Both the position numbers and the translations under genes were made by a program. The notes under the pieces are model-generated. The model did no database searches. It was given only the letters and a program-made list of their open reading frames with translations, and was not told the origin of the DNA. 64,000 nucleotides of DNA from Lachnospiraceae bacterium (GTDB lineage Bacteria > Bacillota > Clostridia > Lachnospirales > Lachnospiraceae), in contig CABIXN010000004.1 of NCBI GenBank assembly GCA_902362715.1, positions 211,337 to 275,336 on the forward strand. The letters are read 5' to 3'. Below, piece after piece: positions 1 to 64,000 of this stretch; the stretch's first letter is position 1, and the number at the start of each line of letters is the position of its first letter.

Positions 1-597
1 AGCAACAAGGCTCCCAGAATACACCATATTCAGTCTGTCTGCAAGTACAGCTTCCTGTGCCAGCACCTCATCCGTTTTGTCTACATTTAAAGATTCTCCG
101 GTAAGCGAGCTTTCATTTACCTGCAGTGCATAATTTTCTATAATTCTGCCGTCGGCAACTACCATATCCCCGGCTTCCAGCAGCAAAATATCTCCCGGAA
201 CAACATCTTTAGATGGAACCTGTACGGTCTCGTGATCCCGAAGCAATTTTGCATGGGGTGATGAGAGAGCCTTTAATGAATCCAGAGACTTTTGAGCATT
301 TGCATATTGAACAGTTCCCAGAATTGCATTTAATACAATTACAACCACAATAACAACTGTACTTTCTACATTTCCGGATATCATAGAAATAACAGCTGCA
401 ACAATCAGTATAATTACAAGAAGATCATAGAACTGTTCTAAAAACACCTGAAACAGACTCTTCTTTTTTCCTTCGCGCAGAACATTTTCGCCTTTTTCCT
501 GGCGGATCTGTTCTACCTGCAAAGCGTTGAGCCCTTCCGGTGTGGAGGAAAACTGTTCTAGCACTTCCATTCCTTTCATCTGATAAATTTCTTTCAT
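1..597 (-). CDS. Cation-translocating P-type ATPase, N-terminal part (cut by window edge)
   Basis: The 199 visible residues begin with a cation-ATPase N-terminal domain (MKEIYQMKG start). Two membrane helices follow (about 50-90). The actuator domain is next, with a GDILLLEAGD segment and the SLTGES motif that drives dephosphorylation in P-type pumps. The phosphorylation DKTG site would lie beyond the left edge. An AGGAGG ribosome-binding site sits just upstream of the ATG. The gene lies behind a yybP-ykoY riboswitch with a terminator, so Mn2+ (or Ca2+/Mn2+) export is the likely role. The domain layout fits the calcium-type (P2A) family; the substrate is inferred from the riboswitch. Confidence 0.88.
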   Translation of the reverse strand, partial: MKEIYQMKGMEVLEQFSSTPEGLNALQVEQIRQEKGENVLREGKKKSLFQVFLEQFYDLLVIILIVAAVISMISGNVESTVVIVVVIVLNAILGTVQYANAQKSLDSLKALSSPHAKLLRDHETVQVPSKDVVPGDILLLEAGDMVVADGRIIENYALQVNESSLTGESLNVDKTDEVLAQEAVLADRLNMVYSGSLVA

Positions 598-637
598 CTC
601 TAACCTCCTGTGCAGATATGATTTTTCCAAAAGAAAA

Positions 638-762
638 AGACTTTTCGTGTATATATTTTTAGATACAAAAAATACATACACGAAAAGTCTTGTCACCAAT
701 CTGGTATACATTGCCGGGATTAACCGTGATGACGACAATGTATTTAGACTACTCCCTTTCCA
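638..762 (-). promoter_or_regulatory. yybP-ykoY (Mn2+) riboswitch with terminator platform
   Basis: Read on the minus strand, the leader has the conserved AAAGGGAGTAG start, a GTCGTCA loop and a CCCGGC loop inside an 8-bp ATACATTG/CAATGTAT stem, a short ACCA/TGGT hairpin, and a closing GACAAGAC. These match the yybP-ykoY consensus. The 3' strand of P1 (CTTTTC) is also the 5' arm of a long hairpin (638-652 with 676-690) followed by T-rich sequence just before the P-type ATPase. The two folds exclude each other, so metal binding should prevent termination. The class is known to sense Mn2+; the on-switch reading is inference from the layout. Confidence 0.85.
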
Positions 763-841
763 TATACTTATGAAATATTGGCTTTTTCTTTGTATTCATA
801 ACTATAGCCGACTTGCATCAGATTTGCAAGAACTTTTTTAT

Positions 842-874
842 AAACAGTATCCGGCATCTGACCGGATACTGTTT
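842..874 (-). terminator. Rho-independent terminator of the rubredoxin gene
   Basis: Perfect 13-bp arms (842-854 and 862-874) with a 7-nt loop lie 13 nt downstream of the rubredoxin stop. The minus-strand 3' side runs into a T-containing stretch. It separates rubredoxin from the riboswitch leader. Confidence 0.7.
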
Positions 875-886
875 TACTGCTGCTTA

Positions 887-1045
887 TTATTTTTCTGAAA
901 AAGAATCTTTTCCCACACCGCATAAAGGACATTCAAAATCCTCCGGCAGATCTTCAAATTTCGTTCCCGGTGCAATACCAAGATCCGGATCACCTTTTGC
1001 CTCATCATATTCCCATCCACAGATATCGCATACATACACTTTCAT
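887..1045 (-). CDS. Rubredoxin
   Basis: This 52-residue protein has the full rubredoxin pattern: [14 protein letters not shown] at the start and [11 protein letters not shown] near the end, giving two CxxC knuckles that bind one Fe. Length and spacing are typical. Rubredoxins are small cytoplasmic one-electron carriers. In anaerobes they feed flavodiiron proteins, rubrerythrin and similar O2 or peroxide reductases. The divergent neighbour is a flavodiiron protein, so this rubredoxin may be its donor, although that enzyme also has its own rubredoxin domain. A good AAGGAGG site precedes the ATG, and a TTGTAA-17-TAATAT promoter lies upstream. Confidence 0.93.
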
Positions 1046-1082
1046 TTTTATAATCCTCCTTCTTATTTTCAGTATTTTAATT

Positions 1083-1111
1083 ATATTAGCGTATTTCTTT
1101 GTTTGTTACAA
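1083..1111 (-). promoter_or_regulatory. Sigma-A-type promoter of rubredoxin
   Basis: On the minus strand a TTGTAA -35 box (1106-1111) and a TAATAT -10 box (1083-1088) are exactly 17 bp apart, 38 bp before the rubredoxin ATG. The rest of the 1046-1324 gap is AT-rich and must also hold the promoter of the divergent flavodiiron gene; no clear consensus was seen for that one. Confidence 0.6.
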
Positions 1112-1324
1112 GTATTCCTGTAATTGCTTTGAATTATACATATTATGGAATTTTATTTCTGTTGCAATTATCACTTCTTTATCCATTCTATTTTTTTACA
1201 ATCCTAAGTGACTTCTCTGGAAATATATAGTATGATAATGATGCAATTAATTTTGTTTTTTATTTCACAATTGCGGATACTATAAGTAAATATCCAAAAA
1301 ATTTTAATAGAAGGAGATGAACCT

Positions 1325-3175
1325 ATGTATTGTACAAAAAAAATTACAGATGATCTCACATGGGTCGGCGGCAACGACAGAAGACTTGCCATGTTTGAAG
1401 GAGTTTACTCCGTTCCGGACGGCGTATCTTATAACTCCTACCTGTTAACTGATGACAAAACTGTTTTATTCGACACAGTAGACCGGGCAGTCAGTACCGT
1501 TTTCTTTGAAAATCTTGCCCACACCTTAGATGGCCGGACACTCGACTATGTCATTATACAGCATATGGAACCGGATCATTCTGCCACCCTCTCAGAGCTG
1601 ATCCTTCGGTATCCTGATGTAAAAATCATTGCCAATGCCAAAACTGCAGTTATGATGAAGCAGTTTTTCGAATTTGAAGTGGACAGCCGCACGCTGCTTG
1701 TAAAAGAAGGAGATACCTTTGAAACAGGGCATCATACACTGACCTTTGTTATGGCTCCCATGGTACACTGGCCTGAAGTTATGGTTACTTATGATATGAC
1801 TGATAAAATTCTTTTCTCTGCAGATGCTTTCGGAACCTTTGGAGCATTAAATGGAGCTATTTTTGCAGATGAAGTTGATTTTAACCGTGACTATATGGAT
1901 GAAGCCCGCCGCTATTACTGTAATATTGTTGGTAAATACGGTACGCAGGTACAGGCACTTTTAAAGAAGGCTTCCTCACTGGAAATCAATATGATCTGCC
2001 CGCTGCACGGTTTCGTATGGCGCAGCCATATTGGTGATTACATTGACAAATATGTAAAATGGAGTACCTACACACCGGAAGAAACCGGCGTTATGATTGC
2101 ATATGCTTCCGTATATGGAAATACAGAAAATACAGCTGAAATTATCGCTTCTAGACTGCGGGATAAGGGAATTAAAACGGTAATGTACGATGTATCTGTA
2201 ACTCCCGCTTCTAATATTATTGCTGCTGCTTTCCAGTGGAGCCATTTATTATTTGCCTCCACCACTTACAATGCAGGCATTTTTGTCAGCATGGAAGAAC
2301 TGCTTCGGGATCTGGCAGCCCACAATATTCAAAAACGTACTGTTGCTTTTGTGGAAAACGGCTCATGGGCCGCTACCAGCGGAAAACTGATGCGCGAGAT
2401 TATTGCATCCTGCAAGGACATGAATATTCTAGAAGAAACCGTTTCTTTGAAATCTTCCCTGAAACCGTCACAGGATGATCAGGTAAACGCTCTTGTAGAA
2501 GCTCTCAGCAATACAATTCCCCAGTTTAAACCGGCACAGGCTGCATCTGCAGAAACAGAGGCTTCTGTAGATCCCAATGCTTTGTTTAAGCTTTCTTATG
2601 GATTATTTGTATTGTCTGCAAAAGACGGCGAAAAAGATAACGGATGTATCATCAACACAGTCACACAGCTGACAGATACCCCAAAACGGCTGACTATTGC
2701 AGTAAATAAACAGAACCTTACACATGATATGATCTTAAAAACAGGTATGTTTAATGTATCCGTATTAACGGAAGATGTCCCCTTTAAAGTTTTCCAGCAC
2801 TTTGGATTCCAGAGCGGACGTGAAGCAGATAAATTTGACGGCAGCATCAAGGCAGTAAGAAGCCGCAATGGTGTTGTTTATCTTCCGGATTACACAAATG
2901 CTTTTATATCCGGCAAGGTAATTGACGCCCTTGATTACGGCACGCACACATTATTTGTGGCAGAAATCACAGAGGCTTGTATTCTGTCCCAGGAACCGTC
3001 CGTAACTTACGCTTACTACTTTGAACACATTAAACCAAAACCACAGCCGGCAGAAGAGAATAAAAAAGGATTTGTATGCAAAATCTGCGGTTATGTGTAC
3101 GAAGGTGAGACGCTCCCCGCAGATTTCATCTGCCCCCTCTGCAAACATGGAGCAGAAGACTTTGAACCATTGTAA
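1325..3175 (+). CDS. Long flavodiiron protein (diiron + flavodoxin + flavin reductase + rubredoxin)
   Basis: This 616-residue cytoplasmic O2/NO reductase has the metallo-beta-lactamase-like diiron domain at 1-250. Its six iron ligands are visible: H80, E82 and D84 in HMEPDH, H148, D167 and H228. Flavodoxin follows at about 255-395 (ASVYGNTENTA binds FMN), then a flavin-reductase-like domain (about 425-565) and a C-terminal rubredoxin (CKICGYVYEG and CPLCKHG). Family members scavenge oxygen or nitric oxide in strict anaerobes. The fused reductase and rubredoxin imply an internal electron path. AGAAGGAG lies 8 nt before the ATG. The gene is divergent from rubredoxin and ends at a bidirectional terminator. 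Confidence 0.93.
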   Translation: MYCTKKITDDLTWVGGNDRRLAMFEGVYSVPDGVSYNSYLLTDDKTVLFDTVDRAVSTVFFENLAHTLDGRTLDYVIIQHMEPDHSATLSELILRYPDVKIIANAKTAVMMKQFFEFEVDSRTLLVKEGDTFETGHHTLTFVMAPMVHWPEVMVTYDMTDKILFSADAFGTFGALNGAIFADEVDFNRDYMDEARRYYCNIVGKYGTQVQALLKKASSLEINMICPLHGFVWRSHIGDYIDKYVKWSTYTPEETGVMIAYASVYGNTENTAEIIASRLRDKGIKTVMYDVSVTPASNIIAAAFQWSHLLFASTTYNAGIFVSMEELLRDLAAHNIQKRTVAFVENGSWAATSGKLMREIIASCKDMNILEETVSLKSSLKPSQDDQVNALVEALSNTIPQFKPAQAASAETEASVDPNALFKLSYGLFVLSAKDGEKDNGCIINTVTQLTDTPKRLTIAVNKQNLTHDMILKTGMFNVSVLTEDVPFKVFQHFGFQSGREADKFDGSIKAVRSRNGVVYLPDYTNAFISGKVIDALDYGTHTLFVAEITEACILSQEPSVTYAYYFEHIKPKPQPAEENKKGFVCKICGYVYEGETLPADFICPLCKHGAEDFEPL

Positions 3176-3199
3176 AAATAAATAAATTCAGAACTTAAA

Positions 3200-3244
3200 A
3201 AAGACTGCTGTGAACTCATAATCCAGGAATTCACAGCAGTCTTT
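3200..3244. terminator. Bidirectional terminator between convergent genes
   Basis: Perfect 15-bp arms (3200-3214 and 3230-3244) are flanked by A-rich sequence on the left and T-rich sequence on the right. It lies 24 bp after the flavodiiron stop and 21 bp before the stop of the convergent HD gene. Confidence 0.85.
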
Positions 3245-3265
3245 CTTCCATACTATCTCCAGTTA

Positions 3266-3943
3266 TCAGCATAATTTACTTCCGTTTGCATACAGCTTAA
3301 AGCTGCAGTTTAATACTTCCGCCGCTCTTTTTGACATCAGCATACGCTGCAGAAAAATTTCAAAGTAATCCATAACGGTGCACATGGAATCATCCAGCTC
3401 CAAATCCATCTGAATCACCTTCTTTTCTGCATTCACCGTCAGTTTTGAACTTAACGCGGCGTAATTTACCCGGTCATGAGCATCAAAACCTGTGATTACT
3501 TTATTTCGCACACGGTTTCTGCGCACATCTGTTTTATCCGCCAGAATCAACGCTGCCGATACTATGTCAATGGCAGTACCGGTAGCTTCATCATGGTGTC
3601 CAATAGCCGCCGCAACAGTAATTGCATCACAAAGAGGCATTCCCAGTTCCTTTAAAATTTGATATGCCAGCAGACCTCCGCTGTGGGCATGGTCATGACG
3701 GTTAATTCCATTCCCAATATCATGCATATATCCTGCAATTCTGCTAAGTTCAATCTGATGCTTGTCAAATCCAAGACTTTTTAAAATATCCCCTGCAGTC
3801 TCAGCCACTTTCGCCGCATGTTTCCTGGAATGTTCTGTGTAGCCCAAAACGCCTAACACATCGTTTCCCTTTTCAATCAGCAGATTAATTTCCTCATTTT
3901 TCCGAATCTGTTTGTACGTGATCCCTTTTTTATCTTCTTCCAT
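3266..3943 (-). CDS. HD-domain metal-dependent phosphohydrolase
   Basis: This 225-residue protein has the HD-superfamily metal site: H38 in TEHSRKH, the HD pair at 74-75 in YMHDIGN, the HDHAHSGG segment at 83-90, and GHHDEATG further on. An ADKTD motif follows the domain. Such proteins hydrolyse phosphoesters or nucleotides; the substrate cannot be read from the sequence. The ATG at 3943 is chosen because AAAGGAG stands 6 nt upstream, while the longer open frame has no ribosome-binding site. It lies 97 bp downstream of the GTPase-NYN gene on the same strand, so the two may be co-transcribed. Confidence 0.8.
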   Translation of the reverse strand: MEEDKKGITYKQIRKNEEINLLIEKGNDVLGVLGYTEHSRKHAAKVAETAGDILKSLGFDKHQIELSRIAGYMHDIGNGINRHDHAHSGGLLAYQILKELGMPLCDAITVAAAIGHHDEATGTAIDIVSAALILADKTDVRRNRVRNKVITGFDAHDRVNYAALSSKLTVNAEKKVIQMDLELDDSMCTVMDYFEIFLQRMLMSKRAAEVLNCSFKLYANGSKLC

Positions 3944-4040
3944 TCCAACTCCTTTCTGCCATACAGCACCAGTTTCCAGTATAGCGGCTTTTGTTTCCGG
4001 CTGACACCCGGTTTTGGTAAAACCTTCGTAAAATCTCCGG

Positions 4041-6749
4041 TTATAAAAAGTCCTTTTTTCCAAGCCTTACATCTTCCATAAAACCTTTCAGTTCTTCCGG
4101 CAGAGATTGAAATAAAAAGCTGCCGCCAGCCTTCTCCTGTTCAAGATACTGATTTTGAAGCTCTTTTGCCATGGCTTCTATTTCCTGGTAAAGTCCTAGG
4201 GCAGACATTCTTGCGCCCCCCTGCCCCAGAATAATCACCTGCTCTAATGCATCCGAAGTAGCAACCGTCACCTGATATTTTCTTCCAATCTCATGAACAG
4301 TTTTTTCAATATACTGGTCTGCCGTTTCTGCCTCTCTGGTATAAACAACATGAATGTTGTGATACTTCAATATCTCACCGGGATTTCCCTTCACTTTATA
4401 CGCATCAAAGACAAGAATCAGCGTAACCTGCTTATAGCCCTGGTAATTGCATAAAATATCCATCAGTTTATTTCTGGCAGCCTCAATGTTCTCCTGGGCC
4501 AATTCCTTTAATTCATCCCAGGCAAAAATAATATTATATCCGTCCACAAGAAGATATTCCTTATCCCCTGTTTTCCTTTGAGATCTGCCGCCAGAAACTG
4601 CAGGCGGAAGCGACGCAGTTTTTTTCTTAAAGGCATTGTGACTCCTCTTAACCGGTCCGTAAGTACGCGAAAAAATCTCCTCCAGCTCTTTTTCACTGGC
4701 CCAGGAATCCTGCTGACGCTTCTTAAAGTCCGGAACAGCTGCTTTTGATTCCTGTACTGTCTTCTCCTTCCACACGCTGTCCACATGCATATGCTGCTCC
4801 ACCTGATCCCAGCTTACATAATATCCGGCTCCATGAGCACAGAATACAGAGCCCGTTGGATGATCCGGATCGCTGTCAGCATCATACCCGGCGCCTGCAA
4901 TCACCTCATCTGCATTATGGCATGGTTCATATCCTTTCAAGCTGCAGAATAAACGGCCGCATCCTTTTGTGTAAGCCGCCACTTCCGTCATATACCCTTC
5001 CATAGCTGCTGCCGGAACCTTTCCGGTAAGAACGGAAACATCTCCTTTATTCTCTGCAGGCAGAAAGCTTCCATGCATTTTCTGTATATCTGACATGGCC
5101 CGTCCAATCATCTGTCCCGGCACTTCCAGACGAAATTCATATACCGGTTCTAGAAGAACAGACTCCGCCTTCCTTAACCCCTGGCGCAGCGCCCGGTAAG
5201 TGGCCTGGCGGAAATCTCCGCCTTCTGTATGCTTTTGATGAGCCCGTCCCGCCGCCAGCGTGATTTTCATATCAGTGATCTCAGAACCGGTCAGCACCCC
5301 AATATGTTTCTTTTCCTTTAAATGCGTCAAAATCAGCCGCTGCCAGTTTTTGTCCAGTATCTCCTCACTGCAGTCTGCGGTAAACTCAAGACCGCTTCCC
5401 GGGGGAAGAGGTGTCAGAAGAAGGTGAACTTCCGCATAATGACGCAGAGGCTCAAAATGCCCGATCCCCTCTACAGTATCTGCAATGGTTTCCTTGTATA
5501 CAATACTTCCGGCGCCAAAGTCCACATTGATTCCAAACCTCTCTAAAATCAGATTTTTCAGGATTTCAATCTGTACCTCTCCCATTACCTGCGCATGAAT
5601 TTCTCCAAGCTGCTCTTTCCACACAATGTGAAGCAGCGGATCCTCTTCCTCCAGCTGCTTAAGCTTTAAGTAAACCAAAAAAGGATCAGCCTGAGCCGGA
5701 AGCAGAATCTGATACGTCAGTACCGGCTCTAATACCGGAGCAGATGCATTCTCTTCCATCCCCAGCCCCTCTCCTGCAAAGGTCTTTGTCAGCCCGGTTA
5801 CCGCACATACAGTTCCTGGTCCTGCCTCCTGCACAGCCTCATAATCAGCACCGGAATAAATCCGGATCTGATCTGCTTTTTCCTCCCAGGCTGCTTCTAA
5901 GGCCGGTTCCTCCTTTTTTCTGTTGGTCAAAGGCATCTTTACCTTTAAGCTTCCACCGGTGATCTTCATATGGGTCAGCCGGGTTTGCTGGCTGTCTCTG
6001 GAGATCTTATACACTCTTGCGCCAAATGTATCCGGATATTTTGGCTCTTCCATATAGCGAACAAGGCCATCCAGAAATGCCTCCACCCCCTCTAACTTCA
6101 GAGCAGAGCCAAAAAAGCAAGGAAACACCTTTCGGGTCAGAATCATTTCTTTTACTGCCGCCGCTGAAACCGTCCCCTGTTCCAGATACTCCTCCAAAAG
6201 CGCCTCATCACAAAGAGCCAGATTTTCCAGAAAATCTGATTCCTTCTGTTCCTGTCCAAAATCAGTGCATCTCTCATCCAGTCTTTGTTTTAATTCCTTT
6301 AATAACGCCTCTTTATCTGTGCCTTTCTGATCCATTTTATTCACAAATAAAAAGACCGGAATCTGATACTGTTTTAAGAGGTTCCACAGCGTCTGTACAT
6401 GTCCCTGTACGCCGTCGGCGCCGCTGATCACAAGAATCCCGTAATCAAGCACCCCAAGTGTCCGTTCCATCTCCGCAGAAAAGTCCACATGCCCCGGCGT
6501 ATCAAGAAGGGTAATATTCCACGAGCCCAGCTTCATCCGGGCCTCCTTGGAAAAAATAGTAATTCCCCTTTGCCGCTCCAGATCATACGTATCCAGAAAT
6601 GCATCTTTATGATCCACTCTTCCGATTTTTCTGATGTTCCCCGCCGAATACAGCATTGCCTCCGCCAGTGTGGTTTTCCCGGCATCTACATGGGCCAGAA
6701 TACCCATACAGGCGCGTTTTTCTGATTTATTTTCAGACGTATTTTCCAT
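4041..6749 (-). CDS. TetM/EF-G-like translational GTPase fused to a NYN (YacP/Rae1-like) nuclease domain
   Basis: This is a 902-residue fusion. Residues 1 to about 650 follow the ribosomal-protection/EF-G plan: the P-loop AHVDAGKT at 19-26, the G2 segment ERQRGITIF, G3 DTPGHVDF and G4 NKMD. The tail from about 730 is a NYN domain with LLVDGYNII, VFDAYKV, REAETADQYIE and VATSDALEQ, the pattern of YacP. In Bacillus YacP (Rae1) is a nuclease that cuts mRNA in the ribosomal A site. EF-G-like factors dock at the same place, so a ribosome-directed cleavage or rescue role is plausible but inferred. It should not be called a tetracycline-resistance gene on this evidence. The ATG at 6749 has a GAAAGGGG site upstream. 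Confidence 0.85.
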   Translation of the reverse strand: MENTSENKSEKRACMGILAHVDAGKTTLAEAMLYSAGNIRKIGRVDHKDAFLDTYDLERQRGITIFSKEARMKLGSWNITLLDTPGHVDFSAEMERTLGVLDYGILVISGADGVQGHVQTLWNLLKQYQIPVFLFVNKMDQKGTDKEALLKELKQRLDERCTDFGQEQKESDFLENLALCDEALLEEYLEQGTVSAAAVKEMILTRKVFPCFFGSALKLEGVEAFLDGLVRYMEEPKYPDTFGARVYKISRDSQQTRLTHMKITGGSLKVKMPLTNRKKEEPALEAAWEEKADQIRIYSGADYEAVQEAGPGTVCAVTGLTKTFAGEGLGMEENASAPVLEPVLTYQILLPAQADPFLVYLKLKQLEEEDPLLHIVWKEQLGEIHAQVMGEVQIEILKNLILERFGINVDFGAGSIVYKETIADTVEGIGHFEPLRHYAEVHLLLTPLPPGSGLEFTADCSEEILDKNWQRLILTHLKEKKHIGVLTGSEITDMKITLAAGRAHQKHTEGGDFRQATYRALRQGLRKAESVLLEPVYEFRLEVPGQMIGRAMSDIQKMHGSFLPAENKGDVSVLTGKVPAAAMEGYMTEVAAYTKGCGRLFCSLKGYEPCHNADEVIAGAGYDADSDPDHPTGSVFCAHGAGYYVSWDQVEQHMHVDSVWKEKTVQESKAAVPDFKKRQQDSWASEKELEEIFSRTYGPVKRSHNAFKKKTASLPPAVSGGRSQRKTGDKEYLLVDGYNIIFAWDELKELAQENIEAARNKLMDILCNYQGYKQVTLILVFDAYKVKGNPGEILKYHNIHVVYTREAETADQYIEKTVHEIGRKYQVTVATSDALEQVIILGQGGARMSALGLYQEIEAMAKELQNQYLEQEKAGGSFLFQSLPEELKGFMEDVRLGKKDFL

Positions 6750-6848
6750 ATGAAAATACCCCTTTCTACTTATTTTTGATTTGCTTTTTATCATAACACA
6801 GAAAGAACTATAAGTCGATAAACCAACCTTTCTCCAGAGTAAAAACAA

Positions 6849-6900
6849 ATATGCCTCCCTCTGCAGACAGATGTATTTATCTGATACAAGGGAAGCATAT
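6849..6900 (-). terminator. Terminator downstream of lgt
   Basis: Arms 6849-6860 and 6889-6900 pair with one G-U. An inner stem extends the hairpin, and on the minus strand it is followed by TTTGTTTTT. It begins 11 nt after the lgt stop and isolates lgt from the GTPase-NYN gene. Confidence 0.75.
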
Positions 6901-6911
6901 GATTTGCCCTG

Positions 6912-7673
6912 CTATTTATTTTTATTGCATACTGCACTTCTTCTTAAGAGCAGTATCACTCCAAAGACTGCCACAAATACAGATATAAACTGTGACGTCG
7001 ACAGCGGGCCAATTGCCCCACGGAGCAGATCTCCTCTGAAAAATTCTATAGTAAATCGTCCGATACTGTATATAATCAGATACAGTGCGCTGATTTTTCC
7101 CGGCACCCGGTTCTTTCTTGCAAGAAGACAAAGTACCGCAAAATTAGCAAAATCAAAAATGCTGGAATACACCTGGGTGGGCACCAGCGCTACCCCGTTT
7201 GGTGCAAACGCGGAATCTTTAAATGTGAGAGCCAGAGGACCGCTTGTTTCTATTCCGTAACAGCAGCCGGCCAGAAAACAACCGATACGCCCAAAGCCCT
7301 GGGCAAGGGCAATAGATGGCACAACCAGATCCAGGTATTTCCAAAACTCCAGCTTTTTTACCCGGCAGAACACATATCCCGCAGCAATTCCCGCAATAAT
7401 TCCTCCATATACTACAAAGCCGTCAAATACATCCAGCAGCCGGCCGGGATCTGCAATAATTTCATCTAAAACAGTAATATAATACAGAACCTTCGCGCCC
7501 ACAAAGCCAATTACAACGCCCCAGATCAACAATGGAAAAATGTACTGGCTCTCCAGCTTGTATTTTTTTGCCCGATATTCCGCCATAACATACGCAGCTA
7601 TAATGCCAATGGCGATCATCAGACCGTATCCGTGAATCGTAAAATTTCCAATTGAAAATAAATCGTTTTTCAT
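6912..7673 (-). CDS. lgt: Prolipoprotein diacylglyceryl transferase
   Basis: This 253-residue membrane enzyme transfers diacylglycerol from phosphatidylglycerol to the lipobox cysteine of prolipoproteins, the first step of lipoprotein maturation. The Lgt signature is present (GFGRIGCFLAGCCYG, about 126-140), preceded by an FVVYGG segment and followed by YSIGRFTIEFFRGD, which holds conserved catalytic and lipid-binding residues. Seven hydrophobic segments and the length fit the family. It stands alone between terminators, so it is probably monocistronic. Confidence 0.95.
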   Translation of the reverse strand: MKNDLFSIGNFTIHGYGLMIAIGIIAAYVMAEYRAKKYKLESQYIFPLLIWGVVIGFVGAKVLYYITVLDEIIADPGRLLDVFDGFVVYGGIIAGIAAGYVFCRVKKLEFWKYLDLVVPSIALAQGFGRIGCFLAGCCYGIETSGPLALTFKDSAFAPNGVALVPTQVYSSIFDFANFAVLCLLARKNRVPGKISALYLIIYSIGRFTIEFFRGDLLRGAIGPLSTSQFISVFVAVFGVILLLRRSAVCNKNK

Positions 7674-7824
7674 AAAAAACCCTTTCTGTCAGCAAAACGG
7701 TTCCTTTTTCGAATCCGCCGTTTTCCCACTGGCACAACTGTATAAACCAGTTTCGTACCACTAAAATCCTTCTCTCATATTACCCCAGTTTTTTATGATT
7801 GACAACCCACAGTTTCTTCCGGCC

Positions 7825-9312
7825 TCATTGTTCCGGGAAATAGTTTTCTAATACTTTTGTATCGGTTGGTTTTCCAAGACAGGAACCCAGTATCATCAAA
7901 ATAAGAGATACAACAATCCCAATTACAATCTGATGAAGTTCCATCACCTTTACTCCAAGGGCCATGGTTACACAATAACTGACTGTCCCCCCGATCATAG
8001 ATAAAATTGCGCCTGTACGGTTTGCCTTTCTCCAGAACATGCCCAGCAGAAAAATCCATACAAAGGCGCTTTCCAGGCCGCCAAAGGCAAACATATTAAT
8101 TTTCCAGATTACATCCGGCGGTGAAATGGAAATCACAAATATAATCAATCCAATTACAAGGGTGCAGATCTGGCTGTAAGCAGCTGTCTTTTTCTCTGAG
8201 AGAACTTTATTCCGTTTTTCCATCTGCCGCATATAGATATCCTTTACTAAAGACGAGGTGGCTGTAAGCAGCAGTGAGGACACGGTTGAAATAGATGCAG
8301 CAATGGGGCCGATAATGGTAAGTCCGGCCAGCACCGGCTTTAAGGACGCTGCGATTGTCATAGGCATAATATTATCTACACTGTTCCCGTAGGCTGAGAT
8401 ATCCTCTGTCAGTACTCCCTGGGATAAAACCCCGATAAAATTCATGCCGATATTCATAGCCCCAATGACAATGGTTCCTATAAGGATTGCCCGATGAAGG
8501 GATTTTGTATCCTTATAACTCATGCACCGCACCACGGACTGGGGTAATCCAATGGTAAAGACTCCCACAAGCAGCCACTGGGAAATATACAGACTATAGG
8601 GCATCTGCCCTCCGGATAATGGTTCTAGCATCTCCGGCTTAAATTCAGAAATATGGTCCATAATCGCCGTATACCCGCCCCCGGCATTTAAAACACCAAA
8701 CAGCAGAATTATCATGCCCGCAAGCATTGCAATGGCACACAGCGCGTCCGTAACTGCCACACCACGGAATCCTCCCACTGTAGTATAAATAACGACAATA
8801 AGACCAAACAACACCAGACCGGTCATATAGGAGTAACCGGTAACAGCCTGAAAGATTTTGGCCCCGCCTACAAACTGAGCTACCATAGTAGCACAGAAGA
8901 AAATAATGGTAATAACTGCAGACAGACTGGCAAGGGCATCCGACTGATATCGGTGGCGGATCACATCCATAATTGTAACACCGTTAATTTTCCGTGATAC
9001 AACTGCAACCTTTTTACCCAGAATCCCCAGCACTAGAAATAAAGCCGTTACCTGAACTACAGACATATAAATCCAGCCAAATCCCACACTCCATGCCTGC
9101 CCGGGCCCGCCCACAAATGAACTGACAGAACTGTAGGTTGCAACGGTAGTCATGGCCAGCACAAAACCGCCCAGACTCCTAGAACCGATAAAATATTCCT
9201 TTACGAAACCCTCCGAGGCCTGCTTCTTTCTCCGATATCTTATAAAAAGGCTGACCCCCAGCATTAAACAGAGGAATAGAAAGATAGGACCAAGCATTAC
9301 CAGATTATTCAT
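7825..9312 (-). CDS. panF: Sodium/pantothenate symporter
   Basis: This 495-residue sodium:solute symporter (SSS family) has about 13 membrane segments. The conserved FIGSRSLGGFVLAMTTVATY segment near the N-terminus and the GGFRGVAVTDALCA segment mark the PanF branch. Its start overlaps the end of yhdT by 8 bp; the yhdT-panF pairing is known from many bacteria and supports pantothenate as the substrate. The protein would bring pantothenate in with Na+ for coenzyme A synthesis. Confidence 0.9.
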   Translation of the reverse strand: MNNLVMLGPIFLFLCLMLGVSLFIRYRRKKQASEGFVKEYFIGSRSLGGFVLAMTTVATYSSVSSFVGGPGQAWSVGFGWIYMSVVQVTALFLVLGILGKKVAVVSRKINGVTIMDVIRHRYQSDALASLSAVITIIFFCATMVAQFVGGAKIFQAVTGYSYMTGLVLFGLIVVIYTTVGGFRGVAVTDALCAIAMLAGMIILLFGVLNAGGGYTAIMDHISEFKPEMLEPLSGGQMPYSLYISQWLLVGVFTIGLPQSVVRCMSYKDTKSLHRAILIGTIVIGAMNIGMNFIGVLSQGVLTEDISAYGNSVDNIMPMTIAASLKPVLAGLTIIGPIAASISTVSSLLLTATSSLVKDIYMRQMEKRNKVLSEKKTAAYSQICTLVIGLIIFVISISPPDVIWKINMFAFGGLESAFVWIFLLGMFWRKANRTGAILSMIGGTVSYCVTMALGVKVMELHQIVIGIVVSLILMILGSCLGKPTDTKVLENYFPEQ

Positions 9313-9562
9313 CTTTTTCTTCCTCCTCTGTCAAATCAAAATTTTTATAAATTCTTTTTATCAGCCACCAGACAGCAAGGATAGAAAATATCCAGGTTCC
9401 AAGACAGCCTGTAATTGCCCACAACGGCGTATGAAAAAAGGTAATGTCCAGCCTGCTGACTCCAAAGCCCAAAACACACCAAACTACAATCAACAGAACA
9501 AGGACAAAAAAGGTAGCTTTTGCCTCTTTTTTAATCTGTTCAAAAATCTTTTTCTTATTCAT
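9305..9562 (-). CDS. yhdT: YhdT family small membrane protein
   Basis: This 85-residue protein has two hydrophobic helices (about 17-35 and 48-68) and a charged, Glu-rich C-terminus. Its sequence and its overlap with panF match the YhdT family, whose role is not established but which travels with pantothenate symporters. A GAGGAAAA site precedes the ATG. It is the first gene of the two-gene operon and the last host gene before the ICE junction. Confidence 0.8.
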   Translation of the reverse strand: MNKKKIFEQIKKEAKATFFVLVLLIVVWCVLGFGVSRLDITFFHTPLWAITGCLGTWIFSILAVWWLIKRIYKNFDLTEEEEKDE

Positions 9563-9655
9563 CGACTTTTTTCCTCATTTCCAATTAAATTTTATAGTCT
9601 AAACCGCTCACCGCTGCTGTTTACTAAATCTTACCACAGCTTTCTGCAGAAAAAA

Positions 9656-9684
9656 ACCTCCCAGAGCCAGAAGTCCTGAGAGGT
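9656..9684 (-). terminator. Probable original rpsI terminator, displaced by the ICE
   Basis: Arms 9656-9664 and 9676-9684 match at 8 of 9 bases. On the minus strand they are followed by seven T residues. The hairpin stands 59 nt beyond the duplicated rpsI tail at 9743, where the host terminator of rpsI is expected if the element entered the gene's 3' end. The terminator structure is seen; its history is inference. Confidence 0.65.
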
Positions 9685-9742
9685 ATTGAAGCGTCCTGCA
9701 ACGCTGTAAATCGTATAAAATTGTCTGTATCTCGACGATTGA

Positions 9743-9790
9743 TTATCTCTTAGAGAACTGAGGTGCACGACGTGCTCCTTTGAGACCGTA
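9743..9790 (-). other. Left att site: diverged copy of the rpsI 3' end
   Basis: Read on the minus strand, this encodes [15 protein letters not shown] and a stop, against [15 protein letters not shown] in the intact rpsI. It aligns with 61498-61545. Identical blocks of 9, 11, 8 and 13 bp are separated by substitutions, and similarity ends beyond the last block. There is no upstream S9 coding sequence. The copy is therefore a target-site duplicate, with the divergent part carried by the element. Confidence 0.88.
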
Positions 9791-9854
9791 CTGGCGTACA
9801 GTTTAGCGCCGGTTTTCCTTGATTTTATGGGCTTTTTGGCCTCTGCCCTCAAAT

Positions 9855-9875
9855 GTTGCCCCAGTATTTAATCAT
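9855..9875 (+). repeat. Left copy of a terminal direct repeat (candidate integrase arm site)
   Basis: The motif GTTGCCCCA followed by TTAATCA recurs in the same orientation at 61302-61322 and 61343-61361, near the other end of the element. Tyrosine integrases with an N-terminal arm-binding domain bind such direct repeats; that role is inferred here. Confidence 0.5.
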
Positions 9876-9890
9876 AAAAATGGGGGCATT

Positions 9891-11102
9891 TTAGACACCA
9901 ACAGATGGAGCAAATGCAGCATTTACAACACTCAGAAGTTCCTCCGGTTTATTATACTTCACCTGCGCGTAAATGTCCATAGTCGTCTTACTGTTTTCAT
10001 GCCCGGCAAGATATTGAACAGTTTTTGGGTCAATGCCTGCATACAGCAGGTTAGTAATATAGGTGTGACGAAGTTGATGTGGGGTTACATCAAAGTCAAT
10101 GGCATACACTAACTTCGGGTTATTTTTCTGATGACTGCCAGGGGTAGGCGTTACCGTACACTTCACGCACTGGCCATTTACATACTTATAATAGTTATGG
10201 GGTTTCGTAGAGCGAACGGTTACATATTTCCATACCCGCTGAAACTGCGAAGATGAAAGAGGATTTCCATTTCTGTCAGCAACCACATATTCCGATTCGG
10301 TTTTCTCTTTCACTTCCCGCAGGCAGTCTGTCAAACACTTTGGGATCGGAATATCTCTCCGAGCCGCCTTCGTTTTCAGCGTTGTGGAAATCACCGGCCT
10401 GTTATGTTCTGAGCGCCATGCCCTCCGTACAGAGATGTACGGCGTAGGAACATCCAGAAATACGCAGTCCCATTGCAGTCCCAGAATTTCTTCACGACGC
10501 AGGCCGGAATATAAAGCGATCATTATAAAGGTATAGGGCGGAAGCCCTCGGACAGTATCTAAAAGTAGCTTCACTTGCTCATCCGTCAAGGCATTTATCT
10601 TTTTCCCCGGTTTTCCCCCTTTGGCCGAGAGTCCCTCACAGGGATTATATTCAAGTAACTGGCTTCGCTCTGCCGAATAAAAGACACATTTCAGGAGCAT
10701 ATTTACCTTACTATACAATCCAGCAGATTTTGAAGCCAATGGAATCATCGCAAGCCGAATATCGTCTGCAGTCACATCCTCAAGATACATATCGCCTAAA
10801 GGTTTGACAATATAGTTGTTCATGGTCTGGGTATATCCTCTCAACGTGCCGGAAGATACCTTTGCCGACTGCATGAGCAACCACTTCTCGCAATACTCTG
10901 CCACCGTTGGATGTTTTCTGCGGAAAACCGCCTCCTCTACCTGGCGTCGAGCCTCCATCTCCTTTAACTGGAGTTCCTCGCAGGTTTCAGCATACAAGTC
11001 CACCCTTTTTCCATCGGCATCGGTGATCCGAGTCCTGTAATATTGAATCCCCCTCCGCATGGCAGTGCCATACCGGGGAACATTTTCTTGTTTTTTCGCC
11101 AT
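9891..11102 (-). CDS. Tyrosine recombinase/integrase, element-terminal copy
   Basis: This 403-residue integrase is next to the left att site. Residues 1-60 resemble the Tn916-type arm-binding domain (YYRTRITDADGKRV), 63-160 the SAM-like core-binding domain (PTVAEYCEKWLLMQ), and 165-400 the catalytic domain. The catalytic set is complete: R202 in SGLRREE, H342 and R345 in HQLRHTY, H368 in AGH and Y378 in MDIYAQV. It should catalyse integration and excision at rpsI. A second, clearly homologous integrase lies upstream. The start has a GAAAGGAA site and follows a copy of the element's repeated promoter box. Confidence 0.95.
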   Translation of the reverse strand: MAKKQENVPRYGTAMRRGIQYYRTRITDADGKRVDLYAETCEELQLKEMEARRQVEEAVFRRKHPTVAEYCEKWLLMQSAKVSSGTLRGYTQTMNNYIVKPLGDMYLEDVTADDIRLAMIPLASKSAGLYSKVNMLLKCVFYSAERSQLLEYNPCEGLSAKGGKPGKKINALTDEQVKLLLDTVRGLPPYTFIMIALYSGLRREEILGLQWDCVFLDVPTPYISVRRAWRSEHNRPVISTTLKTKAARRDIPIPKCLTDCLREVKEKTESEYVVADRNGNPLSSSQFQRVWKYVTVRSTKPHNYYKYVNGQCVKCTVTPTPGSHQKNNPKLVYAIDFDVTPHQLRHTYITNLLYAGIDPKTVQYLAGHENSKTTMDIYAQVKYNKPEELLSVVNAAFAPSVGV

Positions 11103-11150
11103 GATTTCAGTTCCTTTCTATTTAATATGTATTTCAGCGCCGATACCTTC

Positions 11151-11187
11151 TTTATACTGAAAAATCATGGCTCTATCAAAGGTGCGA
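11151..11187 (-). promoter_or_regulatory. Repeated ICE promoter box upstream of integrase 1
   Basis: On the minus strand TCGCACCTTTG (11177-11187) is followed 20 nt later by TATAAA (11151-11156). The same box and spacing occur at 12515, 40556, 49898 and 61082. TTTGAT can serve as a -35 box with an 18-bp spacer. The start codon lies 49 bp downstream. Confidence 0.6.
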
Positions 11188-11200
11188 TTCTGGGAAACGC

Positions 11201-11228
11201 AAAGGGCGGGGAACACTCCCCGCCCTTT
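11201..11228 (-). terminator. Hairpin between the two integrase genes
   Basis: Perfect 12-bp GC-rich arms (11201-11212 and 11217-11228) with a 4-nt loop lie 18 nt after the stop of integrase 2. The T tract on the minus strand is weak, so termination may be partial. Confidence 0.55.
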
Positions 11229-11245
11229 GTACGTTTTCCGTCAAA

Positions 11246-12478
11246 TTATTGTGCCGCTTCGTATTCACCGCCATCCCATTCTGCAAAGGCTCCGCTTAAA
11301 ACTCCTGCCAGTTGCTCCGGCTTGTTGTACTTTACCTTCGCATAAATGTCCATCGTGATCTTACTGCTCTCATGGCCAGCCAAGTATTGAACTGTTTTCG
11401 GGTCTACCGAAGCATGAATCAAATTTGTGATGTAGGTATGACGAAGCATGTGTGGCGTAACCTCAAAATCCAAGCTATATACCACATGACCATTGTTCCG
11501 TGCTTTTTCACCCAGCTTCGGGTAAAGCATATACTTCACATATTTCCCGTCCACAAGTTTGCGAGCTATCCTCGGTTTTGCTGTCCGTGTCACGATATAC
11601 TGCCAAAGCCGCTTAAACTGCGTATAAGACAACGGCTCTCCATCCTGGTTGGCAATTACATAGTCTGATGTCGATTTTTTCTTTGCCGCTTTCAAGCACT
11701 CTGCCAAACGATCCGGGAGAGGGATATTCCGCTCCGCAGCCTTCGTTTTTAACTCTGTGAGAATGACCGGCCTATTATGTTCCGTGTGCCACGCCCGCCG
11801 GACCGTCAAATACGGCGCATCTGTATCCAGATATACCGAATCCCATTGCAGTGCAAGGATTTCTTCCCGCCGCAGCCCGGCATACAGGCCAATCATCACA
11901 AATACATAGGGCGGCAACCCACGAATGGCGTCCAAAAGCCGTTCTACCTGTTCATCCGTCAAAGCCTGCCGCTCCTCCTGCGGAACGCCTCCGCCTTTTG
12001 CCTCAAGGTATATCGTCGGGTTTGTATCAATCACATGGCTCTCCTTGGCCGCCCGGAAAATAGACTTGTAGAGGATTACCACGGACTTATATACTGAAGC
12101 CGACTTTTTAGAGACTGGCACAAGGGCAACCTGGATGTCATCCAGGGTTACATCGGCCATTCGTTTCTCACCCAGCTCCTTGATAATATGCCGCCGCACC
12201 TTGGATGTATAATCAATCAATGTGGTGGCACGGATATGGACGGACTGCATCAGAAGCCACTTTTCACAATACTCGGCGACCGTGGGGGATTTACGCCGGA
12301 ATGTGGCGTTGTCGATTTGCTCAAGAGCCGCCATTTCCTTGTCGTAAACTTCCTCGCGGGTTTTTCCGTAAAGAATCACCCGTTTGCCATCTGCGTCCTC
12401 AATATCTGTTTTGTAATACTCATGCCCATTTATCTGGACTTTGCTGTACCTGGGAATTCGTTTTCTTTTTGCTGCCAT
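11246..12478 (-). CDS. Tyrosine recombinase/integrase, second tandem copy
   Basis: This 410-residue protein has the same three domains as the neighbouring integrase and extensive similarity to it (for example PTVAEYCEKWLLMQS and DPKTVQYLAGHE in both). The catalytic residues are complete: R203, H343, R346, H369 and Y379. Neither copy looks degraded. It lies between the excisionase-like gene and integrase 1. Two active integrases could act together, have different att preferences, or reflect a past tandem insertion at rpsI. The ATG has a GGAGGTAG site upstream and a copy of the repeated promoter box 37 bp away. Confidence 0.94.
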   Translation of the reverse strand: MAAKRKRIPRYSKVQINGHEYYKTDIEDADGKRVILYGKTREEVYDKEMAALEQIDNATFRRKSPTVAEYCEKWLLMQSVHIRATTLIDYTSKVRRHIIKELGEKRMADVTLDDIQVALVPVSKKSASVYKSVVILYKSIFRAAKESHVIDTNPTIYLEAKGGGVPQEERQALTDEQVERLLDAIRGLPPYVFVMIGLYAGLRREEILALQWDSVYLDTDAPYLTVRRAWHTEHNRPVILTELKTKAAERNIPLPDRLAECLKAAKKKSTSDYVIANQDGEPLSYTQFKRLWQYIVTRTAKPRIARKLVDGKYVKYMLYPKLGEKARNNGHVVYSLDFEVTPHMLRHTYITNLIHASVDPKTVQYLAGHESSKITMDIYAKVKYNKPEQLAGVLSGAFAEWDGGEYEAAQ

Positions 12479-12514
12479 TTTTCTACCTCCAAATGCAATC
12501 GGTGTTGTATCTTT

Positions 12515-12551
12515 GTTTTACCAAAACCGCACGATTTGCTCAAAGGTGCGA
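12515..12551 (-). promoter_or_regulatory. Repeated ICE promoter box upstream of integrase 2
   Basis: TCGCACCTTTG (12541-12551 on the minus strand) is followed 20 nt later by TAAAAC (12515-12520), the weakest -10 of the five copies. The box overlaps the 3' end of the excisionase-like gene. Confidence 0.5.
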
Positions 12552-12782
12552 TTTGTTTCCTCGCACATTTCGGTAGGTTGCTTTCTTTTCCACAGGTTTT
12601 GCCCGATAGGTGCATTTAGCAACATATTCCTGAAGGTAGGCAGAAGTGAAATATACGCACCCATTCGGTACATATTGAATATAGGAAATCAAACCGCTGT
12701 TTCTGGCTTCATCCAAGGTGGCAAGGCTGATTCCCAACAGTTTTGCCGCCTCCTTACGAGTAATCAGCTTTTCCATATCCAA
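12540..12782 (-). CDS. Excisionase-like helix-turn-helix protein
   Basis: This protein of about 80 residues carries a MerR/Xis-type winged helix at 5-55 (ITRKEAAKLLGISLATLDEA, then a GLISYI wing) and a basic C-terminus (KKATYRNVRGNKSH). Small proteins of this kind next to an integrase usually direct excision by bending att DNA. It lies just upstream of integrase 2 and 3 nt after the MazF-like gene, so the three may share a transcript. A TTG at 12782 has the best spacing from AAAGGAAG; an ATG two codons later (12776) is the alternative start. Confidence 0.8.
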   Translation of the reverse strand: MDMEKLITRKEAAKLLGISLATLDEARNSGLISYIQYVPNGCVYFTSAYLQEYVAKCTYRAKPVEKKATYRNVRGNKSHL

Positions 12783-12785
12783 TCT

Positions 12786-13316
12786 TCACTTCCTTTCCTT
12801 CTTTTTTACTACTTCATAATCAAAACCGGGCCGCTGGCCGCAGTAGGTGCAGATGTCCTTTTCCACCCGGCCAGGGTGGACCCGGCGCAAATAATAAGAG
12901 CCTGTGCCGTAGAAGTTATTGGCACAGGCCGGACAAAGGCACATGATTAAATTTTTCGACGTTTCTTCAATCAATCCCACGCTGACTGCCAGAGCGCGGT
13001 TGAGCCGGCGGATATGCTGTTCCTCCAGATGTCCGATGTACGTTTCCAGCCGTCTTTTATCAATGGTGCGGAGCTGCTCCATCAGCACCAGAGAAGGCAG
13101 CTCCAGGCCGTTCTCTGCTTTGAGAAGGTAATGAGTGGGCAGCTTGGCCTTGGCGTCCACTTTGCTGGATATGGCTGCCACAATGACCGTGGGGCTGTGC
13201 TTGTTTCCAGTATCGTTCTGAATAATAAGGACAGGGCGATACCCTTCCTGTTCGGAGCCGATTCCCCGGCCCAGATCGGCATAGTACATATCGCCGCGCA
13301 GATATGTCTTATTCAT
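12786..13316 (-). CDS. MazF/PemK-like protein with a C-terminal zinc-finger domain
   Basis: This 176-residue protein has a MazF/PemK fold at about 1-115: RGDMYYADLG, then GSEQEGYRPVLIIQND with the conserved Arg, and SPTVIVAAIS. MazF enzymes are sequence-specific mRNA interferases. The last 60 residues add CLCPAC and CTYCG, a likely zinc site that ordinary MazF proteins lack. No antitoxin gene lies next to it. It sits directly upstream of the excisionase-like gene. The ATG at 13316 is chosen because AAAGGGAGG lies 8 nt upstream; the longer frame has no such site. Toxicity here is unproven. Confidence 0.78.
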   Translation of the reverse strand: MNKTYLRGDMYYADLGRGIGSEQEGYRPVLIIQNDTGNKHSPTVIVAAISSKVDAKAKLPTHYLLKAENGLELPSLVLMEQLRTIDKRRLETYIGHLEEQHIRRLNRALAVSVGLIEETSKNLIMCLCPACANNFYGTGSYYLRRVHPGRVEKDICTYCGQRPGFDYEVVKKKERK

Positions 13317-13883
13317 GTCTATGACCTCCCTTTGAAATGCAGGCGGCAGGTGCCGCCTATGTAGAGCCGGACAGCAGAACAGAATGAAGGCCAGGGAGAG
13401 ATAAAACAATCCTCCTGTTTTCATTGGCCCGTCCTGCTGTACGGCCCGTATTTCAAAGTGTTCCTATTTGTCCTCGACACCCCGGAACACTGCGGGAAGT
13501 CATCAAACGGCTGGCGGCTCACCAGCTCCACGGGGAATCTCACCCCTCGCGTGGTTCTCACGCAACCGCCCCCATTGCCTGCGACGGATCACGGCGGCAA
13601 ACCGCTTCAACGCTCGGACGTTAGGCTGGACGGGAGTATCATTGTCCCCGCTGCTGGTTATGGCCGTACCGGGAGCCGCCCGGTACTGGCAGCCTGCTGT
13701 TTCTCGCTCCTTGCCTGGAAGAACAAACCAAAGACCTACAATCTCTTTTTTCGGTGGTGTCTCGTTGTTTTCTCCCGGCAGATCACTGCGCAGCCGCTAC
13801 CTGGGCTTTGGCTTTCGCCAAAGCAGCGGGAATGTGCCTGATGAATGGGTATGCAGTTTTCAAGGTGCCATGAGGCCATAAAA
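13317..13883. other. 567-bp stretch with no supported gene
   Basis: The stretch between the MazF-like start and the sigma-factor terminator is GC-rich and has overlapping short open frames without ribosome-binding sites or recognisable domains. A small dyad, GCGTG/CACGC around 13553-13567, is the only structure noted. It may hold the promoter of the integrase-side operon; no clear -10/-35 pair was seen. Confidence 0.5.
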
Positions 13884-13922
13884 AGAACCTCTCACCCTAT
13901 TTGCCGTTGGGTGAGAGGTTCT
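13884..13922 (-). terminator. Rho-independent terminator of the sigma-factor gene
   Basis: Perfect 14-bp arms (13884-13897 and 13909-13922) with an 11-nt loop are followed on the minus strand by TTTTTAT. It begins 15 nt after the sigma-factor stop. Confidence 0.9.
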
Positions 13923-13936
13923 ATAACCGCTAAAAC

Positions 13937-14389
13937 TTATTTTTCCAGAAAAATTTTTAGCTTTTTGAGGATTTTCATTTTCCTCTTATAAACGGCGGGC
14001 TGAGAAATGCCGAGTTCCACCGCCAGCTCGCTCTCCTTGCGCTCATCAAAGAATAATGCCTGGATCAGCGCACGTTCTTCTGGGGTAAGCAGGGAAAGCG
14101 CGGTATGTAGCCTGTCCACTTCCAGCTTGTGGAGCACCACGCTCTCCACGCTTTCCTGCTCATCGGAGAATTGCCGGGCATTTTCATCCACCAGCCGGTC
14201 CAAAGAATCTTCGCGGCTGGGGATGATCTGCACCACTTGGCCCTCCTTTCCGAGAACGAACCGCTCGGTTTTCAAATCGTTCTCAAAATAGCGCATTTTC
14301 CGGTCGCCCTGCATATAGGCCCGGTACACTTCATCCGTGACCTCGACAAATTGGCCGCGAATCCATATTCTTTTTTTATCAGCGTCCAC
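13937..14389 (-). CDS. ICE-encoded small sigma-70-family factor
   Basis: This 150-residue protein ends in a region-4 helix-turn-helix (LTPEERALIQALF, ESELAVELGISQPAVYKRK, about 100-145). The N-terminal half (IRGQFVEVTDEVYRAYM) matches the conserved start of the sigma-like proteins of the Tn916/Tn1549 group. It lacks a recognisable full region 2, so it may work as a truncated sigma factor or region-4-type regulator. It stands between a strong terminator and a leader hairpin at 14480-14527. It could recognise the promoter box repeated through the element; that link is speculative. Confidence 0.82.
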   Translation of the reverse strand: MDADKKRIWIRGQFVEVTDEVYRAYMQGDRKMRYFENDLKTERFVLGKEGQVVQIIPSREDSLDRLVDENARQFSDEQESVESVVLHKLEVDRLHTALSLLTPEERALIQALFFDERKESELAVELGISQPAVYKRKMKILKKLKIFLEK

Positions 14390-14479
14390 GCTGTTTTCCC
14401 TCCGATCAGTCTGAATTGCGAGAAATTCAGACTGGCCGGCGGTCCCCTACAACGTGAAAATGGGGTTTCTCTATATTGA

Positions 14480-14527
14480 AAAACGCACCTGCAGAATGGG
14501 GTATTCCCCCAAACAGCAAGTGCGTTT
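14480..14527 (-). terminator. Leader hairpin (possible attenuator) upstream of the sigma factor
   Basis: Arms 14480-14492 and 14516-14527 form an imperfect stem with an inner GGGG/CCCC helix, followed by TTTTTC on the minus strand. It lies about 90 nt before the sigma-factor ATG, in the same direction, so it could stop transcription before that gene. Attenuation is known in Tn916-type elements; here it is inference. Confidence 0.5.
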
Positions 14528-14824
14528 CTTTTTAGTTCGTATAAATCATGGCATGATGGTTCAGTGCGAAGGGCATAGTATCCCGCTGAAAAACGGGAAG
14601 TTTTTTTGACCGTACACCGTCAAGCAGGCGGCCTACGACATAGAATCATACTCGCTGCTTCTAATAAGCAGCGGTGCGAAGGATGACCAACGCATGAAAT
14701 ATCCCTCCAGGCCAAAACGTGGTCTGGAGGGATGGGCATGACAAACCAACCTGCCAAAACCTCGTTTTTTTTATTGACAGGGCCAGTTATACGATCCTGG
14801 TCAGTTCACTTTTATCCGCACTAT
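14528..14824. other. Gene-free regulatory stretch between sigma factor and XRE regulator
   Basis: Together with the flanking hairpins this makes a 514-bp divergent intergenic region. It holds a 10-bp inverted repeat (14701-14710 with 14724-14733), a short CCCG/CGGG dyad near 14583, and a TTGACA at 14775 for rightward transcription without a clear matching -10 box. No coding frame is supported. Confidence 0.5.
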
Positions 14825-14870
14825 CAGTTCTCTAAAATTTGAACTGCTATGCCATTATAAATCTGGCATA
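14825..14870 (+). promoter_or_regulatory. Two dyads upstream of the XRE regulator (candidate operators)
   Basis: CAGTTC/GAACTG (14825-14830 and 14841-14846) and TATGCCA/TGGCATA (14848-14854 and 14864-14870) are perfect inverted repeats end to end, 34-79 bp before the XRE start codon. XRE regulators often repress their own promoter at such sites; binding is inferred. Confidence 0.55.
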
Positions 14871-14903
14871 AATCCGTAAAATAGAAGGAGAGGTGAACTG
14901 AAA

Positions 14904-15236
14904 GTGCAGAATGAACATGAAATGCTTGGCGAGATCATCAAGAATGCCCGCATGAAAGCAGATATTACGGTCGAAGATCTGGCAGCCAAGGTCGGAGTAG
15001 GCGAGAGATTTATATATCGTATCGAGAACGAAGGCAAAAAGCCCAGCTACGACATCCTGTACAAGCTGATTCGGGAGCTGTCCATTTTACCCGATCAGAT
15101 TTTCTTCCCGGAAAAGAAGATTGAGGATTCTGAAATGGAAAGCCTTGTCCGTATGCTGTATAACTGCGATGAGCGTTCTATGCAGATCATCAAGGCGACA
15201 GTTAGAGCGGCCTTGGATAGCCAGCCCAAAGAGTGA
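14904..15236 (+). CDS. XRE-family transcriptional regulator
   Basis: This 110-residue protein has an N-terminal XRE helix-turn-helix at about 6-60 (LGEIIKNARMKADITVEDLAAKVGV, then RFIYRIENEGKKPSYD) and a helical C-terminus that could dimerise. It is the only recognised ICE gene on the plus strand, divergent from the sigma factor, a layout typical of element switch regulators. It starts at GTG with an AAGGAGAGG site upstream, and it probably controls itself through the dyads at 14825-14870. It ends against a terminator shared with the convergent KTR gene. Confidence 0.85.
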   Translation: MQNEHEMLGEIIKNARMKADITVEDLAAKVGVGERFIYRIENEGKKPSYDILYKLIRELSILPDQIFFPEKKIEDSEMESLVRMLYNCDERSMQIIKATVRAALDSQPKE

Positions 15237-15239
15237 AAA

Positions 15240-15282
15240 AGAGCCGATGTCCGTGGGAAATTCTCACGGGTTCATCGGCTCT
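15240..15282. terminator. Terminator between convergent XRE and KTR genes
   Basis: Outer 10-bp arms (15240-15249 and 15273-15282) enclose a second stem (CCGTG/CACGG). On the minus strand five T residues follow, fitting the KTR gene, whose stop is 4 nt before the hairpin. It begins 3 nt after the XRE stop. Confidence 0.8.
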
Positions 15283-15286
15283 GCGT

Positions 15287-15454
15287 CTATGCGTCTGGCT
15301 CTTTGATGACAACGATGTGTAGCTGTTTCGCCTGAATCAAGCTCTTTCGTTTGCACTTCGGGCAGTAGAGAGGATAATTGATTAAAACCGTATCCTCCCT
15401 GATTCGATCACGGGTTCCGCAGACGGGACAATAAACCCATTCTGTTTGCTGCAT
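15287..15454 (-). CDS. Cysteine-rich KTR domain protein
   Basis: This 55-residue protein has two CxxC pairs, CPVCGTRDR and CPKCKRKS, forming a small zinc ribbon, with the conserved KTR-like basic turn between strands. The family is common in Tn916/Tn1549-type elements and its function is not known. The ATG at 15454 has GGAGG 7 nt upstream. The downstream gap to the DtxR gene (15470-15585) contains a hairpin-like AAGACA/TGTCTT pair and no gene. Confidence 0.8.
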   Translation of the reverse strand: MQQTEWVYCPVCGTRDRIREDTVLINYPLYCPKCKRKSLIQAKQLHIVVIKEPDA

Positions 15455-15585
15455 GGGAACCACCTCCATTCTCTTGTTTCCAAGACATGGCTGAGGACTT
15501 GCTACTCTGCAAGCCCGTCGGCGTGTCTTTTCTATTTAATCTTCATTTTTCCTCCCATAAGTTAGCCATTAAAAATTTATCCAGG

Positions 15586-15957
15586 TTAATCTTGTTTCTG
15601 TGTTGCTGTCTCTTTCAGCCGTGAGAAACTTTCGTCGCTGATGTTGTGTTCAATCCGGCAGGCGTCGGCCTCCGCAGTCTTGGGGTCAATACCTGCGGCG
15701 ATAAGCTGTTCAGTAAAAAAACAGTGACGCTCATAGATTTTCTTGGCTGTTTCTTGTCCTAAATCTGTGAGTAAAAGAAAACTGTGATCATCCATTGTAA
15801 GGAAACCACCATCTTTTAGGACAGTCATTGCCCGCCAGACGCTTGGTTTGCTAACATTTAATTGTCGAGCTATATCAACAGAGCGCACCTCAATTTGTTT
15901 TTTAGCTACTATTAAAACTGCCTCTAAATAGTCCTCCATAGATGATGTTAAGGGCAT
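15586..15957 (-). CDS. DtxR/MntR-family metal-dependent regulator
   Basis: This 123-residue protein has an N-terminal winged helix at 5-60 (SMEDYLEAVLIVAKKQ, RSVDIARQLNVSKPSVWRAM) and a dimerisation/metal domain with ERHCFFTEQL, CRIEHNISDESF and conserved His/Glu/Cys ligands. It lacks the third SH3-like domain, as short MntR/IdeR relatives do. It is the last gene of the AT-rich transport operon and probably senses Fe2+ or Mn2+. A DtxR-like dyad at 22304-22330, before the first transporter gene, is a candidate target. Confidence 0.88.
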   Translation of the reverse strand: MPLTSSMEDYLEAVLIVAKKQIEVRSVDIARQLNVSKPSVWRAMTVLKDGGFLTMDDHSFLLLTDLGQETAKKIYERHCFFTEQLIAAGIDPKTAEADACRIEHNISDESFSRLKETATQKQD

Positions 15958-15995
15958 AATGGTACACCTCCTTCTGACACATATAATTACTTCAT

Positions 15996-16583
15996 TTACA
16001 CCATACCTGCTTTTTTGAAATGCTTCTTGAGCAGTTTCTTAGCGATGAGCGCGCCAACAAAGGCGCAAATTGCAACAACGACAAGCATTATGATAGCTGT
16101 TACAGGTGATACTAACGTTTGCAAAATTCCCAAATAACTTTCGCCAAACATTCCCGCATACTGCTCAAGTGTTTGATTTGAGAAAAACAAGAAGGGAATA
16201 TATGTACCACTGAATGCTGCTAAAACCATATAAATGATATAACTGAACGTAAGTGTTTTTCCATTAGTGCAACCTGTTTTCCACGCGATCAACGCAGAAA
16301 TAATGCCAGCAATAATGCAGCAAATTATCATGGGCGGATAAAATCCATAAATGCCTGTTACCGCACAAAAAATGAACAGTGCCCACGGTTTCTTAGTCTT
16401 AGCTGCTACAAGGAAATATGTAATAGCTGCCAATAATGACCACAATGGACTTACCACTAACATCGTGTAGGGAGAAAAAGATAGGAACGCACAAATGATA
16501 TAGATAACAAGTGCGCACAAAGATAAAAGAGCTGTGACGATCAAATCCTTTACTTGAAATCCTTTTTTGTTTTCGGTTTGCAT
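15996..16583 (-). CDS. MptD-family ECF transporter substrate-binding (S) component
   Basis: This 195-residue membrane protein has six hydrophobic segments and a lysine-rich C-terminus (KKLLKKHFKK). Sequence style and position after ECF T and A genes match the MptD-like S components. The ligand is unknown; neighbouring YbtPQ-like ABC subunits and a DtxR regulator point to a metal or metal-siderophore. The ATG at 16583 has AAGGAGG upstream and lies 14 nt after the stop of the T component. Confidence 0.82.
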   Translation of the reverse strand: MQTENKKGFQVKDLIVTALLSLCALVIYIICAFLSFSPYTMLVVSPLWSLLAAITYFLVAAKTKKPWALFIFCAVTGIYGFYPPMIICCIIAGIISALIAWKTGCTNGKTLTFSYIIYMVLAAFSGTYIPFLFFSNQTLEQYAGMFGESYLGILQTLVSPVTAIIMLVVVAICAFVGALIAKKLLKKHFKKAGMV

Positions 16584-16597
16584 GAAATAAATCCTCC

Positions 16598-17302
16598 TTA
16601 AAATGATATTGGTTGGAACGATGTCCATATGATAACCGCAAAAAGAGCAAGCATACCTATCAACAAAATACTATCTCTTAAGCGGAAATCAACTAATATA
16701 TAGTGAGTTTTTTCACAAGGATAGCTGATGCCTCGCGTTTCCGCTGATGCGGATAATTCTGTCGCCGTCATCAGAAGGCGCATAAGTATAGGGACTAAAA
16801 AGCCTTCGTATGTCTGCGCCGGATGACTTACTATTCTCCAAAAAGACAATCCCACGCCCCTCGTTTTCATCCCTTGTTTTATATAAAGCACATCTTGTTT
16901 CAAAGATGGAAGAAATCTCAATATGATAGCCACTGGTATCACAATTGCTTGAGGGATATGACTTGCCTGAAGCGCTGCTATCAATTCCGATATTTCCGTA
17001 GTCTGAAATAGAATATTCAAAGCAAGTGCAATAGTCAAAATTCTTAGTAAAAAGAATGTTATCACGGAAGATAAATGAATTGGAAGGACTTGCGCCAACA
17101 TAAGCAGAACTATATAAACTATTGCAACTTTGATACTTGTTTTCCAAAGTCCACTTAGCAAAGCAAACAGGCAAACGACGCCAAAGAGTAACAAGCCTGT
17201 TAAGCCTCCACCCAAAGCAAACGCCAAAGCTGATGTCAATAGAATCAACAGAAGTTTTATGCGAGAATCGTAATATACTCCATGCTTTCTCAATTTATTC
17301 AC
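16598..17302 (-). CDS. ECF transporter transmembrane (T) component
   Basis: This protein of about 234 residues is of the EcfT/CbiQ type, with five to six membrane helices. Its coupling region holds MKTRGVG and SAETRGIS, the paired Ala/Thr-Arg-Gly motifs that contact the ATPases. It couples ATP hydrolysis to the S component. Two GTG codons are possible; the second (17302) has better spacing from GGAGG. It overlaps the end of the ATPase gene by a few bases, so translation is coupled. Confidence 0.87.
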   Translation of the reverse strand: MNKLRKHGVYYDSRIKLLLILLTSALAFALGGGLTGLLLFGVVCLFALLSGLWKTSIKVAIVYIVLLMLAQVLPIHLSSVITFFLLRILTIALALNILFQTTEISELIAALQASHIPQAIVIPVAIILRFLPSLKQDVLYIKQGMKTRGVGLSFWRIVSHPAQTYEGFLVPILMRLLMTATELSASAETRGISYPCEKTHYILVDFRLRDSILLIGMLALFAVIIWTSFQPISF

Positions 17303-18794
17303 CACCTTCCTCCACCATAAAATTCTTTACGATTTTGAAATTGTTTTGTTCCGTCATTTGTAAATCATCTTTAATAATCCCTTCCTTCAAAAGCAAAGCG
17401 CGCGAGGCGGTCAGGCTGATAAACTCCAGATCATGCGTAATAATAAAGACCAGCTTTCCAGCCTCACGCATATAATTAACAGCATTGGCAACAGCGCACA
17501 TATTATCCCAGTCTAACCCGCTTGTTGGTTCATCCAAAACGATGATTGGTTTTTCCGAAAGCATTGCCGCTCCTATTGTCAGTCTCTGTTTTTGACCGCC
17601 TGATAAAGCATACGGATGGCAGTCTTTGAAGTTTTCCAGATGGAGCATTTTCAAAATTTGAGACACTTTTTCATCTATGCTTGGAATCCTTTTGTTTCCT
17701 AACCTCAATTCCTCCGTCACACTGTCTGTATAAAGCTGGTGATCTGCCTCCTGCATAACAAAGTACACATAGTCGGATAATTTTTGTTGCTTCACATTCT
17801 TTCCATCAATGTAAAACGCACCTTGGCGGCAGCGAATCAAGCCAGACAAGATTTTCCCCAATGTTGTTTTCCCGCAACCATTTTCTCCAATCAAGGCAAT
17901 CGTTTCGCCTTTGTAGGCTTCTAATGAAATGTTGTGAAGAAGTTCCGGCATGGCTTTATGCGAAAAGCTCAAATTTCTAATTTGGAGAAATACTTCCGAG
18001 CGGCAAATAGATTCTTTCCTTTCTATTTGTATTAAATCCAAATTTAACGGGCGAAGCCTTCTGTTGTGCATTTGGACAGCAGATAATTCTGCCATTTCCT
18101 CACCTGTTAATTCTTCGCAGATTTGACCATCCTCCATAATTAAAAAGCGATCTGCGAGTCCGTATAAGTAAAACAATCTGTGTTCTGAAACAATAATCGT
18201 GTGTCCAGCGGCTTTCAAAGCAGAAAGAATCTCTCTTACCTGTAAGATTGTATGAATGTCTAAATTAGCCGAAGGCTCATCCAGAACATAAATTTGTGGA
18301 TTAAGAGTAGTCGCTGCGAGAAAAGCAACTTTTTGCCTTTCTCCACTGGACAGGGCAAAAATATCTCTGTCTTTTAGGTTCTCCATATTCAGTGACTGAA
18401 AGGCGCTGTTAACACGTTTAACGATTTCTTTATGTGGAATTCCATAGTTTTCGCAGGCAAATGCAACTTCGCTGGAACTGTTTGTAGTAAAAAATTGACT
18501 GCGGGGATCTTGAAAAATTGAAGCAATCTCTTTGCCAGCCTCACCGGCGTCCGATTCTTTTATGGAACGTCCCAATACAATGACTTCGCCGGATAATCTG
18601 CCTTCAAAAAAGCGGGGAATCAAATTATTGATACACCTGGTTAATGTGGTCTTTCCACATCCGCTCTGCCCAGTAATAACAAGAAATTCTCCCGATTTTA
18701 TGATAAGCTTTACATCCTTTAGACTTTCCTGAGACTGTCCTTCATACTGAAAAGAGGCATGTTCAAAAGATATAATTGGAAATTGTTTTTTCAT
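17295..18794 (-). CDS. Two-domain ECF transporter ATPase
   Basis: This 499-residue protein is two ABC ATPases in one chain. The first has Walker A GQSGCGKTT, signature LSSGERQK and Walker B IYVLDEPS; the second has GENGCGKTT, LSGGQKQR and IIVLDEPT. It would be the cytoplasmic motor of the ECF module encoded by the next two genes. The ATG at 18794 is used because ATGAGGTG stands upstream and the previous gene ends 11 nt earlier. Confidence 0.92.
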   Translation of the reverse strand: MKKQFPIISFEHASFQYEGQSQESLKDVKLIIKSGEFLVITGQSGCGKTTLTRCINNLIPRFFEGRLSGEVIVLGRSIKESDAGEAGKEIASIFQDPRSQFFTTNSSSEVAFACENYGIPHKEIVKRVNSAFQSLNMENLKDRDIFALSSGERQKVAFLAATTLNPQIYVLDEPSANLDIHTILQVREILSALKAAGHTIIVSEHRLFYLYGLADRFLIMEDGQICEELTGEEMAELSAVQMHNRRLRPLNLDLIQIERKESICRSEVFLQIRNLSFSHKAMPELLHNISLEAYKGETIALIGENGCGKTTLGKILSGLIRCRQGAFYIDGKNVKQQKLSDYVYFVMQEADHQLYTDSVTEELRLGNKRIPSIDEKVSQILKMLHLENFKDCHPYALSGGQKQRLTIGAAMLSEKPIIVLDEPTSGLDWDNMCAVANAVNYMREAGKLVFIITHDLEFISLTASRALLLKEGIIKDDLQMTEQNNFKIVKNFMVEEGGE

Positions 18795-18805
18795 GGCAAC
18801 ACACC

Positions 18806-20530
18806 TCATAGCTTCCAACTGATGGATTTCTCCCTGCACTTCAAAAAAGTACGATAAATCCCTTCTTTTTCTGCTAATTCCTTATGGGTTCCCTTTTGAA
18901 CAATATGGCCTTGATCAATGACAATAATTTGATCTGCCGTCCGAACAGTAGACAACCTGTGAGCGATAGAAATTAGTGTTTTATTTTTCGTCAATTCAAA
19001 AATTGCGTCCAAAAGAGCTTTTTCATTTTCCGGGTCTACGCTGGATGTCGCTTCATCCAAAATAACGATGGGCGCGTCTTTCAATATCGCCCTTGCTATT
19101 GAAATTCTCTGTTTTTCTCCCCCAGACAAAGTGGAACCTGCTTCTCCTATCATTGTTTCATAGCCTTGTGGGAGCGCCTCTATAAAATCATGGCAGCGGG
19201 CCCTTTTAGCGGCCTCTACCACCTCCGCATGGGTCGCGTTAGGTTTTCCGAATTTGATGTTATTTTCAATCGTATCATTAAACAGATACACCTTTTGGAA
19301 TACCATACTTACATATGATAAAAGGCTATCACAAGTAAATTCTTTTACATCGTGTCCTCCAATTTTAACACTTCCAGAATTTACGTCCCAAAATCTTGCA
19401 ATCATATTACACAAAGTTGTTTTCCCTGAACCTGACGGCCCAACGATAGCACAAGTAGAGTTCTGTGGGATTTTCAAGGTGATTCCATCTAAAACCGGAC
19501 GGCTGTCATAAGCGAAAATAACATCTTTCAGTTCAATCTCATATGATTTCAGGACAATATCCTTTCCGTCTCCATCTAAAACCGGTATATCTGAGATGAA
19601 ATCCAGCCGATCCAACTGCGTAGCGAGCATTTTACTCAAAAAGGCCCCGTCATTCATCAATTCCAATTCCATGAACATTAAAAATGCACAGATGATAAAT
19701 AAAAGGCAATAGGGCAATGTGATAACTCCCCACAAATAGAGCAAAGCTGACAATAAAAATAACAGGCAACTTGTAATCTTAAATACGGCTTCATACAGCT
19801 TCATAATTCCGGCAGTAGAAATTGTAACCGCTATATCGCTGCGACACTTATTTTCAAAGGCTTGATCCACTTTTCCTTTTCCTTCTTTGCCTTTTCCGAA
19901 TATGCGCAGAACAGAAATGCCTTTTATGTATTCTAATGCACTTCCCACCAACAATTCCTGAGCATTTTGCATATCTTCCGTATGCGCGCCGGCCCGCTTT
20001 TTTATCTGGCCCAGTACAAGAATTCCCGCTAAAATTCCTGTTAAAGCCAAAAACCCAATCTGCCAGCAAAATATACCCAACATTAGCGTCATGGCAAGCG
20101 CCTGTACAAAACCTCCTACCAAAAATGTTAGTGCAAGCATACAATTCCCTTCCAGATCGGAAATTGTTGTTGTCAATACTGTTTGTACGGTGCCGAGATT
20201 ATTTTCTGTAAAATAGCCCATTGGTGCCCTTTTGAGCTGATTTCCAATCTCAAGACGCTTTTCCCGGAAAATCTCATATCCAGACGCACTCATTAGCACA
20301 TCGCTTAGGTACTGAAACAAAAAGCGGCCCAAAACACTAAGTGCAACAATTCCAAATGCCTGTAAAATGACAGTCTCTGTTAAGTGTTCGATATTCAACA
20401 TTACCAATAGCACAGCAAAAAATACAAAGGCGGCGCAGCAGGATTTCAGAGCATTGAAGATCAGTCCGGCAATTACACGGGGACGATATTTCCCAGATAA
20501 CCGTAAAATCCTTTTTATAATTGAAAACAT
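18806..20530 (-). CDS. ABC transporter, fused membrane and ATPase domains (second subunit)
   Basis: This 574-residue half-transporter has six N-terminal membrane helices (1-300) and a C-terminal ATPase with GPSGSGKTT, LSGGEKQR and IVILDEAT. It starts 1 nt after the stop of its partner, so the two should form a heterodimer. Exporter-fold pairs of this kind include YbtP/YbtQ and IrtA/IrtB, which import ferric siderophores despite their fold. The adjoining ECF and DtxR genes favour that reading, but drug export cannot be excluded. Confidence 0.9.
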   Translation of the reverse strand: MFSIIKRILRLSGKYRPRVIAGLIFNALKSCCAAFVFFAVLLVMLNIEHLTETVILQAFGIVALSVLGRFLFQYLSDVLMSASGYEIFREKRLEIGNQLKRAPMGYFTENNLGTVQTVLTTTISDLEGNCMLALTFLVGGFVQALAMTLMLGIFCWQIGFLALTGILAGILVLGQIKKRAGAHTEDMQNAQELLVGSALEYIKGISVLRIFGKGKEGKGKVDQAFENKCRSDIAVTISTAGIMKLYEAVFKITSCLLFLLSALLYLWGVITLPYCLLFIICAFLMFMELELMNDGAFLSKMLATQLDRLDFISDIPVLDGDGKDIVLKSYEIELKDVIFAYDSRPVLDGITLKIPQNSTCAIVGPSGSGKTTLCNMIARFWDVNSGSVKIGGHDVKEFTCDSLLSYVSMVFQKVYLFNDTIENNIKFGKPNATHAEVVEAAKRARCHDFIEALPQGYETMIGEAGSTLSGGEKQRISIARAILKDAPIVILDEATSSVDPENEKALLDAIFELTKNKTLISIAHRLSTVRTADQIIVIDQGHIVQKGTHKELAEKEGIYRTFLKCREKSISWKL

Positions 20531-20531
20531 A

Positions 20532-22289
20532 TTAAAATGTCCCTCCTTCCACTTGATCAGCTGAACTCACATAATCACTCCATAATCTTTGATAAAGTGG
20601 GCATTCTGATAAAAGCTCTTCCTGCCTGCCGCAGCCAACAATCTTTCCATTTTCCACCACAAGGATTTGATCAGCCTTCTGGATGGTCGCAAGACGATGA
20701 GCTACTACGATGAGGGTTTTTCCTTTTACAAGTTTACTGATAGCGTTTTGAATGAGATACTCATTTTCTGGATCAGCATAGGCCGTGGCCTCATCAAGAA
20801 TAATTACTCTTGCATTTTTTAGAATTGCCCTTGCGATAGTAATTCGCTGACGTTCTCCGCCAGAAAGTTTTCCTCCTGCGTCTCCGGCATTTGTATCATA
20901 TCCGTTTTCCAACTTTACAATAAACTCATGACAGCAGGCAGCTTTTGCAGCAGCTACCACCTCATCGTCTGTCGCATCCGGTTTTCCGAGCCGGATGTTT
21001 TCACGGATACTTTCATCGAACAGAAAATTGTCCTGTGCAACATAACTGACTTCACCCATCAACTGTGCGAAAGGAATCTCTTTAATATTCTTTCCGCCAA
21101 AAATAACTTTTCCTTTTGTGGCGTCCCAAAAACCAGCCATGAGTTTTGCAATCGTTGATTTTCCGGAACCGGAAGGGCCGACAATTGCTGAAACAGTACC
21201 TGGTTTGATTTCAAAGGATACATTCTTCAGAACTTCCGTCTCGTTATAAGCGAAAGAAACATTTTCAAAGCGATAGGCTGTTTCATCCAGTGCAACATTT
21301 TTTTCTGGACGTTTCAGTTCCGGTTTTTCAATAAAATCCCGTATTTGATCGAGGCAGGCTTTCACCATATTAAATTGTTCAGAATATTTTCCTACTCGCA
21401 TAAGCGGGGCAATAAATCCAATAGGAAGGATAATGCAAGTGATAAAATCTGATAATGGTAATGTTCCAGTCATATAAAGCCATGCGCCAATCGGAAGCGT
21501 TCCCAACAATGTTGTCGGCATTACAGCCTGAATGACTGCTGACCAAAGCCAACTCTGCTTCCACCATGCCAGAGTACTGTCATGGAAGAAGTTAATTGCA
21601 CCTGTAAATTTACTATAAGAAGCACTTCCTTGATTAAATGCCTTAATAACCTCTATACCATTTACATACTCAACCAGCGTACTGTTCATCGCATTTTGTG
21701 ATTTCATATAAGTGGTACTTTTATTCACATAATCGTTCATCATTCCAATGTAACCCAAAAGTCCGAGGGGAATTGTAATCAATGCAGCTAATCCCATGCG
21801 CCAGTCAAGAATAAATACCAGTAGTATACAGCATAGGGGAGCCACTACATTAGAGGTTATTTCAGGCATAAAATGAGCCATCGAATCCTCTAATTTTGAA
21901 ACTGTATCTGCCATCAAATTTTTGAAATTTCCGGTCGGCGTATCCAACATGACGCCCATTGGAACCCGAAGCATTTTATCTGCGATTTTGCTACGGATAT
22001 TTTTCAATATTTTATATGTAGCCTTATGCGACATAAAAGAGGATTGATATGTAAGCCACAGTTTTAATATTTGCCCGCCCAAAGCGACTGCAAACAAGAT
22101 ACATACATTTTGAATAGTAGCTGTTTTGTTAAATAGTTCCGCGACTAATAATGACACTGTAATAAAGGGGGCCATCCCGAATAGTTCGCCCAGCGTTGCA
22201 AGAAAGGTTGAAAGATATAGTTGCTTTTTATTATTTCCTGCATAACTCAACAATTGCTGAATTGCTCCAGGTTTCGTTTTTTTCTTCAT
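20532..22289 (-). CDS. ABC transporter, fused membrane and ATPase domains (first subunit)
   Basis: This 585-residue half-transporter has a membrane domain at about 20-310 and an ATPase with Walker A GPSGSGKST, signature LSGGERQR and Walker B VIILDEAT. It is the first transporter gene after the TetR gene. A terminator, a DtxR-like dyad and an AAGGAGG site lie in the 67-bp gap before it. The pair probably works as a heterodimer; see the partner entry for the siderophore-import hypothesis. Confidence 0.9.
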   Translation of the reverse strand: MKKKTKPGAIQQLLSYAGNNKKQLYLSTFLATLGELFGMAPFITVSLLVAELFNKTATIQNVCILFAVALGGQILKLWLTYQSSFMSHKATYKILKNIRSKIADKMLRVPMGVMLDTPTGNFKNLMADTVSKLEDSMAHFMPEITSNVVAPLCCILLVFILDWRMGLAALITIPLGLLGYIGMMNDYVNKSTTYMKSQNAMNSTLVEYVNGIEVIKAFNQGSASYSKFTGAINFFHDSTLAWWKQSWLWSAVIQAVMPTTLLGTLPIGAWLYMTGTLPLSDFITCIILPIGFIAPLMRVGKYSEQFNMVKACLDQIRDFIEKPELKRPEKNVALDETAYRFENVSFAYNETEVLKNVSFEIKPGTVSAIVGPSGSGKSTIAKLMAGFWDATKGKVIFGGKNIKEIPFAQLMGEVSYVAQDNFLFDESIRENIRLGKPDATDDEVVAAAKAACCHEFIVKLENGYDTNAGDAGGKLSGGERQRITIARAILKNARVIILDEATAYADPENEYLIQNAISKLVKGKTLIVVAHRLATIQKADQILVVENGKIVGCGRQEELLSECPLYQRLWSDYVSSADQVEGGTF

Positions 22290-22303
22290 GAAAAATCCTC
22301 CTT

Positions 22304-22330
22304 AAATAGGTTAGCGAAAACTAACTATTT
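22304..22330 (-). promoter_or_regulatory. Candidate DtxR-type operator before the transporter operon
   Basis: TAGGTTAGC (22307-22315) faces CTAACTATTT (22321-22330), an imperfect dyad. The left half matches the DtxR half-site TTAGGTTAG closely, although the spacing is wider than in the classic box. It overlaps a weak minus-strand TTGCCA-16-TAACCT promoter and sits just before the ribosome-binding site of the first ABC gene. Regulation by the element's own DtxR protein is inferred. Confidence 0.45.
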
Positions 22331-22336
22331 GGCAAA

Positions 22337-22362
22337 AAATAAATGGCAAAAGCCACTTATTT
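22337..22362 (-). terminator. Terminator overlapping the TetR stop codon
   Basis: Arms 22337-22346 and 22353-22362 pair with one G-U, followed by T-rich sequence on the minus strand. The TetR stop codon is inside the 3' arm region. It would separate the TetR gene from the transporter operon. Confidence 0.6.
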
Positions 22363-22983
22363 TAGTGGAAGCCCTAATACACCATACCAGCCATAGTGCT
22401 GGAATTTTATGATATTTTTTACATAATCCTCCGCCTTTTTATAAGGAACATCGTGCAAAACACACTCACATAGTGCAGTAATATATCCATGCGTCAAAAT
22501 GTGTATTTCTATATCGTTTGGCAGACATTTCGCATATCCCGCTTCATATGCCGCCTTTACAAATAGGGCATTCTGTTTCGTATATTGAATTGTAATTTCT
22601 TCTATAAAGTTTTCGACGCGAGAACCTTTGCTGCATTTCAGCAAGAGTTGAAATTCCTCCAAATGCTCGTACATATAGTTGACATATGTCATTGCCTGAA
22701 CATATGACGCTTCAACAGAATCCCTTTCAATAGCTTCTCTAATTCCAACTTTATCGTAAGGTTCTGCATTATCCAGAAAATCTAATGTATAATGGTAAAC
22801 ATCTTCGATTAAGGCAAAAAACAACGCTTCTTTATCCTTAAAATGTCGATATATTGCACCTGTTGTAACCTTTGCAGCGGTAACAATATCTTTAAGCTGC
22901 GTTGCCTGAAAGCCTTTTTTTAGGAATTCCACTTTCGCACATTCCATAATTCGCTCTCTTGTCAAGTCGGAACAGTAACTCAA
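22357..22983 (-). CDS. TetR-family transcriptional regulator
   Basis: This 208-residue protein has an N-terminal TetR helix-turn-helix at about 8-55 (RERIMECAKVEFLKKGFQATQLKDIVTAA then TTGAIYRHFKDKEALF). The variable C-terminal domain would bind an unknown ligand. It is the first gene of the AT-rich cargo block, in the same direction as the transporters. The palindrome GATAATCTAATTATC 38 bp upstream is a likely self-operator. Confidence 0.9.
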   Translation of the reverse strand: MSYCSDLTRERIMECAKVEFLKKGFQATQLKDIVTAAKVTTGAIYRHFKDKEALFFALIEDVYHYTLDFLDNAEPYDKVGIREAIERDSVEASYVQAMTYVNYMYEHLEEFQLLLKCSKGSRVENFIEEITIQYTKQNALFVKAAYEAGYAKCLPNDIEIHILTHGYITALCECVLHDVPYKKAEDYVKNIIKFQHYGWYGVLGLPLK

Positions 22984-23020
22984 AATATTTTCTCCCTTCT
23001 CTGATAATCGCTTTATTTAA

Positions 23021-23035
23021 GATAATCTAATTATC
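23021..23035 (-). promoter_or_regulatory. Candidate TetR operator
   Basis: GATAAT-CTA-ATTATC is a perfect inverted repeat 38 bp before the TetR start codon. Another GATAAT lies at 23003. TetR proteins typically repress their own promoter at such palindromes; binding is inferred. Confidence 0.5.
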
Positions 23036-23107
23036 AAACCAAAATCAGAATAGCATATTTTTGTCTTGCTGTCAAGGGGACGATGCTTTTGTTATTATCA
23101 TTATGTA

Positions 23108-23129
23108 CCCAGCCGCCTGTGCGGCTGGG
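23108..23129. terminator. GC-rich hairpin between conjugation operon and cargo
   Basis: Perfect 9-bp arms (23108-23116 and 23121-23129) with a CTGT loop. The T tract is on the plus-strand side, so termination would be stronger for rightward transcription. It lies 20 nt after the stop of the CHAP gene and may end that operon weakly. Confidence 0.55.
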
Positions 23130-23149
23130 CTTCTTCTTTTTTGGAGCTG

Positions 23150-24961
23150 TTAACAGGCAGGTGTGCCATACCCGTAAATCTCATAGTATCCCACGGGATA
23201 GCTGTTCTGTCGCACGGAGTCGCCAGAGTTGCCCTCCACGGTGTAGACGCGGCCATTCTCCACCTTCTCCACAATCCCCACATGGTCGGAAGAACCGTCT
23301 TGGCCTCCATCATCCCAGTCAAAAAAGATGATGTCGCCGGGGCGCGGCTCATAGCTGTTATCCTGCCACAGCCCACGCTCCTGGAACCAGGGAACACCCT
23401 GGGACGCGCAGGCCGCAAACTTCGGGATCACGCCGGCTTCGATATAACCGCACTCATTGGCGCACCAGCTTACAAAGCAGGCGCACCATTCCACACGACT
23501 GCCAAAGCCGTACCAGCTCCAGTACGGTTCGCCGCCAACATTGCCCACCTGGGAGAGCGCCACCGTGACGATTTCGCCATCCCCTCCGGTAATGCCGTAA
23601 AGCACCTGGGACCAAAGGGAATTGTTCTCATCGGCTAAAAGTTCCGCCATCTGTTCCCGCTGGTCCTCGTTAAAGCCGAACTGGTTGGCCATTTCCTCCG
23701 CAGTCTTGTGGCTGACAGTGATATACAGATAGGTTTGCGTGACCGTGGTTTCCGTTTCCACGATATTGCCGTTGCCGTCATCGGATGTTTCAATCACTGT
23801 TTCCGTCTGGGTGGACGTGCTGGACGAGATCTCATTCATCTGCCAGAAGATGTCCTTTAACAGCTCTAGCTTCTCATCATCCATGGTGGCCACTTCCTGG
23901 GCGTTGTCCGAATCGGTGGTGGTTTTGACGGCGTAAACCGCCAATACCTCTTTCCACACAGCGCGGGAACCGGACATCTCCAACACATCATAGCTGTGGG
24001 ACGTCTTGATCTCATCCAGGTTCTCCTGGTAATCTGTATTGATCTCCTGTACAGCAGTCTGCATGGTCTGCCCGGTGCCGGAATCCTCGCCGGAAAAGAA
24101 AATCCCAAAGCAGGAGCCGATAATCATACCGATGAGGCAGATTACAATAATTACCAGCACGGCGATCCAGCCCCCGGCAGCGATGGCGGCAATCAGCGCC
24201 TTGGTGGCTGCAATGATGGCTTTCACCGCCGCAACCGTAGCCTTGACCGCTGCCTTTGCCGCAACTACCGCAGTTCGAGCCGCTATGCGGGCGGCATGAG
24301 CTGCAGCCCTGGCCGCCCGCGCCGTGGCCTGGGCAGTCCGCTGGGCAGCTTTAGCCGCCTGTTGGCTGGTCTTGATACTGGCCTTGGCAGTCTTTTCCGC
24401 CGTCTTAATGGATTTGCTGGTGGTTTTTATGGTTCCCTTGGCCGTGGAAGAAGCCTGCTTGATGTTTTTTCGGCCCCTGTCCACTGTCTTAATGCCTTTC
24501 TTGCCGCGGTCCAGGGTCTTGATGGCCCCGCGCTCCTGACGGACCGCCTTGGCCGGCTCGGAAACCGTATCGGCTGCCTGACGGCCACTCCAGCGTGTGG
24601 CGGGCTGCCCAGCCTGCTGAGCCGCCTGTTTCTCCGCTTGTTTTTTCGGCTGTTCGGCTGCGGCTTTCCGCTTTTGGATTTTCTCCTTGAGCTGGGAGAT
24701 ATTCTCCTTAGTCGTCTGAACCCCTCTGCGGCCCTGTTTATCAAACTGGTGAACCGCTTCATGGGTGACGTTATCCACCCCAGCGGAAAGGCGGTCGGAC
24801 GCATATTCACCAGGAGAGCTTTCCTCCGCATACAGGCTGTGGTCGGCCTTATCCTTGGTGCGGATATATGCCTCCTTCATCCGTTCAGAAGCAACCGCCG
24901 CTTTATCAATCGCTTTAATGCCTTTTTTCGCAGAAACTCTTGTTTTTATACCCTTGCCCAT
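23150..24961 (-). CDS. Conjugation CHAP-domain peptidoglycan hydrolase
   Basis: This protein of about 603 residues is the last gene of the transfer operon. The first 260 residues are basic and coiled, very rich in Ala, Lys and Thr ([19 protein letters not shown] and similar runs). A membrane helix follows ([17 protein letters not shown]), then a linker and a C-terminal CHAP domain with catalytic Cys in [10 protein letters not shown] and His in SDHVGIVE. The role would be local opening of the cell wall at the transfer channel, as for VirB1-like hydrolases. The ATG at 24961 has AAGGAGG 8 nt upstream. Confidence 0.88.
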
Positions 24962-24994
24962 GGGCTTCACCTCCTTCCCCGGGCGGGGCCGCCC

Positions 24995-25783
24995 TTATTC
25001 CTCCAGCAGCTTGGCGACAACCACCATCCGCCCGTTGGTTCGGGAATACTCGCAGGTGGAAAGGGTAATGAGCTGGTCGCCGTATTCCGCAGTCACGCCC
25101 GTGTCATAGAGCGCCAGTTCCTTGCACTTGGCAATAAACTCGTCAAAATCTTCTTCCTGTTCGGCCCGGACGAAGTGGTAATACTTGAAGCCTTGCTCTG
25201 AGTAGGCCACCGTCTTAAATGCGGCGATTACCTCATACTCGCCAAAGCTGTCCAGCGTATCAAAATGAATGGTCTTGTGGTCCTGGTAGAAATCCTCACT
25301 CTCGTACTTGCACAGATCGGAGAACATACTGCCGTTGTTCATGTGATGGCCGTACAGCATCAGATTGTCGGAAATGCCGACGTCGCAGTTTTCCTGCATA
25401 TAGGGCACCCCATAGCTGCTGTACGACTTATCAAAAGCGTGCTTCAGATAGAAGTTGGGGTTATCCTTGGTCTGCATGACGGGATAATCAATCCGGGTGC
25501 CGGGAATAGAAATCCAGCCCACCAAATCGCTGTTCTTGGCGTACACATCCGCATACTTTTCAAAAGCCGTGAGTTCTTCCGGCTCCTGGGCCGGGTCATC
25601 GGCCAGCTCCAGCGCGGGCAACTCCACATCTTCCTTGACCAGCCCGGCCACCTCGTCAAAGGCTTCGGCGCTTTGCTTTTGGTCCAGATATTCGCGGGCC
25701 AACATAGCCCCGGAGAAAAGGAACAGGGCGGCACAAAAGGCCGCCCCAGCGATCATCAGTCTGCTTTTCACTTTGTCACTCAT
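24995..25783 (-). CDS. Class B sortase
   Basis: This 262-residue protein has an N-terminal signal-anchor (LMIAGAAFCAALFLFSGAML) and a sortase domain. The catalytic residues are visible: His in LMLYGHHM, Cys in TLSTCEYS, and the Arg in TNGRMVVVAKL. The extra helices and the length fit class B. Sortases cleave a C-terminal sorting motif and join the protein to the cell wall or to pilins. The obvious substrate in the element is the 1409-residue surface protein at 54459-58688, which ends in TPKTG. Confidence 0.92.
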   Translation of the reverse strand: MSDKVKSRLMIAGAAFCAALFLFSGAMLAREYLDQKQSAEAFDEVAGLVKEDVELPALELADDPAQEPEELTAFEKYADVYAKNSDLVGWISIPGTRIDYPVMQTKDNPNFYLKHAFDKSYSSYGVPYMQENCDVGISDNLMLYGHHMNNGSMFSDLCKYESEDFYQDHKTIHFDTLDSFGEYEVIAAFKTVAYSEQGFKYYHFVRAEQEEDFDEFIAKCKELALYDTGVTAEYGDQLITLSTCEYSRTNGRMVVVAKLLEE

Positions 25784-25800
25784 ATTTCACCCTCCTGTAC

Positions 25801-26553
25801 TTATCGTGCCTGTTCCTTGCTGGCCGCTTGGCGGCGCTGCCCGGCCTGGGCCGATCTCAACCCCTGCAGTTCGGTTTTCACCGATGAGCGCCCGCCATTG
25901 ATTCGCTCCACCGTGAGCGCCATGTCGCGTTCCATTTCCGAAAACACCTTGCCGCAAGACAGCACAAAGCTCCGCAGCTTGGCAAGCACACCCTTATCCG
26001 CAGATAATTCCTTGCTTTCCTGGGGTTCCTTTCCCGTAAGGGCAAGCCCGGCGTTTTTGATGTGGCCACCCGCCTGGTGCAATTCTTCCCGCATGGAGTC
26101 CAGTCTCACAGCGAGTTGCCCCATGCTTTTTTCCGAATGGGCAAAGCCCCGTCCCATCCGGGAAAGAACTGAGGGGATGTGCAGGGCCTGGGCCGCATGG
26201 CACAGGGCAGAGCGCCCTTTTTCCCGGAAGGTCTGCACCATCTGCTTTGCAGATGAAATGAGGTTTTCCTTTGCCGTGGAAACCATCACTTTGGTCTGGC
26301 GGACTTTACCCTCCACAGTGTCCGCAAGCTGGGAGCACCGTGCGCGGATTCCCTTGTCGTGGAGCTTGCCCACCTCCAGGCGCATTTCCTTCATTTCGTC
26401 CATCATCTGGGACAGCTTTTCTTCCATACCGTCGATATAGCCCACCAGGGCCTGTACTTCTTCCTTCTGCTTTTGAAGCCCGCTCTGTTCCAGAACGGAA
26501 ATCAGGTCTATGATCTGCGGGTGGTCCCGCAACGTAAGAGCCGGTTCAGCCAT
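25801..26553 (-). CDS. Conserved ICE protein of unknown function (DUF6674-like)
   Basis: This 250-residue protein is mostly helical with long coiled-coil stretches (EEVQALVGYIDGMEEKLSQM, then MKEMRLEVGKLHDKG) and a basic C-terminus. It has no signal peptide or catalytic motif. It resembles the DUF6674 proteins that sit between sortase and VirB4 genes in this ICE family. Its place in the transfer operon suggests a structural or accessory role, not a defined one. GAGGAATGAACA precedes the ATG. Confidence 0.65.
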   Translation of the reverse strand: MAEPALTLRDHPQIIDLISVLEQSGLQKQKEEVQALVGYIDGMEEKLSQMMDEMKEMRLEVGKLHDKGIRARCSQLADTVEGKVRQTKVMVSTAKENLISSAKQMVQTFREKGRSALCHAAQALHIPSVLSRMGRGFAHSEKSMGQLAVRLDSMREELHQAGGHIKNAGLALTGKEPQESKELSADKGVLAKLRSFVLSCGKVFSEMERDMALTVERINGGRSSVKTELQGLRSAQAGQRRQAASKEQAR

Positions 26554-26579
26554 TGTTCATTCCTCCATTCTCAAACGTA

Positions 26580-26984
26580 TCATCGCGCCGGTTCCGCCTG
26601 CTTTCTTACAGGGGGCAGCTCCCGGCAGTATTTCGGGTAACGGATTTTCACGCCTTCCATAAAGTAGGGGGCGAACTCGCAGCAGAACAAATCCTCCGGG
26701 GAATAGGCGTTGCTGTGCTCCGGGTCGGTATAGCCGTTCCAGAGATTAAAAGCAAGGCGGCACACCCGGACGGTGCCGCTGGTCTGCCAGCCGCCGTGCA
26801 TACCATCCGGCTCGATACAGTCCTGCTTGAAGTCAAACATCTGGCGGATGTTTGACCGCGTTTCCGGGGCAATCCCCATCACATAGAAAAAGGCCCGGTG
26901 GTAACAGTCGTTCCTCCGAGCCTCGCTCATCATATCCAAAAAGAAATCCCGGTGTTCCGGGGACGCAAAGCGAAGATTGCTCAT
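26580..26984 (-). CDS. Conserved ICE protein of unknown function (DUF6075-like)
   Basis: This 134-residue protein has no membrane segment or signal. The motif HRAFFYVMGIAPETRSNIRQMFD followed by LAFNLWNGYTD and APYFMEG matches a family (DUF6075) frequent in Tn1549-type elements. Its start overlaps the end of virB4 by 4 nt, which implies coupled translation. No enzyme motif is visible. Confidence 0.65.
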   Translation of the reverse strand: MSNLRFASPEHRDFFLDMMSEARRNDCYHRAFFYVMGIAPETRSNIRQMFDFKQDCIEPDGMHGGWQTSGTVRVCRLAFNLWNGYTDPEHSNAYSPEDLFCCEFAPYFMEGVKIRYPKYCRELPPVRKQAEPAR

Positions 26985-29338
26985 ACCGGCACCTCCTCGC
27001 CGCCGAATACGCCTTCACCGGGCTTGGTCGTCATCAGGGCATAGAGCTTGGTGTCACGGGGGAATCGGTTGATGAACGGCACCAGGGCGCTGCCATACCG
27101 GATGAGGCCGCAGCCAGCGTCCGCATTGGTGACATAGCTCATCTGCTCGTTGGAGATATTGAGGAGCTTCGCCAGCTTTGCCCGGTCGGACGCCGCCTGG
27201 TTCAGCATGACGATAAACTCCGAGTTAGAGAGCATGGTGCTGGCCTGGACGGAATCCAAAAGGTACTCCACGTTCTGGGTGATAGCAGTCGGGTAGGCCC
27301 CACGCTTTCTAAACTGCCTCCATGCGGAATTAAAGAAAATGCCGCTTTGCTCATTCTCAAACATCACATGGAACTCGTCGATGAACACATGGGTGCGCTT
27401 GCCCCGTTTCCAGTTGAGGGTGACGCGGTTGAGGATCGTATCGGTGATGACCAGGGAACCGGCAGGCTTTAGCTGCTCGCCCAGGCCGTGGATGTCGAAC
27501 ACCACATAGGGCTTGTTCAAATCCACCGTGCTTTCCCGGCCAAAGATGTCCAGGGAACCGGTGGTGTAAAGCTCCAGGGAAAGGGCGATCTCCCTGGCCT
27601 TATCCTCCGGCTGCTCCAGCAGTTTTTGACGCAGGTCGCAGAGGGTAGCCACCCTCCCGGCATTCTCCGCCTCCGGGTACACCAGGGCGGTGCAGCGGTC
27701 GATGATGGATTTATGCTGCGGCCCCACGCCGCGCTTGTCGATCTGCTCGATGAGGGACATGACAAACTGGCTCTTTTCCACGATGGGGTTTTGCTCACCG
27801 TAGCCCTCCACCATATACATGGCGTTGAGGCGGTCCTTGCCGCCTGCCACCAGATGGGCCACCGTCGCTTTCTCCCGGCCCAGGGCTTTGACGAGTGCGC
27901 CAAATTCTCCCTCCGGGTCACAGATCAGGATGTCGTCATTTGCGTAATCTGGGTGGAGCATAAGAAACGCGATCAGCTCCTTGGCGCTGAAGGACTTGCC
28001 CGCGCCGGGGACGCCCAGCAGGAAGGCCGACTGGTTCAAAAGGTTCGCCTTGTTGCACATGATGAGGTTGTGGGAAATGGCGTTCTCTCCAAAGTAAATG
28101 CCGCCCTTATCCTGGATCTCCTGGACCTTGAAGGGGATGAATACGGCCAGGGATTCCGTGGTGAGGGTACGGAAGGCGTTGATTTTCCGCACCCCGATGG
28201 GCAGGGCGGTGTTCAGGCCATCAAGCTGCTGGAACTTGAGCACCGCAAGCTGGCACATGTGCTTTCGCGCCACGGAAAGCACCGCTTCGGTATCGCTGTC
28301 AAGCTGCTCCTTGGTGTCGGCGGTGATGGCCAGGGTCATCACCGCGAACATCATCCTCTGGTCGCGGGTGGTGAGGTCATCCAAAAACTCCTTGCTTTCC
28401 TTGCGCTGCAATTCCATATCGTAGGGGACCACAGCAGAGAAGTTGTTGTTGGCGTTCTGGCGGCGCTGCCAGTTGGTGATGTTGGTTTCCACACCCAGCA
28501 GGCGGTTTTCCACCTCCCGCACGGCCTCATCCGTGGGAACCGGCACAATGTCGATGGAGAACATCAGATTTCGGTTGAAATCGGTAAGCTCCGTCACCAT
28601 GTTATCCTTAATATAAGAGGCGTAGTCTTTGAGGAACAGCACCCGGCAGAACTTGCCGCCCAGCTTCAGATAGTCGCTCTTTTTTTCGATCCCGTCCGGG
28701 CAGATATAGTCCTTGAAGCTGTGGCCCCGCTTCATCATCTCACGGGCATTGAAAACAAACTCGGATTCCTCGCCTTGGCGGTAGAAGTCGTGCAGGATAC
28801 GCAGGCGCTCGGTGGCGTCCAGCTCCACGCACTTGGAGCCAAGGGCCGCAAAGTGGGAAATCAGGTCGGCTCCCACACGAGAAAAATAGGCGCGGGCCTC
28901 CTCAATATCCTTCTTCACCACGGAGATGGTGATATACTTTTCCTGCATAATGCCGTTGGCTCCGGTGGCTTTATCCAGCAGCATTTGGTTATATTCCCCC
29001 CGGTACTCATCCCGGAAATCCCCCTGCATGGGCATGAGGATGGACGTTTCAAAGTTGGCCTGATTCATACGGCGGTTATTGATGGTGATTTTCGTCACCG
29101 CACCGGAATCCAGGGAATTGAGCAGCTCCGAATAGGTGAGGAACATGGATTCCTTGTCCTCGCGGCTGGCCACCAGATAGTTGATGTCGCTGAATTTATA
29201 GGTTTTGGAGAACTTGTTCCCCACAAGGAAGATGCCGTCCGGCCAGATACGGCGGACGGGGATCACATCCTGCACCTTCCGGGGGACGGTGTAACGCTCC
29301 TTTTCCTGCTTGGACATGGTTTTGATGGTCTTAATCAT
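26981..29338 (-). CDS. VirB4-like conjugation ATPase
   Basis: This 785-residue cytoplasmic ATPase powers the type IV secretion channel. The C-terminal half has Walker A GVPGAGKS (about 441-448), Walker B HVFIDEFHVMF (about 650-660) and the TQNVEYLL segment typical of VirB4/TrbE. The N-terminal 300 residues are the usual VirB4 domain. The start is an ATG with AAGGAGG upstream, overlapping the end of the PrgI gene by 8 nt. Confidence 0.95.
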   Translation of the reverse strand: MIKTIKTMSKQEKERYTVPRKVQDVIPVRRIWPDGIFLVGNKFSKTYKFSDINYLVASREDKESMFLTYSELLNSLDSGAVTKITINNRRMNQANFETSILMPMQGDFRDEYRGEYNQMLLDKATGANGIMQEKYITISVVKKDIEEARAYFSRVGADLISHFAALGSKCVELDATERLRILHDFYRQGEESEFVFNAREMMKRGHSFKDYICPDGIEKKSDYLKLGGKFCRVLFLKDYASYIKDNMVTELTDFNRNLMFSIDIVPVPTDEAVREVENRLLGVETNITNWQRRQNANNNFSAVVPYDMELQRKESKEFLDDLTTRDQRMMFAVMTLAITADTKEQLDSDTEAVLSVARKHMCQLAVLKFQQLDGLNTALPIGVRKINAFRTLTTESLAVFIPFKVQEIQDKGGIYFGENAISHNLIMCNKANLLNQSAFLLGVPGAGKSFSAKELIAFLMLHPDYANDDILICDPEGEFGALVKALGREKATVAHLVAGGKDRLNAMYMVEGYGEQNPIVEKSQFVMSLIEQIDKRGVGPQHKSIIDRCTALVYPEAENAGRVATLCDLRQKLLEQPEDKAREIALSLELYTTGSLDIFGRESTVDLNKPYVVFDIHGLGEQLKPAGSLVITDTILNRVTLNWKRGKRTHVFIDEFHVMFENEQSGIFFNSAWRQFRKRGAYPTAITQNVEYLLDSVQASTMLSNSEFIVMLNQAASDRAKLAKLLNISNEQMSYVTNADAGCGLIRYGSALVPFINRFPRDTKLYALMTTKPGEGVFGGEEVPV

Positions 29339-29744
29339 GCTTGGCCTCCTTCCGTTTGCTAAAGTGTTTCGGCTCCTTCCGGCGCTTCTTGCCGGGCCGC
29401 CCGGTTTGCAGCTCCTCGATGGTATCTTTCAGGGCCGCATAGTAGTAGTTGCTGTCCTCGAACTTAAACTCCTTCGGCTCCAGCATTTCCGAGCGCAGCC
29501 ACGCCCAGATAAATTGTTCCGCCGTCATACCGTGATAGGTGATGAACCCCAGCATGGCAAAGGGGGCCGCCCCCAAAATGCACATCCAGGACAGGGTTTC
29601 CACCCCAAAGTAGGGGCGCAGGATAAAGTAAAGGCCCACGGCCACGCTGCAGGCGAGGACAGAAAAGATGAACTGCCGCATACTCAGCCCGAAAAACATG
29701 GATTCGGTGTAGTTGCGGATTTCCCGGTTGATCTTGACTTCCAA
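29331..29744 (-). CDS. PrgI-family conjugation membrane protein
   Basis: This 137-residue protein begins MEVKINREIRNYTESMFFGL, then has two membrane helices (about 25-65) and a charged C-terminal tail (KKRRKEPKHFSKRK). This is the PrgI layout, a VirB3-like partner of VirB4. The start is a TTG with GAGGTG 7 nt upstream. It overlaps virB4 and follows a frameshifted small gene. Confidence 0.85.
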   Translation of the reverse strand: MEVKINREIRNYTESMFFGLSMRQFIFSVLACSVAVGLYFILRPYFGVETLSWMCILGAAPFAMLGFITYHGMTAEQFIWAWLRSEMLEPKEFKFEDSNYYYAALKDTIEELQTGRPGKKRRKEPKHFSKRKEAKHD

Positions 29745-29748
29745 AATA

Positions 29749-29963
29749 TCACCTCACAATCACATCGCCGGTTTCCAGGTAAACAATGCTGCTCTTGGGT
29801 ATATAGGCAAAGCCCAGCAGCCGGTCGCCCACGGTAAAAATCTCGTCTGGGGCTGCTTTGGAGAAGTGCCCACAATTCCCTTTTCAGCGGGCAGGTCGTA
29901 ATCCTCCACCATTGGGATGGCGGTTCCATCAATCAAGTGCAGCACATAGGTTTGATAACGCAT
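29749..29963 (-). pseudogene. Frameshifted small conserved ICE gene
   Basis: The frame starting MRYQTYVLHLIDGTAIPMVE runs well to about residue 33 (KGIVGT) and then becomes Trp- and Pro-rich. In the next frame the sequence continues sensibly as FSKAAPDEIFTVGDRLLGF then YIPKSSIVYLETGDVIV and stops at 29749, just before the PrgI start. One missing base near 29865-29868 explains both. The restored protein would be about 71 residues, function unknown. This is a real mutation or a sequencing error. Confidence 0.75.
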
Positions 29964-29979
29964 TTATTTTCCTCCTTTT

Positions 29980-30816
29980 TTACAGGCCCATCATCTCGCG
30001 CACCACGCGGTCGGCCATTTTCACCGCGCCCACGAGGACAAGCATATTAAAGACCAGCTCCCCGATATAGCTCCACACCTGGGTGACTGCCGCCGCATTG
30101 GGGTCAATAGCAGGCGGGGCCGCCGCGAACAGGGAAAAGATGATACAGGCCAGCACAATGATGGCCCCTTCCAGACACACGGCGGCATAGCTCTTGATAA
30201 AACTCTTGCCCACGTTTTGGGTCGGTTCCCCGGCGAAGGTGGACAGGGGCACCGGCGCGATGGCCGTGTATAAATAGAGCTTAAAAAACCGCCCGTAGAC
30301 GGTCATTATCATAATGAAAGACAATATCGTGATAAACAGCCCGCCAATGAGCGTCACCGCCCAGAGGGGGATACTCTCGAAAAAGCCGCAGCTTTCCACC
30401 GCCGTGACAATCTCCTGGGGGAGAACCGTCTGCTGCGCGGTTCCAAAGCCCGCCGCGTTCATTATTGTTGAAACGAGGCCCTGGACGATATTAAAGAGGG
30501 CCATCATCAGCTCCAGCCCATAGGTCACGACACCTTTGGCAATGGCGAACCGGATAAACAGCTTTAAGGCGTGCTCCGGTTTCTTTACCTCGGCAAAGCT
30601 GCCGCAGGTACGCATGACGCCCACTACAAAGAACAGCACCAAAAGCGCAAGGCCAATGGCCCGCACCGCGTCGTGGATGTTGACAATGACGCCCCAGATG
30701 GAGCCACCCTTAAACTGTTCCGGGCTTTGGGTGATGAGCTGCCAGATCTCGGACAGGTACTTGTTCCAGGTGTCGAGGGCATTTTGCAAATTTTGAACAA
30801 CCCAGTTATCGGACAT
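29980..30816 (-). CDS. VirB6/TrbL-like conjugation membrane protein
   Basis: This 278-residue protein has six or more hydrophobic segments, for example AIGLALLVLFFVVGVM, LWAVTLIGGLFITILSFIM and GAIIVLACIIFSLFAA. The central YTAIAPVPLSTFAGEPTQNV segment is typical of VirB6/TrbL-type channel proteins of Gram-positive ICEs. It probably forms the inner membrane pore of the transfer apparatus. It stands between the pilin-like gene and the frameshifted small gene, in one operon. Confidence 0.85.
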   Translation of the reverse strand: MSDNWVVQNLQNALDTWNKYLSEIWQLITQSPEQFKGGSIWGVIVNIHDAVRAIGLALLVLFFVVGVMRTCGSFAEVKKPEHALKLFIRFAIAKGVVTYGLELMMALFNIVQGLVSTIMNAAGFGTAQQTVLPQEIVTAVESCGFFESIPLWAVTLIGGLFITILSFIMIMTVYGRFFKLYLYTAIAPVPLSTFAGEPTQNVGKSFIKSYAAVCLEGAIIVLACIIFSLFAAAPPAIDPNAAAVTQVWSYIGELVFNMLVLVGAVKMADRVVREMMGL

Positions 30817-30889
30817 TCAACAACCTCCTTTCCGGCAACGGTAAGGGGCAGGCCGCCATGGGCCTGCCCCCACACTGCCGTTATTAGAA

Positions 30890-31243
30890 TCAGCCGGTAA
30901 TCAGGGTCAAAATCTCCTTCGCAAACGTAATCACAACACCGCCGGCCAAGGTGAGAAAGCCGTTAGCCCTCTGGCTGGGGTCATGGCTTTTCAGAGAAAG
31001 GCCGATCTGCACGACGCCGAAGCCCAGCAGGATCATACCCACGGCGCGGATCAGGCCGAAGATGAAATCACTGAGGTTGTTGATAACAGTCAACGGGTCG
31101 CTGGCGGCAAAGGCCGTAGTGGTGCAGCAGCACAGCATGAGCACCAGGGCTGCATAAACAGCAAAGGCGCTCCGGCTCTTTTTTCCCATGGGCAGGCTGC
31201 GGGTTTCTTTCTTCTGCTTGCTTTCCTTATGAAACAGTTTCAT
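30890..31243 (-). CDS. Small VirB2/Maff2-like conjugation membrane protein
   Basis: This 117-residue protein has a basic start, a signal-like helix ending in TTTAFAASD (about 30-52), and two further hydrophobic segments separated by a KSHDPSQRANG loop. This is the VirB2-pilin or Maff2-family plan. In other ICEs the same gene lies between VirD4 and VirB6-like genes. The ATG at 31243 has AAGGAGG upstream and overlaps the end of virD4 by 17 nt; the longer frame lacks a ribosome-binding site. Confidence 0.78.
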   Translation of the reverse strand: MKLFHKESKQKKETRSLPMGKKSRSAFAVYAALVLMLCCCTTTAFAASDPLTVINNLSDFIFGLIRAVGMILLGFGVVQIGLSLKSHDPSQRANGFLTLAGGVVITFAKEILTLITG

Positions 31244-33050
31244 TTTTGGTGTCCTCCTTAAATTGAAAGATATTCTCCATGTCCTCATCGGACAGAAGTT
31301 CGTAAAGGGTTTCCGGCTCCTGGATATTGGCAAGGTCGCCGGGGGTGAGGCGGCCAATGGTCATATCCGCCACGGCGTTTTCAGTGCCGCCGTGGGAATA
31401 GACAGGCGCGCCGCCATCGGTGGTGTACTTGATGTTGGGATGTTTCAAAAGGTCATACTTTTCATCCATCAGCGGCGCTTCGCCACGGATAAAGAGCAGG
31501 GCCAGGTTATTGTCCAGCATACGGACCTCATCGGGCGTCATCAGCTCCCGGCCCGTGATCTGGTTGTTGGTGGAGTAGCTGCCGGAATGCCCGGTGCTCT
31601 TGCCGTAGGTGTCCAGCCAGAGGGTGCTTTTCCCCAGGTAGTTCTCAGAGATCAGCTTGTGAGTGGACGTTTCATTGCCGCCCAGGTACAAAAATTCATC
31701 ACAGTTGCCGATGATGGATTCCCATTGCTTTTCAAACAGCGCCTTGAGCTGGGCAATGTTCTGAATGATGATGGAAACGCTGATATTCCGGGAGCGCATG
31801 GTGGCCAGCAGCTTGTCGAAATCATCCGGCAAGCTCACGTTGGCGAACTCATCCATGAGAAAATGCACCGGTACGGGCAGGCTACCGCCGTGTACCCGGT
31901 CGGCAGAATAAAAAAGTTCCTGGAAAGTGCTGGCATACAGCAAACTTACCAAGAAATTGAAGCTGGCGTCGTTGTCCGGGATGAGGGCAAAGAGTGCCAC
32001 TTTTTTCTCGCCCAGGCTGGAAAGGTCCAGTTCATCCGTGGCGGTAAGAGCCGCCACCGAAGAAAGATTGAATTTTTCCAGGCGGGACGCCAAGGTGATT
32101 TGGATGGATTTCAGCGTTTTGGCAGAGCCGGAACGGTAATCCTTGTAATACTTCACAGCGATGTGATCCGGGGAGCGCATTTCCAGCCGGTCAAACAGTT
32201 CGTCAAGCGGCGATTGGTAGGAATCATCATCCTCCCGCACCTCCCCGGCTCGGAGCATCTCCATAATCATGGGGAAATTCTTCTCATCCTCCGGCGCTTC
32301 GTACCACAGATAAAACACCAGCGCCATGAGGAGCATACTGGCCGCAGTATCCCAGAAAGGGTCGTTGGACTGGCTCCCTTTCGGAGTGGTGGCTTTGAAA
32401 AGGTTCGTCACCATCTTCTGCACATCGTTGTCGGATTTCAGATAGGCAAAGGGATTGTAGCAATGGCTTTTCTCCATGTTCAGAAGGTCCACCACCTTGA
32501 TCTCATAGCCCATCTGTTCCAACAGGCCGCCGCAGTCACGAAGCAGTTCCCCCTTACAGTCCAAAATAAAAAGGGACGTATTGCATTGGCAGATGTTCAC
32601 TTTGGCGTAGAACCGACTTTTTCCCGCACCACTGCCGCCCACCACCAAAGTGTTGAGGTTGCGGCGGTGCTTCCGGCCATCCAGCCCCATGCGGACGTGC
32701 TGGGTAAAAATGCGGTTTTTGAACGGATCCTTGTCCCGGTATTTCTTATTCACGGCCCGCGGATCGCCCCATTTGGCGGAACCGTGTTCTTCACCTCGTC
32801 TGTAATTGCGCCGGGAAGAAAGATAAATGCCAATGCCCAGCCCATAGGCGGCAATAAAAATGAGGACAGTTTTTACACTGTCCTCACACCACACGATTTT
32901 GAATGGATTGTTCATTGCCGCAGGCAGGGCGCTGACGATCTCCGAAAGTCCCCCGGAAATGGCAGGCGCAATCAGCAGGGCGAACCAGATCACCGGGACC
33001 AGCCCCAGGGCATAGAGCCAGGGGCCGCCCGCCTTATTATCTGGCTTCAT
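31227..33050 (-). CDS. VirD4/TraG-type coupling protein
   Basis: This 607-residue membrane-anchored ATPase brings the relaxase-DNA complex to the channel. Two N-terminal membrane helices (about 11-75) precede the ATPase with Walker A GGSGAGKS (138-145) and Walker B HFLMDEFANV (about 395-404). RNISVSIIIQNIAQLKALF and a GNETSTHKLI segment are typical of the family. The ATG at 33050 overlaps the end of the preceding small gene by 14 nt; a TTG 14 codons upstream is less likely. Confidence 0.95.
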   Translation of the reverse strand: MKPDNKAGGPWLYALGLVPVIWFALLIAPAISGGLSEIVSALPAAMNNPFKIVWCEDSVKTVLIFIAAYGLGIGIYLSSRRNYRRGEEHGSAKWGDPRAVNKKYRDKDPFKNRIFTQHVRMGLDGRKHRRNLNTLVVGGSGAGKSRFYAKVNICQCNTSLFILDCKGELLRDCGGLLEQMGYEIKVVDLLNMEKSHCYNPFAYLKSDNDVQKMVTNLFKATTPKGSQSNDPFWDTAASMLLMALVFYLWYEAPEDEKNFPMIMEMLRAGEVREDDDSYQSPLDELFDRLEMRSPDHIAVKYYKDYRSGSAKTLKSIQITLASRLEKFNLSSVAALTATDELDLSSLGEKKVALFALIPDNDASFNFLVSLLYASTFQELFYSADRVHGGSLPVPVHFLMDEFANVSLPDDFDKLLATMRSRNISVSIIIQNIAQLKALFEKQWESIIGNCDEFLYLGGNETSTHKLISENYLGKSTLWLDTYGKSTGHSGSYSTNNQITGRELMTPDEVRMLDNNLALLFIRGEAPLMDEKYDLLKHPNIKYTTDGGAPVYSHGGTENAVADMTIGRLTPGDLANIQEPETLYELLSDEDMENIFQFKEDTKNETVS

Positions 33051-33234
33051 CCCGGCGCTTCGCTTTCTTGTCTTTTTGGGCTGGGGCGTCAATGGTTTTC
33101 AGCAGAACGTCCTCCACCGGGCCGGGGTCACGCTGTTCCTCCAGCATATCGTTGCGCAGTTCGTTGAGGGCGCGAATCATGATCCCATGCTCATAGCTGT
33201 CCAGGGTGAGGACGACTTTTTCCTGTTTTTCCAT
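33037..33234 (-). CDS. Small ICE protein, paralogous to the protein at 60891-61055
   Basis: This 65-residue hydrophilic protein has the pattern IRALNELRNDMLEEQRDPG then VEDVLLKTIDAP. The 54-residue protein near the right end has IQSLNHLRNTMLRENRDTG then LDELLLKAMCAP, so the two are paralogues. No known domain is recognised. It is translationally coupled to virD4. GAGGAG stands before the ATG. Confidence 0.75.
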   Translation of the reverse strand: MEKQEKVVLTLDSYEHGIMIRALNELRNDMLEEQRDPGPVEDVLLKTIDAPAQKDKKAKRRDEAR

Positions 33235-33249
33235 GGGTCTACTCCTCCT

Positions 33250-34173
33250 TTACCGTTCCTGTTCCTTCTGCTTGCTGTCGCGGGTGAGGCCCATAGCCCT
33301 GGCCATACGGCCATTGAGGGATTTGAACGTATCCCGCATATCGGTGAGGGCAGCAGGAATATCCTCCCTGGGGACCTGCCCCTGAAACACGCCGTCCAGT
33401 TTGGAAATCTCATACTCTTTGGCGTCCACGCCATACCGCTTGCAGAGCATATAGCTGACAGCATAGGCTTTGTAGCCATCTGTCTCTCTGGAATAGCCGT
33501 CCATGCTTTGGGCAAGCTGCACGTTGGCAACCTCCAGAGAAACACAGCGGAAGATGTCCGGCGCGTCCATGCCCTTTTTCACCAGGATGGCGTTCTGCTC
33601 TGCAGAAAACATGGCCCCACGGCCCTGTGGCAGTTCCTCCACGGCCCGGATGGGCACCGGGGAACTGGCAATCAGGCCCTTTAAGAGCAGACGGTCATCG
33701 TAGCGCACCTGGGGCTGAACCTGATCCCGCGCCGTAGTCTGGGAAATATCATAGACTTCCTTGGCGTAAAAGTTCTGGCCCACGCTGCCATCCTCACGCC
33801 GGTATGCCTTGCCCGGCTCCAGAATGATGATGGGCAAACGCTTCTCATCCTCCAAAATCTCGATCCCCTGGGCGTGCCACTCCTTGTAGCCGCCTACACG
33901 CACCGCGTCGGGGCATTTATCCCCAATCAGAAGTGCATTGCGAGCAGAGTGGAAGGGAAAACGGCTCTGCACATCCAGATATGCCTCCATACTGCCCGTA
34001 CCCTCGGAGAACTCTCCAAAAATCCGGTCCAAGGTGGCATAGGCTTCTTTTCGCTGTTTTTCCTCCCGGATCTGCCACCACTGGCGCTTGGGGCGCTCTT
34101 TCTGGCTTTCCTGCTTTTGCGGCGCGGCCTCCGCCTGGGGCTGCTGTTCAAACAGATCGTCAAAATTATTCAT
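33250..34173 (-). CDS. ArdC-like accessory transfer protein
   Basis: This 307-residue cytoplasmic protein has a WWQIREEKQRKEAYATLDRIF region followed by HSARNALLIGDKCPDAVRVGGYKEWHAQGIEILEDEKRLPI in outline, which resembles the N-terminal ssDNA-binding domain of ArdC antirestriction proteins. The C-terminal half lacks an HExxH metal site: the equivalent place reads SLEVANVQLAQ. It may protect or bind transferred DNA, but the match is partial. It sits between pcfB-like and virD4 genes. Confidence 0.55.
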   Translation of the reverse strand: MNNFDDLFEQQPQAEAAPQKQESQKERPKRQWWQIREEKQRKEAYATLDRIFGEFSEGTGSMEAYLDVQSRFPFHSARNALLIGDKCPDAVRVGGYKEWHAQGIEILEDEKRLPIIILEPGKAYRREDGSVGQNFYAKEVYDISQTTARDQVQPQVRYDDRLLLKGLIASSPVPIRAVEELPQGRGAMFSAEQNAILVKKGMDAPDIFRCVSLEVANVQLAQSMDGYSRETDGYKAYAVSYMLCKRYGVDAKEYEISKLDGVFQGQVPREDIPAALTDMRDTFKSLNGRMARAMGLTRDSKQKEQER

Positions 34174-34179
34174 CACAGA

Positions 34180-34992
34180 TTACCTCTCTTTCGATTTGGG
34201 CTTCTTTTTGGGTTTGGGCGGCTGGTGCCGGGTTGTTTTCTGAGCCGCCTTCTTCTGGGGTGCAGCCGGCTCCTCGGCCCTGGCAGCCTCCGCCTCCTTC
34301 TTCCGCTGGGCCTGGATGTCCCGCAGCTCCTGCCGGACGGAAGGCTTCTCGGCTCCATCAGAAGTACCCCTTGCGGACTTGCTGCTGCTCTCGGAGATAG
34401 GCTCGGACGGAGGGGATTTTTCCGCCGCTGGGGCAAAAGGGGCGTTCTTCTCCGCTGCCGGATTTTCCGGCTGGGCTTTTTCTTTCTGGGTGGGCTTTTC
34501 CATCAGCTCATCCAAAAGCTGGTCGTCCACACTCTTTTCCGGCATGGCCTGCTCCGGCGCGGCGGGTTCGCTGCCGCGCTGTTCGCGGGATTTCTCAATA
34601 TCCTCCTTGATCGAAGCCGTATCCACAACGGTGAGCTTGAACTTCTCCACGATCCGGTTGGCTCTGGCAGCGTCATCCTCGAACACCAGAATGTCGATGG
34701 TGTCGTCGCCTTTCTTCACCGGGATGGGCGCATAAAGAATCCCGTACCCCTTGGCTTGCTTGGCAAACTCCGGGCAATCCTCCTTCTTGATGGTGTAAAC
34801 CTTTAAGGGGCGCTTCTCCCGCAGCATGGCTTCAATGCGGGCTTTGCCCTTGGTCTTTTTCTGGTCTTTCAGAACCGTGTAAAGGGCGGCGGCCAGATTT
34901 TTAGCAGCAGAACCGGTGATTTTGAGGGCAAATTCAGCGCCCTCCAGGCTCATCCGTACCACTTGCTCCGCCGCGTCGCCTGAGTTATACAT
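34180..34992 (-). CDS. PcfB-family (DUF3801) relaxosome accessory protein
   Basis: This 270-residue protein has an N-terminal 130-residue domain (SLEGAEFALKITGSAAKNLAA, RPLKVYTIKKEDCPEFAKQAK, VKKGDDTIDILVFEDDA) that matches PcfB/DUF3801. A long disordered tail rich in Glu, Pro, Ala and Lys follows, ending KPKKKPKSKER. PcfB-type proteins link relaxase and coupling protein. The ATG at 34992 has AAGGAG upstream; the relaxase gene ends 6 nt before it. Confidence 0.8.
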   Translation of the reverse strand: MYNSGDAAEQVVRMSLEGAEFALKITGSAAKNLAAALYTVLKDQKKTKGKARIEAMLREKRPLKVYTIKKEDCPEFAKQAKGYGILYAPIPVKKGDDTIDILVFEDDAARANRIVEKFKLTVVDTASIKEDIEKSREQRGSEPAAPEQAMPEKSVDDQLLDELMEKPTQKEKAQPENPAAEKNAPFAPAAEKSPPSEPISESSSKSARGTSDGAEKPSVRQELRDIQAQRKKEAEAARAEEPAAPQKKAAQKTTRHQPPKPKKKPKSKER

Positions 34993-34998
34993 CAAAAA

Positions 34999-36435
34999 TC
35001 ATCTCCTTCCTGGGGGAGCCGCCCGGCCCTGCTCCGGCTCCTGGCGGGCTTTCTCATCCCTGCCGGAGACTTCCTCACGGGCGGCCTGTATCTTATCCTT
35101 GATGGAAGTGGAGCGCAGGGCAATATCCCCGCACAGCTTCACCTCCCGGCGCAGCTCCTTGATCTGCGCAGATAGTTTGGAGATCTCAGCCCGGATATAC
35201 TCCTGCCTGGCAGGGTCGGCCAGCACTGCCTTGGTGCGAAGTTTCCGGTACAGGCTTTTCCGCTGTTCCGTCAGGCCGGCAAACTGAGATTTCACATCGG
35301 ACCGATAGGCGTTAAGCTGCTCCAGGGTGTCAATGCGGTGGCGGGAAAGAAGGCAGGCTTCATCGGTAAGCTCCTGCGCCCGGATCAAATCCTCCCGCAG
35401 TGCATGAGGCACCCGCCTGGGCGGGCGGTTCTGCTTTTGGGGGAATACCCCCAGCAGATAGCAGTAGTGGAAGTAGAGGGCGCGGAACCCCGTCACCTTT
35501 TTGGCCTGTTTCAAATCCCCGTGTAGCCTGCACCGAAACGGCTCCGGCCTGTGTTCCCGCTGGGGGCGGCGCTGGGCTAAAATCCGCCTGCGGATGTTCT
35601 CCATCGAGTAGTCCTCGCCAAAGTTACGCATGAGCTTGCGTCCACGGGGGTAATTCGGCGGGCGGACCGTAATATCCTTGCCCACCTTGACGTCATAGCC
35701 CATCTGCCGCAGATGATAAAAAAACTGCCGTTCCGTCATAGACTGGCGGATGGCAGTATCCACATCGGCTTTGATGAGGGAGAGATAGGTGGGGCGGCCT
35801 TCCTGCTCGGCCCGCCATTCCCCGTAGTGCTTGGATTTTCCCCGCTGGGGGTTCTCAATGACAGAAAGCCCATACTCGCGGCACAGCCGGTCGGATTCCC
35901 GCTGCATATCGAAATAATCCTGCTCGGTACGATGGTACTTGATGCCGTCCACGAAGGAAACCGTGTTCACTACAAAATGATTGTGCAGATGATTTTCCCT
36001 GTCCAGATGGGTAGCCACCAGCACCTGGTATTTTTCACCCCACAGCTTTTTTGCCAGGGCAAGGCCGATCTCATGGGCCAGCTCCGGCGTGGCCTCGCCG
36101 GGGGCAAAGCTCTGATAGCCGTGGTAGGCCACAGTCCCGTCCTCCTTTCCGAAACGCTTTTTTACCGCTATCATCTCATCGCGGGCCGTAGAGGGGCTGC
36201 AATTCACCCCGGAAACAAACTGCCGCATGACCGTTTCGCCTTCGCTTTCCACCGTCTTGCCTGTTTTTTGCTGCTGGACGGCATACTCGATCACATCGGA
36301 TAGGCCCTGGGCCTCCTTGCCATCCATATCCTGCTTTTCAAAGAAATCAGGATTTTCGGTCTTATCTGGATTCTCGATATAGATGAGAACCTTGCCCAGC
36401 CAGCCGTTCACCCGCCAGATAGACGTGGTAGCCAC
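34999..36435 (-). CDS. MOBP-type relaxase
   Basis: This 478-residue DNA transesterase nicks oriT and pilots the strand. It begins VATTSIWRVNGWLGKVLIY, with a conserved Tyr early in the chain. The three-His metal motif THLDRENHLHNHFVVN is at about 141-156. The C-terminal part is basic and coiled. The GTG at 36435 is chosen because family members start MATTSIW and because it lies 1 nt beyond the mobC stop, implying coupled translation. The longer frame would extend into the inverted repeats at the end of mobC. Confidence 0.92.
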   Translation of the reverse strand: MATTSIWRVNGWLGKVLIYIENPDKTENPDFFEKQDMDGKEAQGLSDVIEYAVQQQKTGKTVESEGETVMRQFVSGVNCSPSTARDEMIAVKKRFGKEDGTVAYHGYQSFAPGEATPELAHEIGLALAKKLWGEKYQVLVATHLDRENHLHNHFVVNTVSFVDGIKYHRTEQDYFDMQRESDRLCREYGLSVIENPQRGKSKHYGEWRAEQEGRPTYLSLIKADVDTAIRQSMTERQFFYHLRQMGYDVKVGKDITVRPPNYPRGRKLMRNFGEDYSMENIRRRILAQRRPQREHRPEPFRCRLHGDLKQAKKVTGFRALYFHYCYLLGVFPQKQNRPPRRVPHALREDLIRAQELTDEACLLSRHRIDTLEQLNAYRSDVKSQFAGLTEQRKSLYRKLRTKAVLADPARQEYIRAEISKLSAQIKELRREVKLCGDIALRSTSIKDKIQAAREEVSGRDEKARQEPEQGRAAPPGRR

Positions 36436-36436
36436 G

Positions 36437-36868
36437 TCACACCGCGCTCCGCTTGCCGCTTTTGCCGCAAGCGTCAAAAGGCTCACCGCTTCGCGGGTGC
36501 TCCTTCTCCCCACGAAGCAGGCTTCGCGGGGACCCCTTCGTGTCCATAGCGCGGGGAAGGATCACCGCTTTGGTGATGTCCCGGACGAGCTGGTCGAATT
36601 TTCGCATTTCCTCATCATAGCGGCGCTCATCAATGACGCCCAGCACATGGGCTTTCTGGGCGATCTGGTTGAGGTTGCCGCCAATCCGGTGAAGCTCCCG
36701 CATAAAGTCGTAGTAGGCGGGCGGCGGCGCGTCCTGGGGAACCAGGCCGTTCACCAGATGGCGCAGGTACGCCTCACGGGAAAGGCCGCTGCGCTTTACT
36801 TTTTTGTTGAAGGCTTCCGCCTCTTTTTTGTCCAGCCAAAACTGTACGTGTACGTTGCGTTTTCTCAT
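36437..36868 (-). CDS. MobC-like relaxosome protein
   Basis: This 143-residue protein has a ribbon-helix-helix style N-terminus (RNVHVQFWLDKKEAEAFNKKVKRSGLSREAYLRHLV in outline) and the GGNLNQIAQKAH segment of MobC proteins, which help the relaxase melt oriT. The last 40 residues are Gly/Arg/Ser-rich with no fold expected and are encoded by DNA full of inverted repeats, which may be part of oriT. The ATG at 36868 has GGAGG upstream and overlaps the stop of the preceding 37-residue gene. Confidence 0.85.
   Translation of the reverse strand: MRKRNVHVQFWLDKKEAEAFNKKVKRSGLSREAYLRHLVNGLVPQDAPPPAYYDFMRELHRIGGNLNQIAQKAHVLGVIDERRYDEEMRKFDQLVRDITKAVILPRAMDTKGSPRSLLRGEKEHPRSGEPFDACGKSGKRSAV
36508..36531 (-). 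other. Inverted repeat in the 3' end of mobC (candidate oriT part)
   Basis: Eleven-bp arms CCCCACGAAGC (36508-36518) and GCTTCGCGGGG (36521-36531) differ at one position. Related GCTTCGCGGG and CCCCTTCGTG segments flank them, 70-110 bp before the relaxase start. oriT sites usually lie beside mobC/relaxase genes. No experimentally known nic sequence was recognised. Confidence 0.4.
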
Positions 36869-36978
36869 TCTTCCGAATCCTCCTTTCTGCCTATGCGGTT
36901 GATTTGAAGCAGGCACATAATCAGCACGCCGACCACACCGCCCAGCAGAAATCCAATGGCGAAAAACAATCCTTCCAT
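36865..36978 (-). CDS. DUF3789-like 37-residue membrane protein
   Basis: A very short gene: MEGLFFAIGFLLGGVVGVL then IMCLLQINRIGRKEDSEE. One membrane helix with glycines, then a charged tail, matches the tiny DUF3789 proteins found beside mobC in this ICE family. GGAGG stands 5 nt before the ATG, and its TGA overlaps the ATG of mobC, so the two are coupled. Function unknown. Confidence 0.75.
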   Translation of the reverse strand: MEGLFFAIGFLLGGVVGVLIMCLLQINRIGRKEDSEE

Positions 36979-37006
36979 GAAAACCTCCATCCTTTCAAAA
37001 GGGGTA

Positions 37007-37097
37007 TTAGGGGGCGTTCCCCCTAACAAGCGGCCTTTGTGGTATCACAAAGGCGATGCTTGCTGGTACAGCTACATTCCATTCCCCTGCGGGGAAT
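37007..37097. repeat. Cluster of three hairpins upstream of the mob genes
   Basis: Three inverted repeats follow each other: TTAGGGGG/CCCCCTAA (37007-37014 and 37019-37026), GCCTTTGTG/CACAAAGGC (37033-37041 and 37046-37054), and ATTCCCC/GGGGAAT (37081-37087 and 37091-37097). They fill the gap between the PcfM-like gene and the 37-residue gene. They are a second candidate for oriT, or could be attenuators of the mob genes. Confidence 0.5.
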
Positions 37098-37119
37098 CCG
37101 GGACAGGCGAAAAAAGAAC

Positions 37120-37311
37120 TCATCGCTCGCCCCGGTCACGGAAATACCGCTTGGCATGGAACTCCACGCCGGTAAAATGGCTGGCGTCCAGAACGACTTC
37201 GCCGCGTTTCCATTGGTCCCTGGCAAACTGCTCGGCCTCCTCCCGGCTGTTTGCCGCCACCTTCATTTTCACCTCCAGCGTTTCCCGGATGGTAACATCA
37301 TAATGGTTCAT
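37120..37311 (-). CDS. DpnD/PcfM-family small protein
   Basis: This 63-residue protein (MNHYDVTIRETLEVKMKVAA, EEAEQFARDQWKRGEVVLD, FTGVEFHAKRY) shows the single-domain pattern of the DpnD/PcfM family, found in restriction and conjugation loci with no known activity. AGAGGAG stands upstream; a GTG directly before the ATG is an alternative start. It is the first gene of the transfer operon after the HTH-HipA terminator. Confidence 0.72.
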   Translation of the reverse strand: MNHYDVTIRETLEVKMKVAANSREEAEQFARDQWKRGEVVLDASHFTGVEFHAKRYFRDRGER

Positions 37312-37346
37312 CACTCACGCTCCTCTCTAAAAATGGGCAGCAAAAA

Positions 37347-37371
37347 AGAGCGTCCATTTTCAGAACGCTCT
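37347..37371 (-). terminator. Terminator of the HTH-HipA gene
   Basis: AGAGCGT/ACGCTCT arms (37347-37353 and 37365-37371) are followed by six T residues on the minus strand, 19 nt after the HTH-HipA stop. The transfer operon therefore probably has its own promoter downstream. Confidence 0.8.
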
Positions 37372-37390
37372 CCAAAAAAGAGATTCGTTT

Positions 37391-38785
37391 TTACCGCGCC
37401 TTCTCCTGTTTCAGATGACGGGTGGGGATTGCCAGCAGCTTACGCACCCGGCTCTCCAAATGCTTCTCAATGGCCTGCAAATGTTCTTCCGGCAGGCCCA
37501 GGCTTTCGTGGCGCTTGAACCGGAACCCGATCATGCGGCGAAGCTGCTCTTTCTGCTTTGGCCCCATGACCTCTGCACACACTTCCTCATAGGAGATGTT
37601 GTAGGGGTTAGAACGGGTTTTTGCATACTCGTCCAGATTCGCATAATCTTCCTTACCGGCATAGCAGAACAGGGACAGCCCATTGTCAAAAATGGGGGCG
37701 GGCGCAATAATGTTGCCGCTGTGGTTATCCCGCAGGACGCCAAAGTTTCCAAAGTGGCGGTCCTCATTGTAAATCAGAGCGTCAAACACCAGCATACTGC
37801 GGATTTGCTCGGAAAACTCCGGCCCCAGCTTGTCGTAGTAGGCAAGGCAGGCGGCAATGCCCCCGGTTCGGACAATGCGCCCGATGGGGATATAGGCTGT
37901 GTCGATGTTGGTAAACAGGGCGCACTTAGAGGCGGTAATGCCTTTCCAATTCTCCAGGTCATAATGCACGGCGTTCAGACGCATGGTTTCCGCAATCTGC
38001 GAAGCATAATACTCGCAGTACGGCTCCCGGCCCGCATTGGACGCGCCGGTCGTGCCGCCCTTGTAGAGATAAATCCCATCGTGCTCCACATATCGCCACG
38101 CCTTGGGCAGCATACCGCCTGTGGTCAGCTCCGGGGATGTGGTAAACGCCTGCCTGCTCCCGCCTGCGCCGGTATAGGCCACCAGCGCCAGTATCTCGGA
38201 AAAGCGATTTTCGTAAAGATTGTATTGGGAGAATCCCCCCTCAAATCCTTCCGGCACCACCCAATAGCTGTCGTTGAGCGACAGCCCCTTGCACACGTCG
38301 ATGATTCCCTTGGTGTCGTTGTGGCTGAGGCCAAGGGTTTTCAAAATCTCGTCCACAAAGGCGCGGTTTTTGGGGATAACCCGCCGCTCCAGCCAATGAA
38401 TGACGCCCTCGCCGGTGCGCTCCATATCCAAAGGCAGCAAATGGGCCTGCTCCTCGTTGGTGTATAAGATTTCAGCCACAAGGCCGGACAAGCCCTGCTT
38501 TTCCATGGAAAAGCGCATTAGCTCCGTATCATAAATGCGGAGACTGTAAACATTACTCATAGGCTCCTCCTTGTCGTTCAGTTCCAGTGAAACATCCTTT
38601 CCCAGCGCCGAGGCGATTTTTAAGATCATATCAAGCGTGGGGTTCTGTGTCCCACTTTCCAGGCGGTTAATGCCGGAACGCTGGATTCCCAGCCGCCTTG
38701 CCAGTTCTGCCTGGGAAATGCCCTGCTCCAGACGGGCCTCCACAAGCTGGGATATGATTTTCTGCCGTTTGCGCAGTTCATCCAT
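37391..38785 (-). CDS. HTH (HipB-like) domain fused to a HipA-like kinase
   Basis: This 464-residue protein has an XRE helix-turn-helix at about 10-65 (GISQAELARRLGIQRSGINRLESGTQNPTLD in outline). A HipA-like kinase follows: YLYKGGTTGASNAGREPYCEYYA for nucleotide binding, the catalytic loop NEDRHFGNFGVL and the metal motif PIFDNGLSLF. In HipBA systems the DNA-binding antitoxin and the Ser/Thr kinase toxin are separate; here they are one chain. The gene has its own promoter overlapping a near-perfect palindrome and its own terminator. Role as toxin-antitoxin, element stability or transfer switch is inferred. Confidence 0.87.
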   Translation of the reverse strand: MDELRKRQKIISQLVEARLEQGISQAELARRLGIQRSGINRLESGTQNPTLDMILKIASALGKDVSLELNDKEEPMSNVYSLRIYDTELMRFSMEKQGLSGLVAEILYTNEEQAHLLPLDMERTGEGVIHWLERRVIPKNRAFVDEILKTLGLSHNDTKGIIDVCKGLSLNDSYWVVPEGFEGGFSQYNLYENRFSEILALVAYTGAGGSRQAFTTSPELTTGGMLPKAWRYVEHDGIYLYKGGTTGASNAGREPYCEYYASQIAETMRLNAVHYDLENWKGITASKCALFTNIDTAYIPIGRIVRTGGIAACLAYYDKLGPEFSEQIRSMLVFDALIYNEDRHFGNFGVLRDNHSGNIIAPAPIFDNGLSLFCYAGKEDYANLDEYAKTRSNPYNISYEEVCAEVMGPKQKEQLRRMIGFRFKRHESLGLPEEHLQAIEKHLESRVRKLLAIPTRHLKQEKAR

Positions 38786-38805
38786 ACTCTCACCTCACTG
38801 CTTTA

Positions 38806-38834
38806 ATGTTAACATATATGATAACAATTTGCAA
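38806..38834 (-). promoter_or_regulatory. Promoter with palindromic operator for the HTH-HipA gene
   Basis: On the minus strand TTGCAA (38829-38834) and TAACAT (38806-38811) are 17 bp apart. The 20-bp element at 38807-38826 (TGTTA..CATATATG..TAACA) is symmetric at 18 of 20 positions and covers the spacer and -10 box. It fits autorepression by the HipB-like domain; binding is inferred. Confidence 0.65.
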
Positions 38835-38869
38835 GAGGGAGAATCTGTCGAAGCTGCAAAACTGGCAAC

Positions 38870-39841
38870 TCACCGCTCCGGCTCTTTGCTGTGGCTGCCC
38901 CGAATGGGAATCCCCAGCCGGTGGCACAGAAAATCATTCACATCCTTTCCACGGGGCGGCGGTTTGTTCTCCACACGGTAGCCCTCCGGCATGACAGCCA
39001 TGATTGCCTTGGCCGCCAGCCGGCCAGCCGTGTCATTGTCCAAATGGAGATAGACGGTTTTCACATGGGGGTGGTCATCCAAAAATCGGGTGAGGGCCAC
39101 CGGCAGCTTGCTTTCCTCCATCTTTTTCTTCGGCTGGTACACCCCGGCCAGGGACAGCAGATTGTGCCGCCGCCAGTCAATCCCGTCCAGCTTGCAGAGA
39201 GTGGCATAGGACATCACATCAATGGCGCACTCGCACAGATGGACTGCCGGATTTTCCACGCAAGCGGGCAGGGCGAAGGAAAAGTGCTTATCACTGCCGC
39301 TTAAATCCCCGTGGAACCGGGCTTCACTGATTCCCCGCAGGCAGCCGAACCGCGCCTTGCCATCCTTGTCGAAGCCCACAAAAACCACGTTGCTGTGGCC
39401 CTTGTTCCGGCTCTCATAAATCCGCCCGGTCTGAACGCAGTAGTCCAAAATCTCCTGGTCAATGCCCCGGCCTTTGAGATAGGCCATCATCGCCCGATTA
39501 TCCGGGGCGGCCTGGGGCAGAAGCAGGTGCTTGGGCTTTTCCTCCTTCGGCGCTGGCACAAAGGAAGGCGGCGGGATGGCAGCCCTTCCGGAGATAGTTT
39601 CCATGGCCTCCAAAAAGGAATAGCCGTTGACCTTGATGAGATAGTCCAGCGCACTGTAACCGCCAATCCCGCGGGAAAACCAGCACCATTTGCCGTTGGA
39701 AATCCGCAGGCTGTCATGGGTCTTGGTACAGTAGACGTTGCCGGACACATGGACCAGCTCCTGGGGTTCGCAGGTTTGCAGGTAGGTGAGCAGGTCCACC
39801 TGCCTTGCCCGTTCGATGGCTTCTGAATCGTAAAAAGGCAT
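38870..39841 (-). CDS. DUF3991/Toprim-domain protein (primase-like)
   Basis: This 323-residue protein has a primase-type zinc-like N-terminus (CTKTHDSLRISNGKWCWFSRG, ALDYLI) and a C-terminal Toprim fold with the catalytic Glu in CECAIDVMSY and the acidic pair in HLDNDTAGR. It resembles the DUF3991/Toprim proteins of conjugative elements, thought to prime the complementary strand after transfer. The ATG directly follows a large hairpin whose 3' arm holds the only G-rich sequence able to act as a ribosome-binding site. Confidence 0.82.
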   Translation of the reverse strand: MPFYDSEAIERARQVDLLTYLQTCEPQELVHVSGNVYCTKTHDSLRISNGKWCWFSRGIGGYSALDYLIKVNGYSFLEAMETISGRAAIPPPSFVPAPKEEKPKHLLLPQAAPDNRAMMAYLKGRGIDQEILDYCVQTGRIYESRNKGHSNVVFVGFDKDGKARFGCLRGISEARFHGDLSGSDKHFSFALPACVENPAVHLCECAIDVMSYATLCKLDGIDWRRHNLLSLAGVYQPKKKMEESKLPVALTRFLDDHPHVKTVYLHLDNDTAGRLAAKAIMAVMPEGYRVENKPPPRGKDVNDFLCHRLGIPIRGSHSKEPER

Positions 39842-39848
39842 AAAAAAA

Positions 39849-39919
39849 TACAGCCCCCTTCACATAGCCATAGATTAGCCGCCCCATGTGGGGTAGCTGA
39901 CTATGTAAAAGGGGCTGTA
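39849..39919 (-). promoter_or_regulatory. Leader hairpin with terminator-like tail directly before the Toprim ATG
   Basis: Nearly perfect 19-bp outer arms (39849-39867 and 39901-39919) enclose a CCCCA/TGGGG stem. On the minus strand the hairpin is followed by seven T residues and then the ATG. It can act as an attenuator or hide the ribosome-binding site. The rest of the 335-bp gap (39920-40144) has no gene; it holds an AAAGCCGACTGGA-type imperfect hairpin (39938-39967) and a spaced CATATCCAAA/TTTGGATATG pair (40039-40048 and 40130-40139). Confidence 0.6.
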
Positions 39920-40144
39920 CTCTTTTCAGATATGGAAAAAGCCGACTGGATTGCTCCAATCGACTTTCTGCATATACTTTTGCGATTTATATGCAGATAT
40001 GAATGAGGAATGTGCAGTTTTGGGCGGCAGCTTTAAGCCATATCCAAAAACTCCAAGAATTTCAATAGTTTTTACTCCTAATCCGTAAAAACTTGTTTTG
40101 TTCAAGACCTTTTTGGGGGTGCGAATGAATTTGGATATGTAAAA

Positions 40145-40168
40145 GCGGCATGGATTTTTCCATGCCGC
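40145..40168 (-). terminator. Terminator after the 110-residue hypothetical gene
   Basis: Perfect 10-bp arms GCGGCATGGA (40145-40154) and TCCATGCCGC (40159-40168) with a 4-nt loop, then TTTT on the minus strand, 8 nt after the stop at 40177. Confidence 0.8.
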
Positions 40169-40176
40169 CCAAAAAA

Positions 40177-40509
40177 CTATTCAGTTTTGAAAGCGCCGAT
40201 TTTCTTCAGATAGGCAAATCCGTCTGCATGGCCCCGGAAGTAGATGTGTTCCCGTTCCATATTATCGGCCCGCATATACAGCCGGATAAATTCTTTCAAG
40301 GCTTCATGCTCCTCAGCGGTAAAAGAAAGTTCTCCCTTGCCCTCCAGCAGAGCGCCAATCACAAGATTTTGGCGTTTCAGTTCCTCCATCTGGGCCTTCA
40401 ACTCGGTATATTCCGGGCTGGCAGCCGCCAAATCCATCACGATGTCGCTGTCGATTTCAGAAAACTGCTCGGAAATGCGCTCCGGGAGCAGGCAGTAGCT
40501 ATCGTCCAT
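40177..40509 (-). CDS. Hypothetical ICE protein, 110 residues
   Basis: I do not recognise a family. The protein is acidic and helical (PEYTELKAQMEELKRQNLVIGALLEG in outline), then LSFTAEEHEALKEFIRLYM, with no membrane segment. It has its own terminator and a copy of the repeated ICE promoter box 47 bp upstream. The start codon lies inside a 14-bp tandem duplication (40501-40528), which puts an extra out-of-frame ATG at the better distance from GGGG; translation may therefore be weak. Confidence 0.65.
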   Translation of the reverse strand: MDDSYCLLPERISEQFSEIDSDIVMDLAAASPEYTELKAQMEELKRQNLVIGALLEGKGELSFTAEEHEALKEFIRLYMRADNMEREHIYFRGHADGFAYLKKIGAFKTE

Positions 40510-40528
40510 CTATCATCGTCCATCTATC
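40501..40528. repeat. Exact 14-bp tandem duplication at a start codon
   Basis: ATCGTCCATCTATC occurs twice in tandem. Each copy holds one ATG on the minus strand. The copy nearer the ribosome-binding site is out of frame with the downstream protein; the second copy supplies the in-frame ATG. Confidence 0.85.
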
Positions 40529-40555
40529 ATCACCCCTTATCACGATTTTTATTAT

Positions 40556-40592
40556 ACTATACCTGCCCCGCAGCGCAATGGCAAATGTGCAA
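40556..40592 (-). promoter_or_regulatory. Repeated ICE promoter box upstream of the 110-residue gene
   Basis: TTGCACATTTG (40582-40592 on the minus strand) is followed 20 nt later by TATAGT (40556-40561), which overlaps a consensus TATAAT. One base differs from the usual TCGCAC. It overlaps the end of the DUF3848 gene. Confidence 0.6.
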
Positions 40593-40928
40593 TCACCTTT
40601 CTTTCTGCGCTTTGGCTTTCTGTTTGGCTTCGGCGGCCCTGGCCTGTTCCTGGACAGTATCCCATACCGTATCCATATAAGAGGTTTCCTGGTTCTCCCA
40701 CCTCTCAAAAATCTGCTTCAAGGGCTTGTCAGATTTCAGCAGCGCCCTGGCCTGACTATCCTCCAGATCGTGGTATTCAAGAGACATCAGGATGTCCTCC
40801 CGCACCGTGTACTCATAGGCATGGTTCAAAATCTCAGCCGGCGGTTGGGAGAGCAGCCAATCCCGGAACTGCTCCTGTTCCGCAAACATTTTCTCATAGA
40901 GCCTGGTATTTAATTCTTCGTTGGTCAT
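40593..40928 (-). CDS. DUF3848 family protein
   Basis: This 111-residue protein (LNTRLYEKMFAEQEQFRDWL, PPAEILNHAYEYTVREDILM, LEYHDLEDSQARALL) matches the DUF3848 family, small helical proteins encoded next to the giant methylase/helicase in this type of ICE. The C-terminus is a charged helix (EQARAAEAKQKAKAQKER). It follows the giant gene by 11 nt and is presumably co-transcribed with it. No activity is known. Confidence 0.78.
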   Translation of the reverse strand: MTNEELNTRLYEKMFAEQEQFRDWLLSQPPAEILNHAYEYTVREDILMSLEYHDLEDSQARALLKSDKPLKQIFERWENQETSYMDTVWDTVQEQARAAEAKQKAKAQKER

Positions 40929-40939
40929 CGTATCCTCCT

Positions 40940-43900
40940 TTACCGTGCCAGCTCCGCAACCCTCCGGGCAGGCACATCCTCGCCCTCGTCTGGGGTATCG
41001 TCCATCAATGTTTTGTCCTTCTCATCCATGTTGAGCAGAATATTCAGCTCTTTCAAACGGGCTGTTTTCTCCGCCAGCTCCTCCTCGCGGGCAAAAGGTG
41101 TAGCCAATTCCGTGCGGGCGTTTTCAAGCTGGGCCTTGGTTTCCTCCAGGCTGTTCTGCTCGGCCTGCAGGCTGCCTGCAAGGTTTTCCAGAGCGTTGTC
41201 CAGGCGGGTGATATTGCCGAACACATCCGCCCCCAGCGTCACCGTATGGGAAAGAGTGCCTTTGAGCGTGATCCGATACTCGTTGCTCCTGCCATCATAA
41301 GCCAGCACCATGGAAAAGCCCCGGTACTGCCCCAAAAGAACAGCGTCGGAACCTGTCATACGGGTGCAAACATCAATGATAGCCTTGCCGGCGCCCTCTT
41401 TTTCGGTGTAGTGCCTGCCATCCACCTCCATGCCGCAGAAGCCCTCCTGGGCCTTGGGGTGGGCCGCCGCCAGCGCCACATCCTGCTCATAGCCCGCGAT
41501 CCGTTCCGTGAGCCGGGTGATTTCCTCCGGGTATTTCCGATACACCAGTTCCTCCAGAGCGTACACCTGGTTCAAGTGGCTGGCTTTCAGCATATTGAGC
41601 CGCGCCACCTCCATATCCAGGTTGCACTTCTCGATAATAAGTGGGTTGCCGGTGGCCAATGCCTTGATTTCCGAATAGCTGAGGGCAGTTTCATCTACAT
41701 CATCCGCCACACGGACGGGGGCCTTGCTGGTCATGATCTGGGCGATGAACTTCTGCTTGTTCTCCACAAGCTGGTAGAGGTAAGCGTCAAAAGTGCCTTC
41801 CGTTACATACCGATAGATTTCCACCTCCTCATTTTCATTGCCCTGGCGGACGATACGCCCCAGCCGCTGCTGAAGGTCGGAAGGCCGCCAGGGGCAGTCC
41901 AGGTCATGCAGGGCAATGAGCTTATCCTGGACGTTAGTGCCTGCGCCCATTTTGGCCGTGGAACCCAGCAGCACCCGCACCTGCCCGGCGCGCACCTTGG
42001 AAAACAGCTCCTTCTTTTTGGCTTCGCTGTCTGCCGTGTGGATAAAGGCGATTTCTTCTTCCGGGATACCGGCGTCCATCAGTTTCTTTTTTAGGTCGTC
42101 ATAAACACTGAAAGAGCCATCGGTAGTAGGTGTGGACAGGTCGCAGAATACAAGCTGGGCAGAGCGTTTTTCTTTAGTCTGTTCCCAGATGCGGAACACA
42201 TTCCGGGCGCAGACAGCCACCTTGCCATTGGGGTCGTCGGCAGCGAGAGGGTTGATGAGCCGCATATCCAGCGCCAATTTCCGCCCGTCATTGGTAATGC
42301 GGAGCATATTGTCCACATGGGGGTCAACCCCACCGGCACGGATTTTCTCTGCCCGTTCCGCCAGCCCCCTTATCATCTCTTTCTGAAGCTCCGAGGGCTG
42401 GATCACTTCCGTGTGGAAGTTTGCCTTGGGAACAGGCAGACAAAGCATATCCGCTGTTTGGATGTCGGCAACCTCCTTGAAAGCAGCCATCAGCTCCGGC
42501 AGGTTATAAAACTTGGCAAACCGGGTTTTGGCTCGGTAGCCGGTGCCCTCCGGCGATAACTCGATGGCTGTAACCGTTTCTCCGAAGCTCCCCGCCCAGT
42601 CATCGAAATGGACAAGGCCCATCTCCTGCAGGAGCCTGTACTGCAAATACCTCTGGATGGTGTAAAGCTCTACCATGGAGTTGGAGATAGGGGTGCCGGT
42701 GGCAAAAATCACGCCGCGCCCGCCGGTCAACTCGTCCAGATACTGCGTTTTCATGAACAGGTCGCTGGATTTCTGGGCTTCGGTCTGGGCAATGCCGCCC
42801 ACGTTTCGCATTTTTGTCGCCAAAAACAAGTTCTTAAAATAATGGCTCTCATCAATAAAGAGCCTGTCCACGCCGAGCTGCTCAAAGGTGACGGTGTCAT
42901 CCTTGCGGCTCTGGTCGTTGAGCTTGGCCAGCCTTGTCTCCAGCGATTTCCGGGTACGCTCCATCTGCTTGACCGTGTAGCGTTCCGCCTTCTGTGCCTT
43001 GGCCTGCTCGATTCCTTCCAGGATTTCTTCAATCTGGCGCTCCAAAATGGCCTGCTGGCGCTCCAGGCTCATGGGGATTTTTTCAAACTGGCTGTGGCCG
43101 ATGATGATGGCGTCGTAGTCCCCGGTGGCAATGCGGCTGCAAAACTTCTTGCGGTTCTGGGTTTCAAAATCTTTCTTCGTGGCAACTAAAATGTTGGCGC
43201 TGGGATAGAGCTGGAGCCATTCCGCCGCCCACTGCTCGGTGATGTGGTTTGGCACCACGATCAGCGACTTGGTGCAAAGGCCCAAACGCTTCATCTCCAT
43301 GGCAGCGGCCACCATCTCGTAGGTCTTGCCCGCCCCCACCTCGTGGGCCAGCAGGGTATTCCCGCCGTAAAGGATATGGGCAATCGCGTTGATCTGATGA
43401 GGCCGTAGGGAAATTTCCGGGTTCATGCCCTCAAACCGGATGTGCCGCCCATCATACTCACGGGGGCGGACGCCGTTGAAGGTTTCGTTGTAAACACGGC
43501 ACAGCAGTTCCCGGCGGTCGATGTCTTTCCAGATCCACTCGGCAAACTTCTGCTTGATGAGTTCCTGCCGGTCCTGGGCAATCGCGGTTTCTTTTTTGTT
43601 GAGGACAGGCTTTTTCTTGCCGTTCTCGTCCTCAATATAGTCAAATACCCGCACATCCCTTTGATTTAGGGTCTGCTCCAAGATGTGGTAGGCGCTCATC
43701 CGCTTGGTGCCGTAGGTGGTAATGGCTTTCACATTGCTGCGGTCGGCGTTTTTCTCCCGGATGCTCCATTGGCCGGTGGCTTCGGAGCGCAGGATTTTAA
43801 TACGATCCCGCACATAGTAATTGGGGGTGAGCAGCTCCACCATGAATTGCTGGTACACCTCGATGGGCACCCAGTTCGCGCCAATGCGCACGCCAATTTC

Positions 43901-46900
43901 TCCAGCGCCCAAATCCTGGGGCTGAACGGCTTCCAGGGCCTCCACATTTCTGCGGGCGGTTTCCTTCTGATTGTCAGGGGCCACTTCCAGGAATGCTTTT
44001 GCCATCCGCAGCTTTTGGCGCACTTTCCCGGAAAGGTACTCATCCGCCGTGACAAGAGGATAGCGGCTCAAATCCGCCAAAGAAGGCAGGATGTCCTCCG
44101 GGTTCTCCGCACAGCGAATATCCCGGTAGATCACCCCGGCAAGCTCTTTTTCCAGTTCCTCCGGGGATTTACCCGACAGCTCTGCCATATAGTCCATATC
44201 CACACGGGCTTTTTCCGAAATGGACACCGCCAACGCTTCACTGGCTGTATCCACACTGGTGACAGCCACATGGGGCCGGATGGTGCGCCGGGTGAACATA
44301 TCGGCTTTTCTTTTTAGGTTGCCCTGCTCATCCAGCACCTCCAGAGAGCACAAGAGGCAGTAGCTGGAGTCCTCCGAAAAGGCCAGCTTGTTGCCGCGAC
44401 TGTTCAGCAGCCCATACTTGGCGGTGAAGCTGTCGTAAAGGGCGTTGAGCTTTTGCTGCTCGGCTGCAATATCCTCATCCGGGTAGCCTTCGGTCTGGTA
44501 CTCAATAAGCCTGCGGGTACATTCCCGCAGCTCGATCATGCCACGGATACGGTTTTCCGCCGTGACGGAGACTTCCACCGGGTGCATGAGACTGTTTTCT
44601 CGGTAGTATACTTGCCCATCTGCAATCGTGTAGCTGAAATTCTTCACTGTGGGGTCGGCAGGGATGGAGCGATCTTCCTCCTCGTCCAGCTCCTCCAGCT
44701 CATAGGGCTTGATTTCCGCCTGCAAAAACTGGATGGCATTGGCAAGCTGCTCGGATAAATCTTCCCCCTCGCGGGCTTTGCAGGCGCTGTCCGGCCCGAA
44801 CCGTGTGGATTCCATCACCATGTCGCCCAAAATCATCTCCGGGTGCTGCACGAAATAGCGGTTCATGCGGATTCCGTTTTCATCGGTGTCCAAATGCACC
44901 CAATCCTGGTCTAAATCGGTGATGTGGTCGCGCTTTTGCAGGAAAATGATGTCGCTGGTCACTTCCGTTCCGGCGTTCCGCTTGAAGGTGTTATCCGGCA
45001 GGCGGATGGCCCCAATGAGATCGGCGCGCTGTGCCAGGTACTTTCGGACGCTGGAGTTTTCCTTGTCCAGAGTGCCTTTGCTGGTAATGAACGCCACAAT
45101 ACCGCCGAGCCGCACCTTGTCCAGCGTCTTGCCGAAGAAATAGTCGTGGATCAGCCAGTGGTGCTTGTCGTACCGTTTATCCAGCACTTTGAAATCCCCA
45201 AAGGGGACGTTGCCCACGGCTACATCAAAAAAGCTGTCGGGCATTTGCACAGTTTCAAAGCCGTTTACGGAAATGTTGGCATTCTGGTAAAGCTGGCCCG
45301 CAATCCGCCCGGAAATGGAATCCAGCTCTACGCCATAGGCTTTGCTGCCCGCCAAATCTGTGGGGAGCAAGCCAAGGAAATTACCGGTGCCGCAGGATGG
45401 CTCCAAAATGTTCCCTTGGGTAAAGCCCATCTGAGCGAGGGCCTTATAGATTCCCCGGATGACCACAGGCGGCGTGTAAAAGGCGGTGAGGGAGCTGGCC
45501 CTGGCCGCTGCGTATTCCTCCGAATCCAGCAGAGATTTCAGTTCCTCATAATGGGGGCTGGTTTGTTCAAAGCAGTTTGCAAGGCCGCCCCAGCCCACAT
45601 AGCGGGACAGGATTTCCTGTTCTTCGGGCGTGGCCAGCCGTTCCTCAGCTTCGATCTGCTTCAAGGTGCGGATGGCGGCAGCATTGGCCGCGTATTTCTC
45701 GCTGGGGGTGCCGTGGCCCAGGGCGTCATCGGTGATGTGGAAATCATGGCGCTGATCCCTGGGGACCTCCGGGTGCAGGGTTGTGAAAGTAATGCGCTCA
45801 CGGCGGGGGTGCTTCGGCGGCAGTGGGAGTGCTTCTTCTTTTTTAGGCTGTAAATCGGCCTGCTCTGGGCTGGCTGACGGTTCCTCTGCGGCAGGGGCTT
45901 GTTTTGCCTGCTCAATGGCTCGTTCATCAGGGAAGTTCCCGTAAACCCGCAGCCATCTGTTCTCCTGAAGGTCATAGATACCCGCGCCATCATAGGCAAA
46001 GCCATCCTCGCCCTCCATAGTGCCGGCCACATATTTCTGCGCAGCTTGTTCGGCCTCCGCCAGCGTTTGGTAATCCAGCCGTTCATCAAAGCCATTTTCA
46101 AAGTGGTGGTACACCACCACTTCGTAAGGCGGCTCCATGCGCTGGGCATAGCGGTCGATGTCCTCCATGGTGAGCCATTCCGGTTTTTCCGGCAGGGCGT
46201 CATAGAGTTCCCGCATTTTGGCGATTTGCTCTCGCACGTTCCCAGCCCACAGGTGCTTTTCTGCCCGCCCGCCAGCGCCCAAGAAATAGTCGCAGTCGGC
46301 TTTCAGGCGGCTTAAAAGCATATAATCATTTTGTGGTGGTGTACTTTGCTGCAACAAGGGAAGGATGTCTTGGTACTTGGGATATTGTGCGAGGAAGTCC
46401 AGAACGCCCCCGTCACCGTCCCCAATATCCTGGCGCTCGGTGTAGGTGGTGCCATCTGGCATGACCACGGTAAATTTCACCTTGTCATACCCCAGGAACC
46501 GAGCATTTTCTGGGTCATCGGATTCGTACCACGCCTGCCAAGTGCCGTATTTTTCAAGAGCAGCCTTTGCACCGGCCACCTGCTCCTCATCCGCCTGTTT
46601 CATCAGGGTGTCAAATTCACGGATACCGTAGCGTTTTCCATCTTCAAACACGGGGCTTTCGCTCCACTCGCAGAAGATGTATGGCTCTATGTCGGGAGGG
46701 TATTTTCCATTGAAATAGTCCTGGTCCACAGAGGTGAGTTGGTCAAAGTCCAGTTCGGCCAGCTCATTTTGGATGAGTTCATCCAGGCTCTCATACTGCC
46801 TGCGCTCCAAAAACTGCCCGTCCAGATAACGCTCAATGCGGTAATGGACCAAGTCGGCATTGACCTGGATGGGAATTTCCTCATCCGTAACAGTGGTGTA

Positions 46901-49900
46901 GGCAATGCCCACCTTTTCCAGATCACTGAAATCGGCTGGACTGCCATACTCGGCCTCGCAGAAATCGTTGATAAATTCTTTGGCAATCTCCAGTGAAGCA
47001 GGTTCCGGCTCCTCGGACAAAAACTCGCGCTCAATGAAGTCGGCAACATCCTGGCTGTTACCTTTGCCGCCATGGGCACGGTAATCCATCAAACCTTCTT
47101 CGACCAGTTCGCTGGATACCGCATATCCGGCCTCCTCCAGATAACCGGCGATTTCTTCTATCTGCGCCTGTTCCGGGGTAAGGGCCGGGGGCAGCTCCGC
47201 GATCTGCTCCATACAGAGGGTGATGTCCACCGCGATTTCTTCTTCCAGGTCCGCATGGTCCAGGAAGGATTGAAGCAGTCTGCGGATTTCCTCTCTCTGA
47301 ACGGGGTCATGGAGCTGCCGGGCGATATTTTCCACCGCCTGGGCGTCATCCTCACCATAACCCATGCGGGAACCATCAAACTCTCCCACAAAACGCAGCA
47401 CCTGGGCGGCCAGCTTCGGGTAGGGGTCTACCGGTTCTTCTTTTTGGGGTGGTTCCTGCGCCCTGGGCGGCACGGTGAACACCGGCGCGTCCTGGGTGGC
47501 GGAAATGGTCATTTCCGAAGTGTCAGCAATCCGCTGGATTTCCTCCCGCACTGCCTGGGGCATTTCCTCCTCGTAGAAGGTCACCGTGCGGTCTGGGGCG
47601 ATGTGGGCAACCGTTTTGTAGTCACCGTGTTCCTCCTCCAGCCGGTTCCACACCGTGACGCCGTTTCCCAAATAGCCGTAGCCCAGGTCGTAGGCTTTGG
47701 CTTGCGGCATGGTGGGAACCACAGGCTCCTTGTGCTCTGCAAAGAGCGTGAAGGTTCCCTGCCGGAAGGCAGTGAGGTTTTCAAACGCCTGCTGGCGCAG
47801 GGCGTACATCCTGTCATCCTGCGGGGTGGCCTCCCAAATGGGGACCATCATCTGATAGATTTCTTCCACACGGGCCGGGTCGTCAAGCTGCGGCTCGATG
47901 AGCTTCACCGCGTCCCAATAGTCAAAGCCAAAGGGATAGGGGTGGGGCTGCTCCTGGGGTACGTTTTCAAAGAAAGTGCGGATATTCCGGGCAAGCTGGT
48001 GCTTCTCATACTGCGGCATGGCGGCGCGGTCCTCATCGGTGAGGAACCGCCCCTGGGCGATCATGGCGCTGACGCGCTTTTCCACGGCGTTCCATTTCAG
48101 CTCCACCTTGGCGTAGGGGGCGGTGATACTGCCGTGGCTGAAAGAAACGCCTTTACTGAGCTGGTAGGTCACATCGTCATTCCCACTGGAATGGCCGCTG
48201 TACTCGCCGTGGTAGTGCTTTAAGAAATTCTCCCGTTCCTTGCGCTCTGTGTGGTTGCGATAGAAAGAATACACGGCCAGCCGGTAATCGGTGCTGCGTT
48301 TTCCACCCCGGAGAAGGTTGTCGATCTCGTCCCCGGAGATGAAAAAACGCCGCTGGGGGGCGTACCCTTCGGCGGCGGTAAAGTGCAGCGGTTCCCGCTG
48401 CAGGTCGGAAAGCTGCTCCAGCAATTTTTGCGGACGGTGGAAATGGAATCGCAGCAGTTCCCGGTTCTCTCTGTATGCCTGGACAAACTGCTCCAGCTCA
48501 TCCCGCAGGTTCTGCAGCCCCTCCGGATGGCCTAACAAATCGCTTATGGCGGCGCTTTCCTCTGGAAACCCATGATTTTTACCGTAAATGGTATTCACCG
48601 TGGGAAGATAGCCCGCGTCGGCAGTGCCTTCTGCAAAATCCTGCCGGAGATACCATAGCTGCGCGGCCCGTTGCTGGCGCTCATACTCATCCACCCGGTC
48701 AAGCTCGCTCTGGGGCATATATCGGCCCAAGTCCAGCAGTTCCCGGATACGGGCCGCCGCCTGTTCCCAGGGGATGAGGGTGGCGCTGGAACGCTGGGCG
48801 CTTTCGCCCTGGGCAATGCGGATTCCCTCGGCGTTGTACCAGATGGCATACTGTCGGCCATCCAGATAAAAGCCAGCGCCGTTCTCTCCATAGTGCTCTG
48901 CCAGGAACCTGGCATTGTCCGGCTTATCCTTTTTGAAATAGGCGCAGATGATGAGGCGGCTGTTCTGGTCGTTAGCACCAATGCACAGCGCCTCGTCGAT
49001 TACCTGCTGAGGCAGAGCCGGGTGAGGGAAAATGGATGGTTTGGCCGTACCCTCGGCCTGGGTTGGCTGCTGAAACGCCGCAAAATCAAAAAGGGACATC
49101 TGCTGGCTCTCTTGGGTAGGGAGCTGCGGGATGTCCGTCTGAATGAAGTATTCTTTTTTGTCAATAAGCTGGGCGGTCCAGCCTGCCACCACTTCCCAGG
49201 AAAATACAGATTCCCTGGTGCGGGATGGGTAAGAGCCTTCCCACATGAGCAGGCCATTCTCCTGGGGCTTATATCCCAGGCGCTGCCCGTCAGCGATGAT
49301 CTCAGTGTACCGGTCCTGATAAGCGGATTTCAGGTAGTCGGCCCGTTCCTGAACGTCGCTGTGAACCGAAAAGAAAAGCTCGATCTGATTTTTCTTATAT
49401 TTCAGGTCATCATCTTTGTTGGCGATGATGGCCATGATCTGCTTTTCATCCAAAAGCGCAGGGAGCTGTTCGCCACCTGCGCTTTCTTCCGGTTCATCAA
49501 TTAGCTGTAAATCAGCTCCGCCAGCACCGTTTCCTCCGCCGCGTTCTGCAGGTTGCTCATCATCTGCACCCACTTCATCTGGTCGCTGGCTTTCAGTTCC
49601 TCTGTCACGCCCTGGTTCTTGGCCATCTGCGCCACGATCTGCTCCATCCGGCGCTGGGCGGTCTGCTGGATCTCCGCCAGATGGCTGTTCAGCTTGCCGC
49701 TGGTCAGCAGGTTGGTGTACGTCACCCTGCGGTGCTCCTTGAGGAATTTCTTCCGAAGCAATGCGTATTTCCCATGGGGAACCGGCTCCTCCTGGGGCGG
49801 CAGAAGGTTCGGCAGATTGTAGTCGCCCTGCCTGGTGTAAGTGATCTCGGTCATATTCAAAACTCCTTTCCAGCTGTGTGTTTTCCTGTTCAGTTACAGC

Positions 49901-50701
49901 ATACTGGTTTTTCTGCTGGGGTTCAAATGTGCGATTTTCTTTTTGGGGCTGTCTTTGCAGGGCAAGAACCGTGCGGGAAATGGCGGAAAGGCACATCTGG
50001 GAGATGTCCCCGGTGGCCACGCCTAAAGCGTTCAACGTCTGCGGGGTGTTAAAGTCCGTCACATCCCGGAAATCCATGTCCTCAAAATATTCAGACGGGT
50101 CAAGGCCGCAGCGCACCAGCAGCATATATCCAATGCTGTTTTGCACCGCCCTGCGGTATTCCACTTCCAGGTTCAGCTCATCCAGTTCTTCCAGAAAGCT
50201 GCCTTCCGTGAGGGTTTTCAATTCTGCCAGGTAGTCGGGCATATTGTCCTCCACGGCGTTCTTTGCCGCAGAGAGCAGTGCTTCACCCAAATCCTCCTTG
50301 CGCTCCAGCTCTCCAAAGCTGTTTTCCAGCGTTTCAATGATGTCCGGCGCATATTCCTCCCGCACCGTCCAAAGGGGGACGGGGCGGGGGAACCGGGCCT
50401 CATGGGTATCGGAAATATCAAAGTAGTATTTCAGTCGGGGTTTTCCATTGTGTTCACCGTCAAAAACGGCAATGCCGTTTGCGCCCCGGTTTACCCAGCG
50501 CCCAAATTGCCGGTTCCATCGCTCGATCTCCAGGACGGCGGTGGCGTCTGGGCGCTGGGCGTAGACAAGCAGTTGTTCATCGAAAGAAAGCCGGTAGTTG
50601 CGGCAGGCAGAAGCCAGAAACGCCCGCCACTGGTCAGGAGCTGTCACGCTGCGCTGCGTTTCCTGGTACAGCTCCGTCAAGGCTTTATATCGTATCGCCA
50701 T
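40940..50701 (-). CDS. Giant 3253-residue DNA methylase/SNF2-type helicase protein
   Basis: The N-terminal 250 residues (LTELYQETQRSVTAPDQWRA, FDEQLLVYAQRPDATAVLE) are typical of ICE proteins of this class. A disordered Gly/Asp/Glu/Pro-rich linker covers about 280-400, then several repeated accessory domains. An N6-adenine methylase core lies near 1770 (EPSCGTGNF and NVPFGDF, a variant of NPPF). A helicase follows with HEVGAGKT (about 2453), DESHYFKN (about 2615), ATGTPISNSM and QRLGRIVRQGN (about 2944). Related proteins occur in most Tn1549-like elements and may protect or remodel transferred DNA. AAGGAGG precedes the ATG. The linker is encoded over a complete tnpV gene in another frame. Confidence 0.9.
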   Translation of the reverse strand: MAIRYKALTELYQETQRSVTAPDQWRAFLASACRNYRLSFDEQLLVYAQRPDATAVLEIERWNRQFGRWVNRGANGIAVFDGEHNGKPRLKYYFDISDTHEARFPRPVPLWTVREEYAPDIIETLENSFGELERKEDLGEALLSAAKNAVEDNMPDYLAELKTLTEGSFLEELDELNLEVEYRRAVQNSIGYMLLVRCGLDPSEYFEDMDFRDVTDFNTPQTLNALGVATGDISQMCLSAISRTVLALQRQPQKENRTFEPQQKNQYAVTEQENTQLERSFEYDRDHLHQAGRLQSAEPSAAPGGAGSPWEIRIASEEIPQGAPQGDVHQPADQRQAEQPSGGDPADRPAPDGADRGADGQEPGRDRGTESQRPDEVGADDEQPAERGGGNGAGGADLQLIDEPEESAGGEQLPALLDEKQIMAIIANKDDDLKYKKNQIELFFSVHSDVQERADYLKSAYQDRYTEIIADGQRLGYKPQENGLLMWEGSYPSRTRESVFSWEVVAGWTAQLIDKKEYFIQTDIPQLPTQESQQMSLFDFAAFQQPTQAEGTAKPSIFPHPALPQQVIDEALCIGANDQNSRLIICAYFKKDKPDNARFLAEHYGENGAGFYLDGRQYAIWYNAEGIRIAQGESAQRSSATLIPWEQAAARIRELLDLGRYMPQSELDRVDEYERQQRAAQLWYLRQDFAEGTADAGYLPTVNTIYGKNHGFPEESAAISDLLGHPEGLQNLRDELEQFVQAYRENRELLRFHFHRPQKLLEQLSDLQREPLHFTAAEGYAPQRRFFISGDEIDNLLRGGKRSTDYRLAVYSFYRNHTERKERENFLKHYHGEYSGHSSGNDDVTYQLSKGVSFSHGSITAPYAKVELKWNAVEKRVSAMIAQGRFLTDEDRAAMPQYEKHQLARNIRTFFENVPQEQPHPYPFGFDYWDAVKLIEPQLDDPARVEEIYQMMVPIWEATPQDDRMYALRQQAFENLTAFRQGTFTLFAEHKEPVVPTMPQAKAYDLGYGYLGNGVTVWNRLEEEHGDYKTVAHIAPDRTVTFYEEEMPQAVREEIQRIADTSEMTISATQDAPVFTVPPRAQEPPQKEEPVDPYPKLAAQVLRFVGEFDGSRMGYGEDDAQAVENIARQLHDPVQREEIRRLLQSFLDHADLEEEIAVDITLCMEQIAELPPALTPEQAQIEEIAGYLEEAGYAVSSELVEEGLMDYRAHGGKGNSQDVADFIEREFLSEEPEPASLEIAKEFINDFCEAEYGSPADFSDLEKVGIAYTTVTDEEIPIQVNADLVHYRIERYLDGQFLERRQYESLDELIQNELAELDFDQLTSVDQDYFNGKYPPDIEPYIFCEWSESPVFEDGKRYGIREFDTLMKQADEEQVAGAKAALEKYGTWQAWYESDDPENARFLGYDKVKFTVVMPDGTTYTERQDIGDGDGGVLDFLAQYPKYQDILPLLQQSTPPQNDYMLLSRLKADCDYFLGAGGRAEKHLWAGNVREQIAKMRELYDALPEKPEWLTMEDIDRYAQRMEPPYEVVVYHHFENGFDERLDYQTLAEAEQAAQKYVAGTMEGEDGFAYDGAGIYDLQENRWLRVYGNFPDERAIEQAKQAPAAEEPSASPEQADLQPKKEEALPLPPKHPRRERITFTTLHPEVPRDQRHDFHITDDALGHGTPSEKYAANAAAIRTLKQIEAEERLATPEEQEILSRYVGWGGLANCFEQTSPHYEELKSLLDSEEYAAARASSLTAFYTPPVVIRGIYKALAQMGFTQGNILEPSCGTGNFLGLLPTDLAGSKAYGVELDSISGRIAGQLYQNANISVNGFETVQMPDSFFDVAVGNVPFGDFKVLDKRYDKHHWLIHDYFFGKTLDKVRLGGIVAFITSKGTLDKENSSVRKYLAQRADLIGAIRLPDNTFKRNAGTEVTSDIIFLQKRDHITDLDQDWVHLDTDENGIRMNRYFVQHPEMILGDMVMESTRFGPDSACKAREGEDLSEQLANAIQFLQAEIKPYELEELDEEEDRSIPADPTVKNFSYTIADGQVYYRENSLMHPVEVSVTAENRIRGMIELRECTRRLIEYQTEGYPDEDIAAEQQKLNALYDSFTAKYGLLNSRGNKLAFSEDSSYCLLCSLEVLDEQGNLKRKADMFTRRTIRPHVAVTSVDTASEALAVSISEKARVDMDYMAELSGKSPEELEKELAGVIYRDIRCAENPEDILPSLADLSRYPLVTADEYLSGKVRQKLRMAKAFLEVAPDNQKETARRNVEALEAVQPQDLGAGEIGVRIGANWVPIEVYQQFMVELLTPNYYVRDRIKILRSEATGQWSIREKNADRSNVKAITTYGTKRMSAYHILEQTLNQRDVRVFDYIEDENGKKKPVLNKKETAIAQDRQELIKQKFAEWIWKDIDRRELLCRVYNETFNGVRPREYDGRHIRFEGMNPEISLRPHQINAIAHILYGGNTLLAHEVGAGKTYEMVAAAMEMKRLGLCTKSLIVVPNHITEQWAAEWLQLYPSANILVATKKDFETQNRKKFCSRIATGDYDAIIIGHSQFEKIPMSLERQQAILERQIEEILEGIEQAKAQKAERYTVKQMERTRKSLETRLAKLNDQSRKDDTVTFEQLGVDRLFIDESHYFKNLFLATKMRNVGGIAQTEAQKSSDLFMKTQYLDELTGGRGVIFATGTPISNSMVELYTIQRYLQYRLLQEMGLVHFDDWAGSFGETVTAIELSPEGTGYRAKTRFAKFYNLPELMAAFKEVADIQTADMLCLPVPKANFHTEVIQPSELQKEMIRGLAERAEKIRAGGVDPHVDNMLRITNDGRKLALDMRLINPLAADDPNGKVAVCARNVFRIWEQTKEKRSAQLVFCDLSTPTTDGSFSVYDDLKKKLMDAGIPEEEIAFIHTADSEAKKKELFSKVRAGQVRVLLGSTAKMGAGTNVQDKLIALHDLDCPWRPSDLQQRLGRIVRQGNENEEVEIYRYVTEGTFDAYLYQLVENKQKFIAQIMTSKAPVRVADDVDETALSYSEIKALATGNPLIIEKCNLDMEVARLNMLKASHLNQVYALEELVYRKYPEEITRLTERIAGYEQDVALAAAHPKAQEGFCGMEVDGRHYTEKEGAGKAIIDVCTRMTGSDAVLLGQYRGFSMVLAYDGRSNEYRITLKGTLSHTVTLGADVFGNITRLDNALENLAGSLQAEQNSLEETKAQLENARTELATPFAREEELAEKTARLKELNILLNMDEKDKTLMDDTPDEGEDVPARRVAELAR
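49501..49854 (-). CDS. tnpV: TnpV-family protein nested in the giant gene (other frame, same strand)
   Basis: This 117-residue protein (MTEITYTRQGDYNLPNLLP, HGKYALLRKKFLKEHRRVTY, LLTSGKLNSHLAEIQQTAQ, QMKWVQMMSNLQNAAEETVL) is a full-length TnpV, a family first named from clostridial Tn4451-type transposons, role unclear. It lies entirely inside the methylase/helicase gene. AAAGGAG stands 8 nt before its ATG, and a copy of the ICE promoter box with TATGCT lies 44 bp upstream. In the giant frame the same DNA gives a low-complexity linker, as expected if the linker grew from an inserted gene. Confidence 0.75.
   Translation of the reverse strand: MTEITYTRQGDYNLPNLLPPQEEPVPHGKYALLRKKFLKEHRRVTYTNLLTSGKLNSHLAEIQQTAQRRMEQIVAQMAKNQGVTEELKASDQMKWVQMMSNLQNAAEETVLAELIYS
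49898..49934 (-). promoter_or_regulatory. Repeated ICE promoter box inside the giant gene, before tnpV
   Basis: TCGCACATTTG (49924-49934 on the minus strand) is followed 20 nt later by TATGCT (49898-49903). It has the same box and spacing as the intergenic copies, though it lies within coding sequence of the giant gene. Confidence 0.55.
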
Positions 50702-50719
50702 CGGTTGCCCCTCCTTTTC

Positions 50720-51028
50720 TTATTCTTTTTTCGCAGCTTTCAGTTCTGCGCTGTAATCCTTATCAGGGTCATATTGATTGCACAGGGAGAGCAGCAACAG
50801 CCAGATGGTATTTCCGGCCTCCTTCGGGTACATCCGAAGCGCCACGCAGGGCGCATGGTCACTGTCAACAAAGGGCCTCCCATAGCGCATAAACTGGTCG
50901 ATCAGCTTTTGAGCCATCTCCCGGTATTCTTCATAGGGGTTCTGTTCCGCCTGCTGATGGAGAACCGTCATCAGCAAGTTGAACCAGTCCTCATGCGTAT
51001 CCAGTTTTACGGGCGGTAAAGACGCCAT
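50720..51028 (-). CDS. Hypothetical ICE protein, 102 residues
   Basis: No family recognised. The protein (LDTHEDWFNLLMTVLHQQAE, KLIDQFMRYGRPFVDSDHA, GNTIWLLLLSLCNQYDPDKDY) is helical and soluble, with no signal peptide. It is encoded 18 nt upstream of the giant gene in the same operon. The ATG at 51028 follows GAGGTGATAAAA; a start three codons earlier is less likely. Confidence 0.65.
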   Translation of the reverse strand: MASLPPVKLDTHEDWFNLLMTVLHQQAEQNPYEEYREMAQKLIDQFMRYGRPFVDSDHAPCVALRMYPKEAGNTIWLLLLSLCNQYDPDKDYSAELKAAKKE

Positions 51029-51038
51029 TTTTATCACC

Positions 51039-51584
51039 TCATCTTTCCATGGCGACGGCCTGCCGCTGCCGGGGAATGGAAAACCCGTAGACTTTGGCGA
51101 TGTCGTCGCCCAGCCTGCGGGTCACTCTCGTAATATCGGCGCGGGTTGCAATGCCGCGATATAGTTTTTCTTTCAGCAGTTCAATTTGAGAAGGGCTGGC
51201 GCTGTCCTTGTAAACGCGGTAAAGATAAAAGTTCGTGCCATCATGGTGGATGGCGTCGCACCGCAGATCACCCAGCCGGTCCACATACCAGGTGGAATAA
51301 TCCGTATCGGAATACAGGCAGTCCCGGATATTGCCGCTGGGGATTTCCTTATATCCCATGCGCCGACCATTCCACAGGCCCAGGTCGCCTACGACTAAAA
51401 TCGGTTGGGAGAGCTGCACATTGAGGTTGGCGCGTTCATCATCCAGGTAATCCCCATTGATCTCATACATCAGGGAAATGCGCTCATCTTCGGATAAATC
51501 CGGGTAGTCCGCCTCCAGGTCATCCCTCCAATCCTCATAGTCCAGGCCATAATTGCTCCAGATAACGTGTCTTTCCTCCTTCAT
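51039..51584 (-). CDS. Hypothetical ICE protein, 181 residues
   Basis: I recognise no catalytic motif. The first half is acidic (YGLDYEDWRDDLEADYPDLS, YEINGDYLDDERANLNVQL), the second half has LGLWNGRRMGYKEIPSGNI and ends in a basic helix (RRLGDDIAKVYGFSIPRQRQ). It overlaps the preceding gene by 4 nt (ATGA), so translation is coupled. Similar proteins occur in this position in related ICEs; the role is unknown. Confidence 0.65.
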   Translation of the reverse strand: MKEERHVIWSNYGLDYEDWRDDLEADYPDLSEDERISLMYEINGDYLDDERANLNVQLSQPILVVGDLGLWNGRRMGYKEIPSGNIRDCLYSDTDYSTWYVDRLGDLRCDAIHHDGTNFYLYRVYKDSASPSQIELLKEKLYRGIATRADITRVTRRLGDDIAKVYGFSIPRQRQAVAMER

Positions 51585-52537
51585 CGGGCTTCACCCCGGT
51601 CTTTCTGCCTGGGCTTGATAGGCTGCCCCTGCTCGTCATAGTTTCTGGGATCGGCGGCGGGAGTCTGCCAGCCAAGCATGGAGCCGGCAAGCATGGCGGC
51701 CTCCTGTGCTTTGGTAACGCCATTCTTCACATTGCGGTCGTCTGCAAACTCTCGGTTCTGTTGAGCGTCAGGAGTTGAAAAATCATAGCAAGGGCTGTAG
51801 CCTTTTTCGCCCCTGGTCAGAAGAATCAGCTCCCCGGATGAGGGCAGTACACTAAAACACTGCACCGGCAGAGAAGAACGCAGCGGGATCACGCTCCCGT
51901 GAGTTTGCTCCAATCGCTCCGCAAATTCGCAGATATGATACAGGGCGCTGGAATACCCGCCGCTGGTTTCAAAATGGGTTTCGTCGATGACCCGGCAGGT
52001 GCGGTCGCGGGTTTCTCCGCCGCCAGTGAAAATGCGGATGTGGTCGCCGTCGGGAATGCGGAACAGCTCCTTGTAGCCGGGCGTGATAAACCGGATACCC
52101 TGTTTGGCCTTTTCCATGTGGTGTTCCAGGAATCGGGAAACGTAGGCGTAGAGGTAAAAGTTGTAGTCTCCATAATTGGGATTGCACCGGAGCATATAGG
52201 TGTGCTGCGGCGTCTGCACCTTAAAACCATACTCGGCGCAGTAGTTTCCCTCAAACTCAGCCTCCGGGTTCTGATAGCAAAACCTGGTCATGCTGTCACG
52301 GGTACAGAGCAGCCCATTCTTCTCCCGCAGAGTGTTGACCACCTCATCAAGCTCCGCCTTAAACTCGTCCGTCTTGTATTCCCTCCGATGGTCGAACCAG
52401 GAAGTGTAAAACTCTTTTCCAGCGCCAAAATCCCCGCGCAGATGGCCGATACAGCCGGTTTGCCCTTCAAGCTGGCTGCTCTGGTTGTACGCATACAGGC
52501 GATCCGCCGGGGTCATGCTGGTAATTGTCAGTTCCAT
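51581..52537 (-). CDS. DUF4316-like ICE protein
   Basis: This 318-residue protein opens with MELTITSMTPADRLYAYNQ and SQLEGQTGCIGHLRGDFGAG, seen in many Tn1549-family proteins. It ends with a NREFADDRNVKNGVTKAQEA and MLAGSMLGWQTPAADPRNYD segment that matches DUF4316. No membrane helix or enzyme motif is visible. Start and stop overlap both neighbours by a few bases, so the whole accessory block is one tight operon. Confidence 0.65.
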   Translation of the reverse strand: MELTITSMTPADRLYAYNQSSQLEGQTGCIGHLRGDFGAGKEFYTSWFDHRREYKTDEFKAELDEVVNTLREKNGLLCTRDSMTRFCYQNPEAEFEGNYCAEYGFKVQTPQHTYMLRCNPNYGDYNFYLYAYVSRFLEHHMEKAKQGIRFITPGYKELFRIPDGDHIRIFTGGGETRDRTCRVIDETHFETSGGYSSALYHICEFAERLEQTHGSVIPLRSSLPVQCFSVLPSSGELILLTRGEKGYSPCYDFSTPDAQQNREFADDRNVKNGVTKAQEAAMLAGSMLGWQTPAADPRNYDEQGQPIKPRQKDRGEAR

Positions 52538-53175
52538 TATCGCTCACGTCCTTTCTTTTTCGCTTGTCGTTTTTGCTCCGATATGGCTTTTTCCCTTGCC
52601 TGCCAATATTCGGGGTGGTGAATTTGCACGCTGCTATTGATAACAGCCTCATACGCACCGGGGGCAAAGCGCCCGTTCACCGGAGCCTGGATCATCTTTT
52701 TATCCATCAGCTCCCGGAGAGCCACCTGCGCGTCATTATCTTCCTCAAAGCAAAGATAACCGCTCGCTATAAAACCGCAGCCCATCGCTTCTTTTCGGAA
52801 TACCTTTTCCGCCAGCTCCCGCCGCACCATAACGCCGCCATGCCCTGGGGTAGAAACGGAATAAACGCCGGGGCAGAGCGTTTCGCACTCCTGGACTTTG
52901 CCCCATGGGGAATAGGGCGGGGCCTCCGGCGCAATGGTGTTTTGCCGCTGTTCCTCCAGGCACTGCACCTCCTCCTGCGCCCGCGCCACCAAATCCTTCT
53001 GCGCGGAAAACAGGTCGCTGAAATAGTGGCCCCAATCGTAGTCCGTCCGGTTACTACATTTCCAGGTGACAAACTGCTGGGGCGCTGTCAAATGAACACC
53101 CAAGACAAATTCGCTGTCGCCCACATGACAGGAATCCGTAATGATATATCCGGCGTTTTCTCTGTAATCCATCAT
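52537..53175 (-). CDS. DUF7007-like ICE protein
   Basis: This 212-residue protein has a central CPGVYSVSTPGHGGVMVRRE motif, characteristic of the DUF7007 family of mobile elements, and a basic C-terminus (KAISEQKRQAKKKGRER). The N-terminus is globular and soluble. AAAGGAG precedes the ATG, which overlaps the stop of the upstream gene (ATGA). Function unknown; the motif suggests a conserved binding or catalytic pocket. Confidence 0.65.
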   Translation of the reverse strand: MMDYRENAGYIITDSCHVGDSEFVLGVHLTAPQQFVTWKCSNRTDYDWGHYFSDLFSAQKDLVARAQEEVQCLEEQRQNTIAPEAPPYSPWGKVQECETLCPGVYSVSTPGHGGVMVRRELAEKVFRKEAMGCGFIASGYLCFEEDNDAQVALRELMDKKMIQAPVNGRFAPGAYEAVINSSVQIHHPEYWQAREKAISEQKRQAKKKGRER

Positions 53176-53795
53176 CGCTCACGCTCCTTTGCGGTTTTCT
53201 TTTTGGCCTGTTCCTGCTGAATCGCAGTAAGGCCATGCTTGGCCCAGCCGGGAAGGTCCTCCGGCTGTATCGTTCCCAGCACGTCCATGCGCTCATAGCG
53301 GCTTTCTTTTCCAGTATAAAGGTCAACGCAGTAACAGGCTGACCCCCTGCTGTGCGGGGAAGCCCCAAAGCCTCCCATACAGAGCTTGAGCTGGCGAGTG
53401 GCCCTGCGGTATTCCCGGCGCAGCACCTCCGGCTTTATCACCACGATTTTCCCGTGCAGATCATCCTCATAGGAAATGGGGATGCAGCCCTCCGCTGTAA
53501 TGGGGCGGTCGTCTATGCCCTGTATGCGGGGCTTATTGAGTTCTATGTGGGTTTTCTGCGCTTGCTCGGCAACCCGCTGGCCGAACAGCTCCACAATCTC
53601 CGGGAAATCATCACTGGCCATCACTTCGCTGTATTCTGCAAATAAGGCGTTTTGCCGACAAAAGGCGCACATATACTTCATGCCGGTTTCATCCTGCGGA
53701 TTTTCCCCCAGGACAACCTCGCGGTCGCCAATCTGCACCGCCTGGATAATCTCATAATCACCGGCCATGCGTTTTTCTGTGGAATCATCGTTCAT
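53172..53795 (-). CDS. Hypothetical ICE protein, 207 residues
   Basis: No family recognised with confidence. A paired-cysteine segment (MKYMCAFCRQNALF) could bind a metal. Further on are GCIPISYEDDLHGKIVVIKPE and LCMGGFGASPHSRGSACYCVD, a second Cys-rich stretch. The C-terminus is basic. GGAGGCAGAGTG precedes the ATG, and both ends overlap neighbouring genes by 1-4 nt. Confidence 0.62.
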   Translation of the reverse strand: MNDDSTEKRMAGDYEIIQAVQIGDREVVLGENPQDETGMKYMCAFCRQNALFAEYSEVMASDDFPEIVELFGQRVAEQAQKTHIELNKPRIQGIDDRPITAEGCIPISYEDDLHGKIVVIKPEVLRREYRRATRQLKLCMGGFGASPHSRGSACYCVDLYTGKESRYERMDVLGTIQPEDLPGWAKHGLTAIQQEQAKKKTAKERER

Positions 53796-54034
53796 CACTC
53801 TGCCTCCAATTCCTGTTTAATAAATACTTTGATTTCCTTTACACTGGCAAAATCCCGTTCATCCCCGGTAAGGTAGCGCACCGTGTCCTGCCATTGAGAC
53901 AGCGGGTAGCTGTTCTCATCCATCCTGCACAGGTCCAAAAGGGCCGCCCGCCGCAGGATAGGCGAAAGATTTAAGTCGGAGATGAAACAGCCATGCCGAG
54001 CCGCCAGTATGTCCAGCAGGTGCAGTTCATTCAT
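53795..54034 (-). CDS. Hypothetical ICE protein, 79 residues
   Basis: A small acidic helical protein (MNELHLLDILAARHGCFISD, LSPILRRAALLDLCRMDEN, FASVKEIKVFIKQELEAE). No domain recognised. It overlaps both the helix-hairpin-helix gene upstream and the 207-residue gene downstream, so it belongs to the same coupled operon. Confidence 0.6.
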   Translation of the reverse strand: MNELHLLDILAARHGCFISDLNLSPILRRAALLDLCRMDENSYPLSQWQDTVRYLTGDERDFASVKEIKVFIKQELEAE

Positions 54035-54269
54035 GGCAACACCTGCTTTCTTCAGCTTCTTTCAGCAATTCCTCCACCAGCCTGCCGCTGCGGACTTTAT
54101 TCCGGTCTGCCAGCACCTTGTTCTGGACGCACAGCACCGCCCGGATGTTGGGAACGGTAATGCCGGGGACCTCCACCATCTCCTCCGGGGTGATGGTGAG
54201 AAGCTGCACCGGGGAGTAACCAGCCTGGGCAAAGATGCGGAACAGCCGTTGTTCAAATCGTTCTCTCAT
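54027..54269 (-). CDS. Helix-hairpin-helix-like small protein
   Basis: This 80-residue protein contains LLTITPEEMVEVPGITVPNI then RAVLCVQNKVLADRNKVRS, which looks like a helix-hairpin-helix DNA-binding motif (VPGIT hairpin), followed by a charged helix. It could bind DNA non-specifically. The ATG at 54269 has AAAGGAG upstream. It is the first gene after the terminator of the surface-protein unit. Confidence 0.65.
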   Translation of the reverse strand: MRERFEQRLFRIFAQAGYSPVQLLTITPEEMVEVPGITVPNIRAVLCVQNKVLADRNKVRSGRLVEELLKEAEESRCCHE

Positions 54270-54301
54270 CTGCAAAGCTCCTTTCTTTTTTGGTATGTAA
54301 A

Positions 54302-54327
54302 AGGGGCGGCCCCGCATGGCCGCCCCT
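54302..54327 (-). terminator. Terminator after the surface-protein unit
   Basis: Perfect 10-bp GC-rich arms (54302-54311 and 54318-54327) and TTTT on the minus strand, 6 nt after the stop of the 29-residue gene. Confidence 0.85.
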
Positions 54328-54333
54328 GGCTGG

Positions 54334-54423
54334 TTACTTCTTCCGGCTTCTGACTTTCAGGAAAATCAGGCCGCCGATGATGAATACCACCAGCGCAATG
54401 GCAATAATCGCTTTCAGTTCCAT
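54334..54423 (-). CDS. 29-residue single-helix membrane protein
   Basis: MELKAIIAIALVVFIIGGL then IFLKVRSRKK: one membrane helix and a basic tail. GGAGGAATGATTTT precedes the ATG, and it lies 35 nt downstream of the surface-protein gene, just before a terminator. Very small proteins like this are easily missed in annotation. Function unknown; it may help the adhesin or sortase in the membrane. Confidence 0.6.
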   Translation of the reverse strand: MELKAIIAIALVVFIIGGLIFLKVRSRKK

Positions 54424-54458
54424 AAAATCATTCCTCCTTACACAGATTCAAACCGCCG

Positions 54459-57400
54459 TTATTTTGCGGTATGGTTGTCCTTTTTGCGCTTGCCCACATA
54501 GGCCGCAACGCCCAGGGCGGCAGCGCCCATAGCGGATACGCCCATCAGGGCCGCCCACAGCCACGGCTTGCTGTCGTCACCAGTTTTCGGGGTGTCGCGC
54601 AGCTCATTGTGCATTTGCGCCACAGTGGTCTTATCCGCCAGAATCGTCACCTTTTTATCCGCAGGCAGCACATAGTTGGCGCTGGCCCCATCCGATACCT
54701 CGGACACGGTGTAATCGCCTACGCGCAGGCCCTCGATGAAGATTTCGCCGTTTTTATCCGTTTTGAAGGTCTGGTCGTAGCCGTTGGCCCCGGTCACGCG
54801 GAAGGAGAAGCCCTCCACCTTGCCGTCGCTGGACGTTTTTTCAATCCGCAGGGAGCCAGTCTGGGCCATGTTGGTGAAACCAATCCCGGCCTCGTTCTCT
54901 ACCTCGTAAATCTTGCCGTTCTCGGTGATCTCCACATAATAGGCGTTTTCATCCAGCAGGAAGCCCTCCGGCGCTTTGGTTTCCCTTACGAACACGCCGC
55001 CGTAGAGGATGTGGGACATCTCGTAAATGCCGGTGCTGGTTTCCTCCAGCTTGCCCAGCAGCTCGTCACCCTCGTCCAGCTCTTTGTTGCCGTTGGTATC
55101 GCGGTACACTTCAAATTCAGCGCCCGTCAATTTGTTATCGGGATAATCCTTATCCACCTTGGTGAGCCGCAGATCACCATACACACGCTCATTGGCAAGG
55201 GAAATCTCTACAACCTGTCCATCTTCCTCCACAGTAACGGGAATCACTTCATCGGAGAGGATGAACCCTTCCGGGCTTTCCAGTTCTTTCAGCACCCAAT
55301 CACCGTAAGGCACATTGGTGAAAGAAAAGCTGCCGTCGTCCGCTGAGGTAGTGGTGGCAAGGGCGTTTTCGGCGGTAAACTCGGTTTCATCGGACTTAAA
55401 CAGACCGATTACAGCCCCGCCCAGGCCCGTGCCGTTCTCATCGGTTTTGAGGCCCTTGATTTCGCCGCGGATCAGCTCGTTTGTGACAGCCTCGCCATCA
55501 TTAGCGGAAATCTCTACCACGGCAACAGAAGGCCCGCCGTACTCAAAGGTGAACGGGAAGGTTTCGCCATTCAGCAGGTAATGGCTGTCAGTGGAAAGCT
55601 CCTTCAGGTAGAAGCTGCCGAAAGGCAGGTCGGTGCTGCAAACGGCCTGGCCGTTCTCATTCACAGAAACGATCTCCAGAAGCCCGTCTGCCGGGATCAC
55701 GGAACCGTCTGCTGCGGTGATGTCCTCCTGGGCATAGAGGCCAAAGGTCACGGCGGAGATCTCGCCATTCATGCCAATGCCAAAGGTTTCATCCTGCTCC
55801 AGCACCTTGTCAAGCGTCACAAGGGCTTTCTGGCGCTGGTTGTAGAAGCTGGCAGAGGTTTCGGTGACTTCCACCTCCTGGCCTGCGTACACCAGCTCCA
55901 CGTTGGTGACGTTCTCGCCGGTATCCACCATGCCGTGAGGGAACTGGATTTCCTTCACCTGGAACTTGCCCAGGTAGAGGGGCTGGCTCTGGGCTGTCCC
56001 GTCCTCGCCGGTGGTGATGGTGTCCACTACCTCGCCCGCAGAGTAGCGCAGGGTGCCGTCCAGGGTGTAGACGTCCTCCAGGGCGGTGATTTCAAACACC
56101 GCACCGGGCAGGCCCTGCACCTCATACACCGGCTGGTAAACGCCCTCGTTTTCTGTCACAGAGGAAAATACCTCGCCGGTCTTGCTGACTTTGATGATTC
56201 CTTTCTGGGCCATGTTGGGCTTGGTGACTTCAATCACCGTCACGCCGCCTTCCACGCTGGAATTGTCCTCGGTCACATCAAAGTAAACCGGGGTGCTGTC
56301 CAGCACATAGCCGTAGGGGGCCTGTACTTCAACCAGGGAATATCCCGCGCCGTATTCCAGCTTTTCAGGCGTTACCAGATAGCCCTCGGAATTGGTGTAG
56401 AACGTATCAATGGTGGTCGGCGTCGGGTAAGTGAAGGTCATTTCCACCTTGCTGCCATCGGGACGGTAAATCTGGAACCCGGCCCCCGCATAGGGGATGG
56501 TGACGCCGGTTTCCGCGTCCACCTTGACCACCTTGATGAAGCTCTCAAAGTTGGCGTTGTTGATGAGATAACGGTAGGTCTGGCCGTCCTGAGCGATATA
56601 CACTTCAAAATCGTCCATCAGCTCGCGGCCTTCCCAGCCCTTGGTCTGACGGACGATATAGGTGCCGTAGGGCAGCTTCTTCGACTGTGCAAAGCCGTTC
56701 TCATCGCAGACGAGGACATCGCGCTCAGATTCCTTGGCATTTTCATAGCTGCCGGCTGATTTCAAAAACACCTGGAATTCCGCGCCGGATTCCGGGGTTT
56801 CTATCTGGGTTTCCCCGTCGTCGGTATGCTTGATTATGGCAATGTCGCCCTTGATGACCTGCTCCGTCACATCGTTGGCGGTGTCGTTCAGCTCAATCTC
56901 ATACAATTCCGGTTCCGCGCCTACCTTGTGGATAGAGGAATCCAGCAGGTAGCCCTCGCTGGGGTTGATTTCACGGATTGTCCAGTCCGAATCGCAGACG
57001 TAATATCCGGTGGTGAACTGGCCGTTCTCATCGGTGGTATAGCTGTCGATGAGTGTATCTCCCTTATACAACCCATAGGTTGCTCCGGCAAGAGAACCGT
57101 CGCCCTGGGGCGCGCCCGTTTCCACATCGCTCTTGGTGACAGTGACACGGAACTTTTTGAGGACATTGTTCACGCTCTTGTGGGTCACTTCATTCCACTC
57201 GATGGTGGCTGTCTGGGAATCCGGCACCACATAACGGATGGGGGTATCCACCTCCTCCAGTACATAGCCCGTGCCGATGAGCACGTTTTCAAAGCGCGCC
57301 ACACCGTTTCCGTCTGTCACCGCATACTCATCCACCGGCTGCCCGGAGAGGGATGTGCCGTACAGATGGAAGGTCATGCCCTCCACCAGCCCGTCCTCGC

Positions 57401-58688
57401 TGGTTTTCGTCACTTCCAGGCTGCCGCGTTTGAGCACGTTGCTAAAAGTCACGGTGGCGGTCTGGCCGCTGACGATGGTCACGCGCTGGCTTTCCTGGGG
57501 TTCGTATTTGTCAATCGACTGCTCGGTTACGGTATAAACGCCGGGATTGAGGTCGGAGATGTCGATCTCGCCCGCCTCATTGGTGGTCTTGGTGGCGCTG
57601 TATCCTTCGCCGGTAATGGTGAAGCTGATCCCGGCTACCTGTCCATCCTCGGAAGTCTTGACCAGCTTCATATTGCCGGTTTTTACTTCCAGGTTCAGAT
57701 AGCCCACCATATAATCGGACACGGTTTCCCCGTAGGTGGCAAAGTCCTGCTTGCCGCCGCCGATAATCCCATCCGTCCATACCACTACGCCGCTGCGCTG
57801 GGCGGAGATTTTTTCTGCTTTTACCGTTACAGAGCCTTTGATGGCCTGGCTGGAAGTGATGGTGAGCTGGTTTCCGTCCACAGAGAAGTTCAGGCCGGTA
57901 ATATTGCTGGTAAAGGTGTAATCTCCCAGCACGCCGTTGGTATCCGTGAGAGTGAGGGAATACTGCTGGCCGTCCCATTTCAGCTCGTAGGCCCCGGCGT
58001 CTGCGGTGCTGCTGAAAAAGCTGGGCAGCATGGTATGGCGTTTTACCGCGCTCTCAATAGCGGAATACTGGCTGAAGATCTCGCTGTAAAGGGGATTCTC
58101 CGGGCTGGTATATTCCGCGATATTGTTCTTGCCCTGGGCGTTGGCGTCCACATGGTTAAACTGGCTGTCGCGCTCGCCTACGACGGTTTCCCAGACAAGA
58201 AGCTGGGTGGCGATTGCCCCGGCCATCTTGCTGGCGTCCTCCGGGTCATCGGTCATCCATGAGGTGCTGGCGTTGCCCTGCCATCCATAGGTCATAATCC
58301 GCCCGATATATTCCTTGATGGTGTCCGGTGGGATAGTGGGGTTCAGATCGGACGGGTAATCATCCCAGAAATCCTCGCCCCGGCCAGTAAACTGGTCGCC
58401 GGAATGAACGCTGACGCCGGGTTCGATACAGTAGATGACTTTCCCGTTAAAGGAATCCTGCGTGTGGATGGTAAAACCGTTATTTTCGCCGGTAGACCAT
58501 CCGCCCAAGAAATTCATAGCGGAATGTCCCCAGCCTGCCTTGTTGGGGTCGCTGGCACGGGGGAACTCCACCATATACGTCGTCATGGTTTCCCCTGCGG
58601 CAAACGCTGTGGTTCCCGTCCCTGCGAATATGCCCAGGCACATGAGCATGGCCATGAACAGGGACAGGGGCTTTCTCAATGCTTTCAT
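54459..58688 (-). CDS. Sortase-anchored surface adhesin with thioester and Cna-B domains
   Basis: This 1409-residue secreted protein has a signal peptide at 1-30 (LSLFMAMLMCLGIFAG, AFA cleavage). A thioester-type domain follows, with C87 in YCIEPG and Q162 in TQLLVWE, the pair that forms an internal bond able to couple to host molecules. About eight to ten Cna-B/SpaA repeats come next (EVQAPYGYVLDSTPVYFDV and similar). The end has the sorting signal TPKTG at 1366, a membrane helix and KRKK. The class B sortase at 24995-25783 is the likely anchor enzyme. It may promote cell contact during mating or binding to host tissue; that is inferred. Confidence 0.92.
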   Translation of the reverse strand: MKALRKPLSLFMAMLMCLGIFAGTGTTAFAAGETMTTYMVEFPRASDPNKAGWGHSAMNFLGGWSTGENNGFTIHTQDSFNGKVIYCIEPGVSVHSGDQFTGRGEDFWDDYPSDLNPTIPPDTIKEYIGRIMTYGWQGNASTSWMTDDPEDASKMAGAIATQLLVWETVVGERDSQFNHVDANAQGKNNIAEYTSPENPLYSEIFSQYSAIESAVKRHTMLPSFFSSTADAGAYELKWDGQQYSLTLTDTNGVLGDYTFTSNITGLNFSVDGNQLTITSSQAIKGSVTVKAEKISAQRSGVVVWTDGIIGGGKQDFATYGETVSDYMVGYLNLEVKTGNMKLVKTSEDGQVAGISFTITGEGYSATKTTNEAGEIDISDLNPGVYTVTEQSIDKYEPQESQRVTIVSGQTATVTFSNVLKRGSLEVTKTSEDGLVEGMTFHLYGTSLSGQPVDEYAVTDGNGVARFENVLIGTGYVLEEVDTPIRYVVPDSQTATIEWNEVTHKSVNNVLKKFRVTVTKSDVETGAPQGDGSLAGATYGLYKGDTLIDSYTTDENGQFTTGYYVCDSDWTIREINPSEGYLLDSSIHKVGAEPELYEIELNDTANDVTEQVIKGDIAIIKHTDDGETQIETPESGAEFQVFLKSAGSYENAKESERDVLVCDENGFAQSKKLPYGTYIVRQTKGWEGRELMDDFEVYIAQDGQTYRYLINNANFESFIKVVKVDAETGVTIPYAGAGFQIYRPDGSKVEMTFTYPTPTTIDTFYTNSEGYLVTPEKLEYGAGYSLVEVQAPYGYVLDSTPVYFDVTEDNSSVEGGVTVIEVTKPNMAQKGIIKVSKTGEVFSSVTENEGVYQPVYEVQGLPGAVFEITALEDVYTLDGTLRYSAGEVVDTITTGEDGTAQSQPLYLGKFQVKEIQFPHGMVDTGENVTNVELVYAGQEVEVTETSASFYNQRQKALVTLDKVLEQDETFGIGMNGEISAVTFGLYAQEDITAADGSVIPADGLLEIVSVNENGQAVCSTDLPFGSFYLKELSTDSHYLLNGETFPFTFEYGGPSVAVVEISANDGEAVTNELIRGEIKGLKTDENGTGLGGAVIGLFKSDETEFTAENALATTTSADDGSFSFTNVPYGDWVLKELESPEGFILSDEVIPVTVEEDGQVVEISLANERVYGDLRLTKVDKDYPDNKLTGAEFEVYRDTNGNKELDEGDELLGKLEETSTGIYEMSHILYGGVFVRETKAPEGFLLDENAYYVEITENGKIYEVENEAGIGFTNMAQTGSLRIEKTSSDGKVEGFSFRVTGANGYDQTFKTDKNGEIFIEGLRVGDYTVSEVSDGASANYVLPADKKVTILADKTTVAQMHNELRDTPKTGDDSKPWLWAALMGVSAMGAAALGVAAYVGKRKKDNHTAK

Positions 58689-58971
58689 CGTGTTACCTCC
58701 TTGAAATGGCCGCAAAAAAGCACACCGTTTCCGATGTGCTGCGGCTTGTGTTGGTTACTGTCTAAAAAAGAGAGGCCCGCCCGGTTTTCCTCGCAGCCCG
58801 ATGTCTGCCTGTGGAAAAGAGGCCGGAGCTTTCTATATACATCCAGGCTCCCCAAATATCTTCTTTTTTTAGGCTGTTTAGGTTGTTTGGAAGGGGTGAG
58901 GTGTGGAGAGGGGGAACCGGCACAAGCTGCCGTTTCCCTGCAAATGGGCGCACTTCCCCCTTGTGAGTGGG

Positions 58972-59943
58972 CTATCTCTCTAAACTGCGCTGGCGTTTGC
59001 GGTAAAGTTCCAGCGCCTTGACAATGGTGTCCTCGATCTTCTGCGTGGGCGTCCCCGGCGCAAAAAACCGGCTGATTTTTTCTTTTGGGATTTTGAACTG
59101 TTCTTTTTGATTGGGCTTTTCCTCCTTCATAATGGAAACAAGGGCGTCTTTGGCCAGCCGTTCCCCTCCAGTCTTGGCTTCGGACATCTGTCGCATTTTG
59201 ATGGCTTGGGCGTGGGACGGGGTGCAGTCCATCTCGTCCATGATAGCGAACAAGTCGGCCTGTTCTTCTTTTCGCAGGTAGGACAGCTCCACCGCAGGGC
59301 GCATGGCAATCTGGAGCATTTCCTGGTCTTTAAGGACTGAGTTATCTACCAGCTCCAGAATTTCCGGGATAAGGTGGGTAAGGCGGATATACCTATAAAT
59401 CTGAGGTTGACTATCTCCGCTATCCCTGCTGATCTGCTGGGCTGCTGTAACGCCTTTTAACTTATTATCCAGTGGAGAAGAAGTTAAATCCGTCCGCTGA
59501 CCCTGTCGTTTTAATGCGTCCAGCTTCATTTTGTAGGCAAACGCCTTCTCCGAGGGCAGAATCTGCTCCCGCTGCAAGTTGGAGTCCACCATGATAATCG
59601 TGGCTTCATCATCGGTGAGCTGCCGCACAATACAGGGGATTTTCGCAAGCCCCGCTAAATCCGCCGCCTTTTTCCTGCGGTGTCCGGCCACCATTTCATA
59701 GCCGCCCTCCGGTTTGGGGCGCACCAGGGCAGGGACCAATACGCCGTACTGCTTCACGCTTTCCGTCATTTCCTGCATAGCTGCGTCCATCCGCACCTTA
59801 AACGGGTGGTTCGGGAAGTCGCTGATTTCCGTGGGCGAAAGATTGACAACTTTTTCAAGCCGTGCCTCAGCCCGCTCTTCCTCCGTGGAAAACAGGTCAT
59901 CGACTGAGGGAAGATTGAAGTTTAGCCCGTTGCTTTTCGCCAT
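58972..59943 (-). CDS. parB: ParB/Spo0J-like partition protein
   Basis: This 323-residue protein has the ParB box (EMVAGHRRKKAADLAGLAKIP) with the GHRR motif at about 93-96, a central helix-turn-helix region (TAAQQISRDSGDSQPQIYRY) and a C-terminal helical domain. The family is a DNA-binding CTPase that loads at parS. It should keep the excised circular ICE during cell division. The ATG at 59943 has AAGGAGG upstream and lies 47 nt inside the end of parA. The 283-bp gap to the adhesin start has only a short AGCACA/TGTGCT hairpin and no gene. Confidence 0.9.
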   Translation of the reverse strand: MAKSNGLNFNLPSVDDLFSTEEERAEARLEKVVNLSPTEISDFPNHPFKVRMDAAMQEMTESVKQYGVLVPALVRPKPEGGYEMVAGHRRKKAADLAGLAKIPCIVRQLTDDEATIIMVDSNLQREQILPSEKAFAYKMKLDALKRQGQRTDLTSSPLDNKLKGVTAAQQISRDSGDSQPQIYRYIRLTHLIPEILELVDNSVLKDQEMLQIAMRPAVELSYLRKEEQADLFAIMDEMDCTPSHAQAIKMRQMSEAKTGGERLAKDALVSIMKEEKPNQKEQFKIPKEKISRFFAPGTPTQKIEDTIVKALELYRKRQRSLER

Positions 59944-60745
59944 CCGCCAGCACCTCCTTTGAAAAATCCGCATAAGCCTGGGCCACCTTGCTCCCCTTGT
60001 CGTAGGCGTAAATACTCTTGCCTGCGGCGCTGATTTCTGCGGCTTTGATGGCTACGGGAATCTCGGAACGATAAATTTTCAACACGCTCCCGTAACTCTG
60101 CCGCAGTGTATCTGCTGTCTGTCTGGCAAGGTTTGTGCGCCCATCCACCAGAGTGAGCAGCACCCCGTCCACCTTCAGAGCCGGGTTGATCTGCCGTTTC
60201 ACCTTATTGATGGTTTTCATAAGCTGGGTCATGCCCTTGGCGGGGAGATAGTGGGCCTGCACCGGGATAATCACGCTGTCCGCCGCAGCCAGGGCGTTGA
60301 TCGTAATCATACCCAGGGACGGCATACAGTCAATGAGAACCACGTCATAGTGCTTCTTGGCTTCATTGACATAGGTCCGCAAAGTAAACTCCCGGCTCAT
60401 GGCGTTGACCAGGCTCATTTCCAGCGCGGACAGCTCAATGTTGGCGGGCATAAGGTCTACGCCCTCGCTGTGGTGCAAAATGCCCTCATCCGTGGTGAAT
60501 GGCTCATCCCGGATCACTTTTTCCATAACGGTGGCCAGGGTGGTGGGCAGGCTGTCTTGGTCTTGCCAGCCTAGGCAGGTGGTGAGGTCGCCCTGTGGGT
60601 CTGCGTCAATGAGCAGTACCTTTTTCCCCAGACGGGCTAAACCAATGCCCAGGTTCACCGTCGTGGTGGTTTTGCCTGTGCCGCCTTTCTGGTTGGCCAG
60701 CGCGATCACGCGGCCATCCCTGGGGCGGCTTCTTTGTTCCGGCAT
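59897..60745 (-). CDS. parA: ParA-family partition ATPase
   Basis: This 282-residue Walker-type ATPase has the deviant P-loop NQKGGTGKTTTTVN at the start, the switch motif LLIDADPQGD and a VLIDCMPSLGM segment. With ParB it would position the circular ICE. The ATG at 60745 has AGGAGG 8 nt upstream; another ATG two codons earlier is too close to that site. It is followed by parB with a 47-nt overlap, and preceded by a terminator of the small upstream gene. Confidence 0.93.
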   Translation of the reverse strand: MPEQRSRPRDGRVIALANQKGGTGKTTTTVNLGIGLARLGKKVLLIDADPQGDLTTCLGWQDQDSLPTTLATVMEKVIRDEPFTTDEGILHHSEGVDLMPANIELSALEMSLVNAMSREFTLRTYVNEAKKHYDVVLIDCMPSLGMITINALAAADSVIIPVQAHYLPAKGMTQLMKTINKVKRQINPALKVDGVLLTLVDGRTNLARQTADTLRQSYGSVLKIYRSEIPVAIKAAEISAAGKSIYAYDKGSKVAQAYADFSKEVLADGEKQRAKLQSSLSR

Positions 60746-60834
60746 TTTCATGTCCTCCTTCTTCTTAGATTTAGCCGCCCGTTGGCAAGACGGACGGCTA
60801 TGTATGAGAAAATCCGAAAGATGGACATGAAAAA

Positions 60835-60868
60835 AGCCGCTTACTCTTTCTGAAAAGAATAAGCGGCT
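60835..60868 (-). terminator. Terminator between the 54-residue gene and parA
   Basis: Arms 60835-60849 and 60853-60868 are nearly perfect over 15 bp, followed by six T residues on the minus strand. It is 22 nt after the stop of the small gene and 90 nt before parA. Confidence 0.85.
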
Positions 60869-60890
60869 CATCTGGCAGCGATATGTAATT

Positions 60891-61055
60891 TTACATCTTC
60901 TTCACCGGGGCGCACATGGCTTTGAGCAGAAGTTCATCCAGGCAGCCGGTGTCCCGGTTTTCACGGAGCATAGTATTGCGCAGGTGATTAAGGCTCTGGA
61001 TCACAATGCTGTTTTCGGCGGGGGTGAGGTATATCTTGAATTTCCGTTTTTTCAT
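60891..61055 (-). CDS. Small ICE protein, paralogous to the protein at 33037-33234
   Basis: This 54-residue basic protein (MKKRKFKIYLTPAENSIVIQ, LNHLRNTMLRENRDTG, LDELLLKAMCAPVKKM) shares the LRN-ML-E-RD-G and LLK-AP pattern with the small protein encoded before virD4. No known domain. AAGGAGG stands before the ATG, and a copy of the repeated promoter box lies 27 bp upstream. It is the first gene from the right end of the element. Confidence 0.72.
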   Translation of the reverse strand: MKKRKFKIYLTPAENSIVIQSLNHLRNTMLRENRDTGCLDELLLKAMCAPVKKM

Positions 61056-61081
61056 AGGGCGTTCCTCCTTTACGCTTTCAG

Positions 61082-61117
61082 TATATATGGAAGGAACACT
61101 GCGCCGCAAATGTGCGA
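61082..61117 (-). promoter_or_regulatory. Repeated ICE promoter box upstream of the 54-residue gene
   Basis: TCGCACATTTG (61107-61117 on the minus strand) is followed 19 nt later by TATATA (61082-61087). It is the copy nearest the right end of the element. Confidence 0.6.
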
Positions 61118-61181
61118 GAGTTCATCCACTTGAAACACAGCAGCGGCAACTCAGAAGGACAAGATAAACTGGATTCGGTTT

Positions 61182-61406
61182 GGTCAAATCCTGACAAATC
61201 AGGACATCCCCTTCAAAAGAAAAACCGTTCACAAAGGCCGTCATGGAATCGAAAAAATGACGGGGAAAATGCCCTCTAAAACACCCCGATTTCGGCTCGC
61301 AGTTGCCCCATTTTTTAATCATAACGGGGTCAAAAAGGGCCTGTTGCCCCATTATTAATCAAGAAAAACCGGGTCAGGCAAGGTCAAATCCTTCCAAAAT
61401 CGGACA
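61182..61406 (+). repeat. Direct repeat pair near the right end
   Basis: GGTCAAATCCT followed by CAAA..TC and GGACA occurs at 61182-61206 and again at 61382-61406, 200 bp apart, same orientation. They flank the two GTTGCCCCA repeats and may be further protein-binding sites for integration or excision. Confidence 0.6.
61302..61361 (+). repeat. Two right-end copies of the terminal direct repeat
   Basis: GTTGCCCCATTTTTTAATCA (61302-61321) and GTTGCCCCATTATTAATCA (61343-61361) match the left-end copy at 9855-9875 in orientation and order of bases. One at the left and two at the right end is usual for integrase arm sites. Confidence 0.55.
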
Positions 61407-61431
61407 AAGGACAACAGACTTTTTGGAAAGG

Positions 61432-61467
61432 AAAAAGCCCGGAAAACCGCATGGTTCCGGGCTTTTT
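61432..61467. terminator. Strong terminator just inside the right end of the ICE
   Basis: Perfect 13-bp arms (61432-61444 and 61455-61467) with A and T tracts on both sides. It lies 30 nt after the rpsI stop and so replaces the displaced host terminator of the rplM-rpsI operon. Confidence 0.9.
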
Positions 61468-61497
61468 GAGCATTTTTGAATTGGTTTGTCGGGCCTG

Positions 61498-61890
61498 TTA
61501 TCTCTTGGAGAACTGAGGCGCACGACGGGCAGCTTTGAGACCGTATTTCTTTCTCTCTTTCATACGTGGATCTCTTGTTAAGTATCCTGCTTTTTTCAGA
61601 ACCGGTCTGTAATCCGGATCAGCCTGTAATAAAGCTCTTGCGATACCATGACGAACAGCGCCTGCCTGGCCTGTATATCCGCCGCCCTTTACATTTACAA
61701 TAACGTCAAATTTATCTGCTGTTTCTGTAGCTGCTAACGGCTGACGAACGATAACTTTTAAAGTCTCAAGTCCGAAATAATCATCAATGTCTCTTTTATT
61801 AACTGTAACTGCGCCTGTTCCTGGTACCAGGTAAACTCTGGCGATAGATTTTTTTCTTCTTCCTGTTCCGTAATATTTAGTAGTTGCCAT
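61498..61890 (-). CDS. rpsI: 30S ribosomal protein S9
   Basis: This 130-residue protein has the S9 signature [19 protein letters not shown] and the conserved basic tail [11 protein letters not shown] that reaches the ribosomal P site. It is intact although the ICE has entered its 3' end: the element supplies or preserves the last codons. GGAGGG precedes the ATG. It is the second gene of the rplM-rpsI operon, and transcription now ends at a terminator inside the element. Confidence 0.98.
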
Positions 61891-61912
61891 GAACTTTTCC
61901 CTCCTACATCAA

Positions 61913-62341
61913 TTAAAATGTTAAAGCTTCAGGTTTCTGAGCTTCATGTTTGTGATCAGGTCCTGCATATACAAATAATTTTTTGTACATCTGTCTTCCT
62001 AAAGGTCCTTTTGGAAGCATGCCTTTAACAGCATATTCAACAACTCTTTCAGGATGTTTTGCTAACATTTCTTTTAATGTAGTTTCTTTCATTCCGCCTA
62101 CATAGTCAGAATGATGGTAGTAAATTTTCTGATCTAATTTCTTACCTGTTACTTTGATCTTTTCTGCGTTTACAACGATTACGAAATCACCGGTATCAAT
62201 GTGAGGTGTAAAAATCGGTTTGTTTTTACCTCTTAATACTTTTGCGATTTCAGAAGATAAACGACCTAATGTATATCCTGTAGCGTCAACTACATACCAT
62301 TTTCTTTCAATTGTTGCCGGGCTGGCCATAAATGTATTCAT
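61913..62341 (-). CDS. rplM: 50S ribosomal protein L13
   Basis: This 142-residue protein starts [20 protein letters not shown] and has the L13 features [32 protein letters not shown] and [22 protein letters not shown] stands 6 nt before the ATG. It is the first gene of the operon with rpsI. It has a 5' leader of about 220 nt that could carry the L13 autoregulatory structure; a hairpin AAAATGTT/AACATTTT lies early in it, but I could not confirm the leader class. Confidence 0.97.
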
Positions 62342-62570
62342 GATTTTCCTCCTTGAGATTTTCGACAGTATTTCAATGTGAATGTCCGGACACACTGATT
62401 GCCTGTCAACTGTAAATAATTGAATAATGTGTCTGCATTATTCGAACGCGGTTTCAGATGAATTTGTGGAGAATCCTCTGTAAACACAGCGTTCCCGCAG
62501 AGCGGTCCCACCCGCCTGCATCTATAGGAAAATGTTATCAAAACATTTTTTCACCTTGTCAGACCCAGTT

Positions 62571-62599
62571 ATTATAGTATAAGAAAATGGCAGTGTCAA
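62571..62599 (-). promoter_or_regulatory. Consensus sigma-A promoter of rplM-rpsI
   Basis: On the minus strand TTGACA (62594-62599) and TATAAT (62571-62576) are exactly 17 bp apart, a perfect consensus. The 62342-62570 stretch is the untranslated leader of the ribosomal operon. Confidence 0.88.
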
Positions 62600-62631
62600 C
62601 ACTTTTTTATAATGGCCACTTGCGGCTGTTT

Positions 62632-63126
62632 TTAAGCTTCCGCCTCTGTTTTGGCTGTTTCCGGTGTCTGCTCAGTCCCGGCCTCAGCGTGTATCTCCTC
62701 TTCTTTCACTTCTCTGAAATCATCTTCCTGCACTTCTTCAGAAACAACTTCCGCTTCCGCAACAATATCTTCTTCTTTTACTTTTGAGCCGCAGGCAGAG
62801 CAATACTGGCTTCCATTCTGCACATCGGCTCCGCAGGAATCACATTTCTGATATCCCTTTAAAATTTTGATATCTTCTTTGTAATTTACAATTCTTTTCA
62901 GATTTTCCTGTACATTATGAACCGCCTCTTTAAATGCTTCATCCGGATGATCTCCGTAACGGTCCATGTACATCTTACCAATGGTCTGGTAAAGATTCTC
63001 GTTCTTTCTCTGGAGATCCGCAATCTTAACGGATAATTTCGTGATTTCCGTAAGATCTTTTGTTTTGTTTAACACACCCTGGCCTTTCTCTGCTATTACT
63101 TTGCCTAAATCATCAAAAAATGCCAT
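62632..63126 (-). CDS. Zinc-ribbon protein with coiled-coil and acidic tail
   Basis: This 164-residue protein begins with a helical region (KDLTEITKLSVKIADLQRKN) of coiled-coil type at about 20-85. A CDSCGADV..YCSACGSKV zinc ribbon follows at about 94-113, then a strongly acidic, Glu-rich disordered tail. The family is common in Firmicutes and has no assigned role. It stands between truA and rplM; a GGAGGG site precedes the ATG. Confidence 0.82.
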   Translation of the reverse strand: MAFFDDLGKVIAEKGQGVLNKTKDLTEITKLSVKIADLQRKNENLYQTIGKMYMDRYGDHPDEAFKEAVHNVQENLKRIVNYKEDIKILKGYQKCDSCGADVQNGSQYCSACGSKVKEEDIVAEAEVVSEEVQEDDFREVKEEEIHAEAGTEQTPETAKTEAEA

Positions 63127-63162
63127 CTGAATACCCTCCGTTTTTATCTTATTATAGTATAT

Positions 63163-63900
63163 TTATAAAAATTCTATTCCTATCATTGTAAGTCCATGAG
63201 CAGGAGCTGTCGGTCCTGCGGCATGTCTGTCACATGCTTTTAATATTTCAGACATCTGCCAAGGTTCTAAATCTCCCGTTCCTGCCTGTATCAGGGTCCC
63301 TGCCAGAATCCGAACCATATTATACAAAAATCCACTGCCCGTTACTCGTATAGAAATAATATCTCCCTGCTTTTTCACATTTAGAGAATAAATCGTCCTT
63401 ACGGTATCCTCCACTGCCGTATTCACAGAACAGAAACTTTTAAAATCATGGGTTCCGCAAAGCAGTTCTGCTGCCTCCTGCATCTTCTCAATATCCAGAG
63501 GCCGGTAAAAAAAATATGTATCCCGGCGATTGACAGGCTGCGGAAATCTGCGGTTTAAAATTTTATATTCATACGTTTTTCTGCTTTCGCAGTGCCGCGG
63601 ATGAAAATCCAAATCCACCTCACAGGAGTCCTGTACTGCAATATCTTCCGGCAGAAACCGGTTCAGCGCATAAGAAATCTTGTGGGGAGGTATCCTTGTT
63701 TCCGTATCAAAAACAGCCACATTTCCAAGGGAATGTACTCCTGAATCCGTACGGCTGGCACCTGTTACTTTAATATTTTCTTTCAGAAGTCCACTGAGGG
63801 TACGGTTTAACACGCCTTCAATAGTTTCCCCGTTGGGCTGAATCTGCCAGCCACAGTAATTTGTGCCGTCATAAGCCACAACCAGCTTTATTCTTTTCAT
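63163..63900 (-). CDS. truA: tRNA pseudouridine synthase A
   Basis: This 245-residue enzyme makes pseudouridine at positions 38-40 of the tRNA anticodon arm. The catalytic Asp is in ASRTDSGVHS, with YDGTNYCGWQ near the start and GSGFLYNMVRILAGTLI near the end, all TruA hallmarks. The ATG at 63900 has GAGGG upstream and overlaps the stop of the ecfT gene (ATGA), which supports this start over a longer one. Confidence 0.97.
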   Translation of the reverse strand: MKRIKLVVAYDGTNYCGWQIQPNGETIEGVLNRTLSGLLKENIKVTGASRTDSGVHSLGNVAVFDTETRIPPHKISYALNRFLPEDIAVQDSCEVDLDFHPRHCESRKTYEYKILNRRFPQPVNRRDTYFFYRPLDIEKMQEAAELLCGTHDFKSFCSVNTAVEDTVRTIYSLNVKKQGDIISIRVTGSGFLYNMVRILAGTLIQAGTGDLEPWQMSEILKACDRHAAGPTAPAHGLTMIGIEFL

Positions 63901-64000
63901 AAAAGAACCCTCAATACAATCATAACACATAAATAAATCCACGCAACAGCATACGCCCAATAATCCCGGCCCTCATAATGCAGCGGTTTCATTTTTGTCC
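63897..64000 (-). CDS. ecfT: EcfT C-terminus (cut by window edge)
   Basis: About 34 codons are visible, ending KPLHYEGRDYWAYAVAWIYL then CVMIVLRVLL and a stop that overlaps the truA start. A charged segment followed by a last membrane helix is the expected end of the ECF transmembrane protein EcfT, which usually precedes truA, rplM and rpsI in Clostridia. The rest lies beyond the right edge. Assignment rests mostly on context. Confidence 0.65.
   Translation of the reverse strand, partial: TKMKPLHYEGRDYWAYAVAWIYLCVMIVLRVLL

Follow-up and report, generated by a model that had tools for sequence, protein, structure and literature searches.

A Translational GTPase Fused to a YacP/Rae1-Type NYN Nuclease Seems to Stand in for Rae1

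The Gene and Its Product

The window analysed here, a stretch of 64,000 nucleotides from a Lachnospiraceae bacterium, carries on its minus strand, according to the ORF listing, an intact open frame running from an ATG at position 6749 to a stop at 4041 and encoding 902 residues (Table 1). In Pfam searches with the window protein, GTP_EFTU matched at 3e-49 and NYN_YacP at 7e-52, the latter with 176 bits against a curated cut-off of 24.6, and about 120 residues separate EFG_C from NYN_YacP. Searches against PDB sequences retrieved EF-G (5e-74), TetM (1e-68), and Bacillus Rae1/YacP 5mq9 (3e-26), the last one being recovered at 1e-27 when the NYN part was used as the sole query. The protein thus contains what defines the EF-G (EF2) family, namely domains I to V, the GTPase motifs, and the switch II histidine, together with what defines a YacP/Rae1 NYN, a domain above the cut-off with conserved acidic active-site residues. 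Its best named matches were proteins from Blautia and other Lachnospiraceae, at 64–65% identity. The pattern scan gave 11 promoter-like sites in the region, where shuffled sequences had 6.1 on average. As regards a possible leader or attenuator, it showed nothing resembling a terminator ahead of the fusion gene.

Table 1. Features of the fusion gene and its product (positions in the window).
Feature	Position	Strand	Evidence
Whole gene, 902 aa: KHT-type translational GTPase plus YacP/Rae1 NYN nuclease	4041–6749	−	ORF, Pfam, PDB sequence matches
G domain, residues 14–234: AHVDAGKTT, RGITI, DTPGH with His87, NKMD	6048–6710	−	Pfam GTP_EFTU
Domain II, residues 244–327	5769–6020	−	Pfam EF-G_D2
Domain III, residues 341–412	5514–5729	−	Pfam EFG_III
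Domain IV, residues 415–529	5163–5507	−	Pfam EFG_IV
Domain IV loop, residues 501–514, GRAHQKHTEGGDFR	5208–5249	−	Alignment and sequence reading
Domain V, residues 531–612	4914–5159	−	Pfam EFG_C
C-terminal extension, residues 613–656, GSVFC motif	4782–4913	−	Alignment; ordered in predicted model
Flexible linker, residues 657–731; pLDDT below 50 at 663–684 and 696–728	4557–4781	−	Predicted model
Conserved linker stretch, residues 687–698, helical in model at low confidence	4656–4691	−	Alignment and model
NYN_YacP nuclease domain, residues 733–895: D736, N739, D782, D811, E815, D833	4065–4553	−	Pfam, alignments
Ribosome-binding site GAAAGGGG, purine-rich, 9 nt upstream of ATG, rated good	6759–6766	−	Read from sequence
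Promoter-like site TCGACT-17-TATGAT, 9/12 matches, weak evidence	6790–6818	−	Pattern scan

The domain PF05991 was present in all of the best 120 of at least 7982 scored homologues, and a genome scan yielded 193 relatives, from which 80 loci were kept, all 80 with GTPase and NYN in one frame. The fusion is therefore real, far from chance and no artefact of assembly. A fusion unique to this assembly and split in close relatives would, by the earlier note's own terms, have refuted its reading; the fusion proved to be widespread.

The GTPase Half Forms a Separate Subfamily

The GTPase motifs, including the switch II residue His87, were invariant or nearly so across the 75 fusion proteins aligned. 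Over domains I to V, the window protein was on average 63.5% identical to 35 other fused proteins and 44.0% to 18 GTPases without NYN, compared with 29.1% to Tet(W) and a mean of 26.8% to 11 EF-G rows. The domain IV loop, which reads GRAHxKHTEGGDFR here, is occupied in the same columns by GLYYSPVSTPADFR in Tet(W) and by GSYHEVDSSEMAFK, or close to it, in the EF-G rows, and we use "KHT" as our own label for the subfamily after this loop. The pattern KHTxGGDFR was found in 127 of the 133 collected fused frames, the remaining six being four variants and two (L202 and L203) without a similar match, whereas YSPV was detected in one fused frame only, elsewhere than in the domain IV loop. The YSPVSTP loop of domain IV is functionally important in Tet ribosomal protection proteins, and with Tet(W) as the sole yardstick it is absent from the window protein.

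Scores against NCBIfam pointed in the same direction. The general tetracycline-protection model NF012153 gave 406 bits against a cut-off of 775, and, among the 25 of 33 matching families listed, the other Tet models scored lower and below their own cut-offs. In the GTPase tree, KHT and fused rows were set apart from Tet(W) and EF-G at 100/100; this tree has Tet(W) as its one Tet row, grouping with EF-G at 100/100, includes two wrong EF-G frames, and leaves out Tet B(P) and Otr(A). A KHT-only row from Ligilactobacillus salivarius was placed inside the fused group, a position that is weakly supported. KHT GTPases without NYN do exist, with about 655 residues and ending in much the same C-terminal extension; one such relative, with a variant loop, is encoded on the L. 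salivarius plasmid pMP118.

Scores below the NCBIfam cut-offs, a different domain IV loop, and a subfamily of its own mean that this is not a TetM protein. By sequence, the GTPase belongs to a subfamily of which some members have no nuclease attached, and tetracycline resistance as a function was rejected on the scores and the loop. The earlier description of the 902-residue chain as a TetM/EF-G-type GTPase joined to a YacP/Rae1-like NYN holds for the fusion and the EF-G-type domains, and had to be dropped, on scores, loop, and subfamily, for the TetM type.

Compared with its relatives, the fusion shares with Tet(M), Tet(O), and Tet(W) the EF-G-like domains I to V and an extension past domain V, which is short in the Tet proteins and longer and conserved in the fusion; it differs from them in lacking the YSPV loop and in carrying the NYN. 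The KHT-only GTPases resemble the fusion more closely, most of them having the KHT loop, but they lack linker and NYN. With EF-G, the fold and the GTPase motifs are held in common, whereas the domain IV loops differ, EF-G is about 44 residues longer between query residues 160 and 164, and it has no NYN.

The NYN Domain, the Linker, and the Predicted Structure

The six residues D736, N739, D782, D811, E815, and D833, which align with D7, N10, D53, D81, E85, and D104 of Rae1, were unvarying in 98/98 fused and 26/26 stand-alone NYN domains, and in a larger alignment they were kept in 125–126 of 126 fused rows (one row being truncated) and in 49/49 stand-alone ones. Loss of the NYN aspartates in homologues, which the earlier note had named as fatal to its reading, was thus not encountered. 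As far as sequence tells, the conservation of active-site residues in both NYN and GTPase indicates that both halves are under selection as enzymes.

Rae1/YacP of Bacillus subtilis (5mq8, 5mq9) has the same NYN_YacP domain and the same acidic active-site residues as the fusion, and it is a free protein with a chain of 181 residues, whereas the NYN of the fusion is attached to a GTPase. At position 784, Tyr occurs in 126/126 fused rows and His in 38 of 49 solo rows, and Rae1 residue E123 is kept in 65/126 fused rows versus 48/49 solo ones. B. subtilis Rae1 is not known to need a KHT GTPase.

An AlphaFold2 model of the window protein, built with 75 sequences, had a mean pLDDT of 82 and a pTM of 0.60, with no fixed place for the NYN. 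Since residues 663–684 and 696–728 are of low confidence in this model, the NYN is predicted to hang on a tether. Foldseek and VIA comparisons, run with the whole protein as query and giving lists filled by EF-G chains and their relatives, found the predicted domains I to V to resemble ribosome-bound EF-G, TetM, and relatives; with such a query, Rae1 being missing from the lists carries no weight.

Within the linker, the stretch EKELEEIFSRTYG of the window protein contains three residues, E688, I692, and T696, invariant in 75/75 aligned fusion proteins. A fuller pattern of this stretch was found in 71/133 fused frames, in 0/50 solo frames, and in 0/32 GTPase-only frames, many of these being cut short or without linker. 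The stretch may be a docking site. The end of Tet(W), NSRIDKVRHMFHKLA, where the C-terminal helix of TetM-type proteins lies, shows a likeness to it that is suggestive only.

The Fusion and a Stand-Alone NYN Almost Never Share a Genome

In a sample of 293 genomes of the class, eight of which had broken or odd frames and were assigned by hand, NYN_YacP was detected above the cut-off in 191: fused only in 103, solo only in 87, and both in a single genome (G736). With 104 genomes carrying the fused and 88 the solo form, 31 with both would be expected under independence (Fisher 1e-19, phylogeny ignored). The search with the GTPase part was positive in 103 of the 104 fused genomes, and both states occur inside six families. 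Elsewhere, NYN_YacP was patchier, being found in 22/150 genomes of another family, that of genome G001, 21 of them in frames of 848–1000 residues, and in 163/299 genomes of a phylum sample, mostly stand-alone among the matches listed; B. subtilis and Synechococcus elongatus served as control genomes carrying the domain.

The stand-alone gene belongs to an operon with the order cysS-mrnC-rlmB-yacP-sigH. None of the 12 fusion-only genomes examined had an NYN beside rlmB. The sigH gene was in view in eight of them (out of view in four), overlapping the rlmB frame or lying at most 300 nt away in seven and 571 nt away in the other one (G644). In G736, with both forms, an NYN does lie between rlmB and sigH, and in three genomes without any NYN the place beside rlmB was likewise empty of it. 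The window gene itself is located outside the rlmB-yacP-sigH operon, flanked by ORFs that we take to be an lgt-like gene and an HD-domain gene.

Because fused and solo forms almost never co-occur and the NYN is missing beside rlmB in 12/12 genomes, the fusion seems, at the level of gene content, to stand in Rae1's place, taking over for yacP in the genomes examined. Tet proteins with a YacP-like NYN, of the same architecture, are in print from ten Clostridiales species, with a role as resistance RNase proposed (Atkinson 2015, PMC4342817). The architecture is far commoner than that, and whereas the printed account files these proteins under Tet (PMC4342817), the GTPase here forms a separate subfamily and the NYN appears as a replacement of Rae1. 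The evidence for the fusion standing in for Rae1 is what is new here; among the open-licence papers searched, none was listed that deals with what the fusion does.

The Two Modules Tend to Stay Together

The family of Blautia (that of genome G706) was sampled with 150 genomes from 149 genera. A second genome of this family, G764, has a locus identical to that of Blautia sp. An81. Going by the best named matches of the window protein, the host too probably belongs to this family. NYN_YacP was present in 137 of the 150, fused in 129 (mostly by frame length) and solo in eight, and 13 had none. A KHT GTPase was detected in six of the eight solo genomes, on contigs other than that of the NYN, and in none of the 13 genomes lacking NYN (Fisher 0.0005, phylogeny ignored); in G825 the frame holding the copy is short, at 541 residues. 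No KHT GTPase was found in the solo genomes G749 and G797. In the class sample, G661 was a further solo genome having a KHT GTPase, and the 18 KHT-only genomes comprised 12 with solo NYN, six with no NYN, and none with the fusion. Of the 88 solo genomes of the class, 76 had no KHT GTPase at 1e-110, the fusion-bearing one being counted among the 76.

Mapping the three states onto an rpoB tree built from 29 genomes takes 12 changes, and all five independent pairs agree (p 0.06, the floor of the sign test), pairs with a fused row agreeing by construction and only two pairs being among non-fused rows; phylogeny is thus controlled for in part. With the KHT GTPase in 6/8 solo genomes and 0/13 genomes without NYN, and a solo NYN in 12/18 KHT-only genomes, the NYN and KHT GTPase modules tend to be kept together, with exceptions. 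One of these, G797, weakens the coupling, since it has a solo NYN and no KHT GTPase. Its NYN gene (L328, 3459–4238) adjoins rlmB and encodes a Lys-rich C-terminal tail, which may act as a stand-in for a ribosome-binding partner.

Origin of the Fusion

In the larger NYN tree, fused NYNs and eight Blautia-family solo NYNs formed one group at 100/100, the solo rows being G661 and seven others, with G797 not included; a single clade of fused rows was not rejected (AU p 0.49). A first, smaller tree required three switches between the fused and the solo state and placed the solo row L141 among fused ones. In a quick tree, the KHT-only GTPases of six of these eight solo genomes grouped with other KHT-only ones. 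The rlmB gene directly precedes the NYN in six of the eight solo loci of the Blautia family (not seen for G791 and G661), and this position favours pre-fusion relics over fission products as the origin of these solo genes.

A Proposed Mechanism and Its Alternatives

We lean towards reading the fusion as a relocated Rae1, a nuclease that its own GTPase would carry to the ribosome, where it would cleave the message in the A site. Rae1 itself is described as an mRNA endonuclease acting in the ribosomal A site (PMC6613710, PMC12320835, PMC10100781). For the fusion, we infer ribosome binding, GTP dependence, the cut site, and rescue from known relatives. In an ancestor, yacP would have stood in the cysS-mrnC-rlmB-yacP-sigH operon, with the KHT-type translational GTPase encoded by a gene of its own; a fusion of the two would have been gained, and the stand-alone yacP lost. 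In its GTP form, the protein would dock at the factor site when a ribosome's A site is empty or slow. Domain IV would probe the decoding centre, and the NYN, on its tether of about 75 residues, could reach the exposed A-site codon and cut it through metal-dependent hydrolysis, which would allow rescue of the ribosome and decay of the message. The simultaneous presence of domain IV and NYN in the decoding centre would hardly be possible.

The main rival takes the NYN for an ordinary Rae1 and gives the GTPase a separate job, such as A-site clearing, with the fusion providing only ribosome proximity or co-expression. The long disordered linker of the predicted model would suit such an arrangement, as do the stand-alone NYNs found without a KHT-only GTPase in 76 of the 88 solo genomes in the class sample, as well as in G749 and G797, yet the fused form has been retained in 104/293 genomes of many families, three linker residues are invariant, and the KHT GTPase is absent from all 13 Blautia-family genomes lacking NYN, so that we hold this rival to be unlikely, though worth serious weight. 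Less probable still is a nuclease that cuts rRNA or tRNA of the GTPase-bound ribosome in ribosome or tRNA quality control, which comes near the resistance RNase already proposed in print (PMC4342817): a long-tethered nuclease could reach rRNA or the A-site tRNA, but its sequence places the NYN in the Rae1 family, yacP is missing next to rlmB in those fusion genomes that were examined, a resistance context is lacking, and Rae1 is described as a nuclease of A-site mRNA (PMC12320835, PMC6613710).

Least credible of all, and in our view very improbable, is a tetracycline ribosomal protection protein with an added nuclease. Several records bear such names, and the domain order is the same as in Tet proteins, with 29% identity to Tet(W) in domains I to V; against this stand scores under the cut-offs of the listed Tet models, KHTxGGDFR in place of the Tet(W) loop in nearly all fused frames, and the 100/100 split of KHT and fused rows from Tet(W) and EF-G, in a tree with one Tet row.

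Returning to the relocated Rae1, a wider and more tentative proposal sees in the KHT proteins a class of translational GTPase, so far uncharacterised, that serves to bring an endonuclease for A-site mRNA into paused ribosomes. This would make them a one-chain bacterial counterpart of the eukaryotic rescue by GTPase and A-site nuclease, and near-core in the Blautia family; the proposal falls short of what we would call probable. In eukaryotes, the parts are played by Hbs1/Dom34 with Cue2. In our judgement, the reading bears on how bacterial A-site nucleases find the right ribosomes: if a dedicated GTPase delivers a Rae1 relative, then entry, GTP hydrolysis, and cleavage would be measurable in one purified protein. 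If true, KHT GTPases that occur unfused in Clostridia and L. salivarius would also be candidate partners of free Rae1.

Genomic Context, Record Names, and Mobile DNA

The largest cluster of neighbouring genes covers 17 of the 80 loci, at mixed positions, so there is no conserved partner gene, and an operon partner was rejected as an explanation. Matches occurred in 987 plasmid records, but only two of these, of 252 and 518 kb, extend over 80% or more of the protein. With neighbours not conserved over the 80 loci and so few plasmid matches of that extent, the earlier statement that the gene has no resistance context is borne out.

In the plasmid records NZ_CP143948.1 and NC_007930.1, a fusion protein and a KHT-only relative are named as TetM/TetW/TetO/TetS family resistance proteins. 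These names are probably wrong; they could mislead resistance surveys of gut bacteria and, if the present reading is true, should be corrected. The fusion was also seen in two "Bacteriophage sp." records from faecal samples, MT835563.1 (5403–7955, 57% identity) and MT835514.1 (15258–17873, 48%), the first of which may be host DNA, as it is marked UNVERIFIED.

The fusion gene lies outside a mobile element that starts at about 9740. From this sharp start to 18000, where the query ended, at least 8.26 kb of the window are 100% identical to G001, a genome of another family, and the two tandem ORFs beside 9740 are presumably recombinase-like; the segment is probably an integrated mobile element, recently transferred. 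Since this element is common to both, the 71% word match of G001 is no sign of kinship. No tRNA was found within the window. A stretch of about 50 bases (9741–9792) recurs at 82–83% in three other places, in G001, G706, and G737, and is possibly an end or attachment site of such elements. Finally, a minus-strand open frame of 3253 residues occupies positions 40940–50701 of the window.
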